Shown piece after piece: positions 1 through 39,345 of a stretch of DNA of 39,345 nt. The stretch lies in the IMG/VR virus record IMGVR_UViG_3300033143_003062, positions 1 through 39,345 of that record; one strand, written 5' to 3'. The stretch comes from a virus. The translations under genes and the position numbers were made by a program. How positions within the stretch are numbered: position 1 is the first letter of the stretch; each line of letters begins with the position of its first letter. Below the pieces are notes generated by a model that did no database searches, was not told the origin of the DNA, and worked only from the letters and a program-made list of their open reading frames with translations.

Positions 1-114
1 GGCAAGTTATAGAGTTGCTTGAAATAATAGACGATGGAAACCACGACGACATTGCATTACAAGCAAAACTTCATGGATTTAAAACAAAACCTAGAATGAG
101 AGCAGTTAAACATA
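1..114. repeat. 114-bp direct terminal repeat, left copy
   Basis: These bases are identical to the last 114 bases of the window. Because an open reading frame (the tail chaperone T domain) reads continuously through the repeat from the right end into the left end, the repeat is best read as assembly overlap of a circular or circularly permuted genome and not as a physical packaging terminus. Confidence 0.95.
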
Positions 115-203
115 CAGCAGAAAAGAAAGAAGAATACAAGCAGGAAGCATTAAGTAAATTTGAACAAATGAAAAAAGAGCATGCAATGAACAAGGAAAAG
201 TAA
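1..203 (+). CDS. Tail assembly chaperone, C-terminal part of the frameshifted gpGT-like product (continues from the right end)
   Basis: This is the end of the -1 frameshift product whose first part lies at 38752-39345. The frame re-entered at 39117 is the same frame that ends here at the TAA just before the tape measure gene. The segment is charged and Lys/Glu-rich, as is usual for T domains, which bind the tape measure protein while the tail tube assembles. An isolated reading from TTG at 15 would be an artefact of where the circle was opened. The full product is about 227 residues: 122 from the zero frame and 105 from the -1 frame. Confidence 0.85.
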   Translation, partial: QVIELLEIIDDGNHDDIALQAKLHGFKTKPRMRAVKHTAEKKEEYKQEALSKFEQMKKEHAMNKEK

Positions 204-3122
204 ATGGCAGCAGATGAACTTATTATAAAGATTGGAGCTAAAGCAAACGAATTTAGATCTGAACTTGAAAAAGTAAAAAAGCAAGTAAAAGGCCTTGAGG
301 TTGGGCTTGCTAAAACTGCAAAAATATCAGCAACCTCGTTTGTTGCACTGTCAGGAGCAGCGGCACTTGCAACAAAACGATTTGCTAAGTTTGAATCTGG
401 TTTTACAAACGTTCAAACTCTTCTCGACAAATCATCATTCTCAACAAAAACATTATCCAAAGGGATTAATGACCTTAAAAACGAAGTACTGCAATTAGGT
501 GCTGAAAGCGGCGAAAGTTTTGAAGATTTAAATCAAGGTTTATTTGATTTAGTGTCAGCGGGAGTTCCTGCGGAAGAAGCGACACTTGCATTATCAGATG
601 CAGTCGATCTTGCGACAGCGGGCGCAACCAATACCGCAGTCGCCGTAAAAGCGTTAACGTCTGCAATGACATCATTCGGAGATGATGCAGGAACTAGCAC
701 AGAAATAGCAGAAAAGTTTTTTACAGCTCAAAAATTTGGTGTAACCACGGTCGAAGAACTCGCGGTTTCATTTAACAAGGTCGCAGGACTTTCAAAACAA
801 CTTGGATTAAGTTTTGATGAAACATTATCAGCGGCGACAGCATTAACGGCGAATGGCGCGAAACCAACAGCACAAGCTTTCACGGAATTTAGAGCTGTTT
901 TAAATTCTGTAATTTTAGCACAAGGAAAATTAGCAGGACAATCAAAAGAAGTTCAAGATGCATTAAGCTTACAGAATATTAAGCAAAAAGGTATTGTCGT
1001 ATCACTTAATGAATTAAAAATAGCGACTGGAAATGATGTTGTTGCAATTCAAAAATTATTAGGAAGTAGCGAGGCCTTAAGTGCTGCGCTATCTTTGACC
1101 GGAGCACAGGCAGGCGCATTCACCAAAATAATGGACGGCATGAGTAACTCTCAAGAACGTGCCGCAACTTTTGCAGATGCTCTTGCCGTAAAGCAAGCGA
1201 CGACTGAAAGGTCAATGAAGAGATTAAAAAGTTCCGCCGATGCTGTCGCAATAACCATCGGGGAAAGATTAGCACCTGACATAAATAAACTTGCTGATTC
1301 AATGACTGAACTAATTAAAGGTTTCAACTCCCTTAGTGATGAGCAAAAAGATGCAATTGTTGGAGCAGGAAAATTAGTTACTGCGTTAACGGCAGTTGTT
1401 GCAATAATAACAACGGCAGGCTTAGCATTTTTAAAAGTTAGAACTGTCTTTGTTGCCATTGGAAACACCTTAGCTAAAATTGGTCCGGCAATAGGAAGAA
1501 TATCAACAAGAATAGCTGGCATGTCTGTTTCATTTGCAGAGCTTGGTGGTTTTGCAAAAACGGCATTGACTGGAGTAGCTGGAACAGTTGGAACGATCTT
1601 GGGTCTACTTACATTGTCAGGTGACACTGTAAAGGAAACCTTTTTAGGTGCAGGAAAATCAATTGAGGATATGCAAAAGAAGATCGATCAACTTAAAGGT
1701 CGACTAATTACAGAAGAAGATATCGGGCAAGCACTCCCTGAAAATTTCAAAAAAGCTAACGAAGAAATAACGTCATTAATCGGACAGTATGAAGAAGCGA
1801 TAAAAAAACAAAAAGAATTAAACTTAGAAAGTCTTCCTGAAGATTTTGGAACAGGAGAAATATTACTTGAACCAAAAATCCAAGAGACTTCTGGCAACCC
1901 TGCTCAAGACATTGTTAATGATATTCTAGGAGGGAAAGATGCTGTAGAAATTCCATTTAAAACTGTACAGCAAGAAGCAGCGGCAGCGGAAACGGCTAAA
2001 GCAGAAGAACAAAAAGCGGCTGCGGTATCTATACCTGACTCAGCACCAGTTCTAACGGCAGCGCAAAAAGCCGAAGAAGAAAAAAATAAAATAGCAGCGA
2101 TAGCAACTCAAAAAAGAATTGAAACAGCAAGAGCGGAAAATCAAAACTTACTGGAAATAGCAGACGCAAAAAACCAAGGTTTTGAAGAAAAAGAAATTGG
2201 TTTTCTAGAAAGACGACAAAAGATAGATGCAGAATTTAAAGAAGCTCAGAAAATAAAAAACGAGGAAGAAAGACTTCTCGAGATAGAAGGCCTTCAATTA
2301 AAAAATGAAGAGCTCCTTATAGAAGAGCAACTATTTAATGAGGCGAAAGCCGAACAGGATATACTCGACAAAGAATTAGAACTAGAACGAAAAGATGAAT
2401 TTGATTCCCTTGTATCGCAAAAAGTTAAAAAAGATTCTGCGTTAAAAAAGAAAGCTAAAGATGAATTTGTAGCGTTAAAAGCTGACGAGCAGAAAAAACT
2501 TTTGGCAACACTAAAGGAACTTAATAAACAATCAGAAGCACTTGATCAAGCACGTAATGACAAAGCGATTGGTTTTGCCAAAGCAACCGGCGACGCAATA
2601 ATTGCTTTAACAGGTGATAGTGGAACAGCAAGTTTAATACTCGCAAAATCATTTGCGATAGCAGAAGTTTTCATTGCAGACGCAAGAGCTAGAGCATTTG
2701 CGGCGGCGGCGGCAGCAAGTGCGGCAGCGAGTGCAGGCCCGGCGGCACCTGCGGTCTTTGCGGGAGTGTCAGCACAAATGCAAGGTGCGATTACAGCATC
2801 AACCGCACTGTCATTGGGAACTATAGCGGCCCAGACAGTTGCACAAGTAGCAAGGGCGCAAAGAGGTGGTGTAATCGGGAATGATTTATTTACTGGTGGT
2901 TCAAGAGATAAAATTCCTGCATTGCTTGAAGAAGGCGAGGTCGTAGTGCCTAAAGCAGTTGCACCTGATTTTATTCAAGCTGTAGGAAGACCAGAAGTTT
3001 CAGCTGAAACTGGCGAGGGTGGCGGAACTGAAAGAATCGAGATAGGATTTACAGATAATGCATTTGAAATAATTGAAAGAAAGCGCGAGGAAGATGTTGC
3101 GTTAGGAATAAGGGAGGCTTAA
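204..3122 (+). CDS. Tail tape measure protein
   Basis: The 972-residue protein sets tail length and is the longest tail gene after the adhesin-like gene. Residues about 60-350 look like the TP901-type tape measure core (Ala/Thr/Ser-rich helices with repeated short heptad-like segments). Hydrophobic stretches lie near 385-410 and 450-480. A long Glu/Lys coiled coil spans about 590-790, followed by an Ala-rich helix. Near residues 885-925 is the Gly-rich ending typical of the family, with GGVIGNDLFTGGSRDKIPAL and GEVVVPK. The start has an AAGGAAAA ribosome site and follows directly on the tail chaperone stop, the classic G/GT-tape measure order. Alternative frames inside it are shadows. Confidence 0.95.
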   Translation: MAADELIIKIGAKANEFRSELEKVKKQVKGLEVGLAKTAKISATSFVALSGAAALATKRFAKFESGFTNVQTLLDKSSFSTKTLSKGINDLKNEVLQLGAESGESFEDLNQGLFDLVSAGVPAEEATLALSDAVDLATAGATNTAVAVKALTSAMTSFGDDAGTSTEIAEKFFTAQKFGVTTVEELAVSFNKVAGLSKQLGLSFDETLSAATALTANGAKPTAQAFTEFRAVLNSVILAQGKLAGQSKEVQDALSLQNIKQKGIVVSLNELKIATGNDVVAIQKLLGSSEALSAALSLTGAQAGAFTKIMDGMSNSQERAATFADALAVKQATTERSMKRLKSSADAVAITIGERLAPDINKLADSMTELIKGFNSLSDEQKDAIVGAGKLVTALTAVVAIITTAGLAFLKVRTVFVAIGNTLAKIGPAIGRISTRIAGMSVSFAELGGFAKTALTGVAGTVGTILGLLTLSGDTVKETFLGAGKSIEDMQKKIDQLKGRLITEEDIGQALPENFKKANEEITSLIGQYEEAIKKQKELNLESLPEDFGTGEILLEPKIQETSGNPAQDIVNDILGGKDAVEIPFKTVQQEAAAAETAKAEEQKAAAVSIPDSAPVLTAAQKAEEEKNKIAAIATQKRIETARAENQNLLEIADAKNQGFEEKEIGFLERRQKIDAEFKEAQKIKNEEERLLEIEGLQLKNEELLIEEQLFNEAKAEQDILDKELELERKDEFDSLVSQKVKKDSALKKKAKDEFVALKADEQKKLLATLKELNKQSEALDQARNDKAIGFAKATGDAIIALTGDSGTASLILAKSFAIAEVFIADARARAFAAAAAASAAASAGPAAPAVFAGVSAQMQGAITASTALSLGTIAAQTVAQVARAQRGGVIGNDLFTGGSRDKIPALLEEGEVVVPKAVAPDFIQAVGRPEVSAETGEGGGTERIEIGFTDNAFEIIERKREEDVALGIREA

Positions 3123-3955
3123 TGGTTTTACCTACAAAAGTCGGTCAAATAAAATGGTATTTAAAGAATAAGATAGATCTTGAAAACCAAGATGCTAGAA
3201 TTACGGCAACCGATTTGGTGGCATCGAATAACGGGCAAGAGTTCGTTAATTTTATGAGAAATAGAAATAATTTTTCTGCCTGGTTAACAACTGATTCAAC
3301 TGACGCCGCAAACACTGAATTGTTAGTTGAATTCGGAGACGAAAGATTTATTGATAACATTATAATCGTAGGTCATAACTTAAAAGCTTATACGATTCAA
3401 TATCGAAAAGGCATTAGCTCGTGGACTGATTTCTCCACTCCAATAAACGTATCAGCAAGTACTGACAGCACAACAACGCATATCTTTGACTTAGTTACAG
3501 CAACCGATATTAGAATCATTATAACGGGCACGCAGGTTGTTGATGCTGATAAAATTATTCAACAACTTATTTGTACGGAAGCAATAGGTCAATTTGAAGG
3601 GTGGCCAGTAATTAAAAAGCCTGTGATAAGCACGAATAAAAGAAAATCAAAAATGCTATCCGGCAAAACAAGGATAGTTGAATCACTTGAAAGTTTTTCT
3701 TGCACCTTAGATGTAAGACATTGGAAAATTCAAGATGATATCGATGTTCTTGAAGAAATCTATTTCAAAAGAGAGGGCGTTTTAATGTACATAAACGCAG
3801 ACCACCCAGAGCAGTTCTTTTTAGACTTGAAAGGTTTTAGAAAGGAGGACTTTTTTCTAGTTAGGCCTTCAGATGATTTTAAAGTTGAACTCGTAAAAGG
3901 GCTATATCAAGCAGGAATAAAAAGTGCTGTAAGATTAGTAGAGGTTATTACATGA
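3122..3955 (+). CDS. Distal tail-like protein with discoidin-like domain
   Basis: The gene overlaps the tape measure stop by one base (TAATG) and has a GGGAGG ribosome site. It sits where distal tail proteins usually sit. Residues about 60-155 have the jelly-roll pattern of a discoidin (F5/8C)-like domain: a hydrophobic strand with VGHNLKAYTIQY, then W-T-D-F, then a strand ending in RIIITGTQ. The second half has strands typical of tail-tip adaptor rings. It is probably a hub ring joining tube to tip, perhaps with a sugar-binding face. The family call rests on position and fold pattern, not on a signature motif. Confidence 0.6.
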   Translation: MVLPTKVGQIKWYLKNKIDLENQDARITATDLVASNNGQEFVNFMRNRNNFSAWLTTDSTDAANTELLVEFGDERFIDNIIIVGHNLKAYTIQYRKGISSWTDFSTPINVSASTDSTTTHIFDLVTATDIRIIITGTQVVDADKIIQQLICTEAIGQFEGWPVIKKPVISTNKRKSKMLSGKTRIVESLESFSCTLDVRHWKIQDDIDVLEEIYFKREGVLMYINADHPEQFFLDLKGFRKEDFFLVRPSDDFKVELVKGLYQAGIKSAVRLVEVIT

Positions 3956-5172
3956 GTAGGTTTAGAACCTTCCTTATTCCATTTAATGATGACGGAACGT
4001 ATGGCGAAGAACTTGAAATAACTTCAGACACTAATTTTTCGTCAATAAATAAAGTTAAACAAAAACTTGATCAGAACGAATTTAAAGTAGGAGTTTTAAC
4101 TTACAATGACCTTAATCTAAAGCTAAGAAATGAGCATGGAAAATACTCAGACCCCACTGTGCCAGAATCAATATTTAGGTTTAGAAGGGGAGGTTCAATT
4201 TTTCGTTTATATTGGGAAATTGCAGACCACCCACCTTATTGCGGCATTGCAATAGCAGGTGATACATTTCTAAGTGAAACAAAACTTGTGTACGAAGGTC
4301 TTATAAATGATGATGCCACACGAACAAATATAAAAGATCAAAACACAAGCCTGAAAGTTTTAGGATTAGAAAGTATCGTTAGTTCAATAGAAGTGCCAAT
4401 TGGAGACTTATCTATAGGTCAGACATTTAGTAATGCAATCTATGAGATATTAAATCAATCGACAATTACTGACTTTATAACTGTTGACCAAGCTAATATA
4501 TCCGTAGGATTTGAAACAACTCTTGACAGCATTGGCCATTTTGAAAGTAACACAGGAAAAGAGGCACTTGACGAACTGCTACTTATTTCTAATAGCATTT
4601 TATATATTAAGGACCGAATTTTATATGTGACTGGAAGAATAGCGACTACAGATATTCAGCATAACTTTCATGGCCCTGCTTCACTTACTGGAATAGAAAA
4701 TTTAATTTCGATATCAGATATTAGAACAGGCCTATCGAAAACTTTTAATTTTTGGACATGGAAAGACCAGGCATTTAATGTTTCAAACAGTTCTTCGATT
4801 CAAAAATTTGGAGTTAAGAAAAATGAAGTAGGAGCTGAATCAATAACCAACACAACGAAACAGCAAAATATACTCGCAGCATTGTCGACTGAATTTGGCG
4901 ACCCGAAAGAAAGTTTTAATATAAAAACTCCAATAGATTACGAAACAATGGAGTTATTCTTTTTAGATAAAATCAATATTGATTATCCGACGGTATACGT
5001 TGCCAGTGAAGGTGATAACATTCCAGTTTACGAAATAAGTAAGTATGACGTTGCAGTATATCCAATTCCAGAAAGCACGTTAACAATTGACGTAAATAGA
5101 AATTTTAAAATACTTGGTGTGATAATAGATATCAAGAATCAGATAATGCAATTTAACATTAAAGAGGTTTAA
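3952..5172 (+). CDS. Tail tip / baseplate hub protein
   Basis: This 406-residue protein starts with ATGA overlapping the previous stop. It lies between the distal-tail-like gene and the collar fibre. The sequence is beta-rich with many Asp/Asn/Thr turns and no signal peptide. The position matches the central hub that closes the siphophage tail tube (a role like that of lambda gpJ or the tail-associated lysins), but I see no catalytic motif and no fibronectin repeats. The function is inferred from synteny. Confidence 0.55.
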   Translation: MSRFRTFLIPFNDDGTYGEELEITSDTNFSSINKVKQKLDQNEFKVGVLTYNDLNLKLRNEHGKYSDPTVPESIFRFRRGGSIFRLYWEIADHPPYCGIAIAGDTFLSETKLVYEGLINDDATRTNIKDQNTSLKVLGLESIVSSIEVPIGDLSIGQTFSNAIYEILNQSTITDFITVDQANISVGFETTLDSIGHFESNTGKEALDELLLISNSILYIKDRILYVTGRIATTDIQHNFHGPASLTGIENLISISDIRTGLSKTFNFWTWKDQAFNVSNSSSIQKFGVKKNEVGAESITNTTKQQNILAALSTEFGDPKESFNIKTPIDYETMELFFLDKINIDYPTVYVASEGDNIPVYEISKYDVAVYPIPESTLTIDVNRNFKILGVIIDIKNQIMQFNIKEV

Positions 5173-5940
5173 ATGGGAACGAATAATATTCCTTCAGCAG
5201 TTAGTAATCAAACGATAAAGGCATCTGATCACAACTCAATTAGAAGCGCATTTATAGGTGACCATGCTCCGAGAGATGCGTCAGCAAATGCCACGGATGC
5301 ATCTGGGAATATTGGAACGAGCGCATTTCGCTGGTTACAAGGTTATATAAAAAGTCTCTTTATAGGTGAGGCTGCCGACAATATTTCTATCGTTGCTGAT
5401 TCAAGTGATATGGTTATAAATGTTGGAGGAGTTGAACGTGCGAGAATACCTCAGAGTGTTGGGCTTCTTCCTACTGGAATGATCACAGCATTCTCTGGAA
5501 TGACTGACGTTGCCGAATGGCTTATTTGCGACGGACGTGAAGTTGATAGAACAACTTACTCAAGGTTATTTGCAACCGTAGGAACTGTTTACGGAGAAGG
5601 GAATTCAACAACAACTTTTAATATTCCAGATTTAAGAGGTAGGTTTTTAAGGGGCGCAAATGATGCGGGAACGGCAGAAGGTGCTTCTGGGAATGACCCC
5701 GATGCAGCAGGAAGAACGGCCATGAATGTAGGCGGTGCCGTTGGAGATTTGGTTGGTTCGGTTCAAAATGATGAAGTGGCTTCGCATACACATGGTTACA
5801 GCGCAGGAACAGCAGCGGGTTCAAACCTAGGACCAGGAACAACTCTTGTGGCAAACTATTCCGGGAAAACTACAGCATCAACTGGCGGAAATGAAACAAG
5901 ACCAAAGAACGCATACGTAAATTACATTATAAAAATATAG
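5173..5940 (+). CDS. Tail collar fibre protein
   Basis: The 255-residue protein contains a phage tail collar domain. After an N-terminal attachment part (residues 1-95), the segment LPTGMITAFSG, then WLICDGREVDRTTYSRLFA, then the TTFNIPDLRGRFLRG box at about 145-165 form the standard collar signature. The C-terminus has a THGY motif and a NYIIKI end typical of collar fibres. It probably trimerises and contacts the host surface or attaches the next fibre. Its AAAGAGG ribosome site lies in the end of the previous gene, so the two are translated together. Confidence 0.9.
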   Translation: MGTNNIPSAVSNQTIKASDHNSIRSAFIGDHAPRDASANATDASGNIGTSAFRWLQGYIKSLFIGEAADNISIVADSSDMVINVGGVERARIPQSVGLLPTGMITAFSGMTDVAEWLICDGREVDRTTYSRLFATVGTVYGEGNSTTTFNIPDLRGRFLRGANDAGTAEGASGNDPDAAGRTAMNVGGAVGDLVGSVQNDEVASHTHGYSAGTAAGSNLGPGTTLVANYSGKTTASTGGNETRPKNAYVNYIIKI

Positions 5941-5949
5941 GGGCTTGAA

Positions 5950-6426
5950 ATGGCATTAACTAAATTTTCCGACCTACCAATAAGATCAAACGGAAGTAAG
6001 ATTGAAGCAAGTTGGTTTAATTCAATTAGAACTTTATTGACTCAAATTTTTGGAGACATTCAAGGAGAGTCATCGCAACCGATAGGTCAAACTGATACGA
6101 ATCAAACTGTGACAGAAATTGCGAATGTTGATAAGTTGGAATTCTCAATGATCGATGTTGAATATATGGTTCGAAGAAATACTGATACCGTGGAAGTAAT
6201 GCAGTCAGGAAAATTTTCGATTCAATACTTAAGAGTAGCAAACTCGTGGAGAATAGTCGGAGATCAGCAAGACATAAATGGCGACGACGGACAAATTGAG
6301 TTTAGCTTACTTGAAGATACTGGTGGCGGATCGAATTTAGTTACATTAAGATATTCAACAACGACAATTAGCGGGGCAACCCATGTCGGAGACTTAAAAG
6401 TGAGGGCGAAAAAATGGATTGCATAA
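5950..6426 (+). CDS. Tail fibre-associated protein of unknown function
   Basis: This 158-residue protein has no motif I recognise. The N-terminal 30 residues (SDLPIRSNGSKIEASWFNSI) resemble the start of the collar gene, which also has a short NxIRS/F segment, suggesting a shared attachment peptide. The rest is beta-rich. It is encoded between two host-contact proteins, overlaps the next gene by 13 bases, and has a GGGG ribosome site. A small virion component is the most likely role. Confidence 0.6.
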   Translation: MALTKFSDLPIRSNGSKIEASWFNSIRTLLTQIFGDIQGESSQPIGQTDTNQTVTEIANVDKLEFSMIDVEYMVRRNTDTVEVMQSGKFSIQYLRVANSWRIVGDQQDINGDDGQIEFSLLEDTGGGSNLVTLRYSTTTISGATHVGDLKVRAKKWIA

Positions 6427-9400
6427 AAAACTTATTATTATTATTTATTTTAACGCTCACGGCATGCTCGGAAGTTTATGCGTGGGATAAATCAAGAAGT
6501 ATTGGATCGCCGGCTTTGGATGCGTCAAGCATTTTTCAAGTAAACACTAATACAAAAGGCTCAATGCCTTGCCCTAAAATGACATTGACTGAGAGAGATG
6601 CAATCGTTGCGCCTGTAAGTGGTATCTGTATTTTTGATACAACGACAAGCAGCTTCGAAAACTTCGACGGAATTGTTTGGAAAAAAATGGGAGGTGGTTT
6701 AAGTAAATGGGAAACTGCAACTGTTTTTAAAATAGATGATGTAGTTCACGAAAGTAATAAAATATATAAGGCCTTGACTGATCATACGTCCGGAACTTTT
6801 GCAACGGACCTTGCTAACAACGATTGGATTGAAATTTCAGACGATCTTAATCGCGAAACTTCCGTCACTGATACGGCTTTAGTTTTATGGGACGGAACAG
6901 GTGGCGACGATGTTAAAGATTCAAGCATTCTTGTTGATGGTTCAAGTAATATAACTGGAATAAATGATTTAACAATCGGCGGTGATATAATAAGCAATGG
7001 TTTTAATGGCGACATTTTGGACTTATTGCAAGTTGCCACACCTGCGAACCCCAGTGTAGGCCGAGATAAACTTTATTTTAAAAGTGATGATAAGCTTTAT
7101 AAATTAACCAACGGCGGCGTTGAAACCGAAGTCGGTGCAAGTGTATCTTTTGCAAATGACAATAGAGTTTTAAGGTCTGATACTGTCGGAGCTGATAACC
7201 TGCAACAGTCAGGTATAATTGTCGATGACACTGACAACATGACAGGTGTAAATAATATTTCAGCAAACGGAGATATAAAGGCACTTGCTCCAGATGCTGT
7301 TAATTTCAAAGAAGCTGGAGAGAAATATAAAGGCGAAGAGAATTATTTTATAAGAGGTCAAGCCGACTACGGACTTGCTGCAGATTGGACAGCTTCTAAT
7401 TTAAATAAAGATACGACTGCAAGTAATTTTATCACTGGCGAATTCTCAGTGTGGAAATGGACTGATACGAGTACGATATCCAATCAAGCGGTAAGTGCTG
7501 TTATTGATATACCAAAAGGTATGCGACAATCAGAAATTGGCTATCAATTTAGATATAAATATGACGGTGACGACGACGATTTAGATGTTCTTATTCAATG
7601 TGTAGATGATTCAAGTTTTAAAGTTAAAGACGGAGAACATAAACTAGAAGCCTATATTACTGCCAACGGATCAGCATTCGCGACAGGAGAATTCGCACCT
7701 TCAGGTTGCGCTCAAATTAAATTTATCATTAAAGTAGCAATCGCAAATTCAGGAAAAGAATTATTTTTTGATTCCATCAAGGTTACGCCTTTTAATCCTA
7801 CGATTAAAAAATTACAAATACGAGAAGATTATAGGACAGATGGATTGGTTGGGCACGGCTCAGTTAATAACGTAATCCCATATTACGCAAACGAGAGAAT
7901 AAATACGTTAAGCTCATCTGGTATTATAGATAATTCATCGACAAATGGATTTTCATTCACAGCAACAAAAAAAACTTTAGTAACATTCACGCATGTTTCT
8001 GATTCTTCCGGCGCATCTTTAAAGAATATAGGTATAAGCTTAAACTCGACTCAACTGACAACAAGTATTGTTTCAATAAATGCAGGAAATAGACTTGCTA
8101 TTGCGGTGGGTGACTCAGGAGGGTTTTCTATAACAGTCACCTGGTCAGGAATTTTACAGGAAGGTGATGTAATAAGACCTCATCTGCAGGATAATTATAC
8201 GCACAACAATAATGCCATAAACAGCATTTCAATTTCAACTATAAGTGACGCAGATACACTGGTAAGAAAAACTAATCCGAATGCCGTCGATTCGATGATT
8301 CGTTTTCATACAGGAAACGGCTTTGGTTCAAGTAGTAATAAAATAAGAAGATTTACGAATTACACAACTGACAATGCAGTCGCGTTTGTTTCAGCAGTTG
8401 GTCAAACGATAACAACAGATGCGTTCGAGTGTATCGATTCAGCGACACTAGGCCTTGTTTGTGAAATTTTAAGCAAGGGACTTTATAATCTAAATTATAC
8501 TGATTCACATTCAGCAGGAAATGGATACGATTTCGGTTTTTCAGTTAACTCTACACAACTTACAACGGCATTGCTTTCAATAAATGCCGCGGACAGATTG
8601 ACGATTTCAGAAGTTCCAACATTGCAAACAGCAAGTGTTTCGTCATGGTCTGGCATCTTGAATAAAGGCGATATAATTAGACCACATACCGACGGAAATC
8701 CTAACGGAACGACGAGGGTTAACTTTACAATATCAAAAGCCAAAGTAAGCCCACACGTTTCTATCCCGATTGATGATGAATATCAAAATCATTTTAGTGC
8801 AATAATTTCAAATAACGGAACAGCATCTATTTTTAGTGACGACAATAGCGGCTTTATACAATCAGTTAATAGAACTTCGGCGGGTGTGGTTGACGTAGTT
8901 TTTAAAGTAGGATTATTCACACAGATACCAAAAGTAATAGCGATTGTATCCGAAGGAGGAACAGTATTTACGAGTCAGGTAACCAATTTAACGACAGCAG
9001 GATTTACTTTTAATTCTAACGACACTGCGTCGCCATACAGTGGATCAGACAAGCAGTTTTCCGTTGATGTTTCAAGTCAACTTTCAGACGTAAAAAAGAA
9101 AACAGGCATAGTCACAGGAAAATTTGCTGCTACTCGAACTTGTATAATTGAGGATAGGAAAAGCTCAGCAATAGATGGTGGTGGATCGGTTACAGCAGGA
9201 GTTCAAACAAGAACATTAAATACAGCAAGTGGTGACTGTGAATTTTTAAGTATCACGCTAGGAACAACTGGGATTGACGGAACAGGAAATAGGTTTAGCC
9301 TAAATAAAGGTAAGTATATTATAAGCTGCTTAGCTCCGGCTTTTGATGTCAACAACACACAAGCATATTTATACAATACTTCAGATGCTGTTAATTCGAT

Positions 9401-9620
9401 TATTGGAAAGTCTGAATATACAGACTCAACAGACCAAGTCCAAGTAGATGCTAAACTTAAAGGGAATATAACATTAAGCATAACTAAAGAATTTGAATTA
9501 AGGCAGCATACACTTACATTAAGAGCTACCAACGGGTTAGGAATATCATCTGCTGACGAAAGCGGCAATCCGTTAACATACAACGTATATTCGCAATGCG
9601 ATATAAGAAAGGTGCAATAA
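6414..9620 (+). CDS. Large exported or lipidated adhesin-like tail protein with C1q-like repeats
   Basis: The 1068-residue protein begins with a signal peptide: basic start, Leu-rich core, then LTAC, a good lipobox with Cys at residue 18. A type I cut after VYA is also possible. Next come a fibre-attachment segment seen in phage fibres (PCPKMTLTERDAI, residues ~45-57) and a carbohydrate-binding-like stretch with W-x-Y spacing near residues 90-140. Two similar beta-sandwich domains lie at about 495-610 and 655-785; both contain NSTQLTT, then SINA, then SGIL and a GD-IRPH segment. A third related domain lies at about 905-1068. The position says tail fibre, but an export signal is unusual for a virion protein. 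It may instead be displayed on the infected cell. Confidence 0.7.
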   Translation: MDCIKNLLLLFILTLTACSEVYAWDKSRSIGSPALDASSIFQVNTNTKGSMPCPKMTLTERDAIVAPVSGICIFDTTTSSFENFDGIVWKKMGGGLSKWETATVFKIDDVVHESNKIYKALTDHTSGTFATDLANNDWIEISDDLNRETSVTDTALVLWDGTGGDDVKDSSILVDGSSNITGINDLTIGGDIISNGFNGDILDLLQVATPANPSVGRDKLYFKSDDKLYKLTNGGVETEVGASVSFANDNRVLRSDTVGADNLQQSGIIVDDTDNMTGVNNISANGDIKALAPDAVNFKEAGEKYKGEENYFIRGQADYGLAADWTASNLNKDTTASNFITGEFSVWKWTDTSTISNQAVSAVIDIPKGMRQSEIGYQFRYKYDGDDDDLDVLIQCVDDSSFKVKDGEHKLEAYITANGSAFATGEFAPSGCAQIKFIIKVAIANSGKELFFDSIKVTPFNPTIKKLQIREDYRTDGLVGHGSVNNVIPYYANERINTLSSSGIIDNSSTNGFSFTATKKTLVTFTHVSDSSGASLKNIGISLNSTQLTTSIVSINAGNRLAIAVGDSGGFSITVTWSGILQEGDVIRPHLQDNYTHNNNAINSISISTISDADTLVRKTNPNAVDSMIRFHTGNGFGSSSNKIRRFTNYTTDNAVAFVSAVGQTITTDAFECIDSATLGLVCEILSKGLYNLNYTDSHSAGNGYDFGFSVNSTQLTTALLSINAADRLTISEVPTLQTASVSSWSGILNKGDIIRPHTDGNPNGTTRVNFTISKAKVSPHVSIPIDDEYQNHFSAIISNNGTASIFSDDNSGFIQSVNRTSAGVVDVVFKVGLFTQIPKVIAIVSEGGTVFTSQVTNLTTAGFTFNSNDTASPYSGSDKQFSVDVSSQLSDVKKKTGIVTGKFAATRTCIIEDRKSSAIDGGGSVTAGVQTRTLNTASGDCEFLSITLGTTGIDGTGNRFSLNKGKYIISCLAPAFDVNNTQAYLYNTSDAVNSIIGKSEYTDSTDQVQVDAKLKGNITLSITKEFELRQHTLTLRATNGLGISSADESGNPLTYNVYSQCDIRKVQ

Positions 9621-9697
9621 TGAAAACTTTATTTATTGTAATGATAACAATTATAATAACAGTTTTTGCTTTAGGAATTTTAATTAATTACAAATAA
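9620..9697 (+). CDS. 25-residue single-pass membrane peptide
   Basis: The start ATG overlaps the TAA of the adhesin-like gene (TAATG), so translation is coupled. The peptide is almost one hydrophobic helix: Met-Lys-Thr, then about 19 Ile/Leu/Val/Phe/Ala residues, ending Asn-Tyr-Lys. It is too short for automatic calling, but the tight coupling and the ribosome site of the next gene just after it argue that it is real. Function unknown; it could be a holin-like or inhibitor peptide. Confidence 0.55.
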   Translation: MKTLFIVMITIIITVFALGILINYK

Positions 9698-9710
9698 CAA
9701 AGGGGTTTAT

Positions 9711-10616
9711 ATGAAATTTTTATTTTTGATTTTGATTTTAATAACGAACGTGGAGGCGGCAACGGAGCAAGAGTTTTCAAGGTTTTTCCACAAGGCAATT
9801 AAAGTTTTAGTTCCCACTATTAAGCAAGTTAGTCATAAAAAATATATTAGTGCTTGTGACCCAACGGCAAAAGTTACAGATGAGAATGGCGATGTGATAA
9901 CAGCAAGGTGCGGCTTTGCAAGAGTTGGGTGCTCTTTAGTGAATTGTAATTCGTACGAGGTCGATTACGCCTGGTATTCAAATAAAAAATATGCGCCTGC
10001 CGTTTATGATGCAAATGGCGTTGAAATAACGCCTGCGGAAGTTGTTCCAGAATATTATGAAACGATAATGATGTTTAGCAAGCCATCGAAAGCAGTAATA
10101 ATGACAGAAGTTGATTCTATTTTGGCAGCTAAACAGGCGAAACTTGATTGGAGAAATAGAGTTTTATTTATTCAAGATGCAAGAGTGCTTTTAAAGAGAT
10201 GTGGAAACAATGAAGTAAATGCGCAATCAGTTTTAAATGAAATACATAAAAGAAAAAATGCTGCTGATATGGTTCTTCTAGGTTGTATTGAATCTGAGAA
10301 AGTAATTCTAGATGCCGAAAAGACAGCGAGCAATGCAATGGCCGTAAAAATTCAAACAGGAAAAGCTGTTAGGAATGCTTGTCAAGCGGCACTTGATTTA
10401 ATAGCTGGTTACAATGTTGCAAACAATTTAACTCAACTACAACTAGACACCATGCAGGCGACATTTGATCAAGCAGAAAAAGCACTTAGGTCTTCTAGAC
10501 CAATGAAAGCAAAAACTTTAATAGAGGCCATTGCACCAGACGAAGTTGCAATAACTACCGCTATGAAACTTGAAGTTCTGGCAATTCTTGATAGTATATT
10601 AGCTCAAACACCGTAG
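9711..10616 (+). CDS. Exported protein of unknown function
   Basis: This 301-residue protein has a clear Sec signal peptide (MKFLFLILILITNVEA, likely cut after VEA at about residue 16) and an AAAGGGG ribosome site. The mature N-terminal half has four cysteines (CDPTAK, RCG, GCSLVNC) that could form disulphides in the periplasm, and a segment YDANGVEITPAEVVPEYY. The C-terminal half (~125-301) is mostly alpha-helical. It follows the exported adhesin-like gene and may be its partner or part of a host-surface remodelling set. I do not recognise the family. Confidence 0.7.
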   Translation: MKFLFLILILITNVEAATEQEFSRFFHKAIKVLVPTIKQVSHKKYISACDPTAKVTDENGDVITARCGFARVGCSLVNCNSYEVDYAWYSNKKYAPAVYDANGVEITPAEVVPEYYETIMMFSKPSKAVIMTEVDSILAAKQAKLDWRNRVLFIQDARVLLKRCGNNEVNAQSVLNEIHKRKNAADMVLLGCIESEKVILDAEKTASNAMAVKIQTGKAVRNACQAALDLIAGYNVANNLTQLQLDTMQATFDQAEKALRSSRPMKAKTLIEAIAPDEVAITTAMKLEVLAILDSILAQTP

Positions 10617-10625
10617 GAGGTTACA

Positions 10626-11144
10626 ATGGAAAACGAAACTTTTAACTTACACATTGCTGCTATTTGTAGATATATTTCTAGGTATACAGAGGAGATATCA
10701 AAAGCCGCAAGTGCCGGAGTTACGGCATTATCAACAGCTGACAAGACAAGACTTACTGCTTACATCGCAGACATTAGAGTTTACATTGACTGGGTATGGT
10801 CACTCCAGGAAGATGATGATGGTGGTTTTTTAGATTTACCAGAAAGTCATCCTACAAGTATGATTGTTCCATTGATTGACCCTATTGGCGAAATGGAAAA
10901 TAATGCGCTTATTGATATCGTCGTTTATTTAAAGACATTATATACGGAATCTATGTCCGCGCAATCTTCAAGGTTAGGTGCTGGCCTTATCGGTCATGAT
11001 TACGAAAGAATGGTAGCAATTCTTGATACAATCGACTCTTATGTTGAAACATTCGTAGCGGCGACTAGTCCACAAGATTTTCCTGAAAGCTCGCCAAGAA
11101 AGGTTATGCCTACAGCAGGAAAAACAGGTGTAAGAAAAAAATAA
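10626..11144 (+). CDS. Hypothetical protein
   Basis: The 172-residue protein is preceded by a near-perfect TAGGAGGTTACA ribosome site, suggesting high expression, as for a structural protein. It is mostly helical with an acidic middle loop (QEDDDGGFLD) and a basic C-terminal tail. It has no signal peptide, no membrane segment and no recognised motif. It lies between the exported protein and the lysis cassette, so it could be a minor virion protein or a lysis regulator. Confidence 0.6.
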   Translation: MENETFNLHIAAICRYISRYTEEISKAASAGVTALSTADKTRLTAYIADIRVYIDWVWSLQEDDDGGFLDLPESHPTSMIVPLIDPIGEMENNALIDIVVYLKTLYTESMSAQSSRLGAGLIGHDYERMVAILDTIDSYVETFVAATSPQDFPESSPRKVMPTAGKTGVRKK

Positions 11145-11173
11145 TTTAACAAAGATATAGCAAAGGAATGAAT

Positions 11174-11407
11174 ATGGTAAAGTCATACGATTTAAAATTA
11201 TTGTTAGAAGAACTTAAAGGAAAAGGCATTGTAGTTGCTGAAGATCTTGCAGAAGTTTTAGTGGAATCAACTTTTACATGGGTTGAAAAATCTGCAATTG
11301 CCTCAGAAAACAAATATGACGATTTATTATTGGCAGCATTGCCTTTAGTTAAATCGCAAATCCTAAGTCAAGTAGACAAGATTGACGGAAATGTTGATAA
11401 CGCTTAA
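11174..11407 (+). CDS. Small acidic helical protein
   Basis: I chose the second ATG (11174) because AAGGA ends six bases before it, whereas it abuts the first ATG at 11168. The product is 77 residues, helical and acidic, with a C-terminal segment of alternating Leu/Val/Ala. No cysteines, signal or membrane segment. It starts the lysis region and its 3' end overlaps the next gene. Function unknown; small phage proteins in this position are often virion-associated or holin regulators. Confidence 0.6.
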   Translation: MVKSYDLKLLLEELKGKGIVVAEDLAEVLVESTFTWVEKSAIASENKYDDLLLAALPLVKSQILSQVDKIDGNVDNA

Positions 11408-11690
11408 GAATATATTTTTAAAATACTTAAAGAGCGAGGCATTCAAGGTTCTCGCTCTTAAGTTATTTGGAACTGCGACAATAGGAGGCATTAAGGCGTT
11501 TATCGTTAAGATAATCGTAAAGTATGGCTTTAAATATATAGCAAAACCAATAGCAGAAGAAGTTATCCGACAAGGTTATTATCAATACGACCGATTAAAC
11601 GGGACTATTTCAATCAAGAAAATGCAAAAGGCAAAAGATGAAAAAAATCAAAATGATTACGATAAGTCTATTGACGATATTCTCGATTAG
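11391..11690 (+). CDS. Membrane-active protein, possible holin
   Basis: The protein of about 99 residues (ATG at 11391; a TTG at 11382 would add three) has a basic N-terminus, then a hydrophobic stretch (VLALKLFGTATIGGIKAFIV, about residues 21-40) continuing into an amphipathic IKYGF-type helix. The tail is highly charged. One or two weak membrane helices followed by a basic tail, just before a lipoprotein and an NlpC/P60 hydrolase, suggest a holin. The start overlaps the previous gene and the end overlaps the lipoprotein gene by 53 bases. A strong hairpin lies in its first codons. Confidence 0.5.
   Translation: MLITLKNIFLKYLKSEAFKVLALKLFGTATIGGIKAFIVKIIVKYGFKYIAKPIAEEVIRQGYYQYDRLNGTISIKKMQKAKDEKNQNDYDKSIDDILD
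11425..11463 (+). other. RNA hairpin in the start of the holin-like gene
   Basis: ACTTAAAGAGCGAG (11425-11438) pairs with CTCGCTCTTAAGT (11451-11463): 13 base pairs with one bulged A and a 12-base loop. It lies 18 bases after the stop of the preceding gene and within codons about 12-24 of the holin-like gene. There is no T-tract, so it is not an ordinary terminator. It could slow ribosomes or change mRNA stability in the lysis cassette. Confidence 0.6.
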
Positions 11691-11955
11691 TTGCAAAGGT
11701 CCTAAAATAAAACCAAAAATCATGTGCGATGTATCGTTTGAGTTTGAAAGATGCCGTTGCCGTTGTTACGATTTAATGAATATCAAAACAACTTCTCCTG
11801 AAAGGTGCGATGTTGAATCAAATGAAGAAAACTGGAATCTTCCTATAGAATATTGCGACGAAATAACAGGGTTTTATGCGGAGGATTTGGCAAAAAAAAT
11901 AATCCCAAAAGCTAGAAAAATAAAAAGGCATTACGATGACAAAAATAACAGATAA
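11638..11955 (+). CDS. Small cysteine-rich lipoprotein, possible outer-membrane spanin
   Basis: The 105-residue protein starts with a short basic signal, a hydrophobic core and SISC, a lipobox with Cys at residue 19. The mature part contains a Cys cluster (RCRCRCYDL) and two further cysteines. Its start lies inside the preceding gene. Embedded lipoprotein genes are typical of two-component spanins (Rz/Rz1) that fuse inner and outer membranes at lysis. The mature part is not Pro-rich as in lambda Rz1, so the spanin call is tentative; a plain phage lipoprotein is the alternative. Confidence 0.6.
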   Translation: MKKIKMITISLLTIFSISCKGPKIKPKIMCDVSFEFERCRCRCYDLMNIKTTSPERCDVESNEENWNLPIEYCDEITGFYAEDLAKKIIPKARKIKRHYDDKNNR

Positions 11956-12154
11956 AAGCTATAAAATGTTTAAAGAATTTGAAGAATTGATTGAAGAGAG
12001 TAGGAATATATGTCTTGAACTTGGTTCAATATGTGGGGCGCAAAAGAGATTAATTGAAAGGTTGGAAAAAGAAAAGAAAGCTATTGAGTTTGAAAACATA
12101 CGACTAACAGAAAAACTAATCGAAAGGAATAAACATGCAATCTCAAATGAATAA
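11936..12154 (+). CDS. Short coiled-coil protein
   Basis: The 72-residue protein is predicted to be one long helix with heptad-like Leu/Ile/Glu/Lys spacing (residues ~10-65) and two cysteines. It has AAGG seven bases before the ATG and overlaps both neighbours by about 20 bases, so it belongs to the lysis operon. It lacks a membrane anchor, so it is not a standard inner-membrane spanin. Function unknown. Confidence 0.6.
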   Translation: MTKITDKSYKMFKEFEELIEESRNICLELGSICGAQKRLIERLEKEKKAIEFENIRLTEKLIERNKHAISNE

Positions 12155-12440
12155 TGGTCTTAACTTATATCAGATAAGAAAAGTATTAGACGTGATATTC
12201 GATGGGACGCCTCAAACCTTTTTTTATATAAAACAAATACAAGCATTTTACGTTAAGAAGAAAAGTAATCACAGAGAGCATCAAATTTACCTGTGGTGTA
12301 TAAGAAATAAAGTTACCGGTCAAAAATTCGTAGATTTCTTTGATCATCAAGGTTTTTTGAATGGTCTCAATTACATTGTAAATAAACTCAATGGAAACAA
12401 GAATCATCTGAAAAATATAAATTTAGAAGAAGCATTATAA
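12135..12440 (+). CDS. Hypothetical protein in lysis cassette
   Basis: The 101-residue basic protein has an AGGAAT ribosome site seven bases before the ATG. It has mixed helix and strand and one cysteine. I see no signal peptide or known motif. Its end overlaps the start of the NlpC/P60 gene (TAATG), so the two are probably made together. Confidence 0.5.
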   Translation: MQSQMNNGLNLYQIRKVLDVIFDGTPQTFFYIKQIQAFYVKKKSNHREHQIYLWCIRNKVTGQKFVDFFDHQGFLNGLNYIVNKLNGNKNHLKNINLEEAL

Positions 12441-12811
12441 TGAGAATGTGGGAGTACGGAAAAAGTTTTATCGGAACTCCTTACAGCTGGGGCGCAAACG
12501 ATATTGCGATTGCTGTTGATTGTAGCGCGTTTGTATGTGAGCTATTGAGAATGAAAGGCGTTATAGGAAAAAAAGATTATAACTCAAGAATGCTATTCGA
12601 TAAAATAAGAAAGCCATTTGTTAAGCCATGTGAAGATTCTGTTTTATTTTTTGGAAGAGATTTTCAAAACATAACCCATGTTGCAGTTGCTATCGACAGT
12701 GAGCACTTAATTGAAGCATCTGGCGAGGGTCGTAAAGAGACCGACAAGGGCTTTGTAAGAATAAGAAAAATTAATCATAGGCGTGATTTATTGTGCGCCA
12801 TAAGCGTATAA
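12440..12811 (+). CDS. NlpC/P60-type cell wall hydrolase (endolysin)
   Basis: The 123-residue protein has the compact papain-like NlpC/P60 fold. GTPYSWG at residues ~12-18 leads to the active-site Cys in DCSAFVCELL (Cys28), and the catalytic His lies in ITHVAVAID (about residue 80). A third polar residue probably lies in the LIEASGEG segment (~93-100). Such enzymes cut D-Glu/diaminopimelate or related peptide bonds of peptidoglycan. There is no signal peptide, so export would need the nearby holin. It is short compared with modular endolysins: one catalytic domain and no wall-binding domain, as usual for phages of Gram-negative hosts. Confidence 0.85.
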   Translation: MRMWEYGKSFIGTPYSWGANDIAIAVDCSAFVCELLRMKGVIGKKDYNSRMLFDKIRKPFVKPCEDSVLFFGRDFQNITHVAVAIDSEHLIEASGEGRKETDKGFVRIRKINHRRDLLCAISV

Positions 12812-12818
12812 GGTAAAA

Positions 12819-13439
12819 ATGAAAATATTAATATTGATAAGTGCAGCGTTTTTAATATCATGCTCAAGTAATGACAAGAAAATTATTCAAAATAAAAACT
12901 ATTATATAAAATACGGCAAAAAAAATGCAGGTCATAGACTAGGCGGTGATGTCGTTAAGGGAATAAGACAAAACACTATCGAGGTTTTAAAAGCAGCACT
13001 CGATGAAAAAATTTATAATCATAAAAGTTTTAAATATTGGGAATTTGACGTTAGAGAAACGAAAGATAAAACTTTAATTGTGCATCATGACCGCAGCTTA
13101 ATTAAGAAAAAGAAAGTTTACATCGATAAACTTACTTACAATGAAATTGTCAAAATAAAGCCTGACGTGCCTCTCTACGATGCCGTTTTAAGCATGTTAA
13201 ACAAAAGATTCAAGGGCAAAGTCGCAGTTGAAATAAAAAGTCTTATAAGCGATTCTGGTAGATCGAAACTAATTCAGCAAGTTGATAATTATAACACTAT
13301 CAGCAACTTGAAAATAAAATATCTCGCGTTTCCTAAAAAATTCAAAAAAAGTTTTCCTAAAAAAAGTCGTAAAGATTGGTGTAAAAAATTAAAGAACGTC
13401 ATGAGAGCAAGAATGCATCGAATAAATTTATGTAAATGA
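12819..13439 (+). CDS. GDPD-family lipoprotein (glycerophosphodiester phosphodiesterase-like)
   Basis: The 206-residue protein has a lipoprotein signal with lipobox ISCSS (Cys15). It then shows the GDPD metal and acid-base residues in order: HR in GHRLGG (~42), EFD in YWEFDVRETKD (~78-80), HHD (~91-93) and a Glu in VAVEIKS (~145). The usual ENT is QNT here. The family cleaves glycerophosphodiesters to glycerol-3-phosphate and an alcohol. The protein is about 40 residues shorter than typical GDPDs, so the last barrel strands may be missing. It closes the lysis operon and probably sits in a membrane facing the periplasm. Confidence 0.75.
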   Translation: MKILILISAAFLISCSSNDKKIIQNKNYYIKYGKKNAGHRLGGDVVKGIRQNTIEVLKAALDEKIYNHKSFKYWEFDVRETKDKTLIVHHDRSLIKKKKVYIDKLTYNEIVKIKPDVPLYDAVLSMLNKRFKGKVAVEIKSLISDSGRSKLIQQVDNYNTISNLKIKYLAFPKKFKKSFPKKSRKDWCKKLKNVMRARMHRINLCK

Positions 13440-13519
13440 TCTTTTAATAAAGGCATCTCACCTAATCGGAATTTTACACTTTTTTATAAGGTCGAGTAAT
13501 TCTAAGGAAGACCTGTATT

Positions 13520-13777
13520 TTATGCTGTAACTGAAATGATTTTTTCATCAAGAAAGTTAAATTCAAAATCAATGTTTTTTAATTTTTTCTGAATTTTCTT
13601 AGCTTGACCTAGTGTTAAAGCGATGGGGTTTCGACCATTAATAGTCGTTGCTCTCGCTACTTTAACGGTCGCAGTTTTGGCAGCGACTTTTTTAGTTGGT
13701 GCTTTTTTTGCTGTAACCTTTTTCATTGGTGCTTTTTTTGCCGTTTTTGCTGCTGTCTTCTTCGTTGCTTTTGCCAT
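13520..13777 (-). CDS. Lys/Ala-rich histone H1-like DNA-binding protein
   Basis: The 85-residue protein has an N-terminal half of repeated Lys/Ala/Thr blocks (KKTAAKTAKKAP, KKAPTKKVAAK) like bacterial histone H1-like tails. The C-terminal half (~48-85) is a small folded domain (RNPIALTLGQAKKIQKK). I start it at the ATG ending at 13777, because AAAGGGA precedes it and a near-consensus promoter overlaps any longer reading. It is one of only two minus-strand genes and lies between lysis and replication regions. It may compact DNA, regulate early transcription, or alter the host nucleoid. Confidence 0.75.
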   Translation of the reverse strand: MAKATKKTAAKTAKKAPMKKVTAKKAPTKKVAAKTATVKVARATTINGRNPIALTLGQAKKIQKKLKNIDFEFNFLDEKIISVTA

Positions 13778-13808
13778 TGTAAATCCCTTTGTTAAATAAA
13801 TTTTTGCC

Positions 13809-13837
13809 ATAATATGCAACCAGCGCGTTAATGTCAA
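13809..13837 (-). promoter_or_regulatory. Sigma70-type promoter for the histone-like gene
   Basis: Read on the minus strand: TTGACA (13837-13832), a 17-base spacer, then TATTAT (13814-13809). The -35 box is perfect and the -10 box matches 5 of 6. Transcription would start near 13802, giving a leader of about 25 bases that contains AAAGGGA before the ATG at 13777. Confidence 0.8.
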
Positions 13838-14020
13838 ATAATCACACTTTGGCAAGGGGGTCTATTGATACCAAGAACTAACTTAATTAAATCCCTTTGC
13901 AAATCGATAAAAACATGCAACCAAAATTATTTAAAATAAATCAACAAAGCATTTGATTTATTGATAAAACTACCTTAGCGTTTCGTTATTAAAAAATTCT
14001 GAATTTAAAAAGGAGTTTTT

Positions 14021-14056
14021 TATTGCACTCGCCTTGTCGAAAATTTGAGTGCAATA
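14021..14056 (+). promoter_or_regulatory. Perfect 10-bp inverted repeat upstream of the replication operon
   Basis: TATTGCACTC (14021-14030) and GAGTGCAATA (14047-14056) form a perfect 10-bp stem with a 16-base loop. It directly follows AAAAAGGAG and precedes an ATG at 14057-14061. It has no T-tract. It may be an operator for a dimeric repressor or an RNA hairpin controlling translation of the initiator gene. Confidence 0.65.
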
Positions 14057-14178
14057 AAATGGAAAAGAATGATAAATCCAGTCTAGTACACTTAGTTGTT
14101 TTTATCAATATACTTTCTAAAAAAAACTTCGAAATATTCATTATTTATTATACGCCAATGATGGCAAATGGAGGTCAA

Positions 14179-15093
14179 ATGAAGGGATGGATCAAAATGC
14201 ATCGATGCATAAAAGAATCTCGATATGGTAAAAATGTGGAAATGTTAGGGTTCTGGATGCATCTACTTTTAAAAGCCAATCACAAAGATAACTATAATTC
14301 CAATGGCATTTTAGTAAAGTCGGGACAGATGACAACCGGAAGAAAAGCTATCGCGTTAGAAACGGGACTGAGCGAGTCAAAAGTAGAAAGATTTTTAAAA
14401 AAGCTCGAAATCGAACAACAAATCGAACAACAAAAAACATCAAAATACCGAATAATATCAATAGTTAACTGGCACAAGTATCAGTCGACCGAACAGCATA
14501 TCGAACAACAAGCGAACAACAAGCGAACAACAAGCGAACAACAAGTGAACACTAACAAGAATGTAAAGAATGAAAAGAATGGAAAGAATACTACTGAATC
14601 TGAAAAAATTGACGAGATGCAAATAATTCAAATGTGGAATGATTTTTTTATGGGCAGCGTAAAAATGTACACGGGCTCTCTAGGTAATGATGCGAGGAAT
14701 AATTTCGTGGAAGCAATTGGCTTTATGCCAGAAAAAGAATCATGGTTGAAAATATTCGAAAAAATAAAATCAAGCAAAAGCATGATGGCAAACAAAAGCT
14801 TTAATTTATTGTTCGTTTTGAAATATGACAATTCAATGAAAATTTTAAACGGAACTTATGATTGGAAAGACGATGTAGCAGAATCAAAAACAGAATTTAT
14901 AAGTTATGACAAGATCTATCAATGCATTTGCGATGGGTATGGAAATATTTCAATAAACATTAATCAGCATGAAAGTAATTTCATAAGTGAGAACGGAGGA
15001 CTTAATTCTTTAAATTTAATTCAAACATTTGATTTAAAAAACATGGTGAAAAGTGCGAATAATATTTTAAACAAATCTGGCGGTGAGAAATGA
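14179..15093 (+). CDS. Phage replication initiator-like protein (winged-helix N-terminus)
   Basis: I start it at 14179 because GGAGGT lies three bases before that ATG and MKGWIKMHR is the typical family start. The 304-residue protein opens with the segment GWIKMHRCI, then FWMHLLLKANH, then a helix-turn-helix-like stretch (TGLSESKVERFLKKLE) and IISIVNWHKYQ. This layout is common in phage replication proteins that open the origin and load helicase (lambda O or DnaD-like role). Residues ~78-125 are a polar linker coded by the iteron DNA. The C-terminal ~180 residues are helical. No helicase or polymerase is encoded, so host replication proteins are presumably recruited. Confidence 0.75.
   Translation: MKGWIKMHRCIKESRYGKNVEMLGFWMHLLLKANHKDNYNSNGILVKSGQMTTGRKAIALETGLSESKVERFLKKLEIEQQIEQQKTSKYRIISIVNWHKYQSTEQHIEQQANNKRTTSEQQVNTNKNVKNEKNGKNTTESEKIDEMQIIQMWNDFFMGSVKMYTGSLGNDARNNFVEAIGFMPEKESWLKIFEKIKSSKSMMANKSFNLLFVLKYDNSMKILNGTYDWKDDVAESKTEFISYDKIYQCICDGYGNISININQHESNFISENGGLNSLNLIQTFDLKNMVKSANNILNKSGGEK
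14412..14556 (+). repeat. 11-bp iterons inside the initiator gene, candidate origin of replication
   Basis: CGAACAACAAG occurs four times in perfect tandem (14502-14512, 14513-14523, 14524-14534, 14535-14545), followed by a degenerate copy TGAACACTAAC. Two more CGAACAACAA copies lie at 14412 and 14424 and a variant at 14490. The period is one helical turn and not a multiple of three, so the protein reads it in three frames (ANNKRTTSEQQ). That indicates a DNA-level role, as with the origin inside lambda O. Confidence 0.75.
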
Positions 15094-15386
15094 ACCAGTA
15101 CGCAAAATCGACACAGCAGTATCAATCAATAACCGAAACTGACAAAAGGCTTGCAGCGGTTGCAAAGGAACCACCATGCAGCGCCTGCCAATCTACAGGA
15201 GTATATATTCTGTGGCATAAAATAAAAAAACGAAGTTATGCATTCCAATGCACGTGCCAATTTGGAATAATTATGAGGCCGTCATATCCAAGGCTTCCTT
15301 TCGCAACGAAAGATTATATTTCTTATTCAAAACGAGATGTGAAAGAATTTGCAAAGAAAATACAAAAACAGATGGAAAAAAAATGA
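15090..15386 (+). CDS. Zinc-ribbon protein in replication operon
   Basis: The 98-residue protein starts at an ATGA overlap with the initiator gene. It has a probable zinc site: CSAC near residue 30, then FQCTCQFG about 25 residues later. The spacing resembles small DnaJ-type or helicase-loader-associated ribbons. The C-terminus is basic. It is translationally coupled to the initiator, so a role in replication is likely, but I cannot name the family. Confidence 0.65.
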   Translation: MNQYAKSTQQYQSITETDKRLAAVAKEPPCSACQSTGVYILWHKIKKRSYAFQCTCQFGIIMRPSYPRLPFATKDYISYSKRDVKEFAKKIQKQMEKK

Positions 15387-15457
15387 AAAGCATATTAATT
15401 ACAATAATAACAATTAGCTTAGTTTTGATTTACCTCTACGTGAAGGTGATGCCGTGA
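15383..15457 (+). CDS. 24-residue membrane peptide
   Basis: ATGA overlap with the preceding gene. The peptide is Met-Lys-Ser followed by a run of Ile/Leu/Thr/Val making one membrane helix, then Lys-Val-Met-Pro. Its stop overlaps the GTG of the next gene, so it sits in a tight translational chain. Function unknown. Confidence 0.5.
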   Translation: MKSILITIITISLVLIYLYVKVMP

Positions 15458-15675
15458 AAAAAATCAAACTAACAAGAATCGATGGCAAAGGTTTTCTTGA
15501 TGTTTTAGTATCAGACGTTTTAGGAATAACTTTGGCCGAGAACACAACAACGAAAACGACATACAGTAAAATATTAATTAAATCGAATTCAACTGGCACG
15601 TTCATGCTGGCGGCGAAAGAATCGATTGATGAGATACAAAATTTAATGGGAATCAAGCGAGTCAGGAGAAGTTAA
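15454..15675 (+). CDS. Small beta-rich protein, FlbD-like pattern
   Basis: The 73-residue protein starts with GTG overlapping the previous TGA. It opens KIKLTRIDG and ends with an ESIDEIQNLMG helix, a pattern shared by short FlbD-like and LytTR-like proteins (strand, strand, then a Glu-Ser-hydrophobic helix). It is probably a small regulatory or DNA-binding protein; the family resemblance is weak. Confidence 0.5.
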   Translation: MKKIKLTRIDGKGFLDVLVSDVLGITLAENTTTKTTYSKILIKSNSTGTFMLAAKESIDEIQNLMGIKRVRRS

Positions 15676-15774
15676 ATGTCAAAAAAAGAAATTATTTTAA
15701 ATTTATGCGTGTTTGTTTTTTGCATAATTGGGATTGTGTTAGCAACTTACTTTGGGAGAATTTACGATGTATGA
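15676..15774 (+). CDS. 32-residue membrane peptide
   Basis: It begins at 15676 directly after the stop of the previous gene, with AGGAGAAG as ribosome site. It has a short basic N-terminus, one membrane helix with two cysteines (NLCVFVFCIIGIVLATYF), and a charged end. Its last codons overlap the start of the nuclease gene in another frame (GATGTATGA). Confidence 0.5.
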   Translation: MSKKEIILNLCVFVFCIIGIVLATYFGRIYDV

Positions 15775-16129
15775 ATACGAAGCGAGAATTTTAAAAATTT
15801 ATGATGGCGATTCATTTTTATTTTTAGTTTCAATGGGACTAAATATTTACACGGAAACAAAAACTAGATTGCGAGGGATTGACACGCCTGAAATTCGAGG
15901 TGCAGAAAAAGTTCAAGGAAAAGAAGTCAAAGCTTACGTTGAAAAATTATTTGAAAAAAGCGAGAAAATTATTATCGTGACGCACAAGACGGAAAAATTC
16001 GGAAGATGGCTTGTCGATGTGAAAATTGACGGAAGCGATTTAAAATTCTTGATTGAAAATAAATTTACGCACATGGACATGAGAGAAAAACGCAAATGGA
16101 AACATTCGTATGTCGAGTTTACAGATTAA
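15767..16129 (+). CDS. Staphylococcal-nuclease-like (SNase) protein
   Basis: I chose ATG 15767, with GGGAGA eight bases upstream, over an upstream TTG. The 120-residue protein has the SNase core: YDGDSF (~12-17, calcium Asp), RLRGIDTPE (~34-42, Arg and Glu of the active site) and KFGRWLVDV (~77-85, second Arg). The family hydrolyses DNA and RNA phosphodiester bonds with calcium. The usual end (G-x-N-x-x-L-I-x-x-G-x-A) is replaced by a short LIENKF segment. There is no signal peptide, so it acts in the cytoplasm, perhaps in host DNA breakdown or phage recombination. Confidence 0.85.
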   Translation: MYEYEARILKIYDGDSFLFLVSMGLNIYTETKTRLRGIDTPEIRGAEKVQGKEVKAYVEKLFEKSEKIIIVTHKTEKFGRWLVDVKIDGSDLKFLIENKFTHMDMREKRKWKHSYVEFTD

Positions 16130-16246
16130 ATACACGAATAAACGCGAGAGCACCGCATTTTTGCGACTCAAGTGCATTGTTAATGAAAATGTATGAGTCA
16201 AAAAAAATGAGCGATTAAGACGCGATTTTGTAGCAATTAAAAGGGA

Positions 16247-16260
16247 GTCAAAATTTTGAC
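16247..16260. promoter_or_regulatory. Perfect 14-bp palindrome, possible operator
   Basis: GTCAAAATTTTGAC is fully self-complementary and is followed by a further half site (CTTTGACTA) in the 150-base gap before the next gene. The same gap contains GACTCA (16165-16170) facing TGAGTC (16194-16199). It looks like a binding site for a dimeric regulator, though AT-rich palindromes can arise by chance. Confidence 0.4.
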
Positions 16261-16279
16261 ACTTTGACTAGGTGAGAAA

Positions 16280-16468
16280 ATGAAAAAAGTTATACGAAAC
16301 GGAAAAGAATATTTTTACGAAAGCAAGGATGATAAATATCGATACAGCAAACCATGGAGCAAAAAAGACACTGAAGTTAAATGCCTGAGATGCGACATAA
16401 TATTTACTGGAAGAAGAAACAATCGCATTTGTGCAAGATGCACGGAAATAAACAAGAGCGCTTTTTAA
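16280..16468 (+). CDS. Small zinc-ribbon protein
   Basis: The 62-residue basic protein has a CLRC and CARC pair about 18 residues apart (residues ~37-57), forming a likely four-cysteine zinc site. AGGTGA precedes the ATG. The N-terminal VIRNGKEYFYES stretch and basic residues suggest nucleic-acid binding. Such small ribbons are common in phage early regions; no exact function can be given. Confidence 0.65.
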   Translation: MKKVIRNGKEYFYESKDDKYRYSKPWSKKDTEVKCLRCDIIFTGRRNNRICARCTEINKSAF

Positions 16469-16525
16469 ATTGATTTAACGATGGCAAAGATGTACGTTAT
16501 GCCACACTTAAAAATCGGAGGAATT

Positions 16526-16726
16526 ATGAGTAAAACATTTTGCGTAAATTGCCACATAGACGAAAGTTCACCAGGTTCAAAGTTATGTTGCAAGTGTATT
16601 ATAGACATAGATATTGGAATAAGCGAGCGAGGCGAAATAGCAAACCCAACAGCTACAAAGCTAGATGAAATAAACGACGAGATGAATCGTCACAATACTG
16701 TTTATAAAAATATCGGAGAATGTTAA
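16526..16726 (+). CDS. Small zinc-binding protein
   Basis: I start at 16526 because GGAGG lies four bases before this ATG. The 66-residue protein has CVNC at residues 6-9 and CCKC at about 22-25, a likely zinc ribbon, then an acidic helical tail. It is next to another small ribbon protein and upstream of the Gp157-RecT pair. Function unknown. Confidence 0.65.
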   Translation: MSKTFCVNCHIDESSPGSKLCCKCIIDIDIGISERGEIANPTATKLDEINDEMNRHNTVYKNIGEC

Positions 16727-17254
16727 ATGGAAAACACAAATAAAACCGCATTAAGTTTATGGGGAATATCGGAAGAACTAAAAGCTCTTGATGATTTATT
16801 GATGTTAGATCAAGGGGAAATATCTGACGAACTCGAGCAACTTCAAAATGAGGCGCAATTATTATTAGAACAAAAAGTCGATGGTTGTGTAGGATTTTTC
16901 GATTATGAAAAAAATAATATCGCAGTAGCAAAAGAAAAAATTGCAGAGCTGAGAGATTTTATAAAACATAAAGAGAATAAAATTAAAAACTTTGAAATTT
17001 TTGTTAAAGCCTGTATGGACAAAACAGGTAAAGCTATTTTCCAAGGAGAGTTTAAGCAAATTAAATTACGAAAACCATCCGACATTGTTGTTATTGAAAA
17101 TGAAGATGAAGTACCCATGGAATTTCAAGTTGTCGAAACCACCGTTAAAATTAAAAAAGCTGAAATCAAAAAAGCGTTAAAGAATGGTGACGATATTCCC
17201 GGCGCTACTCTACAAAAAGGCAATGCGAGTTTATTAATGGGGTTGAAAAAATGA
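16727..17254 (+). CDS. Siphovirus Gp157 family protein
   Basis: The 175-residue protein matches the Gp157 layout: N-terminal helices (LWGISEELKALDDLL), a long Glu/Lys coiled coil in the middle ending near IFVKACMDKTGK, then a C-terminal beta part with IKLRKPSDIVVI and VPMEFQVVETT followed by KKAEIKKALKNGDDIPG. The family is found beside phage single-strand annealing proteins, and here it immediately precedes RecT with a 4-base overlap. Its biochemical role is not settled; it probably aids recombination or protects DNA ends. Confidence 0.85.
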   Translation: MENTNKTALSLWGISEELKALDDLLMLDQGEISDELEQLQNEAQLLLEQKVDGCVGFFDYEKNNIAVAKEKIAELRDFIKHKENKIKNFEIFVKACMDKTGKAIFQGEFKQIKLRKPSDIVVIENEDEVPMEFQVVETTVKIKKAEIKKALKNGDDIPGATLQKGNASLLMGLKK

Positions 17255-18228
17255 ATAATCAACTTACGCCAATTCAAAAGGCGACAAATTTCATTTCAAG
17301 ATTAGAAGAAAAGTTTACAGAACTGACAATAGAATCAGAATCAACTTTACAGTTCAAAAAAGAATCAACTTTTGCAATTCAACTTTTGCAATCAAATGAT
17401 TTTTTATTAAAAATGGCCGTCAATAACCCTGACTCATTAAAATCGGCAATATTAAATATAAGCTCAATAGGATTAACTTTAAACCCTATGAAAAATTTTG
17501 CTTATCTGATTCCACGAAAAGGGAAAGTATGTTTAGAAATATCATATTTAGGATTAATAGACATTGCTTGCGATAACACCACCATTAAGTTTATTCAATC
17601 TAAAATAGTACATGAAAACGATACGTTTAATTATAAAGGAATATCGCAGGAACCAGAACATGTATTTAGCCCATTTAAAGACAGAGGTGAGGCGGTAGGC
17701 GTTTACTGTATAGCAAAACTGGAAGATGGTGATTTTTTAACTGAGATAATGACAATAGACGAATGCAATGAAATACGAAATAGAAGCGAGTCATTTAAAA
17801 GAGGTAAGTCATCTCCATGGACGACTGACTACTTTCAAATGGTAAGAAAAACATGCGTAAGAAGATTTGTTAAATTTTTACCAAAAACCAAAAAGACAAA
17901 CGCACTTGATTTGGCCATAGAAAAAACAAGCGAAAACGAAAACATTAACTTTGAAGCTGAAAAAAAAGAAGCCGAAGAAAAAGAAAATGAAGAAGTAAAA
18001 AAACGAATAGCTGAGCAAAAAGCCGAATCACAAAAAGAGCGTGAAGAAAAAAAAGAAATCATTGACGAGATTGCGAGACTTGCAGGTGAGAAATGCCAAG
18101 GTAAAACGCCGCAAGAAAAGGGGTGCTTTATGATCGACGTGATGAAGGTTAAAAGCTTTGATGATTTAGAAAGAAAGAGTTTAGTTGAATTAAATGCTGT
18201 TTTGAATGCAGTTGATTGGCAGGAGTAA
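17251..18228 (+). CDS. recT: RecT-family single-strand annealing protein
   Basis: The 325-residue protein carries the RecT core: LKSAILNISSIGLTLNP at about 68-84 followed by the AYLIPRKGKVCLEISYLGLID segment, the DxxF...EPEH stretch, and a YFQMVRKTCVRRFVKFLP helix near 190-215. It anneals complementary single strands and can drive replication-linked recombination. A Glu/Lys coiled-coil tail (~228-270) precedes a small C-terminal domain. No RecE-type partner is adjacent; the SNase or VRR-NUC proteins could supply nuclease activity. Confidence 0.93.
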   Translation: MNNQLTPIQKATNFISRLEEKFTELTIESESTLQFKKESTFAIQLLQSNDFLLKMAVNNPDSLKSAILNISSIGLTLNPMKNFAYLIPRKGKVCLEISYLGLIDIACDNTTIKFIQSKIVHENDTFNYKGISQEPEHVFSPFKDRGEAVGVYCIAKLEDGDFLTEIMTIDECNEIRNRSESFKRGKSSPWTTDYFQMVRKTCVRRFVKFLPKTKKTNALDLAIEKTSENENINFEAEKKEAEEKENEEVKKRIAEQKAESQKEREEKKEIIDEIARLAGEKCQGKTPQEKGCFMIDVMKVKSFDDLERKSLVELNAVLNAVDWQE

Positions 18229-18230
18229 AA

Positions 18231-18377
18231 ATGGAAACATACAAATGGGTGATTCACGTTGCTGTTTTGTTATTAATAATGACGATATCAGCAAGACAAA
18301 TCTTTTTTGCGTTCTCTAATCCTGAGTTAACATCAACTCAAGTATTTCTAAAATCGATAAACATTGGAGAAAATTAA
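18231..18377 (+). CDS. 48-residue membrane protein
   Basis: It starts two bases after the recT stop, with CAGGAG as ribosome site. One membrane helix (VIHVAVLLLIMTISA) follows a short N-terminus; the rest is polar. It ends just before the next gene. No recognised family. Confidence 0.5.
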   Translation: METYKWVIHVAVLLLIMTISARQIFFAFSNPELTSTQVFLKSINIGEN

Positions 18378-18378
18378 A

Positions 18379-18645
18379 ATGAAAAGCAAAGTTAAAGAAT
18401 TTATAACCAAATATTACGATGGTCACAGTGCTGAATGTTTAGACCAGAAAGATCAGGCTAGGCTTATCGCTATTTATTACGTTAATGAGGACGATGAAAC
18501 AGAAGTAGAAATTATTAGATATACAGGCGAAGAAATTGACTTATATCTAAGTGACCGTGACCTTCTTGATAGTGTTTTTGAGCATGGGTATAACTACTAT
18601 GCAAAGAGAGAATTAGAAAAGTCTCAATATGATTTTGCTTTATAG
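18379..18645 (+). CDS. Small acidic hypothetical protein
   Basis: I start at 18379 because GGAGA lies eight bases before this ATG. The 88-residue acidic protein has a mixed fold (strand RLIAIYYV, acidic turn, strand VEIIRYTG, then a helix) and no motif I know. It lies between a membrane peptide and the hexapeptide-repeat gene. Confidence 0.6.
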   Translation: MKSKVKEFITKYYDGHSAECLDQKDQARLIAIYYVNEDDETEVEIIRYTGEEIDLYLSDRDLLDSVFEHGYNYYAKRELEKSQYDFAL

Positions 18646-18657
18646 AAGTAGAAATGG

Positions 18658-19260
18658 ATGGAGAAGATAATGATTAAGATAACAGCGGATCACGAGAGAA
18701 TTGAGAAAGTCGGCAGTTGTTACGTCTGGAATGGTGACATGATTATTGATGACGATTTGATGATAGACCTTGATGTTTTACTGATAATCAAAGGCAATCA
18801 AATAATCGAAGGCTATCAAATAGTCGAAGGCTATCAAATAGTCGAAGGCTATCAAATAGTCAAAGGCAATCAAACAGTCGAAGGCAATCAAATAGTCAAA
18901 GGCAATCAAATAGTCAAAGGCAATCAAACAGTCAAAGGCAATCAAATAGTCGAAGGCAATCAAACAGCCAAAGGCAATCAAATAATCGAAGGCTATCAAA
19001 TAGTCGAAGGCGATCAAACAGTCGAAGGCTATCAAGAGGTTACGTTTAAAAGTATTGGTAAGTGCGTATGGAAAGTATTCTATTCCAAAGCAGAAATAAA
19101 AATAGGATGCAAAACTAAAACTACTGAAAACTGGATTAAATGGCTCAACGGTAAGGAAGAATACGACCACAACAGAGAATCAAATGTATTCAAGCAAATA
19201 TATAAAACATTTCTGATTGCTAAGTATGCGCAGGAGTTGGATTACAAAGGAGAAGAATAA
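18658..19260 (+). CDS. Hexapeptide-repeat (beta-solenoid-like) protein
   Basis: The 200-residue protein has an N-terminal part (residues 1-42), 14 consecutive six-residue units of the form I/T-V/I-E/K-G-N/Y-Q (residues 43-126), and a basic C-terminal domain (127-200) with two cysteines and helices. The regular hydrophobic pair every six residues with Gly-Asn/Tyr turns suggests a parallel beta-helix of 18 residues (three units) per turn. GGAGAAG inside its first codons makes a start at ATG 18670 also possible. Function unknown; such solenoids can bind carbohydrate or mimic DNA. Confidence 0.7.
   Translation: MEKIMIKITADHERIEKVGSCYVWNGDMIIDDDLMIDLDVLLIIKGNQIIEGYQIVEGYQIVEGYQIVKGNQTVEGNQIVKGNQIVKGNQTVKGNQIVEGNQTAKGNQIIEGYQIVEGDQTVEGYQEVTFKSIGKCVWKVFYSKAEIKIGCKTKTTENWIKWLNGKEEYDHNRESNVFKQIYKTFLIAKYAQELDYKGEE
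18784..19035 (+). repeat. 14 tandem 18-bp repeats coding for hexapeptides
   Basis: Fourteen units in perfect register with consensus ATAGTCGAAGGCTATCAA. Units vary mainly at ATA/ACA, GTC/ATC, GAA/AAA and TAT/AAT. Several neighbouring units are identical, which suggests recent duplication. The complementary strand is open throughout only because the repeat lacks stops in that frame. Confidence 0.95.
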
Positions 19261-19261
19261 G

Positions 19262-19498
19262 ATGAAAGTAAAAAAAGTAGTTGTGGAATATACAAACAGA
19301 TACAGCGCAAGGGAGGAGACGCATACTAGCACCGTAAAAATTGGCCATAAATATATGAAAAACTTCTCGAAAACATCTATCGCTAAGGAATTCAAAATAG
19401 ATTCAAAAAGAAGATTTTTTATGTTTGTTAGTTGTGTTGGAGGAGTTAAGTATAATTTTTATAATGAAGGAAAAAAAAATGAACCTAGAAGAAATTAA
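19262..19498 (+). CDS. Small basic hypothetical protein
   Basis: AAAGGAGAAG precedes ATG 19262, which I prefer over an upstream in-frame start. The 78-residue product is basic and beta-rich (VKKVVVEYTNRYS, then RRFFMFVSC), with one cysteine. Its end overlaps the next gene by 20 bases. No family recognised. Confidence 0.6.
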   Translation: MKVKKVVVEYTNRYSAREETHTSTVKIGHKYMKNFSKTSIAKEFKIDSKRRFFMFVSCVGGVKYNFYNEGKKNEPRRN

Positions 19499-19835
19499 AC
19501 AGGCATGTAGCGATAAAAGTATTATTATTAGTTCATCAAGCGAAGAGATAATAGTTTTATTTGTTGGAGAAAGAAAAATTCTTTTAAAAAGAGTAAGCGA
19601 CAGTCATGAGTATCTATTAATGCTACCAGAAAATGACCGTGGATATGCTTGGAAACTCAAGCCGAAAACTAAAAAGTATTGGTTGTGGAAACTTAAGGGA
19701 AGCGAAAACTCATGCTTAACTCACACGCATGACTATTATGACAATGAGTTTGTAGATACAAATGGAAAAGTATACGAATACTTAAGAAGCGCCCACTACA
19801 AAGAAAAAATACTAAGCAGCGAGCACGAGGAATGA
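19479..19835 (+). CDS. Hypothetical protein
   Basis: The ATG at 19479 follows AAGG by eight bases. The 118-residue protein has a beta-rich N-terminus (SIIISSSSEEIIVLFVG), an aromatic/basic middle (YAWKLKPKTKKYWLWKLKG) and an acidic tail. Its end overlaps the next gene by ATGA. It sits in the early region between the repeat protein and a DUF7694-like gene; function unknown. Confidence 0.6.
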   Translation: MNLEEIKQACSDKSIIISSSSEEIIVLFVGERKILLKRVSDSHEYLLMLPENDRGYAWKLKPKTKKYWLWKLKGSENSCLTHTHDYYDNEFVDTNGKVYEYLRSAHYKEKILSSEHEE

Positions 19836-20242
19836 AAAATAGAACGCAAAGACGTGCTGAAAAATCAGCCTTCAGCAAAGAACTAAGAACTGCGGTTTTT
19901 GATGAGTTTGAATCAAGAACTTCTGAATTTTTAGAGATAAGAAAATTGCACGGAAAAGATAACTCAAATGTAATTGCGTTTATGAAGAACTCAGTTTATT
20001 CCGTTCAGATTTTTAGATATGATAAAACTTATGTTCTAGGCATAAGGAGACATGATCAAAAGGCGATTTTTAAATGGTCGCATGCTCAAGAAATTAAGAA
20101 CAGACTATTAGGTAAAAACTTTACAGGATATCAAATTTTCCCAAGAGAAAAAGATTTGATAGATGAAGCTAATATATATTGGTTATTTTGCCAGCAAGGC
20201 TCGCTAATTAGTGAATTCAATTTAAAAAATTACGAATTATAG
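19832..20242 (+). CDS. DUF7694-like phage protein
   Basis: The 136-residue protein starts with a basic RTQRRAEKSAFSKELR segment, then a beta core (NSVYSVQIF, LGIRRHDQKAIFKWSHAQEI) and a helix with NRLLG, then IFPREKDLIDEANIYWLF. I recognise this order as a conserved phage protein usually found in replication regions (DUF7694). The RRHD and W-x-x-x-Q-x-I-K-N segments are the best marks. Biochemical role unknown. Confidence 0.7.
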   Translation: MKNRTQRRAEKSAFSKELRTAVFDEFESRTSEFLEIRKLHGKDNSNVIAFMKNSVYSVQIFRYDKTYVLGIRRHDQKAIFKWSHAQEIKNRLLGKNFTGYQIFPREKDLIDEANIYWLFCQQGSLISEFNLKNYEL

Positions 20243-20252
20243 AAGGAATAAA

Positions 20253-20408
20253 ATGATCGAACTAATAACATACCTATCAATACTATATTGTGGGTCGAAT
20301 TTAGAGTGTCGATATCACGTCAAGGATTGCATGCTTGACGGCGAAGCATTCAGATGGTGCGTGCGTGATTACGAGTCAAAATTGACAATCAAAACAAGCA
20401 ATGGATAA
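20253..20408 (+). CDS. Small cysteine-containing protein
   Basis: The 51-residue product has AGAAGGA before the ATG. Four cysteines (YCGSNLECRYHVKDC and WC) with acidic and basic residues between them suggest a disulphide or metal site; the hydrophobic start (LITYLSILYC) could be a weak signal or membrane segment. Function unknown. Confidence 0.5.
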   Translation: MIELITYLSILYCGSNLECRYHVKDCMLDGEAFRWCVRDYESKLTIKTSNG

Positions 20409-20451
20409 AATTAAAGCGCGACAGCGAAATTTAATTTTGTTGATTAAGAGC

Positions 20452-20494
20452 GAAAGGTCCTGGTTTTAATTCTCCGATTTTGACTGGACCTTTC
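20452..20494 (+). other. Hairpin with 9-bp stem between genes
   Basis: GAAAGGTCC (20452-20460) pairs perfectly with GGACCTTTC (20486-20494) around a 25-base loop. It lies between the small cysteine protein and the VRR-NUC gene and is followed by TTGTCAAGGGCGG, which holds the next ribosome site. It may be an RNA processing or translation-control element; the T-tract is too short for a good terminator. Confidence 0.5.
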
Positions 20495-20510
20495 TTGTCA
20501 AGGGCGGCAA

Positions 20511-20897
20511 TTGAAAGAATCTGTAATACAGGCATCAATTGTTGCCTATCTAAAAACAATCAAACTTGCTTATGTGCTTAACGTGACGACAGCAGGTATT
20601 TATGATCCGAAAACAAAAAGGTTCAGGACAAACAAAAACCAAAAAGGAACTTCAGATATATTGTTTTTCAATAAAGCTAAATGTACGGCAATCGAAGTAA
20701 AAACAGAAAAAGAATATAAGTTCGTTATGAAGCATTACGAGCGTCTTAAAAATATAAGGCTATGCAAAACATTGCGCGATAAACACTTGCATGATCAAAT
20801 TCTTTTTATCGAAGGTTTAAAGAAAACTGGCAATCATGGCTTTTTTACGTTTTCAATTTACGATACAAAAATGAAACTAATGGTATTTGAAGTATGA
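20511..20897 (+). CDS. VRR-NUC family nuclease
   Basis: The start is TTG 20511, with AAGGGCGG upstream. The 128-residue protein shows the VRR-NUC (PD-(D/E)XK) core: N-terminal helix ESVIQASIVAYLK with the conserved Glu/Gln, GTSDILFF (~46-53, metal Asp), then IEVKTE (~62-67) with the catalytic Glu and Lys, and a helix plus strand (DQILFIEGLKKTGNHGFFTF). The family resolves branched DNA and processes recombination intermediates. It is short, as in stand-alone phage versions, and presumably acts with RecT products. Confidence 0.85.
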   Translation: MKESVIQASIVAYLKTIKLAYVLNVTTAGIYDPKTKRFRTNKNQKGTSDILFFNKAKCTAIEVKTEKEYKFVMKHYERLKNIRLCKTLRDKHLHDQILFIEGLKKTGNHGFFTFSIYDTKMKLMVFEV

Positions 20898-21094
20898 TTG
20901 ATCTGGAAAAAAGAAAATGTGTTATTTATAATTGCAGTAGCGAATTTAAAGTCATGAAAAATTCAAAACAAAATACATGCTCGCAGTTTTGCCTTGAATA
21001 ATATTCGGTGTTAGCAAAACATAAGCGTCGGTATCGAAGCCCTGCGTATATCAACAAGCTGATTGAAGCTGACATCAAAAAGAATCAAAAATAA
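20894..21094 (+). pseudogene. Small zinc-ribbon gene interrupted by an in-frame TAA
   Basis: An ATGA overlap starts a 35-residue reading with a CVIYNC and CSQFC ribbon pattern that stops at TAA 20999-21001. The same frame then stays open for 30 more codons with a basic segment (KHKRRYRSPAYINK) ending at TAA 21094. The second half looks like the normal tail of a small zinc-ribbon protein, so this is either a gene with a nonsense mutation or a short ribbon followed by an untranslated remnant. Confidence 0.45.
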
Positions 21095-21104
21095 GCATCA
21101 TTAT

Positions 21105-21133
21105 ATATGGCAAAAAACAGCGTTTCGCCATGA
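21105..21133 (+). other. Imperfect inverted repeat upstream of the packaging-operon promoter
   Basis: ATGGC (21107-21111) faces GCCAT (21127-21131), with an inner AAAC/GTTT pairing and an AGC loop. It lies between the end of the early region and the promoter at 21162-21190. It could terminate or regulate; no T-tract follows. Confidence 0.3.
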
Positions 21134-21161
21134 CGTGCAACTATGCGCAATCATTGAAAAG

Positions 21162-21190
21162 TTGATAATAAATCAAAATTGTTGTATAAT
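21162..21190 (+). promoter_or_regulatory. Sigma70-type promoter before the ParB/terminase operon
   Basis: TTGATA (21162-21167), a 17-base spacer, then a perfect TATAAT (21185-21190). The -35 box matches 5 of 6. The gene at 21224 follows with GGGAGAA as ribosome site. This is the best plus-strand promoter I found and probably drives the ParB, ABC-GNAT and terminase genes. Confidence 0.8.
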
Positions 21191-21223
21191 CACAAAAACA
21201 AAAACAAAAAGGGAGAAGTTGAA

Positions 21224-21406
21224 ATGAAAAATAGAGATGAAATAATAAAACTAGTCAATAATGATATAAATCGAATTGAAGGCAACTTGATAGATATTGA
21301 ACACCTATTTGATGAAGATTGTTGTGAAGAAGTAAGTTACCTTCGTTACAAAGAGAAACAATTAAAAAAGTTAAAAAAAATAATAAAAATATTGGAAACA
21401 AATTGA
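21224..21406 (+). CDS. Small coiled-coil protein
   Basis: I start at 21224, six bases after GGGAGAA. The 60-residue protein is highly charged and helical (NDINRIEGNLIDIEHLF, then RYKEKQLKKLKKIIKIL), probably a dimeric coiled coil, with two adjacent cysteines. It is the first gene after the strong promoter. Function unknown. Confidence 0.6.
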   Translation: MKNRDEIIKLVNNDINRIEGNLIDIEHLFDEDCCEEVSYLRYKEKQLKKLKKIIKILETN

Positions 21407-21423
21407 AAAAAGGAGAAATCAAA

Positions 21424-21690
21424 ATGAAAAAATCGGAACAACTGAAAGTCGAAATGGAAAGTTTAACTGATTCATTCGCAAGGCGATGCATGATAAAAAG
21501 AATAAAGCTCGCTGAATCAAGAGAAATGAATATAAATATGGGCGAAATAACAATGACCGAAGATTTTGCCATAACAATTTTTAAAGATATAAAAGCAAGA
21601 ATAAATGATTCGATAAAAAATCATGATCAAAAAAGTTTAGATGAAGCCATCGAACTTCTCGATGATTTGATTGTTATAATAGAAAATTAG
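21424..21690 (+). CDS. Small helical protein
   Basis: AAAGGAG precedes ATG 21424; an upstream TTG in frame would overlap the previous gene but has no better signal. The 88-residue product is helical and charged, with a DSFARRCMIKRIKLA segment and a hydrophobic acidic end. No known family. The next 94 bases hold no gene that I can support. Confidence 0.6.
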   Translation: MKKSEQLKVEMESLTDSFARRCMIKRIKLAESREMNINMGEITMTEDFAITIFKDIKARINDSIKNHDQKSLDEAIELLDDLIVIIEN

Positions 21691-21784
21691 ACTACACGCA
21701 CAAACCTTACAAGACCTAAAAACTTTACAATTTAACGCTAAATAATCTACTCTTGAATTATTGCTACTTCTAATTAAGGAAAAT

Positions 21785-22390
21785 ATGAAAGTAATAATCA
21801 AGTGTACTGGTTCGTTTTCACTGCCGCTAAAAAGCATTCAAAAAATGCAAGGCGATCTCAAAGAACTGTCAGAAGAAAACTACGAAAAATTAAAAAACAA
21901 TATTGTCAAAAATGGTTTTTGTTTCCCGTTTTTTATTTGGGAGAAAAAAACGAAGACCAAAACAGACAACATGTTACTCGACGGTCATCAAAGATTGACT
22001 GCATTAATCGTCATGTCAGAAGAAAAAATCGAGATGCCAGAAAAATTTCCGTGCATAAAAGTAATGGCAAAAACAAAAAAACAAGCAATGAGCTTAATTC
22101 TTGCCGCAAGTTCAAATTACGGAACCATGACAAAACTCGGACTCGAAAGTTTTATGGACACGTCCGGAATTACTTTTGAAGAAGTTGTTAGTGATAATTC
22201 GTTCGATGCTATTGATTTTAATTCAATGAATAACGATTATGAAAATAACGATGATACAAGCAGCAACGATAATCAAATCAACGATGAAGAAAAATTTTTA
22301 ATTGTTTTAGAATGCAAAAACGAGTCAAATCAAAATGAATTATTTGAAGAATTTCAAACAAGGGAATTAAATTGCAAACTTATGTCGTAA
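21785..22390 (+). CDS. ParB/sulfiredoxin-fold protein
   Basis: I start at 21785, preceded by AAGGA. The 201-residue protein has the ParB-like N-terminal fold: SIQKMQGDLKELSEENYEKL (~15-35), a strand with CFPFFIWEKK, then MLLDGHQRLTAL (~63-74), where the G-H-Q-R box is the family hallmark. ParB-fold proteins are CTPases, nucleases or DNA-binding adaptors. Residues ~135-165 are an Asn/Asp-rich linker and the last ~40 form a small domain. It overlaps the ABC-GNAT gene by 19 bases, so the two probably work together. Confidence 0.85.
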   Translation: MKVIIKCTGSFSLPLKSIQKMQGDLKELSEENYEKLKNNIVKNGFCFPFFIWEKKTKTKTDNMLLDGHQRLTALIVMSEEKIEMPEKFPCIKVMAKTKKQAMSLILAASSNYGTMTKLGLESFMDTSGITFEEVVSDNSFDAIDFNSMNNDYENNDDTSSNDNQINDEEKFLIVLECKNESNQNELFEEFQTRELNCKLMS

Positions 22391-23499
22391 ATTTAGAATC
22401 AGAAGTATCAAAAACATTTCGTTGCCAAAAAGCTGCGGATTCATTGGATATCGACGTTGAAAAAAAATCCAAGCATTTGTTCGAAGTCATTGCCGATTTA
22501 AAAACTGAATACAATATAGGTTTAATAGTTGGTGCTTCCGGTTCAGGCAAAACGACTTTGGCTAAACAAATATTCGGTGATGATTGCTTCAAAGAATACA
22601 TTGATATGAAAAAACCAATAATAGAACAATTGCCAAAAAGTTTAGAATACAACGATTGTCAAAAAATATTATCAGGAGTTGGTTTAACGTCTGTTCCTTG
22701 TTGGATAAGGTCAGCCTACACGCTTTCAAACGGTCAAAAAGCTCGCGCAGAGATGGCTTTGGCCTGTTATAATTCAAAAGATGATGTTATTGTCATAGAT
22801 GAATTTACTTCTGTTGTAGATAGAACGGTCGCTAAAATCATGAGTCATTCAATTCAAAAATTTGCAAGAAAAGAAAAAAAAACCATCGTTTTGTGCGCAT
22901 GCCATTATGATATAATGGAATGGTTGAATCCTGATTGGGTGATAGATTGCAATAAACAAAAATATATTGATCGGAGGTCACTTCGGCAAAATTTTGAAAG
23001 AAAAGAAAAACTCAATTTCACAATCAAAGAAATCGACAGAAAAACATGGAAATATTTTAGCAAATATCATTATTTAAGTGAACGATTGCCTGGTGGCAAA
23101 TTGTATTTATACGGTTTATTTGAAGGTGAAAATCAAATAGGTTTTCAATGTTTTGCTAATTATGTTCCAAAAAGAAAAACAACTAAAACATGGATATATC
23201 ATTCTAACAGAACGGTTATTCATCCCGATTATGCAGGCATGGGATTGGGTATACTATTGATAAATGAAACCAGCGAGCTTATGTATAAAAAAGAAAATAT
23301 TAAAGTTATGGCGAAATTTTCATCGACTCCTATTTATAAATCTATGATAAAACAAAACTGTTGGTCATTGCAAAACATTGAAAGAAACATGGTTATTTTC
23401 AAAATGGGCGGTGCATGTAAGCCGAAAGGTAAAGGTGGATACAGGCATAAAATAAAAACTTATTCTTTTTTATATACAGGCAAAAACAATGACAACTAA
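22372..23499 (+). CDS. ABC-type ATPase fused to a GNAT acetyltransferase domain (COG2401-like)
   Basis: It starts at TTG 22372 with AAGGGA six bases upstream. Residues 1-215 are an ABC ATPase: Walker A GASGSGKTT (54-62), signature LSNGQKARAEMA (~119-130), Walker B VIVIDEFTS (~139-147) and switch His in CACHYD. Residues ~220-375 are a GNAT domain with HYLSERLPGGKLYLYGLF, then IGFQCFANY, then the coenzyme-A-binding HPDYAGMGLG (~284-293). No membrane domain is present, so it is not a transporter. The GNAT start resembles Mom-type DNA-modifying enzymes. With the ParB protein before it and terminase after it, DNA modification or anti-restriction is a reasonable inference. Confidence 0.8.
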   Translation: MQTYVVNLESEVSKTFRCQKAADSLDIDVEKKSKHLFEVIADLKTEYNIGLIVGASGSGKTTLAKQIFGDDCFKEYIDMKKPIIEQLPKSLEYNDCQKILSGVGLTSVPCWIRSAYTLSNGQKARAEMALACYNSKDDVIVIDEFTSVVDRTVAKIMSHSIQKFARKEKKTIVLCACHYDIMEWLNPDWVIDCNKQKYIDRRSLRQNFERKEKLNFTIKEIDRKTWKYFSKYHYLSERLPGGKLYLYGLFEGENQIGFQCFANYVPKRKTTKTWIYHSNRTVIHPDYAGMGLGILLINETSELMYKKENIKVMAKFSSTPIYKSMIKQNCWSLQNIERNMVIFKMGGACKPKGKGGYRHKIKTYSFLYTGKNNDN

Positions 23500-23920
23500 A
23501 TTAAAAGAAGTAAAAGCCAAACCAAGAGGCAAACCATTCAAAAAAGGCAACAGTTTAGCATCCGGTAACAAGATGTCTGACGAGCAAAAGCTAAAAGCAA
23601 AGCTAACTCGGACGCAATTGAGAATCATAATAAGAAAATTTTTGTATTTAAACAAACCTGAGCTGGTCGAAGTCGTTAATGATGCAAATACAAATATACT
23701 TGAATTGATGGTCGCGTCTGTAATGAATAAGGCAATCGTTCAGGGTGACGAGAAAAGAATCAATTGGTTTTTGGAACAACTATTCGGAAAACTAAAAGAA
23801 AAACAAGAAGTACAAATAACAGGCGAAATAAACACTAAACCGAATTATCATTTGAAAAATTTAAGTGATGCGGATTTATTAAAGCTGAAAGAAATTGCAG
23901 CAAAGGCGGAAGCGGAATGA
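23489..23920 (+). CDS. Putative terminase small subunit
   Basis: The 143-residue protein opens with the Gly/Lys/Pro-rich segment RGKPFKKGNSLASGNK, common at the N-terminus of phage small terminases, followed by a helical domain (RTQLRIIIRKFLYL) and a helix NILELMVASVMNKAIVQGD. It overlaps the ABC-GNAT gene by 11 bases and lies three genes before the large terminase. Small subunits recognise the packaging site. The call rests on the N-terminal signature and position. Confidence 0.7.
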   Translation: MTTKLKEVKAKPRGKPFKKGNSLASGNKMSDEQKLKAKLTRTQLRIIIRKFLYLNKPELVEVVNDANTNILELMVASVMNKAIVQGDEKRINWFLEQLFGKLKEKQEVQITGEINTKPNYHLKNLSDADLLKLKEIAAKAEAE

Positions 23921-24156
23921 ATTGCATAATAACAAAACTCCCAACGAAAAATAAATGGCGAGGGCATGTCATTCATCCTTATGCGCTCGCTAAAGCTAAA
24001 ATAATGATTGTCGAAAAAGGTAATGCAAATTTAACTATGCGCAAATGCTTGATGCATCTACAAAAAGAATTCCAAATGATTTTAGCTAAAGAAAAAGAAG
24101 TTTCAAATGAAAAATATTGCGAGCTTCTTGAAAAGTTTTTAGGTGGTGATGAATGA
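23917..24156 (+). CDS. Hypothetical protein between terminase genes
   Basis: The 79-residue basic helical protein starts at an ATGA overlap with the small terminase. It has HVIHPYALAKAKIMIVEKGN and a charged helix at the end. No metal site or known motif. Translational coupling suggests a packaging accessory role. Confidence 0.55.
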   Translation: MNCIITKLPTKNKWRGHVIHPYALAKAKIMIVEKGNANLTMRKCLMHLQKEFQMILAKEKEVSNEKYCELLEKFLGGDE

Positions 24157-24314
24157 ATTACTTATGGAGAATCATTCTTATTATCCCTATATTGATTGTG
24201 ATAAACGCATTTATTATTATGCAAGTAATCTTCAATATAAATTTAGACAAAAATAATCATGTACAATATTGTTTGGATTTCGTTGAAGAAAAATGCGGCA
24301 TCAATACCCTGTAA
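24153..24314 (+). CDS. 53-residue membrane protein upstream of large terminase
   Basis: ATGA overlap with the previous gene and a stop that abuts the terminase ATG. A single membrane helix (IILIIPILIVINAFIIMQVI, ~7-26) is followed by a polar tail with two cysteines (YCLDFVEEKC). A membrane protein in the packaging operon is unexpected; function unknown. Confidence 0.55.
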   Translation: MNYLWRIILIIPILIVINAFIIMQVIFNINLDKNNHVQYCLDFVEEKCGINTL

Positions 24315-26984
24315 ATGCAACTATACTCGTCAGAAGAAATTGAAAAAGAAATATTAAAACGAAAACTTGAAGGCGATCTTTTAGAATTTCTTTTGTGGGT
24401 ATTTAAATACATATACCGTCGACCATTTATAGTTAATTGGCATCATGAAACATTGTGCCGCGTTTTAATGGATATACATTCAGGGAAACTTCAACACGTT
24501 ATAATTAATATACCTCCCAGATATAGCAAAACGGAAATTGTTGTAAAAATGTTTGTAGCTTGGTGTTACGCTAAAGATTACGATTGCGAGTTTTTACATT
24601 TAGCTTATTCAGATGATTTAGCATTGGCGAATTCTTCCGCAATGAAACTAATAATTGAAAGCGTGGAATTTCAAGAATTATGGCCATTAGAATTTCAAAA
24701 AGATTCTACGGCAAAAAAGAAATGGAAAACAATTGCAGGCGGCGAAATGTCGGCAGCAGCATCGGGCGGAAGTGTTACTGGTTTTGGTAGCGGCAAGATA
24801 GGCGCGAAAACATTTAAAGGCGCATTGATAATAGATGACCCATTAAAACCAGAAGATTCAAATTCTCCAACGCTATTAAACAAAATCAACAACAGATTTC
24901 CACAAACTATAAAATCAAGATTAAATGATAGGTCAACACCAATGATTGTTATCATGCAAAGGCTAAATGAAAATGACCCTGCAGGATTTTTATTAAACGG
25001 AGGAACGGAATTAAAATTCACTCACATAAATTTACCGGCAATAAATGAGGATGGACCTAGTGACTACGACCCGAGAAATAAAGGTGATATTTTATGGCCA
25101 TTTAAGCATACAGCAGAAGAATTAGAAAAAATGAGGGTGTCCGATGCAATGACGTTTGCAGGACAGTATCAGCAAAGGCCAGCACCGGCGGAAGGAAATA
25201 TTTTTAGGTGGTTTTATTTTTATAAAGAACTTCCAAAAACTATTATACAAAAAAATCATTCGTGGGATTTTACATTTAAAAAATCAAAACATTCTGATTA
25301 TGTTGTTGGACAAAACTGGGGTTCAACTAAATCTGGAGACCACTACTTGATTGATCTAGTAAGAGCTAAGATGAGTTTCACAGAATCACTCGAGTCGATA
25401 AGGCATTTTTGTAAAAAACACCCTGACTATAGAAGCGTTTTAATAGAAGCAAAGGCAAACGGCGAAGCAATTATTGATTCTGTTAGAAATGAAGTTAAGA
25501 ATGTTATAGCAATAAATCCAACTGAATCGAAGGAGGAACGCGCGGAAGCCGTTGCGCCAATGTTTCAAGCTCAAAGAATATTTTTGCCACACCCATCGAT
25601 TGCACCTTGGGTTAATGATATGATTAACGAGATGAAGGTTTTCCCGAATGGGAAACACGATGATTGTCATCCTTATTCGTCAATGATACAAACACCTCAC
25701 GGGAAAATAAAAATAGGTAAAATCAAAGTAGGTCAGAAAGTATTGTCATGGAGCGGAAGCGAGATAAAAATAGGTAGAGTGTATAAATCAAGAAGCACGG
25801 GCATAAAAAAAATCGTTAAAGTAAAAATCGAAAATACGATAATAGAAATGACAGAATCTCATCCCGTCTTAACTCAGAGAGGTTGGGTATGTGCAGGAAT
25901 GTTGAAAGAAAAGGACTGTATTGTAAAAGTAGTCAAGTCGAATTTGACGGCCTTAAATGGACAAGAAAAAAAAGCGGGGATTATCAATGCACAACAAGAA
26001 AAAACGGTAAAAGATACTGACTTCATCGATATGTGTTTGAAAAATTTTCAAAAAATGGAATACAAAAAGACATGTCTATACATCATAAAGATCATGACAA
26101 AAACAATAACTTGCTCTCAAATCTCGAACAACTCACAACGTCGGAACATACCATCAAGCATGGAATATTTAAATCGGGAATGGTTGACAGAAGCGACAGG
26201 CAGCAAGAAATCACATGCGAACTTGCTTCACTCGCGAAGAAAGGATTGTATTGCGGAAAAAAGAAAAGATGGCTTCATAGAGAAAATATTAAGTGCAAAA
26301 CTTGTAACAAAGAATTTAGTCCACACAAAAACGCCAAATTTAATACAATCTATTGCAGCGACAGTTGCAGAAGTAAAGCAACAAATAAATACAATGAAGA
26401 ATATATCAAAAAAGGTTATGGGTGCATTTGGTGCAAAAAATCATTTCAATACGATAAAAATATATATAGAAAATTTTGCTCATCAATCTGTTGCGACAAG
26501 TATAGATATGCAAACAAAAAAAACACAAAAGAATGCTCAGTATGCAAACGTGAGTTTCAAGCATACAGAGGTCACGCATACGAGTTTTGTCAAAAATGCA
26601 ATATCTATAAAAGAAAATGCATTGAATGCGAATCTTTATTCAAAACAAAACGAAGTGGAAGAAAAATGTATTGCAGTAGTGCGTGCAATCAAAGATTCAA
26701 TAGGCGTAAAAATAAACAAGGTTCCAATTGAATCAAGTAATGCAATTTTTGTAAAAATTGATTCTGTTGAATATTCAAGAGAAGAAGAATGTTTTGCGAT
26801 TGACGTGGAAAGCTATCATAATTATTTATTAAATGATTACGTTGTTCATAACTGCGTTGATGCAGCGACGCAGTATCTAAACCACATGCAAAACTCAAAA
26901 GTCGGCTCATTTGGCGGCATGAAAAACGCAAATGAAAACAAATCTTTCAAAAATGCCGAAAAGCGTTTAAACTTTAGAAGCTAG
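24315..26984 (+). CDS. Terminase large subunit containing an intein
   Basis: The 889-residue precursor is 493 residues once the intein (residues 451-846) is spliced out. The ATPase half has Walker A-type PPRYSKTE (67-74) and Walker B GALIIDDPLK (~168-177). The nuclease half has WDFTFKKSKHSDY (~317, first metal Asp), EAKANG (~379-384) and PNGKHDD (444-450), rejoined after splicing to CVDAATQYL. The protein pumps DNA into the prohead and cuts it. The insertion directly follows the conserved HDD of the nuclease site, so activity should depend on splicing. The start abuts the previous stop. All three motif groups are intact. Confidence 0.93.
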   Translation: MQLYSSEEIEKEILKRKLEGDLLEFLLWVFKYIYRRPFIVNWHHETLCRVLMDIHSGKLQHVIINIPPRYSKTEIVVKMFVAWCYAKDYDCEFLHLAYSDDLALANSSAMKLIIESVEFQELWPLEFQKDSTAKKKWKTIAGGEMSAAASGGSVTGFGSGKIGAKTFKGALIIDDPLKPEDSNSPTLLNKINNRFPQTIKSRLNDRSTPMIVIMQRLNENDPAGFLLNGGTELKFTHINLPAINEDGPSDYDPRNKGDILWPFKHTAEELEKMRVSDAMTFAGQYQQRPAPAEGNIFRWFYFYKELPKTIIQKNHSWDFTFKKSKHSDYVVGQNWGSTKSGDHYLIDLVRAKMSFTESLESIRHFCKKHPDYRSVLIEAKANGEAIIDSVRNEVKNVIAINPTESKEERAEAVAPMFQAQRIFLPHPSIAPWVNDMINEMKVFPNGKHDDCHPYSSMIQTPHGKIKIGKIKVGQKVLSWSGSEIKIGRVYKSRSTGIKKIVKVKIENTIIEMTESHPVLTQRGWVCAGMLKEKDCIVKVVKSNLTALNGQEKKAGIINAQQEKTVKDTDFIDMCLKNFQKMEYKKTCLYIIKIMTKTITCSQISNNSQRRNIPSSMEYLNREWLTEATGSKKSHANLLHSRRKDCIAEKRKDGFIEKILSAKLVTKNLVHTKTPNLIQSIAATVAEVKQQINTMKNISKKVMGAFGAKNHFNTIKIYIENFAHQSVATSIDMQTKKTQKNAQYANVSFKHTEVTHTSFVKNAISIKENALNANLYSKQNEVEEKCIAVVRAIKDSIGVKINKVPIESSNAIFVKIDSVEYSREEECFAIDVESYHNYLLNDYVVHNCVDAATQYLNHMQNSKVGSFGGMKNANENKSFKNAEKRLNFRS
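25937..26020 (+). other. Conserved N-terminal HNH coding frame upstream of an in-frame TGA
   Basis: In the -1 frame this stretch reads VEFDGLKWTRKKSGDYQC and continues TTRKNGKRY, then TGA (26018-26020), then LHRYVFEKF. That is the usual beginning of this type of HNH homing endonuclease (G-x-K-W/Y-x-R-K-x-G-Y, then L-H-R-Y-V-x-E). So the original gene began about 95 bases before the longest present ORF and is now cut by a stop, possibly a single CGA-to-TGA change. An eight-A run (25966-25973) holds an A_AAA_AAA slip site that would lead from the terminase frame into this frame. Confidence 0.65.
26033..26731 (+). CDS. HNH homing endonuclease with zinc ribbons, nested out of frame inside the terminase intein
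   Basis: The longest start is GTG 26033 (232 residues); ATG 26072 is an alternative. Neither has a good ribosome site. The HNH core is SIHHKDHDKNNNLLSNLEQL (residues ~15-34) followed by TSEHTIKH. Then come four cysteine ribbons of the form C-x2-C-x3-F ... C-x3-C (CKTCNKEF/YCSDSC, CIWCKKSF/FCSSIC, CSVCKREF/FCQKC, CIECESLF/YCSSAC), which give DNA-binding specificity in related enzymes. The gene lies wholly inside the intein in the -1 frame and ends about nine bases before intein block F begins. It should cut intein-less terminase genes to spread the intein. Confidence 0.88.
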   Translation: MFEKFSKNGIQKDMSIHHKDHDKNNNLLSNLEQLTTSEHTIKHGIFKSGMVDRSDRQQEITCELASLAKKGLYCGKKKRWLHRENIKCKTCNKEFSPHKNAKFNTIYCSDSCRSKATNKYNEEYIKKGYGCIWCKKSFQYDKNIYRKFCSSICCDKYRYANKKNTKECSVCKREFQAYRGHAYEFCQKCNIYKRKCIECESLFKTKRSGRKMYCSSACNQRFNRRKNKQGSN

Positions 26985-27007
26985 CAAAAAATAAAAGGAA
27001 ATTTTAT

Positions 27008-29287
27008 ATGTCTGAGATTAACACTACGTTTAATAATAAAGCAGTAGGTAAGTCAGGAACGTCAATTTCAGGCGGCGTTTATGATGCGGAATATTTGACC
27101 GAGTTGATAGGTATATTAGGTCAAGACAAATATGAGCGCATGGATAGAAGCGACCCTCAAGTTCGAAAAATTCATACAGCAATAACGGCACCGATAAAAG
27201 CCGCCAAATGGTCGGTTGAACCTTCGTCAATGGAAGAGATTGATATCAAAGCAGCGGCGTTAATGGAGCAAATCTTTTTTAAAGATATGGACTTCGTTAA
27301 AAAACTCGGGGAATTTTTAAAATTCATACCACGCGGTTTTTCAATGTTTGAAATAGTTCACGTGAATAAAGAAGATTCAGTGATAGGTCAATATACGGGA
27401 TTAGCAGGTCTTAGATCGAGACGACAATCGACAATCACTGAATGGAAGCATGATGCAAACACTGGCGACTTATTAGAAGTACACCAAGAGCAGTCTGGAG
27501 ATATTGAAGTTAATGCTTGGTTATCCACAGACATACTTTTAATATTTTACAATGAGCAAGAGGGTGACGATAACGGTTTTCCTATTAATAGAGTTCTTTA
27601 TGGTCCATATAAAAGAAAACTCCTGATTGAAACATTAAAAATGATCGGAATTGAAAGATCGGCTATACCAACGCCTACTTTAAAAGTTCCGGCGAGTATA
27701 GATGTAAATGACGAGGAATATAAATCCGCCGTTAGTATACTCGAGTCTTTCACGAGCGCAGAGAGTTCGTTTATAACTTTTCCCGACGGTTGGGAATTGA
27801 ATTTAATGCCTAATGGTGGTTTCGATCCGATGAAACTTGAAGATTCCATAAAAAGAGAAGATGAAAAAATGGTTGGAACTATTCTTGCCACGTTTTTAGA
27901 ACTTGGAACAGGCGGAAACTCTGGCGCATTTGCACTTGGCGAAAACTTACAAAAATTCTTTACGCAAGTGCTAGAATCATTCGCGCAAATAATAAAGGGA
28001 ACCATCAATAGGGATTTAATTCCGTCTTTAGTAAAAATGAATTTTGGAGATGCCGTTAAGGTTATGCCGACTCTTGAGTTTTCTGGAATAACAGAAGAAG
28101 CAGGAAAAGAGTTTATGGAAATTCTTACAGGCTTTACTGGTAGCGGAATTGTTGGAGTTGACGAAGCACTTGAGGACCATGTTAGAAAATTATTCAACCT
28201 TCCTAAGAAAGTAGAGGGAACTATACTTGAGAATGGAGAGAAAGATGGTGAAAATGATAATGCTAATGATGGTGGTGTCGACGACGCTGATAGTGACGAT
28301 GATGCTGATGGAGGCAGTGGCGAAGATATTGAACTTAAACTTTCAATGAAATTTGCGGAAGCAAAAACACCAAAGTCTTTGATCGATCAACAATCGATTC
28401 CTACTTTAGATATAATGCAAAGAAATATTACGACAATAGGTGAGAAGCTTATCGCTGATATCTCTCGAAACTATAAGCAATTATCAGACGGACAAAAACT
28501 AAAAGCCGTTGATGGCATAAAGCTAGGCGGCGTTGCTATATTTAAAAAGCAGTTAAAAGGCGTTCTTAATACTACAGCAAATAAGTCTCTCGATATGGTA
28601 GAAAAAGAGACTGGTATAACTGACGTTAAGCTTCAAGAAAATATTGAAGTGTCAAAAATTTTAGAAAAATATAAAACGGTCAAACTTGCAGACGACGGAA
28701 AACTTCCAAAACATGCAAAAAAACTTGTTCAAGTTCAAGCAAACTTATTAGCTGAAAAAATGGCATCTGACCTAGAAGACGCTGTCGTGCTTGCTTACAT
28801 TCAAACAGAACAAACTACTGGCGACTTAGCTGTACTTCAAGAAGAAATGAATGGCGCACTAAAGGCATACGAGGAGGGGCGAACCGTTAATACGGCATCT
28901 ATCACTTCAACGTCTACAATTGTAAATCAAACTCGCAATGAATTCTTTTTTACACCGGAAGTTCTTGAGCAAATATACGCATTCAAATTTATAAATACTG
29001 ACCCAAAATCTTTGATATGCGACAAACTTTCAAATCAAGGGTCTGGAAGAGTTTTTGCTAAAAACGATACAAAGTTTTTTATATACTCACCACCGCTGCA
29101 CTTTAATTGTAAGTCATATTTGTCGGCTATTTTGGTTAGTCAAAAAAGTCTTCCAGATATTCAAAAACTACCGTCACTTTCGACAGCAGATAGAAAAAGC
29201 GCAACGTTAAGATTCAATGAAGATAAAAGTAAAGGTGCATCATTGGAAGAATTGATTGATAATTTGGTCAATCTAAAACATAATTAA
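27008..29287 (+). CDS. Portal protein fused to a MuF-like head morphogenesis domain
   Basis: The 759-residue protein has an N-terminal Mu gp29-like portal (DUF935) part (residues 1-~410): SDPQVRKIHTAITAPIKAAK, FIPRGFSMFEIVH, then NGFPINRVLYGPYKRK and LGTGGNSGAFALGE. An acidic linker (NDNANDGGVDDADSDDDADG, ~415-440) leads to a MuF-like C-terminal half ending with a modified metal/cysteine box: LICDKLSNQGSGRVF and SPPLHFNCKSYLSAI (~697-711). The portal ring is the DNA entry port; MuF-like proteins help head assembly and are sometimes injected. In Mu these are two genes. AAAAGGAAA precedes the ATG. Confidence 0.88.
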   Translation: MSEINTTFNNKAVGKSGTSISGGVYDAEYLTELIGILGQDKYERMDRSDPQVRKIHTAITAPIKAAKWSVEPSSMEEIDIKAAALMEQIFFKDMDFVKKLGEFLKFIPRGFSMFEIVHVNKEDSVIGQYTGLAGLRSRRQSTITEWKHDANTGDLLEVHQEQSGDIEVNAWLSTDILLIFYNEQEGDDNGFPINRVLYGPYKRKLLIETLKMIGIERSAIPTPTLKVPASIDVNDEEYKSAVSILESFTSAESSFITFPDGWELNLMPNGGFDPMKLEDSIKREDEKMVGTILATFLELGTGGNSGAFALGENLQKFFTQVLESFAQIIKGTINRDLIPSLVKMNFGDAVKVMPTLEFSGITEEAGKEFMEILTGFTGSGIVGVDEALEDHVRKLFNLPKKVEGTILENGEKDGENDNANDGGVDDADSDDDADGGSGEDIELKLSMKFAEAKTPKSLIDQQSIPTLDIMQRNITTIGEKLIADISRNYKQLSDGQKLKAVDGIKLGGVAIFKKQLKGVLNTTANKSLDMVEKETGITDVKLQENIEVSKILEKYKTVKLADDGKLPKHAKKLVQVQANLLAEKMASDLEDAVVLAYIQTEQTTGDLAVLQEEMNGALKAYEEGRTVNTASITSTSTIVNQTRNEFFFTPEVLEQIYAFKFINTDPKSLICDKLSNQGSGRVFAKNDTKFFIYSPPLHFNCKSYLSAILVSQKSLPDIQKLPSLSTADRKSATLRFNEDKSKGASLEELIDNLVNLKHN

Positions 29288-29313
29288 AGTATAACAACTG
29301 AAAAGGAATTCAG

Positions 29314-30555
29314 ATGGCATTTATTAGAGACTTTCTAGTCCAAAAATCATTTCAAAAAGCAATCATTGACGTTGACTCGTTTATGAAAGAAAACGATATT
29401 GAAGATTCTTATATGGTTCAAGGAATGATATTCGATAAAGTCGTTTATCCTGATCAAGAAGCTGTTTTAATATGGGCAGACGATAATCATTTTAAAGTTG
29501 AGTTAATTGAAGAAAACGAAAAAAGTTTTATCGTTACGAGCTTGGATGAATCGGAGTTTGTAAGAGACACTTTAAAAACCTTAGAAATAGCGAATGGAGT
29601 TATTGCAATAGTGGGACTTTTAAAAGTTTTTGCTATTCAAAATAATGACCGCTCGTTTTTATCTCTAGGGAACGATGATAATAATATTAAATTTAGCGAT
29701 TCACTTCCGCACATCATAGAGCTTGCAAAGGTCGTAAAGGGTTACCATGCAAATTACGGTGAAGTGGAATTGACGAGCAAAATGTTGCAATCATTTGCTG
29801 ATAATTTCGACGAAGAAGTTGTTGGAGTTGATTTGATGATAGATTATGACCATAATCAAGCCAAAGCCGCTGGATGGATTAAGTCTGTATTTATGTCAAT
29901 CGATGGAACAACTCTTTATGGGGAAGTTAAATGGACACCTAAAGGCGCTCAAACATTGAGCGACCGTGATTTTAGGTATTTTTCTCCTGAGTTTAGTTTG
30001 AACTATACTCATCCTCATACTGGAATTCAGCACGGACCAACCTTACTAGGTGGTGGTTTAGTCAATAGGCCATTTTTAAAAATGGACGCGATTGTAAGCT
30101 TTAAAGAAAACCAAAATAATAACCAAGGAATTATCGTGGATAACATTTCATTATCTGAGCATAATACGAAAGTTTCTGGTCTTGAGAAAACCATTTCAGA
30201 TTTAAAGTTATCAGAAAATACTTTAAAGTCTGTGGTTGATGGACAGAAAGCTGAAGTAACAAAACTCAGTGAAAAAATTGATCTCATGGAAAAAGAAAAA
30301 AAGGATGCTGCCGAAAAAGCTGCAAACGAAAAACTTTTTTCTGAGAACAAAATTAATAAAGCGCAATTAGTTGCTTTAAACGAAGGTAAGTCAGTTGTTG
30401 AAGTTCTAGCTTTAAGCACTACTATGAATAGTAATGCGCAAGGTGGTTCAAACGATGGCGAGCAAAGTGTAACTTTTTCTGATTCAGATACAGCGGCCAT
30501 GAACGCTTCTGGTCTTTCAAAAGAAGAATACGCTAAATATGTGTTGGAGGCGTAA
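29314..30555 (+). CDS. Mu I-like prohead protease with C-terminal scaffold
   Basis: The 413-residue protein has an extra N-terminal ~115-residue domain of mixed helix and strand, then the protease region typical of Mu protein I: GYHANYGEVELTSKMLQSFA, VDLMIDYDHNQAKAAGWIK and the marker FRYFSPEFSL (~218-227). From about residue 275 a Glu/Lys coiled coil forms the scaffold part. The protease matures the head by cutting scaffold and other inner proteins. AAGGAA precedes the ATG and the stop overlaps the cement gene (TAATG). Confidence 0.85.
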   Translation: MAFIRDFLVQKSFQKAIIDVDSFMKENDIEDSYMVQGMIFDKVVYPDQEAVLIWADDNHFKVELIEENEKSFIVTSLDESEFVRDTLKTLEIANGVIAIVGLLKVFAIQNNDRSFLSLGNDDNNIKFSDSLPHIIELAKVVKGYHANYGEVELTSKMLQSFADNFDEEVVGVDLMIDYDHNQAKAAGWIKSVFMSIDGTTLYGEVKWTPKGAQTLSDRDFRYFSPEFSLNYTHPHTGIQHGPTLLGGGLVNRPFLKMDAIVSFKENQNNNQGIIVDNISLSEHNTKVSGLEKTISDLKLSENTLKSVVDGQKAEVTKLSEKIDLMEKEKKDAAEKAANEKLFSENKINKAQLVALNEGKSVVEVLALSTTMNSNAQGGSNDGEQSVTFSDSDTAAMNASGLSKEEYAKYVLEA

Positions 30556-30956
30556 TGGCAAATTTAACAGACAATAAAGAAGTCGTTGAAAAAGCACGTC
30601 GTCTTGTTTCGCACCCAATGGCAGTCGCTGCATTCTTTAAGGGTTCGCTCGCAAAGATTAATGCTGCTGGCTATCTTGATGTTATGGCAGCAGAAGTCGG
30701 AGCAAAATTTGCTGGTATTTCTGAATTTGCCGTTGATAATTCAGGTGGGGCTGTTGGTGACCTGGAAGGTTCGGTTCTTAGAGAAGGAATTTTTCTTCTT
30801 GAAGGCGCAGGATTTACAATAGCTGACGTTGGAAGCGTTGTTTATGCAAGTGACGATCAAACCATTAGCACTACACAAGGTGCAAACGAACTTGCCGTTG
30901 GTAAGATCGTAAATTTCGTAAGCGCAACTCAAGTTTGGGTTGACTTAGAAGTATAG
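30555..30956 (+). CDS. Capsid cement / head decoration protein (DUF2190-like)
   Basis: The 133-residue beta-rich protein lies between protease and major capsid, the usual position for cement proteins. The middle LREGIFLLEGAG followed by IADVGSVVYASDDQTIST and the ending ANELAVGKIVNFVSATQVWV match DUF2190-type decoration proteins, which form trimers on the capsid surface and stabilise it. Its Met overlaps the protease stop. Confidence 0.8.
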   Translation: MANLTDNKEVVEKARRLVSHPMAVAAFFKGSLAKINAAGYLDVMAAEVGAKFAGISEFAVDNSGGAVGDLEGSVLREGIFLLEGAGFTIADVGSVVYASDDQTISTTQGANELAVGKIVNFVSATQVWVDLEV

Positions 30957-30964
30957 GGGGAACT

Positions 30965-31876
30965 ATGGGACAAATTAAAAATAGTGTAGTTCTTGAAAAA
31001 GCCTTACGCGGAATTTTTATGAAGTCATACGACAACGGGGAAAATCCTGCTGACGTTATGCCGATGATTATGGAAACAACTTCCACATCGAACAAAGAAA
31101 AATATGGTTGGCTTGGAAACGTTCCTGATTTATCAGAATGGAAAGATTCAAGAAAACTTTATGGCGTTTCAGATTACGATTATGAAATTCCTAATAAGTC
31201 ATACGAAGGAACTCTACAAGTAAATAGAGATGATATCGAAGATGACCAATTAGGTGGTATCAAAATTCGTATCGGAGATTTAGCTCGTAAAGCAAAAATC
31301 CATCCAAGAAAATTATTTTTCGAACTAATTTTAAATGGTGAAATCGGTCTTGCCTTTGATGGCCTTCCGTTTTATTCAGTATCTCATGCCTACAAAGGTG
31401 TTGCAGGTGTTCAAAGTAATTTAATTACTGGAACAAAAGCAGGCGCACTTCCAACGGCCGCTGAGCTTAGCGCTGACTTTATTAAAGTTAGAGCTGCAAT
31501 GAGAGCATTGACTGATGATACTAGTGCACCGTTTAACGAGGGAGAATTAAAACTTCACGTTATCGCGTCACCTGATCTTGAGGGTGTTCTTGATACTGTT
31601 TTTGGTGCTGATCTAATCAGTAACACTACAAATACATTAAAAGGAAAAGCAACTTACGCGACTACAGGTCGTTTAACTGGTGCTGACTGGTATGTTTTTG
31701 AAAACAGTGGAAACTTAAAAGCTGTTGTTAAACAATTGCGTCAAAACGTAAAGTTTGATGCTCTTGAAGCAACAAGTGAACAAGGCTTTATGAACAAACT
31801 GTACAAGTACGGTGTTGATTATAGAGTTGGTTTCGGTTACGGAATGTGGCAGAAATCTATGAAACTTAAATACTAA
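30965..31876 (+). CDS. Major capsid protein, Mu gpT-like
   Basis: The 303-residue HK97-fold protein resembles the Mu major head subunit: YGWLGNVPDLSEWKDSR, YEGTLQVNRDDIEDDQLG, then KLFFELILNGE and FDGLPFYSVSH. It has TATAGGGGGAACT before the ATG, a strong ribosome site fitting the most abundant virion protein. A strong terminator follows directly. It has no long N-terminal scaffold, consistent with a separate protease/scaffold gene. Confidence 0.93.
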   Translation: MGQIKNSVVLEKALRGIFMKSYDNGENPADVMPMIMETTSTSNKEKYGWLGNVPDLSEWKDSRKLYGVSDYDYEIPNKSYEGTLQVNRDDIEDDQLGGIKIRIGDLARKAKIHPRKLFFELILNGEIGLAFDGLPFYSVSHAYKGVAGVQSNLITGTKAGALPTAAELSADFIKVRAAMRALTDDTSAPFNEGELKLHVIASPDLEGVLDTVFGADLISNTTNTLKGKATYATTGRLTGADWYVFENSGNLKAVVKQLRQNVKFDALEATSEQGFMNKLYKYGVDYRVGFGYGMWQKSMKLKY

Positions 31877-31899
31877 TTTAGGTTGCCTGAGTCGGGCTT

Positions 31900-31941
31900 G
31901 AGGGCGTTGTTTTTTTGACATTGGCAACGCCCTCTTTTTTT
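31900..31941 (+). terminator. Rho-independent terminator after the major capsid gene
   Basis: GAGGGCGTTG (31900-31909) pairs perfectly with CAACGCCCTC (31925-31934), loop of 15 bases, followed by seven T. The T-tract runs into the GGAG ribosome site of the next gene, so readthrough transcripts are still translated. It probably sets capsid expression above the downstream genes. Confidence 0.92.
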
Positions 31942-31950
31942 GGAGCAAGT

Positions 31951-32169
31951 ATGAAAAAAGTTTTAAGATTGAAAGAAGTTCATCCCAACGGTTTTATGCA
32001 ACATGGGCGTTATGTAGTAACAAACAAACCAGTTGAATATAATCTTAATGAAGAAGAATTGAAGTTGCTTGAAACTAAAGGCCCACAACATTGGATTGAA
32101 GTTGTTGGAGTCATTGAAAAAGTAAAAGCTCCAGTAAAGAAAAAAATCATTAAGAAAAAAGAGAAGTAA
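31951..32169 (+). CDS. Small basic head/connector-region protein
   Basis: I start at ATG 31951 with GGAG upstream; any longer reading would run back through the terminator. The 72-residue protein has a small beta part (VHPNGFMQHGRYVV, NKPVEYNLNEEELKLLE) and a Lys-rich tail. The position just after the capsid gene suggests a virion role. Unknown family. Confidence 0.6.
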   Translation: MKKVLRLKEVHPNGFMQHGRYVVTNKPVEYNLNEEELKLLETKGPQHWIEVVGVIEKVKAPVKKKIIKKKEK

Positions 32170-32609
32170 TGAGTTTGATAGACGAACCTAGAGCGTGGTT
32201 TGTTGATACAGAGGGGCAGAAGCTTCTCACAAGACCAACGAACGATGCAAGTAACCCATTAAACGTAGTCGTCGTTAATGCTGCCGTCTCGGCGTTCATT
32301 GATGAATACAACGAAATAAATTCGGTGGCACAAGGTGTTTTGAGTACAATTGTAAGTTACACCGTTCCAGTTGCTAAGACTCTGTCTCTTGAGAAAGTTG
32401 AAGTTAGTGGAGAAAATATTGCAATTTTTGAAGTTTTGATTAACTCGATTACGAAGGGAAAAAGGCGAACGTACTGGGGAAAATTCAATTCAGATTTTGA
32501 ATTTAAAGGGTTTACAGTTGCAGCAGGTTTAACAGTTGAAGTGAAAGTCATTCATACACGAACAGTCGCGGCAAGTTTTAACGCCAATTTATTAGGAAGT
32601 TTAGCATGA
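32169..32609 (+). CDS. Beta-rich virion protein of unknown function
   Basis: The 146-residue protein overlaps its upstream neighbour (TAATG) and is almost all beta strand (VVVVNAAVSAFID, LSLEKVEVSGENIAIFEVLI). Residues 1-45 resemble an attachment segment (WFVDTEGQKLLTRPTND). The pattern fits a jelly-roll decoration or neck protein. The four genes from 32169 to 34369 all look beta-rich and may share ancestry. Confidence 0.55.
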   Translation: MSLIDEPRAWFVDTEGQKLLTRPTNDASNPLNVVVVNAAVSAFIDEYNEINSVAQGVLSTIVSYTVPVAKTLSLEKVEVSGENIAIFEVLINSITKGKRRTYWGKFNSDFEFKGFTVAAGLTVEVKVIHTRTVAASFNANLLGSLA

Positions 32610-32788
32610 GTATAGAAATAAAAAAAATAGAGCTATCTAAAAAAAGAGTTGAATTAGGTATAGACGAACTCGAGTTTAAAATAATTGAAAGGCTTGATGA
32701 CATCGAAAGATTGAAGCAAAATATAATTATAAGCAAAGAAAAAGTGGAAGAGATTCAAGAAAAAATAAATAACTTAAAAGGAGTTTAG
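32606..32788 (+). CDS. Short coiled-coil protein
   Basis: The 60-residue protein is one charged helix with regular Ile/Leu spacing (KKRVELGIDELEFKIIERLD, then DIERLKQNIII), probably a coiled coil. GGAAG precedes the ATG and it overlaps the upstream gene by four bases. No homologue recognised. Confidence 0.55.
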   Translation: MSIEIKKIELSKKRVELGIDELEFKIIERLDDIERLKQNIIISKEKVEEIQEKINNLKGV

Positions 32789-32790
32789 TT

Positions 32791-33339
32791 ATGTCAGATC
32801 AAAATACAAGTATGCCAGTCAGAAGTGAAGCAGACATTGACGAAAGACTACAGTCGAAGATTGTAGATTTTACAACGCCATCGCAAGGTATGGAAGTTGA
32901 TACTGACAACGATGCTCATGTAAAAGCTAAGCTTAGAGATGATTCAGGAGCTGCCTTTGGAACGATAGCAAATCCTATTGCGACAACTCTTACAAATTCA
33001 GTTCCTGGTGATGGCATTGTAGATTATGCCACAGCAGCAGCAGTCGCGAAGGATGCGACAACGACCCACACTTATGCAATTACGGCAGCAAAAACAGGCA
33101 AGGCCTTAAAGGTAAGTGTGTCAGGATCAGGAAAGCTAAAAGCTGAATTGAAGTACGGAGCAGCAGCGGCAACGGTTACAAAATGTGTTAAATTTAATTC
33201 AACGGCAAACCCAAATATTGAATTTGAAGTTCAAGCGGAAGTTTTGTTAGCGGCAACGGATGAAATAGAAGTTGTTATAACAAACAGAGATAATCAAGCG
33301 CAAGATCTTTATAGTACAATTCAGGTGACTGAATTTTAA
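32791..33339 (+). CDS. Beta-sandwich virion protein
   Basis: The 182-residue protein has AAAAGGAG before the ATG. After a polar N-terminus it is Ala/Thr-rich with strands (ALKVSVSGSGKLKAELKYG, IEFEVQAEVLLA, EIEVVITNRDNQ) typical of a beta sandwich or Ig-like decoration domain. It may be displayed on head or tail. Not assigned to a family. Confidence 0.5.
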   Translation: MSDQNTSMPVRSEADIDERLQSKIVDFTTPSQGMEVDTDNDAHVKAKLRDDSGAAFGTIANPIATTLTNSVPGDGIVDYATAAAVAKDATTTHTYAITAAKTGKALKVSVSGSGKLKAELKYGAAAATVTKCVKFNSTANPNIEFEVQAEVLLAATDEIEVVITNRDNQAQDLYSTIQVTEF

Positions 33340-33959
33340 TGAGCGATATAACTGAGTCACAACAAAGTGAAGTAACAAGGATAACCGGCGGTGATGAAGC
33401 ATACACCGCCGATGTCATTGAAGAAGACGGGGCTAAAAAGCTTTTAGTCAAGTCTTCTATAGTGCCTCAAGTCTTAGGTAATCGATTCACTTATTTTGCA
33501 GAAAATTTAGGTAGTCGTGATCTTAACATAGACGGTTCTGTGACACCTGTAGAGTTTATTATTAATGCTGACGTCGTGGGCGATCTCGTAGTTAATTCTT
33601 TAATCTTCGAGGCATTCGCGGGCGGTATTAAAATCGATAAATTCTTAAGTCTAAATGCATCGTTGACTAACGGTATTTTAATCGAAGTCAAATCTAGCGA
33701 TACTGTATTCCAATTCGAGCCTATTAAAAATACTATTGAATTCGATTCACTTTTTGCTAACGGGGCGGGTCGGTCGTATGAAATTGTAGACGCTTCAGGA
33801 AATGACTCTATGGTCGCTAGGTTTGGACCTCAAAGCCCTTTCTTAATAAAAAAGCAAGGAAGTTTCGTAATAGACGACTACATTAAAGTTATCATAAGAG
33901 ACGATATCGATTCGGTTAACAGTCTTAGATTTTTAGCAGAAGGGAGTGTAGACACATGA
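33339..33959 (+). CDS. Beta-rich virion protein
   Basis: The 206-residue protein starts at the last base of the previous stop (TAATG). It has two beta regions, the first with EDGAKKLLVKSSIVPQ and FTYFAEN, and the second FVIDDYIKVIIRDDI. The segment order resembles the 33956 gene in having strand-rich halves around a polar loop. Virion or neck protein by context; no motif found. Confidence 0.5.
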   Translation: MSDITESQQSEVTRITGGDEAYTADVIEEDGAKKLLVKSSIVPQVLGNRFTYFAENLGSRDLNIDGSVTPVEFIINADVVGDLVVNSLIFEAFAGGIKIDKFLSLNASLTNGILIEVKSSDTVFQFEPIKNTIEFDSLFANGAGRSYEIVDASGNDSMVARFGPQSPFLIKKQGSFVIDDYIKVIIRDDIDSVNSLRFLAEGSVDT

Positions 33960-34369
33960 GTACAATTCCAAGAATAACTTCGGTCTATAAAATTTACTCC
34001 GACTTCGTTAAAGTAGATTTACCAAAAAGCAGTGATGCTTTTACTGAGATAGTTTCCATTACAGACTTCGGTGTTTTATATAGTGCAGGCCTAAATTTTA
34101 ACAATCGAAATATTATTCTACGGTGCGAAGTAGACACCACTGAGATTTTCGAGGTAAATATTAATGCCATATACGATATGCTGTCTCAGAATGATACGCC
34201 AACCAATACAAGTATGGTAATGGGTTTCGAAGATTCAAGAGATTTATTTACGTTTAAACCTAGCTCGCCGCTAATGTTTAGAAGTAGTATCAAATTTTTT
34301 GCCAAAGCATCAACTAATTCTACTAGCAGAGACTTTGAGAGCGCCTTAATAGAATATACGAGGGAATAA
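33956..34369 (+). CDS. Beta-rich virion protein
   Basis: The 137-residue protein overlaps its neighbour by four bases and has AGAAGGGAG as ribosome site. The sequence has many strands (NRNIILRCEVDTTEIFEVNI) and a C-terminal SSIKFFAKASTN stretch like the end of the preceding protein, so the two may be paralogues. Unknown function. Confidence 0.5.
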   Translation: MSTIPRITSVYKIYSDFVKVDLPKSSDAFTEIVSITDFGVLYSAGLNFNNRNIILRCEVDTTEIFEVNINAIYDMLSQNDTPTNTSMVMGFEDSRDLFTFKPSSPLMFRSSIKFFAKASTNSTSRDFESALIEYTRE

Positions 34370-34998
34370 TGATAACTATAAAGCTAGAATACGATGATTG
34401 GAAAACTAATGTTGATAATAAAAGTTTAGATCATTTCTGTTATATGCAAAACGGTAGATATGAGATTATCGGCGTTGATGGTCAGATTATATTTGCTCAT
34501 AGATTAGATCAAGACGATGAAATGCACTACATGGCAAACTACATGCCGACGTCTAACATGAAAATGGGAAACTATTATTCAAGAGAACCTTTTGCGACCA
34601 AAGTTCTTAAAGATGGTTCAAAATTATTCAGAAGAAAGCACGGGGTTAAAACTACAATCGCTGCCAACGCCGAGGAAGATATAATATTTACCGTTCCTTA
34701 TTCACAGGCAAAAATAAATAAACTAGAAGTAATCGACGCAAATGCGCTAGACAGAATAGATCTATTGGTAAAATCGCCAATAGACGTTCCAACGGCTACG
34801 GCATACGGAATGCCTGCTGATTACTTATTGAATCAGTTCGGGTTCGATGTTGTTGTCTCTTCATTGCTGTATTCTGATAAGTCAGATTATGATGCAGATG
34901 TTTATTATGGAATGCAAATTATAGCAAGATATAAAAACGATACGAACGAAGCCAAAGATGTTGGATTGAATTTAATTTATCATGAGGTTGTTGCATGA
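34369..34998 (+). CDS. Hypothetical virion protein
   Basis: The 209-residue protein has GAGGGA before the ATG and overlaps both neighbours. It opens with a domain rich in Asp and aromatic residues (FCYMQNGRYEIIGVDGQII), followed by strands typical of a receptor-binding or neck protein. No catalytic residues stand out. It precedes the permuted NlpC/P60 gene and may form a unit with it. Confidence 0.5.
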   Translation: MITIKLEYDDWKTNVDNKSLDHFCYMQNGRYEIIGVDGQIIFAHRLDQDDEMHYMANYMPTSNMKMGNYYSREPFATKVLKDGSKLFRRKHGVKTTIAANAEEDIIFTVPYSQAKINKLEVIDANALDRIDLLVKSPIDVPTATAYGMPADYLLNQFGFDVVVSSLLYSDKSDYDADVYYGMQIIARYKNDTNEAKDVGLNLIYHEVVA

Positions 34999-35585
34999 AT
35001 AAGATTTACAACTTTATTTTAAAGGCATTTAAGCCAGTCCTGGAATTTATAAGTGGAAAACACGCACCATATACGCATAAAAAAATAACAGGGAAGCAAT
35101 ACTACCAATGGCGAGATAAAATCTCAGTAGGGACGGTCATCCTAACGACAACCAGGGGAGAGCTTACAAATATATTTAACCCTGTCAAAATAAAGCATTC
35201 TGGAATTTATGTTGGGAAAATTTTAAATGATGATATTTGTTATATAGCAGAATCAACAAGAAATGGAGTCATATTGACTGATCTTGTTACATTTTTAACA
35301 ACAAAAGATATCGCTATCGGGTGCAAGCCTAAGTTTATAGTTACAGATAATCAAAAATTTGGAATACAGGAAAAAGCATTGAACTACATAGGTAAAAAAT
35401 ACGACTATTATTTTGAAAAAAATAAAGATGAAATGTATTGTTTTGAATTATGTTTTCATTGCTTAGGAAATGCTCATTTAAAATCAAGAGAAATAGTAAA
35501 AGGCAAATGTATTTTTGATCATAATACTTTTCTAGATGACTTACATTTTAATATAATATTCGACTCAAGGAGCGAGAATGGATAG
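34995..35585 (+). CDS. YiiX-like permuted NlpC/P60 (papain-like) hydrolase
   Basis: The 196-residue protein has the circularly permuted order: the His comes first, in IKHSGIYVGK (His68), then a strand with YIAESTRNGV, then NYIGKKYDYYFEKN, and the Cys comes later in EMYCFELCF (Cys ~149). That is the layout of YiiX-type papain-like enzymes that cut peptide or amide bonds. The order His, Glu/Asn, Cys is conserved. Unlike the lysis-cassette enzyme it sits among virion genes, so it may be carried in the particle to open the wall at entry. No signal peptide. Confidence 0.75.
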   Translation: MNKIYNFILKAFKPVLEFISGKHAPYTHKKITGKQYYQWRDKISVGTVILTTTRGELTNIFNPVKIKHSGIYVGKILNDDICYIAESTRNGVILTDLVTFLTTKDIAIGCKPKFIVTDNQKFGIQEKALNYIGKKYDYYFEKNKDEMYCFELCFHCLGNAHLKSREIVKGKCIFDHNTFLDDLHFNIIFDSRSENG

Positions 35586-35814
35586 CCAGACATTAGGTCT
35601 AATACTAACTGTAATCGGAGTCTTCGTGACAGTAGGGTTATCAATCAACGCTTTTTTTTTGCGCGGCATATTCGTGGATCTAAACGATTTAAGAGTGAGA
35701 TTTGCAGAAATTGCAACAAATGGAAAAAATACTGCGAGACGAATAGACAATATTGAAAACAATATGAAAGAAGTTTTTTCAAGACTTAATAATGCTGAAA
35801 AAAGGATTAAATAA
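35578..35814 (+). CDS. Single-pass membrane protein with coiled-coil tail
   Basis: The 78-residue protein has an N-terminal membrane helix (LILTVIGVFVTVGLSINAFF, ~8-27), then a charged coiled coil (~32-78). CAAGGAG precedes the ATG and it overlaps the permuted hydrolase gene by eight bases. The layout is like small holin or XhlA-type lysis proteins, so a second lysis or entry pair with the hydrolase is possible. Confidence 0.6.
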   Translation: MDSQTLGLILTVIGVFVTVGLSINAFFLRGIFVDLNDLRVRFAEIATNGKNTARRIDNIENNMKEVFSRLNNAEKRIK

Positions 35815-36305
35815 TGGGTGTATATACTGACGTTACGAAAGTTAAATCATTATTCAGAAGAATTAAGATTGAAGCTGATACAGGAACGGAATCAACCAAC
35901 ACGGTTATCACGACAGAAGAAGTCGATGAGTTTATCCTTGAGCAAGAGGCAATTGTAAGCGCAAGGCTTAGTTCGTGCTATAACATGACAACAGTTGGAA
36001 CTGAATCTATTAAAATTATAGGTGTTGTTGTAAAATATAAAGTCGCATCTGTCATTCAAAACATAATGGCGTTAACAACAACGAATAGTCACAAAACCGA
36101 GCAAGTCGTGACGAGTGACTGGGCAGCAATGGCCATTGAGATGCTTGATAAAATATGCCCACCGGAAGAATGTGGAGAATGCGTAAAAGAACCAATAATG
36201 CCACTGCCTGACACGCCTTTAAAATCAAGGTCACCAGAATCGCAAGCAATAATGAAATCAAATACAAGTACACCAGTATTTAAAAAGGATACTCCTAATT
36301 GGTAG
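35814..36305 (+). CDS. Head-tail connector (gp36/DUF1320-like)
   Basis: The 163-residue protein starts at the last base of the previous stop (TAATG). The N-terminal two thirds are helical, with TTEEVDEFILEQEAIVSARL and a VKYKVASVIQNIM helix, fitting the small helical connectors that bind the portal in Mu-like phages. The C-terminal tail is Pro/Ser-rich and disordered, with CPPEECGEC. Assignment rests on pattern and gene order. Confidence 0.6.
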   Translation: MGVYTDVTKVKSLFRRIKIEADTGTESTNTVITTEEVDEFILEQEAIVSARLSSCYNMTTVGTESIKIIGVVVKYKVASVIQNIMALTTTNSHKTEQVVTSDWAAMAIEMLDKICPPEECGECVKEPIMPLPDTPLKSRSPESQAIMKSNTSTPVFKKDTPNW

Positions 36306-36883
36306 CGCAAAAAGCATCGTTTAACACGAGTTATATTGTAGAAAACGATAAAGCATTTCTTGAAGGAATAGATAGACTTGCACGCGCAACTTCTGATTTT
36401 AGAATACCGTTTGGACTTATTTCCAAAGAATTTTTTCAGGGAAATAAAAAGATTTTCTCACTAAAAGGACCGGGACAATATCCCCCTCTTGGCGGGCTTA
36501 AGCCTAAAGAAAATGTAAGGTTTGAAGGAGAAACAGTAAGCAAAAGAAAAAAAGCCGAAACGCTAAAAACAAGGGAGGTAGGTTTCGCTTATCCTTTACT
36601 TAAAAGAACTGGGCGTCTTGAATCATCTCTAACTGGCGGCAATAGTCCTGAAGCAGTAAATGTCATAACTAAAAAAGCGTTGCTTTTAGGAACTACAGTT
36701 GATTATGCCATTTATCATCAATCTGACGAATCAAGGAAAAAGATACCATTAAGAAAACCTGTTTTTATATCAGGGCCACCATTGGAACAAGGCAAAGCAG
36801 ATCGATCAAGCGGAAGAAAACAAGCGTGGCTTAATATAATGAATCAATATGTTATCGACAATTTAGATAGGTTGAAAAAATGA
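36299..36883 (+). CDS. Phage virion morphogenesis / tail completion protein (Mu gpG-like)
   Basis: The 194-residue protein starts with TTG 36299, eight bases after AAGGA. It has the family core PLLKRTGRLESSLTGG (~99-114), followed by LLLGTTVDYAIYHQSDE (~129-145) and the IPLRKPVFISG segment (~150-160). These mark virion morphogenesis (gpG/HK97 gp10-like) proteins that complete tail-to-head joining. It overlaps the connector gene by seven bases. Confidence 0.85.
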   Translation: MVAQKASFNTSYIVENDKAFLEGIDRLARATSDFRIPFGLISKEFFQGNKKIFSLKGPGQYPPLGGLKPKENVRFEGETVSKRKKAETLKTREVGFAYPLLKRTGRLESSLTGGNSPEAVNVITKKALLLGTTVDYAIYHQSDESRKKIPLRKPVFISGPPLEQGKADRSSGRKQAWLNIMNQYVIDNLDRLKK

Positions 36884-37371
36884 CAAGAAGAATATTTGAC
36901 ACAGAATGCTTATTGAAATCGATATTGGATACCGTGAAGACGAATCTCAATAGCGAGATATTATTAATCGACACTGAAAAAGCTGATTACGTGCTTGATC
37001 CAATTAGCGATGAAGCATGGTATTTTCAACAGCTAGGAGAAGAGGTCTTTTCCTATCAAAATTTTGTAGTATGGGGAACGTACGGCAACCCCGACAACTT
37101 CGATACTGTACATGGAAATGCAATCAAGCAAATTGAAATATTTTTTGAAGTCGTTTTAGCAGACGACGGAAGCGCGGAAAATGAAAACATACATTATAAG
37201 ATGTTAAGATATACAAGAGCACTTGAATCAGCAGTCAATAAAAACTTTATGAAAATATGGAGTGGACTAAAGGTTAAGGTGACAAACTTGACTCCTACAA
37301 TTTTCGATATATCAAATCGTCAATACAGGAGTGCTGGAATAAAGGTCGTAGCGGCAATTTCGACCAACTAG
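36880..37371 (+). CDS. Tail terminator-like protein
   Basis: The 163-residue protein overlaps the previous gene by ATGA. It has a mixed alpha/beta layout (helix CLLKSILDTVKTNL, strand IEIFFEVVLADDG, helix KMLRYTRALESAVNKNF, strand VKVTNLTPTIFDI) and a final strand KVVAAIST, as in tail terminator proteins that cap the tube. Position between tail completion and tail tube genes agrees. Confidence 0.65.
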   Translation: MTRRIFDTECLLKSILDTVKTNLNSEILLIDTEKADYVLDPISDEAWYFQQLGEEVFSYQNFVVWGTYGNPDNFDTVHGNAIKQIEIFFEVVLADDGSAENENIHYKMLRYTRALESAVNKNFMKIWSGLKVKVTNLTPTIFDISNRQYRSAGIKVVAAISTN

Positions 37372-37387
37372 TTATAAAGGAGCGGCA

Positions 37388-37552
37388 ATGGAAGACGAAA
37401 AAAAACAAACCAAGAAGGTTTCAAAAAAACTAATTGCAAAAAAAAATCACGAGATTCATTTCAATGAGCATCATATAGTGATTAAAAAAGGCGAGGAAGT
37501 AAAAGTTCCTAAAATGTTTATTGAAACACTCAAGGTTGAACAAGTAATTTAA
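37388..37552 (+). CDS. 54-residue Lys-rich protein
   Basis: AAAGGAG lies five bases before the ATG. The product has a Lys-rich N-terminus and a small beta part (HEIHFNEHHIVIKKGEEVKV). It lies between terminator-like and tail-tube genes in an otherwise unexplained 190-base gap. The general shape resembles the small basic protein at 31951. Function unknown. Confidence 0.6.
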   Translation: MEDEKKQTKKVSKKLIAKKNHEIHFNEHHIVIKKGEEVKVPKMFIETLKVEQVI

Positions 37553-37565
37553 CTAAGAGGTAACA

Positions 37566-38465
37566 ATGAGTTTATCAGAAAACTTTATGGCATTTGGGAT
37601 ACATTCCCTAGTTCCATATCAAAGAGCTGACCGACTACCATACGGGATTTTCAACGTTCTTGCAGGCGGAACTATTTCGCTTTCTGCTGAATTTGAAGAT
37701 CTATTTGGTGGGTCAAATTCTTATGCATGGGCATCGGAAGCAAAAACAATTAGTGCCGAATTTAGCGCGTCAGTTAAATCAATGCCTGATTTTTTATTCG
37801 AGCTTTATTTAGGTGCAGAAGTTTCAACAACTGCAGCAAGTACAACTGGAACGGTTGACGGTTTTGCAAATTTTAAAGGTGTATCCGTTTTTGATGCATC
37901 AACAGGGATTGCAACGGCAACAGTAAAAACGGGTTCGGAGGCTGATTTAAAACTAGGTCAGTATATAATCGTCCCAGTTACTGCAACTACAGTTGATGTT
38001 TATTTAACAACAAATATTGAGTTCTCAAATGGGAATGATTTAGATTACGTTAATGATGCATTAAAAATAACTGTAACTCCGTTAACAATTGTAGCGGCAA
38101 CAGCAGTTGAAATTCCTAACACAGGAGTTGAACTAACTGGCGGTGCCGGCGTAATTGCAATGGTTGTTGGTGAGACTGCTTTCTTTAAAGCAGCAGCGGC
38201 GCATGAAGGTATTACTGAAATTTCCATAGGGAAAACAGGTTCAGTATTTCCTGAGCATGGTATCGTTGCAATGGCAGCAAAAAGAAGTAATGGAGATATG
38301 CTAGAAATAGATATCCATAAAGCAGTGGGTGGTGGTTTTCCAATCGCCTTAGAGGAAACTGTTTTCAGTATTCCTGAATTAACTATTAAACTGTTGTTTG
38401 ATACTTGCACAGGCAAGATAGCGACAATTAGAAAAGTTAAAGGTGCTCTTGGGGCTTGTCCTTAA
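37566..38465 (+). CDS. Major tail tube protein
   Basis: The 299-residue protein has GAGGT before its ATG. The N-terminal segment FNVLAGGTISLSAEFEDLFGGS and the SYAWASEAKTISAEFSASVKSMPDFLF stretch (split by a turn) match tail tube proteins of siphophages. A central Ala/Thr-rich beta insertion (residues ~85-190) may be an Ig-like surface domain. The end FSIPELTIKLLFDTCTGKI returns to the tube fold. It precedes the tail chaperone gene and is followed by its own terminator. Confidence 0.8.
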   Translation: MSLSENFMAFGIHSLVPYQRADRLPYGIFNVLAGGTISLSAEFEDLFGGSNSYAWASEAKTISAEFSASVKSMPDFLFELYLGAEVSTTAASTTGTVDGFANFKGVSVFDASTGIATATVKTGSEADLKLGQYIIVPVTATTVDVYLTTNIEFSNGNDLDYVNDALKITVTPLTIVAATAVEIPNTGVELTGGAGVIAMVVGETAFFKAAAAHEGITEISIGKTGSVFPEHGIVAMAAKRSNGDMLEIDIHKAVGGGFPIALEETVFSIPELTIKLLFDTCTGKIATIRKVKGALGACP

Positions 38466-38667
38466 TAGAATCATCGGAGGGGTTTAAAAGCCCCTCTTTT
38501 TCTTCGCCTACGTCAGCTATATAATTAAATGCTACATGCCTTACAAACGAACTTATAGAATCTTTGCAATACAACTTTGCCTTAATCCTGATTTCGTTAA
38601 ATTCTTCTTCGGTCAATCTTACAGAAATCTTTCGAGAACGATATTTTTTCTTTTCTTTTATCAACAT
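38437..38667 (-). CDS. Ribbon-helix-helix protein, antisense over the tail tube 3' end
   Basis: The 76-residue protein has a basic N-terminus and a ribbon-helix-helix core: SRKISVRLTEEEFNEIRIKA (~11-30), then SSFVRHVAF (~39-47). Such proteins bind DNA as dimers through the ribbon (repressors, plasmid mobilisation accessories). Its 3' end overlaps the tail tube gene by 29 bases and it contains the plus-strand terminator in its code. A possible promoter is TTACAT-18-TACTAT in the gap before the chaperone. With the histone-like gene it is the only minus-strand gene I support. Confidence 0.65.
   Translation of the reverse strand: MLIKEKKKYRSRKISVRLTEEEFNEIRIKAKLYCKDSISSFVRHVAFNYIADVGEEKEGLLNPSDDSIKDKPQEHL
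38477..38501 (+). terminator. Rho-independent terminator after the tail tube gene
   Basis: GAGGGG (38477-38482) and CCCCTC (38491-38496) form a GC-rich 6-bp stem with an 8-base loop, followed by five T. It lies 12 bases after the tail tube stop and inside the antisense gene. It probably limits transcription from the abundant tail tube into the chaperone. Confidence 0.8.
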
Positions 38668-38751
38668 TAAACGAAACCATTTGTTTTGTCGGACAGAATA
38701 ATAGTAGCATGTGAAATATAAAATATGTAATAGTTTAATAAAGGAGAAAAA

Positions 38752-39123
38752 ATGAAAGAAAATTCAATGTCAAAATTTAATCCAGCGCTAAGGCAATTCG
38801 AGATAAGCGGGAAAAGATACCGACTAAAAAAATTTAGTATCGCTGCACAAGTATGGATTACAAGTGAATTTTCTACAGAAGGTAAGTATGACGGGTTTGA
38901 TTTATTCGTTCAAGGCCTAACCAATAACAATGCGGCGATGATATCAAAAGCTTGTTATTTTTTATTGGAAGACAAGAGTGATTTTCCAACTTGGGAAAGT
39001 TTCACTGACGCTATGAAAGATACTTATTCTATTCTTAGTATTTTGCTTCCGCCATTATCGCAATCAATTGAAGATTCAAGACCTGATATTGATGAGGATG
39101 ACGCCGAACTAAAAAAGTCTTAA
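38752..39123 (+). CDS. Tail assembly chaperone, short form (gpG-like)
   Basis: The 123-residue protein has AAAGGAG before the ATG. It starts with a small beta part (NPALRQFEISGKRYRLKKF), then a helical body (AAQVWITSEFS, MISKACYFLLEDK) and an acidic end (DIDEDDAELKKS). Gene order (tail tube, chaperone, tape measure) and the slip site at its end identify it. It coats the tape measure before tail polymerisation. The zero-frame product ends at TAA 39121-39123. Confidence 0.8.
   Translation: MKENSMSKFNPALRQFEISGKRYRLKKFSIAAQVWITSEFSTEGKYDGFDLFVQGLTNNNAAMISKACYFLLEDKSDFPTWESFTDAMKDTYSILSILLPPLSQSIEDSRPDIDEDDAELKKS
39111..39117 (+). promoter_or_regulatory. A_AAA_AAG -1 ribosomal frameshift site
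   Basis: In the chaperone frame the codons CTA AAA AAG TCT TAA contain A_AAA_AAG, the heptamer used in E. coli dnaX. A -1 slip at 39117 gives GTC TTA AGC and stays open across the circular join to base 203. GGGGA (39126-39130) could pair with TCCC about 30 bases downstream as a weak stimulator. Confidence 0.85.
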
Positions 39124-39345
39124 GCGGGGATATTGAACAAAAGGAATCTAACTGGTCCCAAATTTTTAATATCTTCGCAAAAACATATGGAGTTAGAACG
39201 CCAGACGAGCTTTATGAGAATTATACCATGAGGCAAGTTATAGAGTTGCTTGAAATAATAGACGATGGAAACCACGACGACATTGCATTACAAGCAAAAC
39301 TTCATGGATTTAAAACAAAACCTAGAATGAGAGCAGTTAAACATA
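39117..39345 (+). CDS. Tail chaperone T extension, -1 frame, continuing at base 1
   Basis: This -1 frame segment starts at the slip site and has no stop. It reads on through the terminal repeat and joins bases 1-203 of the window. It gives SNWSQIFNIFAKTYGV, then TPDELYENYTMRQVIELLEI, the usual start of a T domain, which links the chaperone to the tape measure protein. It has no start codon of its own near the slip site, which supports frameshift expression. Confidence 0.85.
39232..39345. repeat. 114-bp direct terminal repeat, right copy
   Basis: Identical to bases 1-114. Removing one copy gives a circular sequence of 39,231 bp in which the chaperone frame is continuous. Confidence 0.95.

What the first reader, a model, noticed from the sequence alone, without database searches (positions are those of the whole stretch)
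21785..23499. ParB-fold protein plus ABC ATPase-GNAT fusion beside the terminase
The genes overlap by 19 bases. The ABC part has all ATPase motifs but no membrane partner, and the attached GNAT domain begins with a HYLSERLPGGK-type segment like Mom-related base-modifying enzymes. ParB-fold proteins often work on or load onto DNA. Together with terminase this suggests ATP-driven DNA scanning and chemical modification before packaging, which would protect against host restriction.
Basis: partly seen in the sequence, partly recalled or inferred. Interest (0 to 1): 0.75.

Follow-up and report, generated by a model that had tools for sequence, protein, structure and literature searches.

The report
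Phage candidate DNA-acylating gene trio
Just upstream of its DNA-packaging genes this virus carries a clamp-like protein and an ATPase joined to an acetyltransferase, a pairing found in hundreds of other phages and most likely used to put a still unidentified chemical tag on phage DNA so that bacteria cannot cut it.

Summary
21785-22390 encodes a divergent ParB/Srx-fold protein. 22372-23499 (TTG start, 19-nt overlap) encodes a 375-aa ABC ATPase fused to a GNAT domain. Terminase genes follow. It is not a one-off: the ABC-GNAT family occurs in hundreds of (pro)phage loci. A ParB gene lies directly upstream in 106/142 non-redundant loci, two bacterial loci carry apparent single-chain ParB-ABC-GNAT fusions, and a TerL-like gene lies within 4 kb downstream in 119/182.

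The closest ParB relatives without ABC-GNAT are nearly all tied to DNA modification: 51 of 79 are fused to a DNA methyltransferase, 10 sit beside Mom, at least 6 beside a separate methyltransferase. ABC-GNAT-linked ParBs carry their own C-terminal domain (149/159, against 0/79 others).

Best reading: an ATP-driven DNA acylation system. Iyer, Aravind and colleagues already predicted that a GNAT coupled to an ABC ATPase acylates DNA bases; I found no test. The GNAT shares an invariant His-Tyr with Mom but misses the Mom cut-off, lacks Mom's SFAD motif and keeps a CoA loop, so it may work like Mom without being shown to be Mom. Coupling to packaging is not supported. In cultured Gram-positive phages the GNAT lies in the -1 frame, suggesting programmed frameshifting.

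The parts
21776..21780 (+). Shine-Dalgarno AAGGA for the ParB-like gene
   Evidence: sequence read directly
21785..22390 (+). ParB/Srx-fold protein, 201 aa, with GHQR phosphate-loop motif and a C-terminal ~45-aa domain
   Evidence: phrog_620/498; 18/29 upstream genes of homologues match PF02195; alignment A7
22247..22387 (+). C-terminal domain of the ParB protein (..EEKFLIVLECKNESNQNELFEEFQTRELNCKLMS), specific to ABC-GNAT-linked ParBs; boundaries approximate
   Evidence: HMM found in 149/159 ABC-GNAT-linked ParBs and 0/79 other ParB relatives
22360..22365 (+). Shine-Dalgarno AAGGGA for the ABC-GNAT gene, inside the ParB gene
   Evidence: sequence read directly
22372..23499 (+). ABC ATPase-GNAT fusion, 375 aa, TTG start
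   Evidence: phrog_11143 full length E 5e-79; structure model pLDDT 87.6; PDB matches
22531..22554 (+). Walker A GASGSGKT (residues 54-61)
   Evidence: near-invariant in A6
22723..22737 (+). ABC signature LSNGQ (residues 118-122)
   Evidence: L118, S119, G121 invariant and N120 at least 90% in A6
22798..22803 (+). Walker B Asp and catalytic Glu (residues 143-144)
   Evidence: invariant in A6
22903..22905 (+). H-loop His178
   Evidence: invariant in A6
23011..23496 (+). GNAT domain (residues 214-375)
   Evidence: model pLDDT 86; RimI/SpeG-like fold, Z 12-13.7
23068..23100 (+). HYLSERLPGGK segment (residues 233-243); His-Tyr-Leu invariant in the family, His-Tyr also invariant in Mom
23227..23250 (+). 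acyl-CoA P-loop DYAGMGLG (residues 286-293)
   Evidence: G289/G291/G293 invariant
23489..23920 (+). TerS-like small ORF overlapping the ABC-GNAT stop by 11 nt
   Evidence: position, plus phrog_15125 of unknown function E 4e-5; a terminase small subunit is annotated at the equivalent place in Pasteurella phage Pmp13
24315..26984 (+). terminase large subunit with intein
   Evidence: phrog_38 E 2e-106, PF17289, PF14890

Best explanation
The pair is a phage DNA-modification cassette. The ParB/Srx-fold protein binds or clamps DNA and, through its own C-terminal domain, docks the ABC ATPase-GNAT protein on it. ATP-driven dimerisation and opening of the ABC domains positions or flips the target base, or licenses the complex to move along DNA. 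The GNAT domain, with a canonical CoA-binding loop and an invariant His-Tyr as in Mom, transfers an acyl group to a base (probably an exocyclic amine). The resulting tag most likely shields phage DNA from host nucleases. Shown: genes, motifs, folds, the conserved pairing and apparent fusions, and the swap of the same ParB module onto methyltransferases and Mom. Inferred: DNA as substrate, the acyl group, docking by the ParB C-terminal domain, the role of ATP, and protection.
For: Conserved adjacency ParB -> ABC-GNAT in 106/142 non-redundant loci, mostly with 3-21 nt overlap, and two apparent single-chain ParB-ABC-GNAT ORFs, L127 and L187. Of the 79 nearest ParB relatives, 51 are fused to DNA methyltransferases (DPPY and FGGSGTT motifs), 10 sit beside a Pfam-Mom gene (best E 6.6e-55), at least 6 beside a C5 or N6/N4 methyltransferase, 6 beside ABC-GNAT. 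ParB is also next to Mom-like genes in Microbacterium and Arthrobacter phages. GNAT against Mom profile: 65-87% with the HY segments aligned, against 0.4-2% for reversed or shuffled profiles. All ABC and CoA-loop motifs kept. No N6/N4 or C5 methyltransferase model matches elsewhere in the window. Precedents in the literature: DpdB, a ParB-like ATPase, serving the DpdA base-exchange enzyme (PMC12839542); DndB (ParB) with the DndD ABC ATPase (PMC10853773); published prediction that a GNAT coupled to an ABC ATPase acylates a DNA base, example phage pT24 (PMC7824862), a phage our protein matches at E 6e-44.
Against: No biochemical datum was found for any member. The GNAT's nearest solved folds are protein and polyamine acetyltransferases. 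A single RimI or SpeG scores as well as a single Mom, and Mom's Asp149 motif is not conserved. The window's own ParB is divergent (the PYxxNxRTHS and IADN motifs are degenerate). 14 of the 26 non-training loci of the first viral scan have no recognisable adjacent ParB, so ParB is not strictly required, or has diverged there.
Confidence: 0.62

Rival explanations
1. The ABC-GNAT protein acetylates a protein (host RNA polymerase, terminase or another packaging factor), with ParB as adaptor; the system steers host takeover or packaging rather than DNA chemistry.
For: GNAT fold closest in the PDB to RimI, SpeG and Nat-type enzymes; canonical CoA loop; phages use GNATs such as Rac against RNA polymerase (PMC7824862); position next to the terminase in 119/182 loci.
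Against: The ParB module's other partners are DNA methyltransferases and Mom; the cassette sits beside many unrelated TerL families, so no one packaging protein is the conserved partner.
Confidence: 0.17
2. The cassette is a defence or superinfection-exclusion module in the style of Dnd or MADS, carried by the phage as cargo, which senses or attacks competitor DNA; any modification only marks self.
For: PADLOC mad3 (E 5e-12) and mad8 hits of the ABC part; ParB + ABC ATPase resembles DndB + DndD; ParB/Srx proteins can nick DNA or act on nucleotides.
Against: The PADLOC hits cover only ABC motif regions; no nuclease gene was noticed as a regular member of the cassette (not tested systematically); most loci lie next to phage terminase genes.
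Confidence: 0.1
3. The cassette modifies RNA (for instance tRNA), like TmcA, an ATPase-GNAT that acetylates cytidine in tRNA (own knowledge).
For: An ATPase-GNAT fusion that acylates a nucleobase is a known architecture (own knowledge); the CoA loop and ATPase motifs fit.
Against: The ParB partner and the methyltransferase/Mom swaps point to DNA; the ATPase is ABC, not helicase-like; no tRNA gene in the window.
Confidence: 0.08
4. A true ABC transporter subunit, as several records annotate it (iron siderophore transporter).
For: Best PDB matches of residues 1-213 are mostly transporter NBDs.
Against: No permease gene annotated next to the copies inspected; ABC and GNAT are in one open frame in 222 of 233 loci; the NBD fold is shared by non-transport ABC proteins.
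Confidence: 0.03

Closest known systems
GNAT coupled with an ABC ATPase, predicted DNA-base acylation system (Iyer, Aravind and colleagues; restated in PMC7824862, example Tenacibaculum phage pT24); phrog_11143; 'MK0520, ABC-type ATPase fused to a predicted acetyltransferase' (annotation in phage Cyrano)
   Same: Same domain pair, sequence similarity to the pT24 gene (E 6e-44), phrog_11143 over the full length.
   Different: The ParB partner with its own C-terminal domain, the apparent ParB-ABC-GNAT fusions and the -1 frame variants are not described in the passages I could read; the original 2013 paper was not held, so it may describe some of this.
Phage Mu Mom family (PF25680, phrog_1384)
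   Same: GNAT superfamily; invariant His-Tyr followed by a strand of the type G[VL][FW]; a ParB gene beside Mom-like genes in some phages.
   Different: Mom has no ABC ATPase, lacks the PDYxGxGxG CoA loop, and has SFAD/NSES motifs not conserved here; the window protein misses the Pfam cut-off.
ParB-DNA methyltransferase fusions (phrog_498)
   Same: Closely related ParB module; phage-borne.
   Different: ParB is fused to the methyltransferase and lacks the C-terminal domain seen here; the chemistry is methylation.
Dnd (DndB ParB + DndD ABC ATPase) and Dpd (DpdB ParB-like ATPase + DpdA)
   Same: ParB-like protein and/or ABC ATPase serving a DNA modification enzyme (PMC10853773, PMC12839542).
   Different: Phosphorothioate or 7-deazaguanine chemistry, different enzymes.

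Membership tests
GNAT-ABC ATPase predicted DNA-acylation family (phrog_11143) | full-length homology to family members | tested here: met
   phrog_11143 E 5.1e-79 over 6-373; pT24 hit E 6e-44
GNAT-ABC ATPase predicted DNA-acylation family (phrog_11143) | acylates a DNA base | not testable with these tools
   needs LC-MS or nanopore sequencing of virion DNA
ABC ATPase (catalytically competent NBD) | Walker A, LSGGQ-type signature, Walker B + Glu, D-loop, H-loop | tested here: met
   invariant or near-invariant in A6; NBD fold Z 14
GNAT superfamily | GNAT fold and acyl-CoA P-loop | tested here: met
   model pLDDT 86, 5isv Z 13.5; G289/G291/G293 invariant
Mom family PF25680 | score over the curated cut-off of 27.1 bits | tested here: not met
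   16.3 and 18.2 bits
Mom family PF25680 | invariant His-Tyr after the first helix | tested here: met
   H233-Y234 invariant; aligned with the Mom HY by hhalign
Mom family PF25680 | SFAD Asp149 motif and ELxR..PRNSES region | tested here: not met
   KFSS and PDYxGxGxG at the corresponding stretches, by eye from A3 and A11; the profile alignments do not extend through them with confidence
ParB/Srx superfamily | match of the window protein itself to ParB_N PF02195 | tested here: not met
   no PF02195 hit for the window protein at the E-values searched
ParB/Srx superfamily | homology to ParB-like proteins and GHxR phosphate motif | tested here: met
   phrog_620 E 5e-7; 18/29 upstream genes of homologues match PF02195; GHQR aligned with GHGR
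ParB/Srx superfamily | CTP- or ATP-dependent DNA clamping | not testable with these tools
   biochemistry needed

The most novel reading that the evidence does not exclude
A three-module DNA acyltransferase (ParB clamp, ABC ATPase, GNAT) that installs a previously unknown acylated base in the DNA of many phages, with ATP turnover gating the chemistry, and in Gram-positive phages the ratio of ABC to ABC-GNAT set by programmed -1 frameshifting.
Probability: 0.45. Interest if true: 0.82.

Novelty: new member of a known kind. Interest (0 to 1): 0.52.

Why it matters
If true it adds an ATP-driven acylated-base chemistry to the phage arsenal against restriction, and the cultured phages make it directly testable.

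Tried and rejected
The 700-aa ABC ORF of L007 looked like a ParB fusion but its N-terminal part reads as an out-of-frame stretch; the long ORFs of L151 and L171 likewise. Mom family membership was tested by Pfam, PHROG, hhalign and fold search: only superfamily-level support; the control with E. coli RimI, SpeG, ElaA and RimJ stopped me from claiming Mom specificity. PADLOC mad3/mad8 hits were set aside as ABC-motif matches. A broad ParB alignment was too diverse for a scan, so a narrower one was used. Papers on COG2401/MK0520: none held; the 2013 NAR paper is not held. No Mom structure appears among the PDB rows listed, which does not exclude one.

Full report
Observation. The ParB-like gene starts at ATG 21785 with AAGGA upstream and stops at 22390; the ABC-GNAT gene starts at TTG 22372 with AAGGGA upstream and stops at 23499, a 19-nt overlap. 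Three small overlapping ORFs (23489-23920, 23917-24156, 24153-24314) lead to the terminase large subunit at 24315. The window is a 39,345-base virus record with tape measure, tail fibre, portal, major head protein, RecT, Gam and a DnaD-like loader, that is, a tailed phage.

The proteins. The 375-aa protein matches phrog_11143 over its full length (E 5e-79). Across 38 relatives all ABC motifs and the GNAT CoA loop are invariant or nearly so, as are W226, F229, H233, Y234 and L235. AlphaFold gives a confident two-domain model (pLDDT 87.6): ABC NBD 1-213 (1f3o Z 14.0, 179 residues, 3.7 A) and GNAT 214-375 (5isv Z 13.7, 132 residues, 3.0 A). The upstream protein is divergent: by itself it matches only ParB-like PHROGs and, below cut-off, GmrSD_N, but the genes in the same place in relatives are clear ParB_N proteins (18 of 29 scanned).

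It is a recurrent module. Scans found at least 430 relatives in bacterial and archaeal genomes and at least 598 in viral contigs (the latter limited by row number), and 79 records in the phage collection. With a ParB profile, a ParB gene lies directly upstream in 12/26 (first viral scan, training loci left out), 46/61 (genomes) and 48/55 (second viral scan) non-redundant loci, typically overlapping by 3, 15, 18 or 21 nt. In a Gemmataceae and a Planctomycetota contig the three modules form one ORF (L127:7257-9092, L187:7380-9134); these are single contigs of metagenome-assembled genomes and were not checked for assembly error. (The script counts three fusions; the third, L007, I rejected, so strictly 105 or 106 of 142 depending on its ParB frame, which also lies upstream in L007.) Using iterative TerL profiles seeded from the window and five phages, a TerL-like gene lies within 4 kb downstream in 119 of 182 loci with enough sequence; the neighbours belong to many unrelated TerL PHROGs. 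The cassette therefore moves between phages as a unit, which argues against a dedicated contact with one terminase.

What the ParB module does elsewhere. I searched viral contigs with nine ParB proteins that all came from ABC-GNAT loci. Of 79 classified hits, 51 are ParB proteins of 370-540 aa whose C-terminal half carries DPPY and FGGSGTT methyltransferase motifs; 10 have a Mom gene next door (Pfam Mom in 10, best E 6.6e-55); 6 have ABC-GNAT; of 12 others, three neighbours match C5 and three N6/N4 methyltransferases, three match CTP_transf_like and three His_Phos_1 (hits are counted per family and some neighbours may hold both). ParB also precedes Mom-like genes in Microbacterium phage Antuna (8-nt overlap) and Arthrobacter phage Sonny. 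A separate HMM of the last ~50 residues of ABC-GNAT-linked ParBs finds that domain in 149 of 159 of them and in none of 79 other ParB relatives. About 26 of the 159 were in the training set; the remaining matches are independent. I infer that this domain docks the ABC-GNAT protein.

Mom or not. Mom proteins share an invariant His-Tyr at the same place (A5, A11). Profile comparison gives 65-87% probability with that segment aligned, against 0.4-2% for reversed and shuffled profiles. But the Pfam Mom cut-off is missed, the E. coli RimI and SpeG sequences alone score as well as single Mom sequences, and the SFAD and PRNSES regions of Mom are not conserved; instead the family keeps a canonical CoA loop that Mom lacks. 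In the viral structure library the nearest matches are a mixture of viral GNATs, one named Mom, one Mom-like (LP65 Orf128) and proteins named endonuclease-like. So: same superfamily, shared acceptor-side motif, family membership not met.

Mechanism. Two things make DNA the likeliest substrate: the partner swap (methyltransferase, Mom or ABC-GNAT on one ParB module) and literature precedents in which ParB-like proteins serve DNA modification enzymes (DpdB, DndB). Iyer et al. state that they had predicted a GNAT coupled with an ABC ATPase to acylate a DNA base, naming phage pT24, a phage in which our protein has a match. The accession they cite was not compared with the pT24 gene hit here. The window has no recognisable N6/N4 or C5 methyltransferase, so this cassette is its only candidate modifier that I found. 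The role of ATP, the acyl group, the base and any protection are inference.

Frameshift variants. In 222 of 233 loci ABC and GNAT share one frame, as they do in the window. In 10 of the 11 exceptions the GNAT lies in the -1 frame. In the eight whose junction falls in the ABC-GNAT linker (L033, L034, L035, L220, L223, L070, L073, L074; the first two near-identical) the GNAT frame has no usable start before the HYL motif, and runs such as CCA AAA AAA AAA GGG or TTT TTT TTT GCC sit in the linker of the first five. The same arrangement is found in Lactococcus P335, Oenococcus Vinitor-27 and Streptococcus Javan141, Javan420, MismyG and phiGBSVK-E1 phages, with a conserved stretch close to AACAGGTTTTTCAATTCCCCCACGAAG in the Lactococcus and Streptococcus ones. 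The annotated GNAT ORFs of these phages start after the HYL motif and so would lack part of the fold. I read this as programmed -1 frameshifting that yields ABC alone and ABC-GNAT; sequencing errors in homopolymers cannot be excluded for the metagenomic loci but do not explain the recurrence in sequenced phages.

Verdict. Confirmed observation; ordinary in the sense that the family was predicted before, interesting because the association evidence assembled here is strong and a direct test is within reach in cultured phages. The claimed link to packaging is not supported beyond gene order.

Noticed in passing
window 26033-26731 (+), inside TerL 24315-26984: The TerL ORF holds an intein, and an HNH endonuclease ORF lies inside the intein in another reading frame (HNH_3 E 1e-6). 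The TerL frame stays open across it (only 70 of 5000 codon-usage-preserving shuffles of the HNH ORF keep it open). The HNH frame has a stop (..GKRY*LHRYV..) just upstream of its first start, so it may be decaying. An out-of-frame nested homing gene or a recent insertion.
   Followed up: partly
L070, L073, L074, L357, L358, L360 (around the ABC stop); L033, L034, L035, L220, L223: ABC and GNAT in -1 frames, with homopolymer slip sites in the linker of the metagenomic ones, recurring in phages of Lactococcus, Streptococcus and Oenococcus: likely programmed -1 frameshifting.
   Followed up: partly
L127:7257-9092 and L187:7380-9134: Apparent single-chain ParB-ABC-GNAT proteins in Planctomycetota genomes.
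   Followed up: partly
downstream of ParB in some of L291-L348 (alignment A10): Neighbours of the ParB module include CTP_transf_like and His_Phos_1 matches (3 members each), a possible further partner class; I did not check which protein holds which domain.
   Followed up: no
window 19832-20242: DUF7694 protein upstream of the cassette (PF24746 E 4.8e-8).
   Followed up: no
Aeromonas phage PX29 (L110 and hit H31): One phage carries both a Mom-like gene and an ABC-GNAT relative.
   Followed up: no
phage database annotations (L073, L074, L357, L360): The ABC part is annotated as iron siderophore transporter and the ParB gene as a DNA methylase: probable annotation errors.
   Followed up: partly

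Follow-up and report, generated by a model that had tools for sequence, protein, structure and literature searches.

Canonical inteins of the PI-SceI kind carry an in-frame endonuclease domain between their splicing blocks. A metagenomic virus record of 39,345 bp, analyzed here over its whole length (the window), raises the question of whether an intein can instead keep its nuclease as a separate gene in another reading frame. The initial annotation of this DNA had described an intein in the terminase large subunit (TerL) with an HNH homing endonuclease encoded out of frame over the same bases. We examined both frames in the window and in related loci, how the HNH protein would be made, and whether the copy in the window is still complete.

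A complete intein in the terminase frame

The TerL ORF of the window matched the PHROG terminase large subunit (2e-106) and Terminase_6C (1.4e-14). Its frame had been described as open across the insert and as holding Cys1, the T-x-x-H motif, the terminal His-Asn and Cys+1. Both statements were borne out: the frame is stop-free over 889 codons, and all of these standard residues of a Cys1-type intein are present (Table 1), with Cys1 encoded by TGT at 25665 and the terminal H-N by 26847-26852. The intein interrupts the HDD/xxDA motif of the TerL nuclease domain, where the slash marks the insertion site. In a sister phage (L118), 87% identical over the N-extein, the site is empty and reads NDD/QCDALTQYL, compared with HDD/intein/CVDAATQYL in the window; intein-less TerL homologues with empty sites were found in L118 and in L001-L006.

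The window intein matched Pfam Intein_splicing (PF14890) above the cut-off (E 7.3e-11) and the TIGR01445 N-terminal splicing region at 6.9e-4, which is under the curated cut-off of that model. In the AlphaFold model, ten-residue blocks averaged a pLDDT of 94-98 over residues 1-90 and of 96-97 over residues 361-396, while the middle was of low confidence, with the segments 110-184 and 186-224 below 50. The solved folds nearest to the model were inteins (Hint fold), and gp41-1, a phage-type split intein, was the closest to the splicing domain in sequence. Among 45 nested inteins, Cys1, the block-B His (H66) and the final Asn were invariant and T63 was nearly so. Judged by these residues, splicing in the window phage appears intact and should survive.

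Several other ORFs of the window had recognizable or unusual features. The ORF at 18658-19260 (+) consists of near-identical short repeats (QIVEGYQIVEGNQ...), with the minus strand also open at 18778-19170, and a Pfam search of this repeat ORF gave no match. A GmrSD_N-like (ParB/DUF262-type) ORF at 21761-22390 precedes a single ORF at 22372-23499 (+) that combines an ABC/AAA-type ATPase part with a GNAT acetyltransferase part. An NlpC/P60 protein (12440-12811, +), a GDPD-like phosphodiesterase (12819-13439, +) and a C92 permuted papain-like amidase (34995-35585, +) are also encoded.

Table 1. Positions of the host gene, the intein and the overlapping HNH frame in the window.
Feature	Position	Strand	Basis or remark
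TerL ORF (N-extein, intein and C-extein), frame 0	24315-26984	+	889 aa, stop-free
Complete intein, 396 codons, Cys1 to terminal His-Asn	25665-26852	+	TerL residues 451-846
Cys+1 codon TGC, first codon of the C-extein	26853-26855	+	Just beyond the interval initially annotated
Hint splicing domain, N-terminal part, residues 1-95, with block B T63-x-x-H66	25665-25949	+	AlphaFold pLDDT, conservation
Hint splicing domain, C-terminal part, residues 355-396, ending in His-Asn	26727-26852	+	AlphaFold pLDDT, conservation
Intein linker in the TerL frame, bases shared with the HNH gene	25950-26726	+	Low-confidence structure
HNH ORF as initially annotated, GTG start, 232 aa	26033-26731	+	Without the near-invariant L-H segment
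HNH homing endonuclease frame (-1), with lesions	25931-26731	+	Alignment to L198, L199, L219 and L009
HNH catalytic core HHKDHDKNNN...NLE...H...H, -1 frame	26081-26161	+	HNH_3 match, invariant columns
Four zinc-ribbon-like cysteine pairs of the HNH protein, -1 frame	26294-26689	+	Translation; third and fourth positions approximate
In-frame TGA, HNH frame	26018-26020	+	TGG (Trp) in L198, L199, L219 and L009
AGT at the position of the relatives' start ATG, HNH frame	25931-25933	+	Alignment to L198, L199, L219 and L009
Possible alternative upstream ATG, HNH frame, with GAGG upstream	25889-25891	+	Meets the TGA after 43 codons

An HNH gene in the -1 frame

The -1 frame over the linker encodes an HNH core and four zinc ribbons, as had been proposed. 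The product matched HNH_3 (PF13392) at 1.2e-6, above its cut-off, and the PHROG HNH endonuclease at 1.5e-16; the cysteine pairs are of the CxxC type, with an A2L zinc ribbon match of 1.3e-3. In the core, H47, H48, D50, N55, N60 and H69 are invariant and H73 is near-invariant. I-HmuI was the nearest and the sole significant solved match of the HNH protein.

The openness of the TerL frame over these bases was compared with two expectations. When the window HNH was coded with the codon usage of the genome, a mean of 6.0 stops fell in the TerL frame and none of 3000 draws was free of them; shuffling of synonymous codons gave a mean of 3.2 stops (P = 0.010). The open TerL frame over the window HNH is not due to chance.

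The nested layout is shared by many phages

A protein search with the HNH sequence returned Vibrio phages in which the TerL intein is split and the HNH gene lies between the halves, and Acinetobacter phage Highwayman, which has a continuous TerL intein with an unannotated HNH nested at -1. The same nested -1 layout was present in Tetrasphaera phage TJE1, in Rhodobacteraceae phage LS06 (a complete record) and in a faecal phage contig; Highwayman and TJE1 are isolate phages. A profile search of IMG/VR gave 80 loci, and a scan of genome_contigs gave 9, of which L107 was nested and L108 had the N-block only. Loci were classed by HMMs for the N-block, the C-block and the HNH over all three forward frames. 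The first classification contained 60 continuous inteins with the HNH at -1 (59 once a duplicate of the window was removed), 20 split inteins and 17 free-standing HNH genes. After a second search the set comprised 113 TerL inteins with an HNH nested out of frame, or 88 distinct ones when merged at 90% DNA identity. The -1 offset was kept in 87 of the 88, and the remaining one (L200) had the HNH in the other out-of-frame register. An HNH in the intein frame was not encountered among the classified loci of either search. In L200 (534-3710) the register of the TerL frame relative to the HNH holds 0 stops, compared with 8 in the usual one.

The host proteins of the first set of loci matched terminase families. 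Most nested inteins occupy the D-(H/D)...DA motif of the nuclease domain, whereas four (L208, L238, L240 and L242) lie in the ATPase domain, and at least two TerL sites therefore carry the nested architecture. No close homologue of the window intein was found in viral_contigs, and those found among phages were distant; its nearest relatives were L198, L199 and L219, and no close relative had an intact HNH. Across the sequences compared, the out-of-frame HNH nested in a TerL intein is a conserved architecture, kept by many unrelated phages.

This recurrence bears on the possibility that two compensating indels in assembly or sequencing displaced the HNH domain of an ordinary intein from the intein frame. 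The window does come from a metagenomic virus record and has eight consecutive A close to the 5' end of the overlap, but the same offset in 87 distinct inteins, including those of the isolates Highwayman and TJE1 and of the complete LS06 record, rules out an assembly artefact, and a relative with an in-frame HNH did not appear among the classified loci. We give this explanation practically no credence.

Two observations concern the annotation of such loci. An apparently free-standing HNH gene with zero stops (L039) lies in an open frame that ends in a terminase-like tail, with the N-block missing. In L011, TerL residues 594-740, the TerL-frame linker overlapping the HNH, matched PHROG phrog_35162 (unknown function), and this match recurred in 27 of 50 nested TerL ORFs; phrog_35162 may be the shadow-frame translation of the HNH gene.

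Constraint on the two frames

None of the 59 nested HNH genes had a stop in the TerL register, where shuffles of their own codons predicted 1.8, whereas the split relatives averaged 9.3 stops per HNH gene (shuffles 8.9) and the free-standing ones 7.7 (shuffles 7.4); because an open frame is part of what defines the continuous class, the contrast is informative mainly against these non-overlapping relatives. It is relevant to a further explanation, in which the element is a split intein by origin, the TerL frame is open incidentally and splicing would take place in trans between the halves. Vibrio phages and others do have split inteins whose halves flank the same HNH, and the window HNH groups with the Vibrio one. 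Relatives with split or free-standing genes nevertheless average 8-9 stops in a register where nested genes have zero, and the window frame was open in 0 of 3000 draws with genome codon usage, which makes this origin highly improbable in our judgement.

In the overlap of L041 and L048, differences amounted to 0.19, 0.15 and 0.43 at HNH codon positions 1, 2 and 3, and identity was 0.73 for the HNH and 0.51 for the TerL frame, in a comparison aligned on the HNH proteins that favours the HNH somewhat. In pairs of nested relatives, differences in the overlap track the HNH codons, while the flanking splicing block, 93% identical, tracks the TerL codons. The central idea of the initial annotation, that splicing and homing are kept in separate frames and the intein frame need only stay open, was upheld.

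Expression of the HNH protein

Nearly all nested HNH genes had a start codon of their own where the N-terminus is expected. In 36 of 59, a candidate start was accompanied by a Shine-Dalgarno match of four or more bases, compared with 13.4 at random positions (200 trials, maximum 26). The other out-of-frame register of the HNH genes held a mean of 16.6-20.9 stops in all three main classes; as that register is full of stops, the near-universal -1 offset can be understood without frameshifting.

Programmed -1 frameshifting would, in place of internal initiation, yield a fusion of IntN and HNH. The -1 offset of the HNH fits such a route, and slippery heptamers occurred in 15 of the 59 nested loci where 6.5 were expected. 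That number is too small for frameshifting to be favoured as the common route: 44 of 59 loci had no slippery heptamer within the possible region, start codons and Shine-Dalgarno matches are present as described, stop content alone accounts for the offset, and L200 uses the other register. We regard frameshifting as very unlikely and internal initiation as the preferred reading.

The HNH copy of the window is damaged

The HNH ORF initially annotated begins at a GTG downstream of two lesions (Table 1). Upstream of this GTG (26033), the -1 frame encodes a homologous N-terminus, GLKWTRKKSGDYQCTTRKNGKRY, which the TGA at 26018 parts from LHRYVFEKF. The reading frame of the HNH gene in the window phage is thus not intact, with the TGA present and the start codon of its four closest relatives (L198, L199, L219 and the Vibrio phage HNH of L009) gone. 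The window's was the only one of 59 nested HNH genes truncated at the N-terminus. The near-invariant L-H adjoins the TGA, and any product initiated downstream would lose it. Past the TGA, 237 codons are open, and the damage therefore looks recent. An alternative code in which TGA specifies Trp was considered and rejected: TGA is an ordinary terminator in the window genome, where it closes 13 of the 40 long open stretches, and the genome yielded no tRNA.

The HNH might have kept its activity if translation began downstream (at GTG 26033 or ATG 26072) or if the TGA were read through as Trp. The 237 open codons would suit either route, and reading the TGA through would give back the very Trp that is conserved. 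The TGA is followed by C, a leaky stop context, so that low-level readthrough may occur. Against activity, a downstream start would drop an invariant Tyr together with the Leu-His segment, a truncation unique to the window, the start codon used by the relatives has also been lost, and the genome uses TGA as a regular stop. An active HNH is unlikely here, and the endonuclease of the window is, from its reading frame, very probably inactive. The expectation that this HNH drives the spread of the intein accordingly does not hold for a copy with TGG changed to TGA and the start ATG to AGT. As splicing is apparently intact while the start was lost and a stop gained, the window probably retains only the splicing function of a mobile nested intein, as a remnant at one stage of a homing cycle.

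Mobility and origin

The terL gene of Highwayman is 99% identical to the intein-less terL of Acba_21. Over the 1215 bp upstream of the intein, all 8 differences fall within 163 bp of the junction, and over the 1000 bp downstream all 7 fall within 13 bp, the change of the Cys+1 codon included. In the aligned sequences this is the pattern of a co-conversion tract, the mark of recent homing. The intein DNA of Highwayman was found in one phage record, and its terL DNA matched 98 records.

The window HNH and that of the Vibrio split intein form a pair in the HNH tree (94/94, just below the star threshold of the tool). The nested label requires 12 changes on this tree, at least 5 of them on well-supported branches, and nesting has therefore been gained or lost repeatedly. 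The same HNH family also occurs free-standing beside terL in several phages. The simplest history would be that HNH genes first stood alone beside terL and later moved into inteins, accompanied by splits and fusions.

Two individual loci show further arrangements. In Brochothrix phage BL3 (L025, 1918-2604) the intein is split and annotated as terminase and gp3; its HNH core is deleted and the zinc ribbons are left in the -1 frame. This relic would represent a late stage, at which the intein is split and the ribbons alone remain of the HNH. Vibrio phage 1.245.O (L009, 646-3522) has a second intein, with an in-frame LAGLIDADG domain, in the N-terminal ATPase part of TerL, beside the split intein with a free HNH in the same TerL.

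A probable two-gene intein

We consider it highly probable that the locus derives from a mobile TerL intein made of two overlapping genes, with a separate HNH in the -1 frame, and that the window holds a copy which is probably a splicing-only remnant. Frame 0 would encode TerL together with a Hint splicing domain in which a long linker connects the N- and C-terminal parts. As the conserved residues and the fold suggest, the translated intein would excise itself and rejoin TerL. From the same linker bases, an internal start in the -1 frame would give a homing endonuclease as a protein of its own, an I-HmuI-like HNH enzyme with zinc ribbons. This enzyme would cut intein-less terL, leading to the whole intein being copied in, as its family, its position and the co-conversion tract of a relative indicate. 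Because the linker sequence hardly matters to splicing, its bases would answer to two demands: the HNH frame must be intact and the TerL frame free of stops. The -1 register would prevail, the other out-of-frame register of HNH genes being filled with stops.

Like PI-SceI-kind inteins, the element has a Hint splicing domain, a homing endonuclease between the splicing blocks and mobility by homing, but its nuclease is a separate gene at -1 and not a domain of the intein protein. Fractured genes, in which split inteins accompany a free-standing endonuclease, were reportedly described by Dassa and co-workers in 2009. In split inteins of the gp41-1 type the endonuclease gene lies between the two intein halves, a layout shared by the Vibrio relatives; the window differs in being one continuous ORF with both halves in frame and the nuclease overlapping out of frame.

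That no intein with a free out-of-frame HNH had been described was an overstatement of novelty, since a precedent exists in the ShiLan domain of mycobacteriophage DNA methylases, an open phage insertion with its HNH out of frame, though one without splicing motifs (Arsenault, Gosselin and Gogarten, 2025; PMC11855218). There too the insertion is open in the frame of the host gene and a zinc-finger HNH lies in another frame, as in the window, and a patchy distribution suggests homing (PMC11855218). The host-frame product of ShiLan lacks intein motifs, and splicing is not expected of it (PMC11855218), whereas the window has a full Hint domain, and the host gene is a terminase instead of a DNA methylase. 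For overlapping reading frames in actinobacteriophages, the ShiLan paper cites a preprint on non-canonical actinobacteriophage inteins (Gosselin, Arsenault and Gogarten, 2025), which, as far as that citation indicates, may already describe inteins with an out-of-frame endonuclease. Free-standing HNH homing endonucleases and collaborative homing have been reviewed (PMC10448857); these genes belong to the same HNH family and adjoin terL in several phages, but they lie outside a splicing element, whereas the nested HNH lies inside one. Novelty is thus limited by ShiLan, by split inteins with free-standing endonucleases and, as far as it is cited, by the 2025 preprint. The broader reading, to which we give a little short of even confidence, is that of a widespread, previously undescribed class of phage inteins, with splicing and homing proteins in overlapping frames, that arose by repeated entry of free-standing HNH genes from beside terL into inteins, in the one register where stops can be avoided, and that can interconvert with split inteins.

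Nested nucleases are missed by annotation: in Highwayman, TJE1 and LS06 the HNH region carries only the annotation of a terminase large subunit. The nested set provides many natural replicates on which the constraint on overlapping genes, the homing cycle and the emergence of split inteins can be tested. The gene for the mobility of an intein can nest inside the gene for its splicing and yet keep a separate frame, which suggests a possible route, in either direction, between a continuous intein and a split one with a free nuclease.
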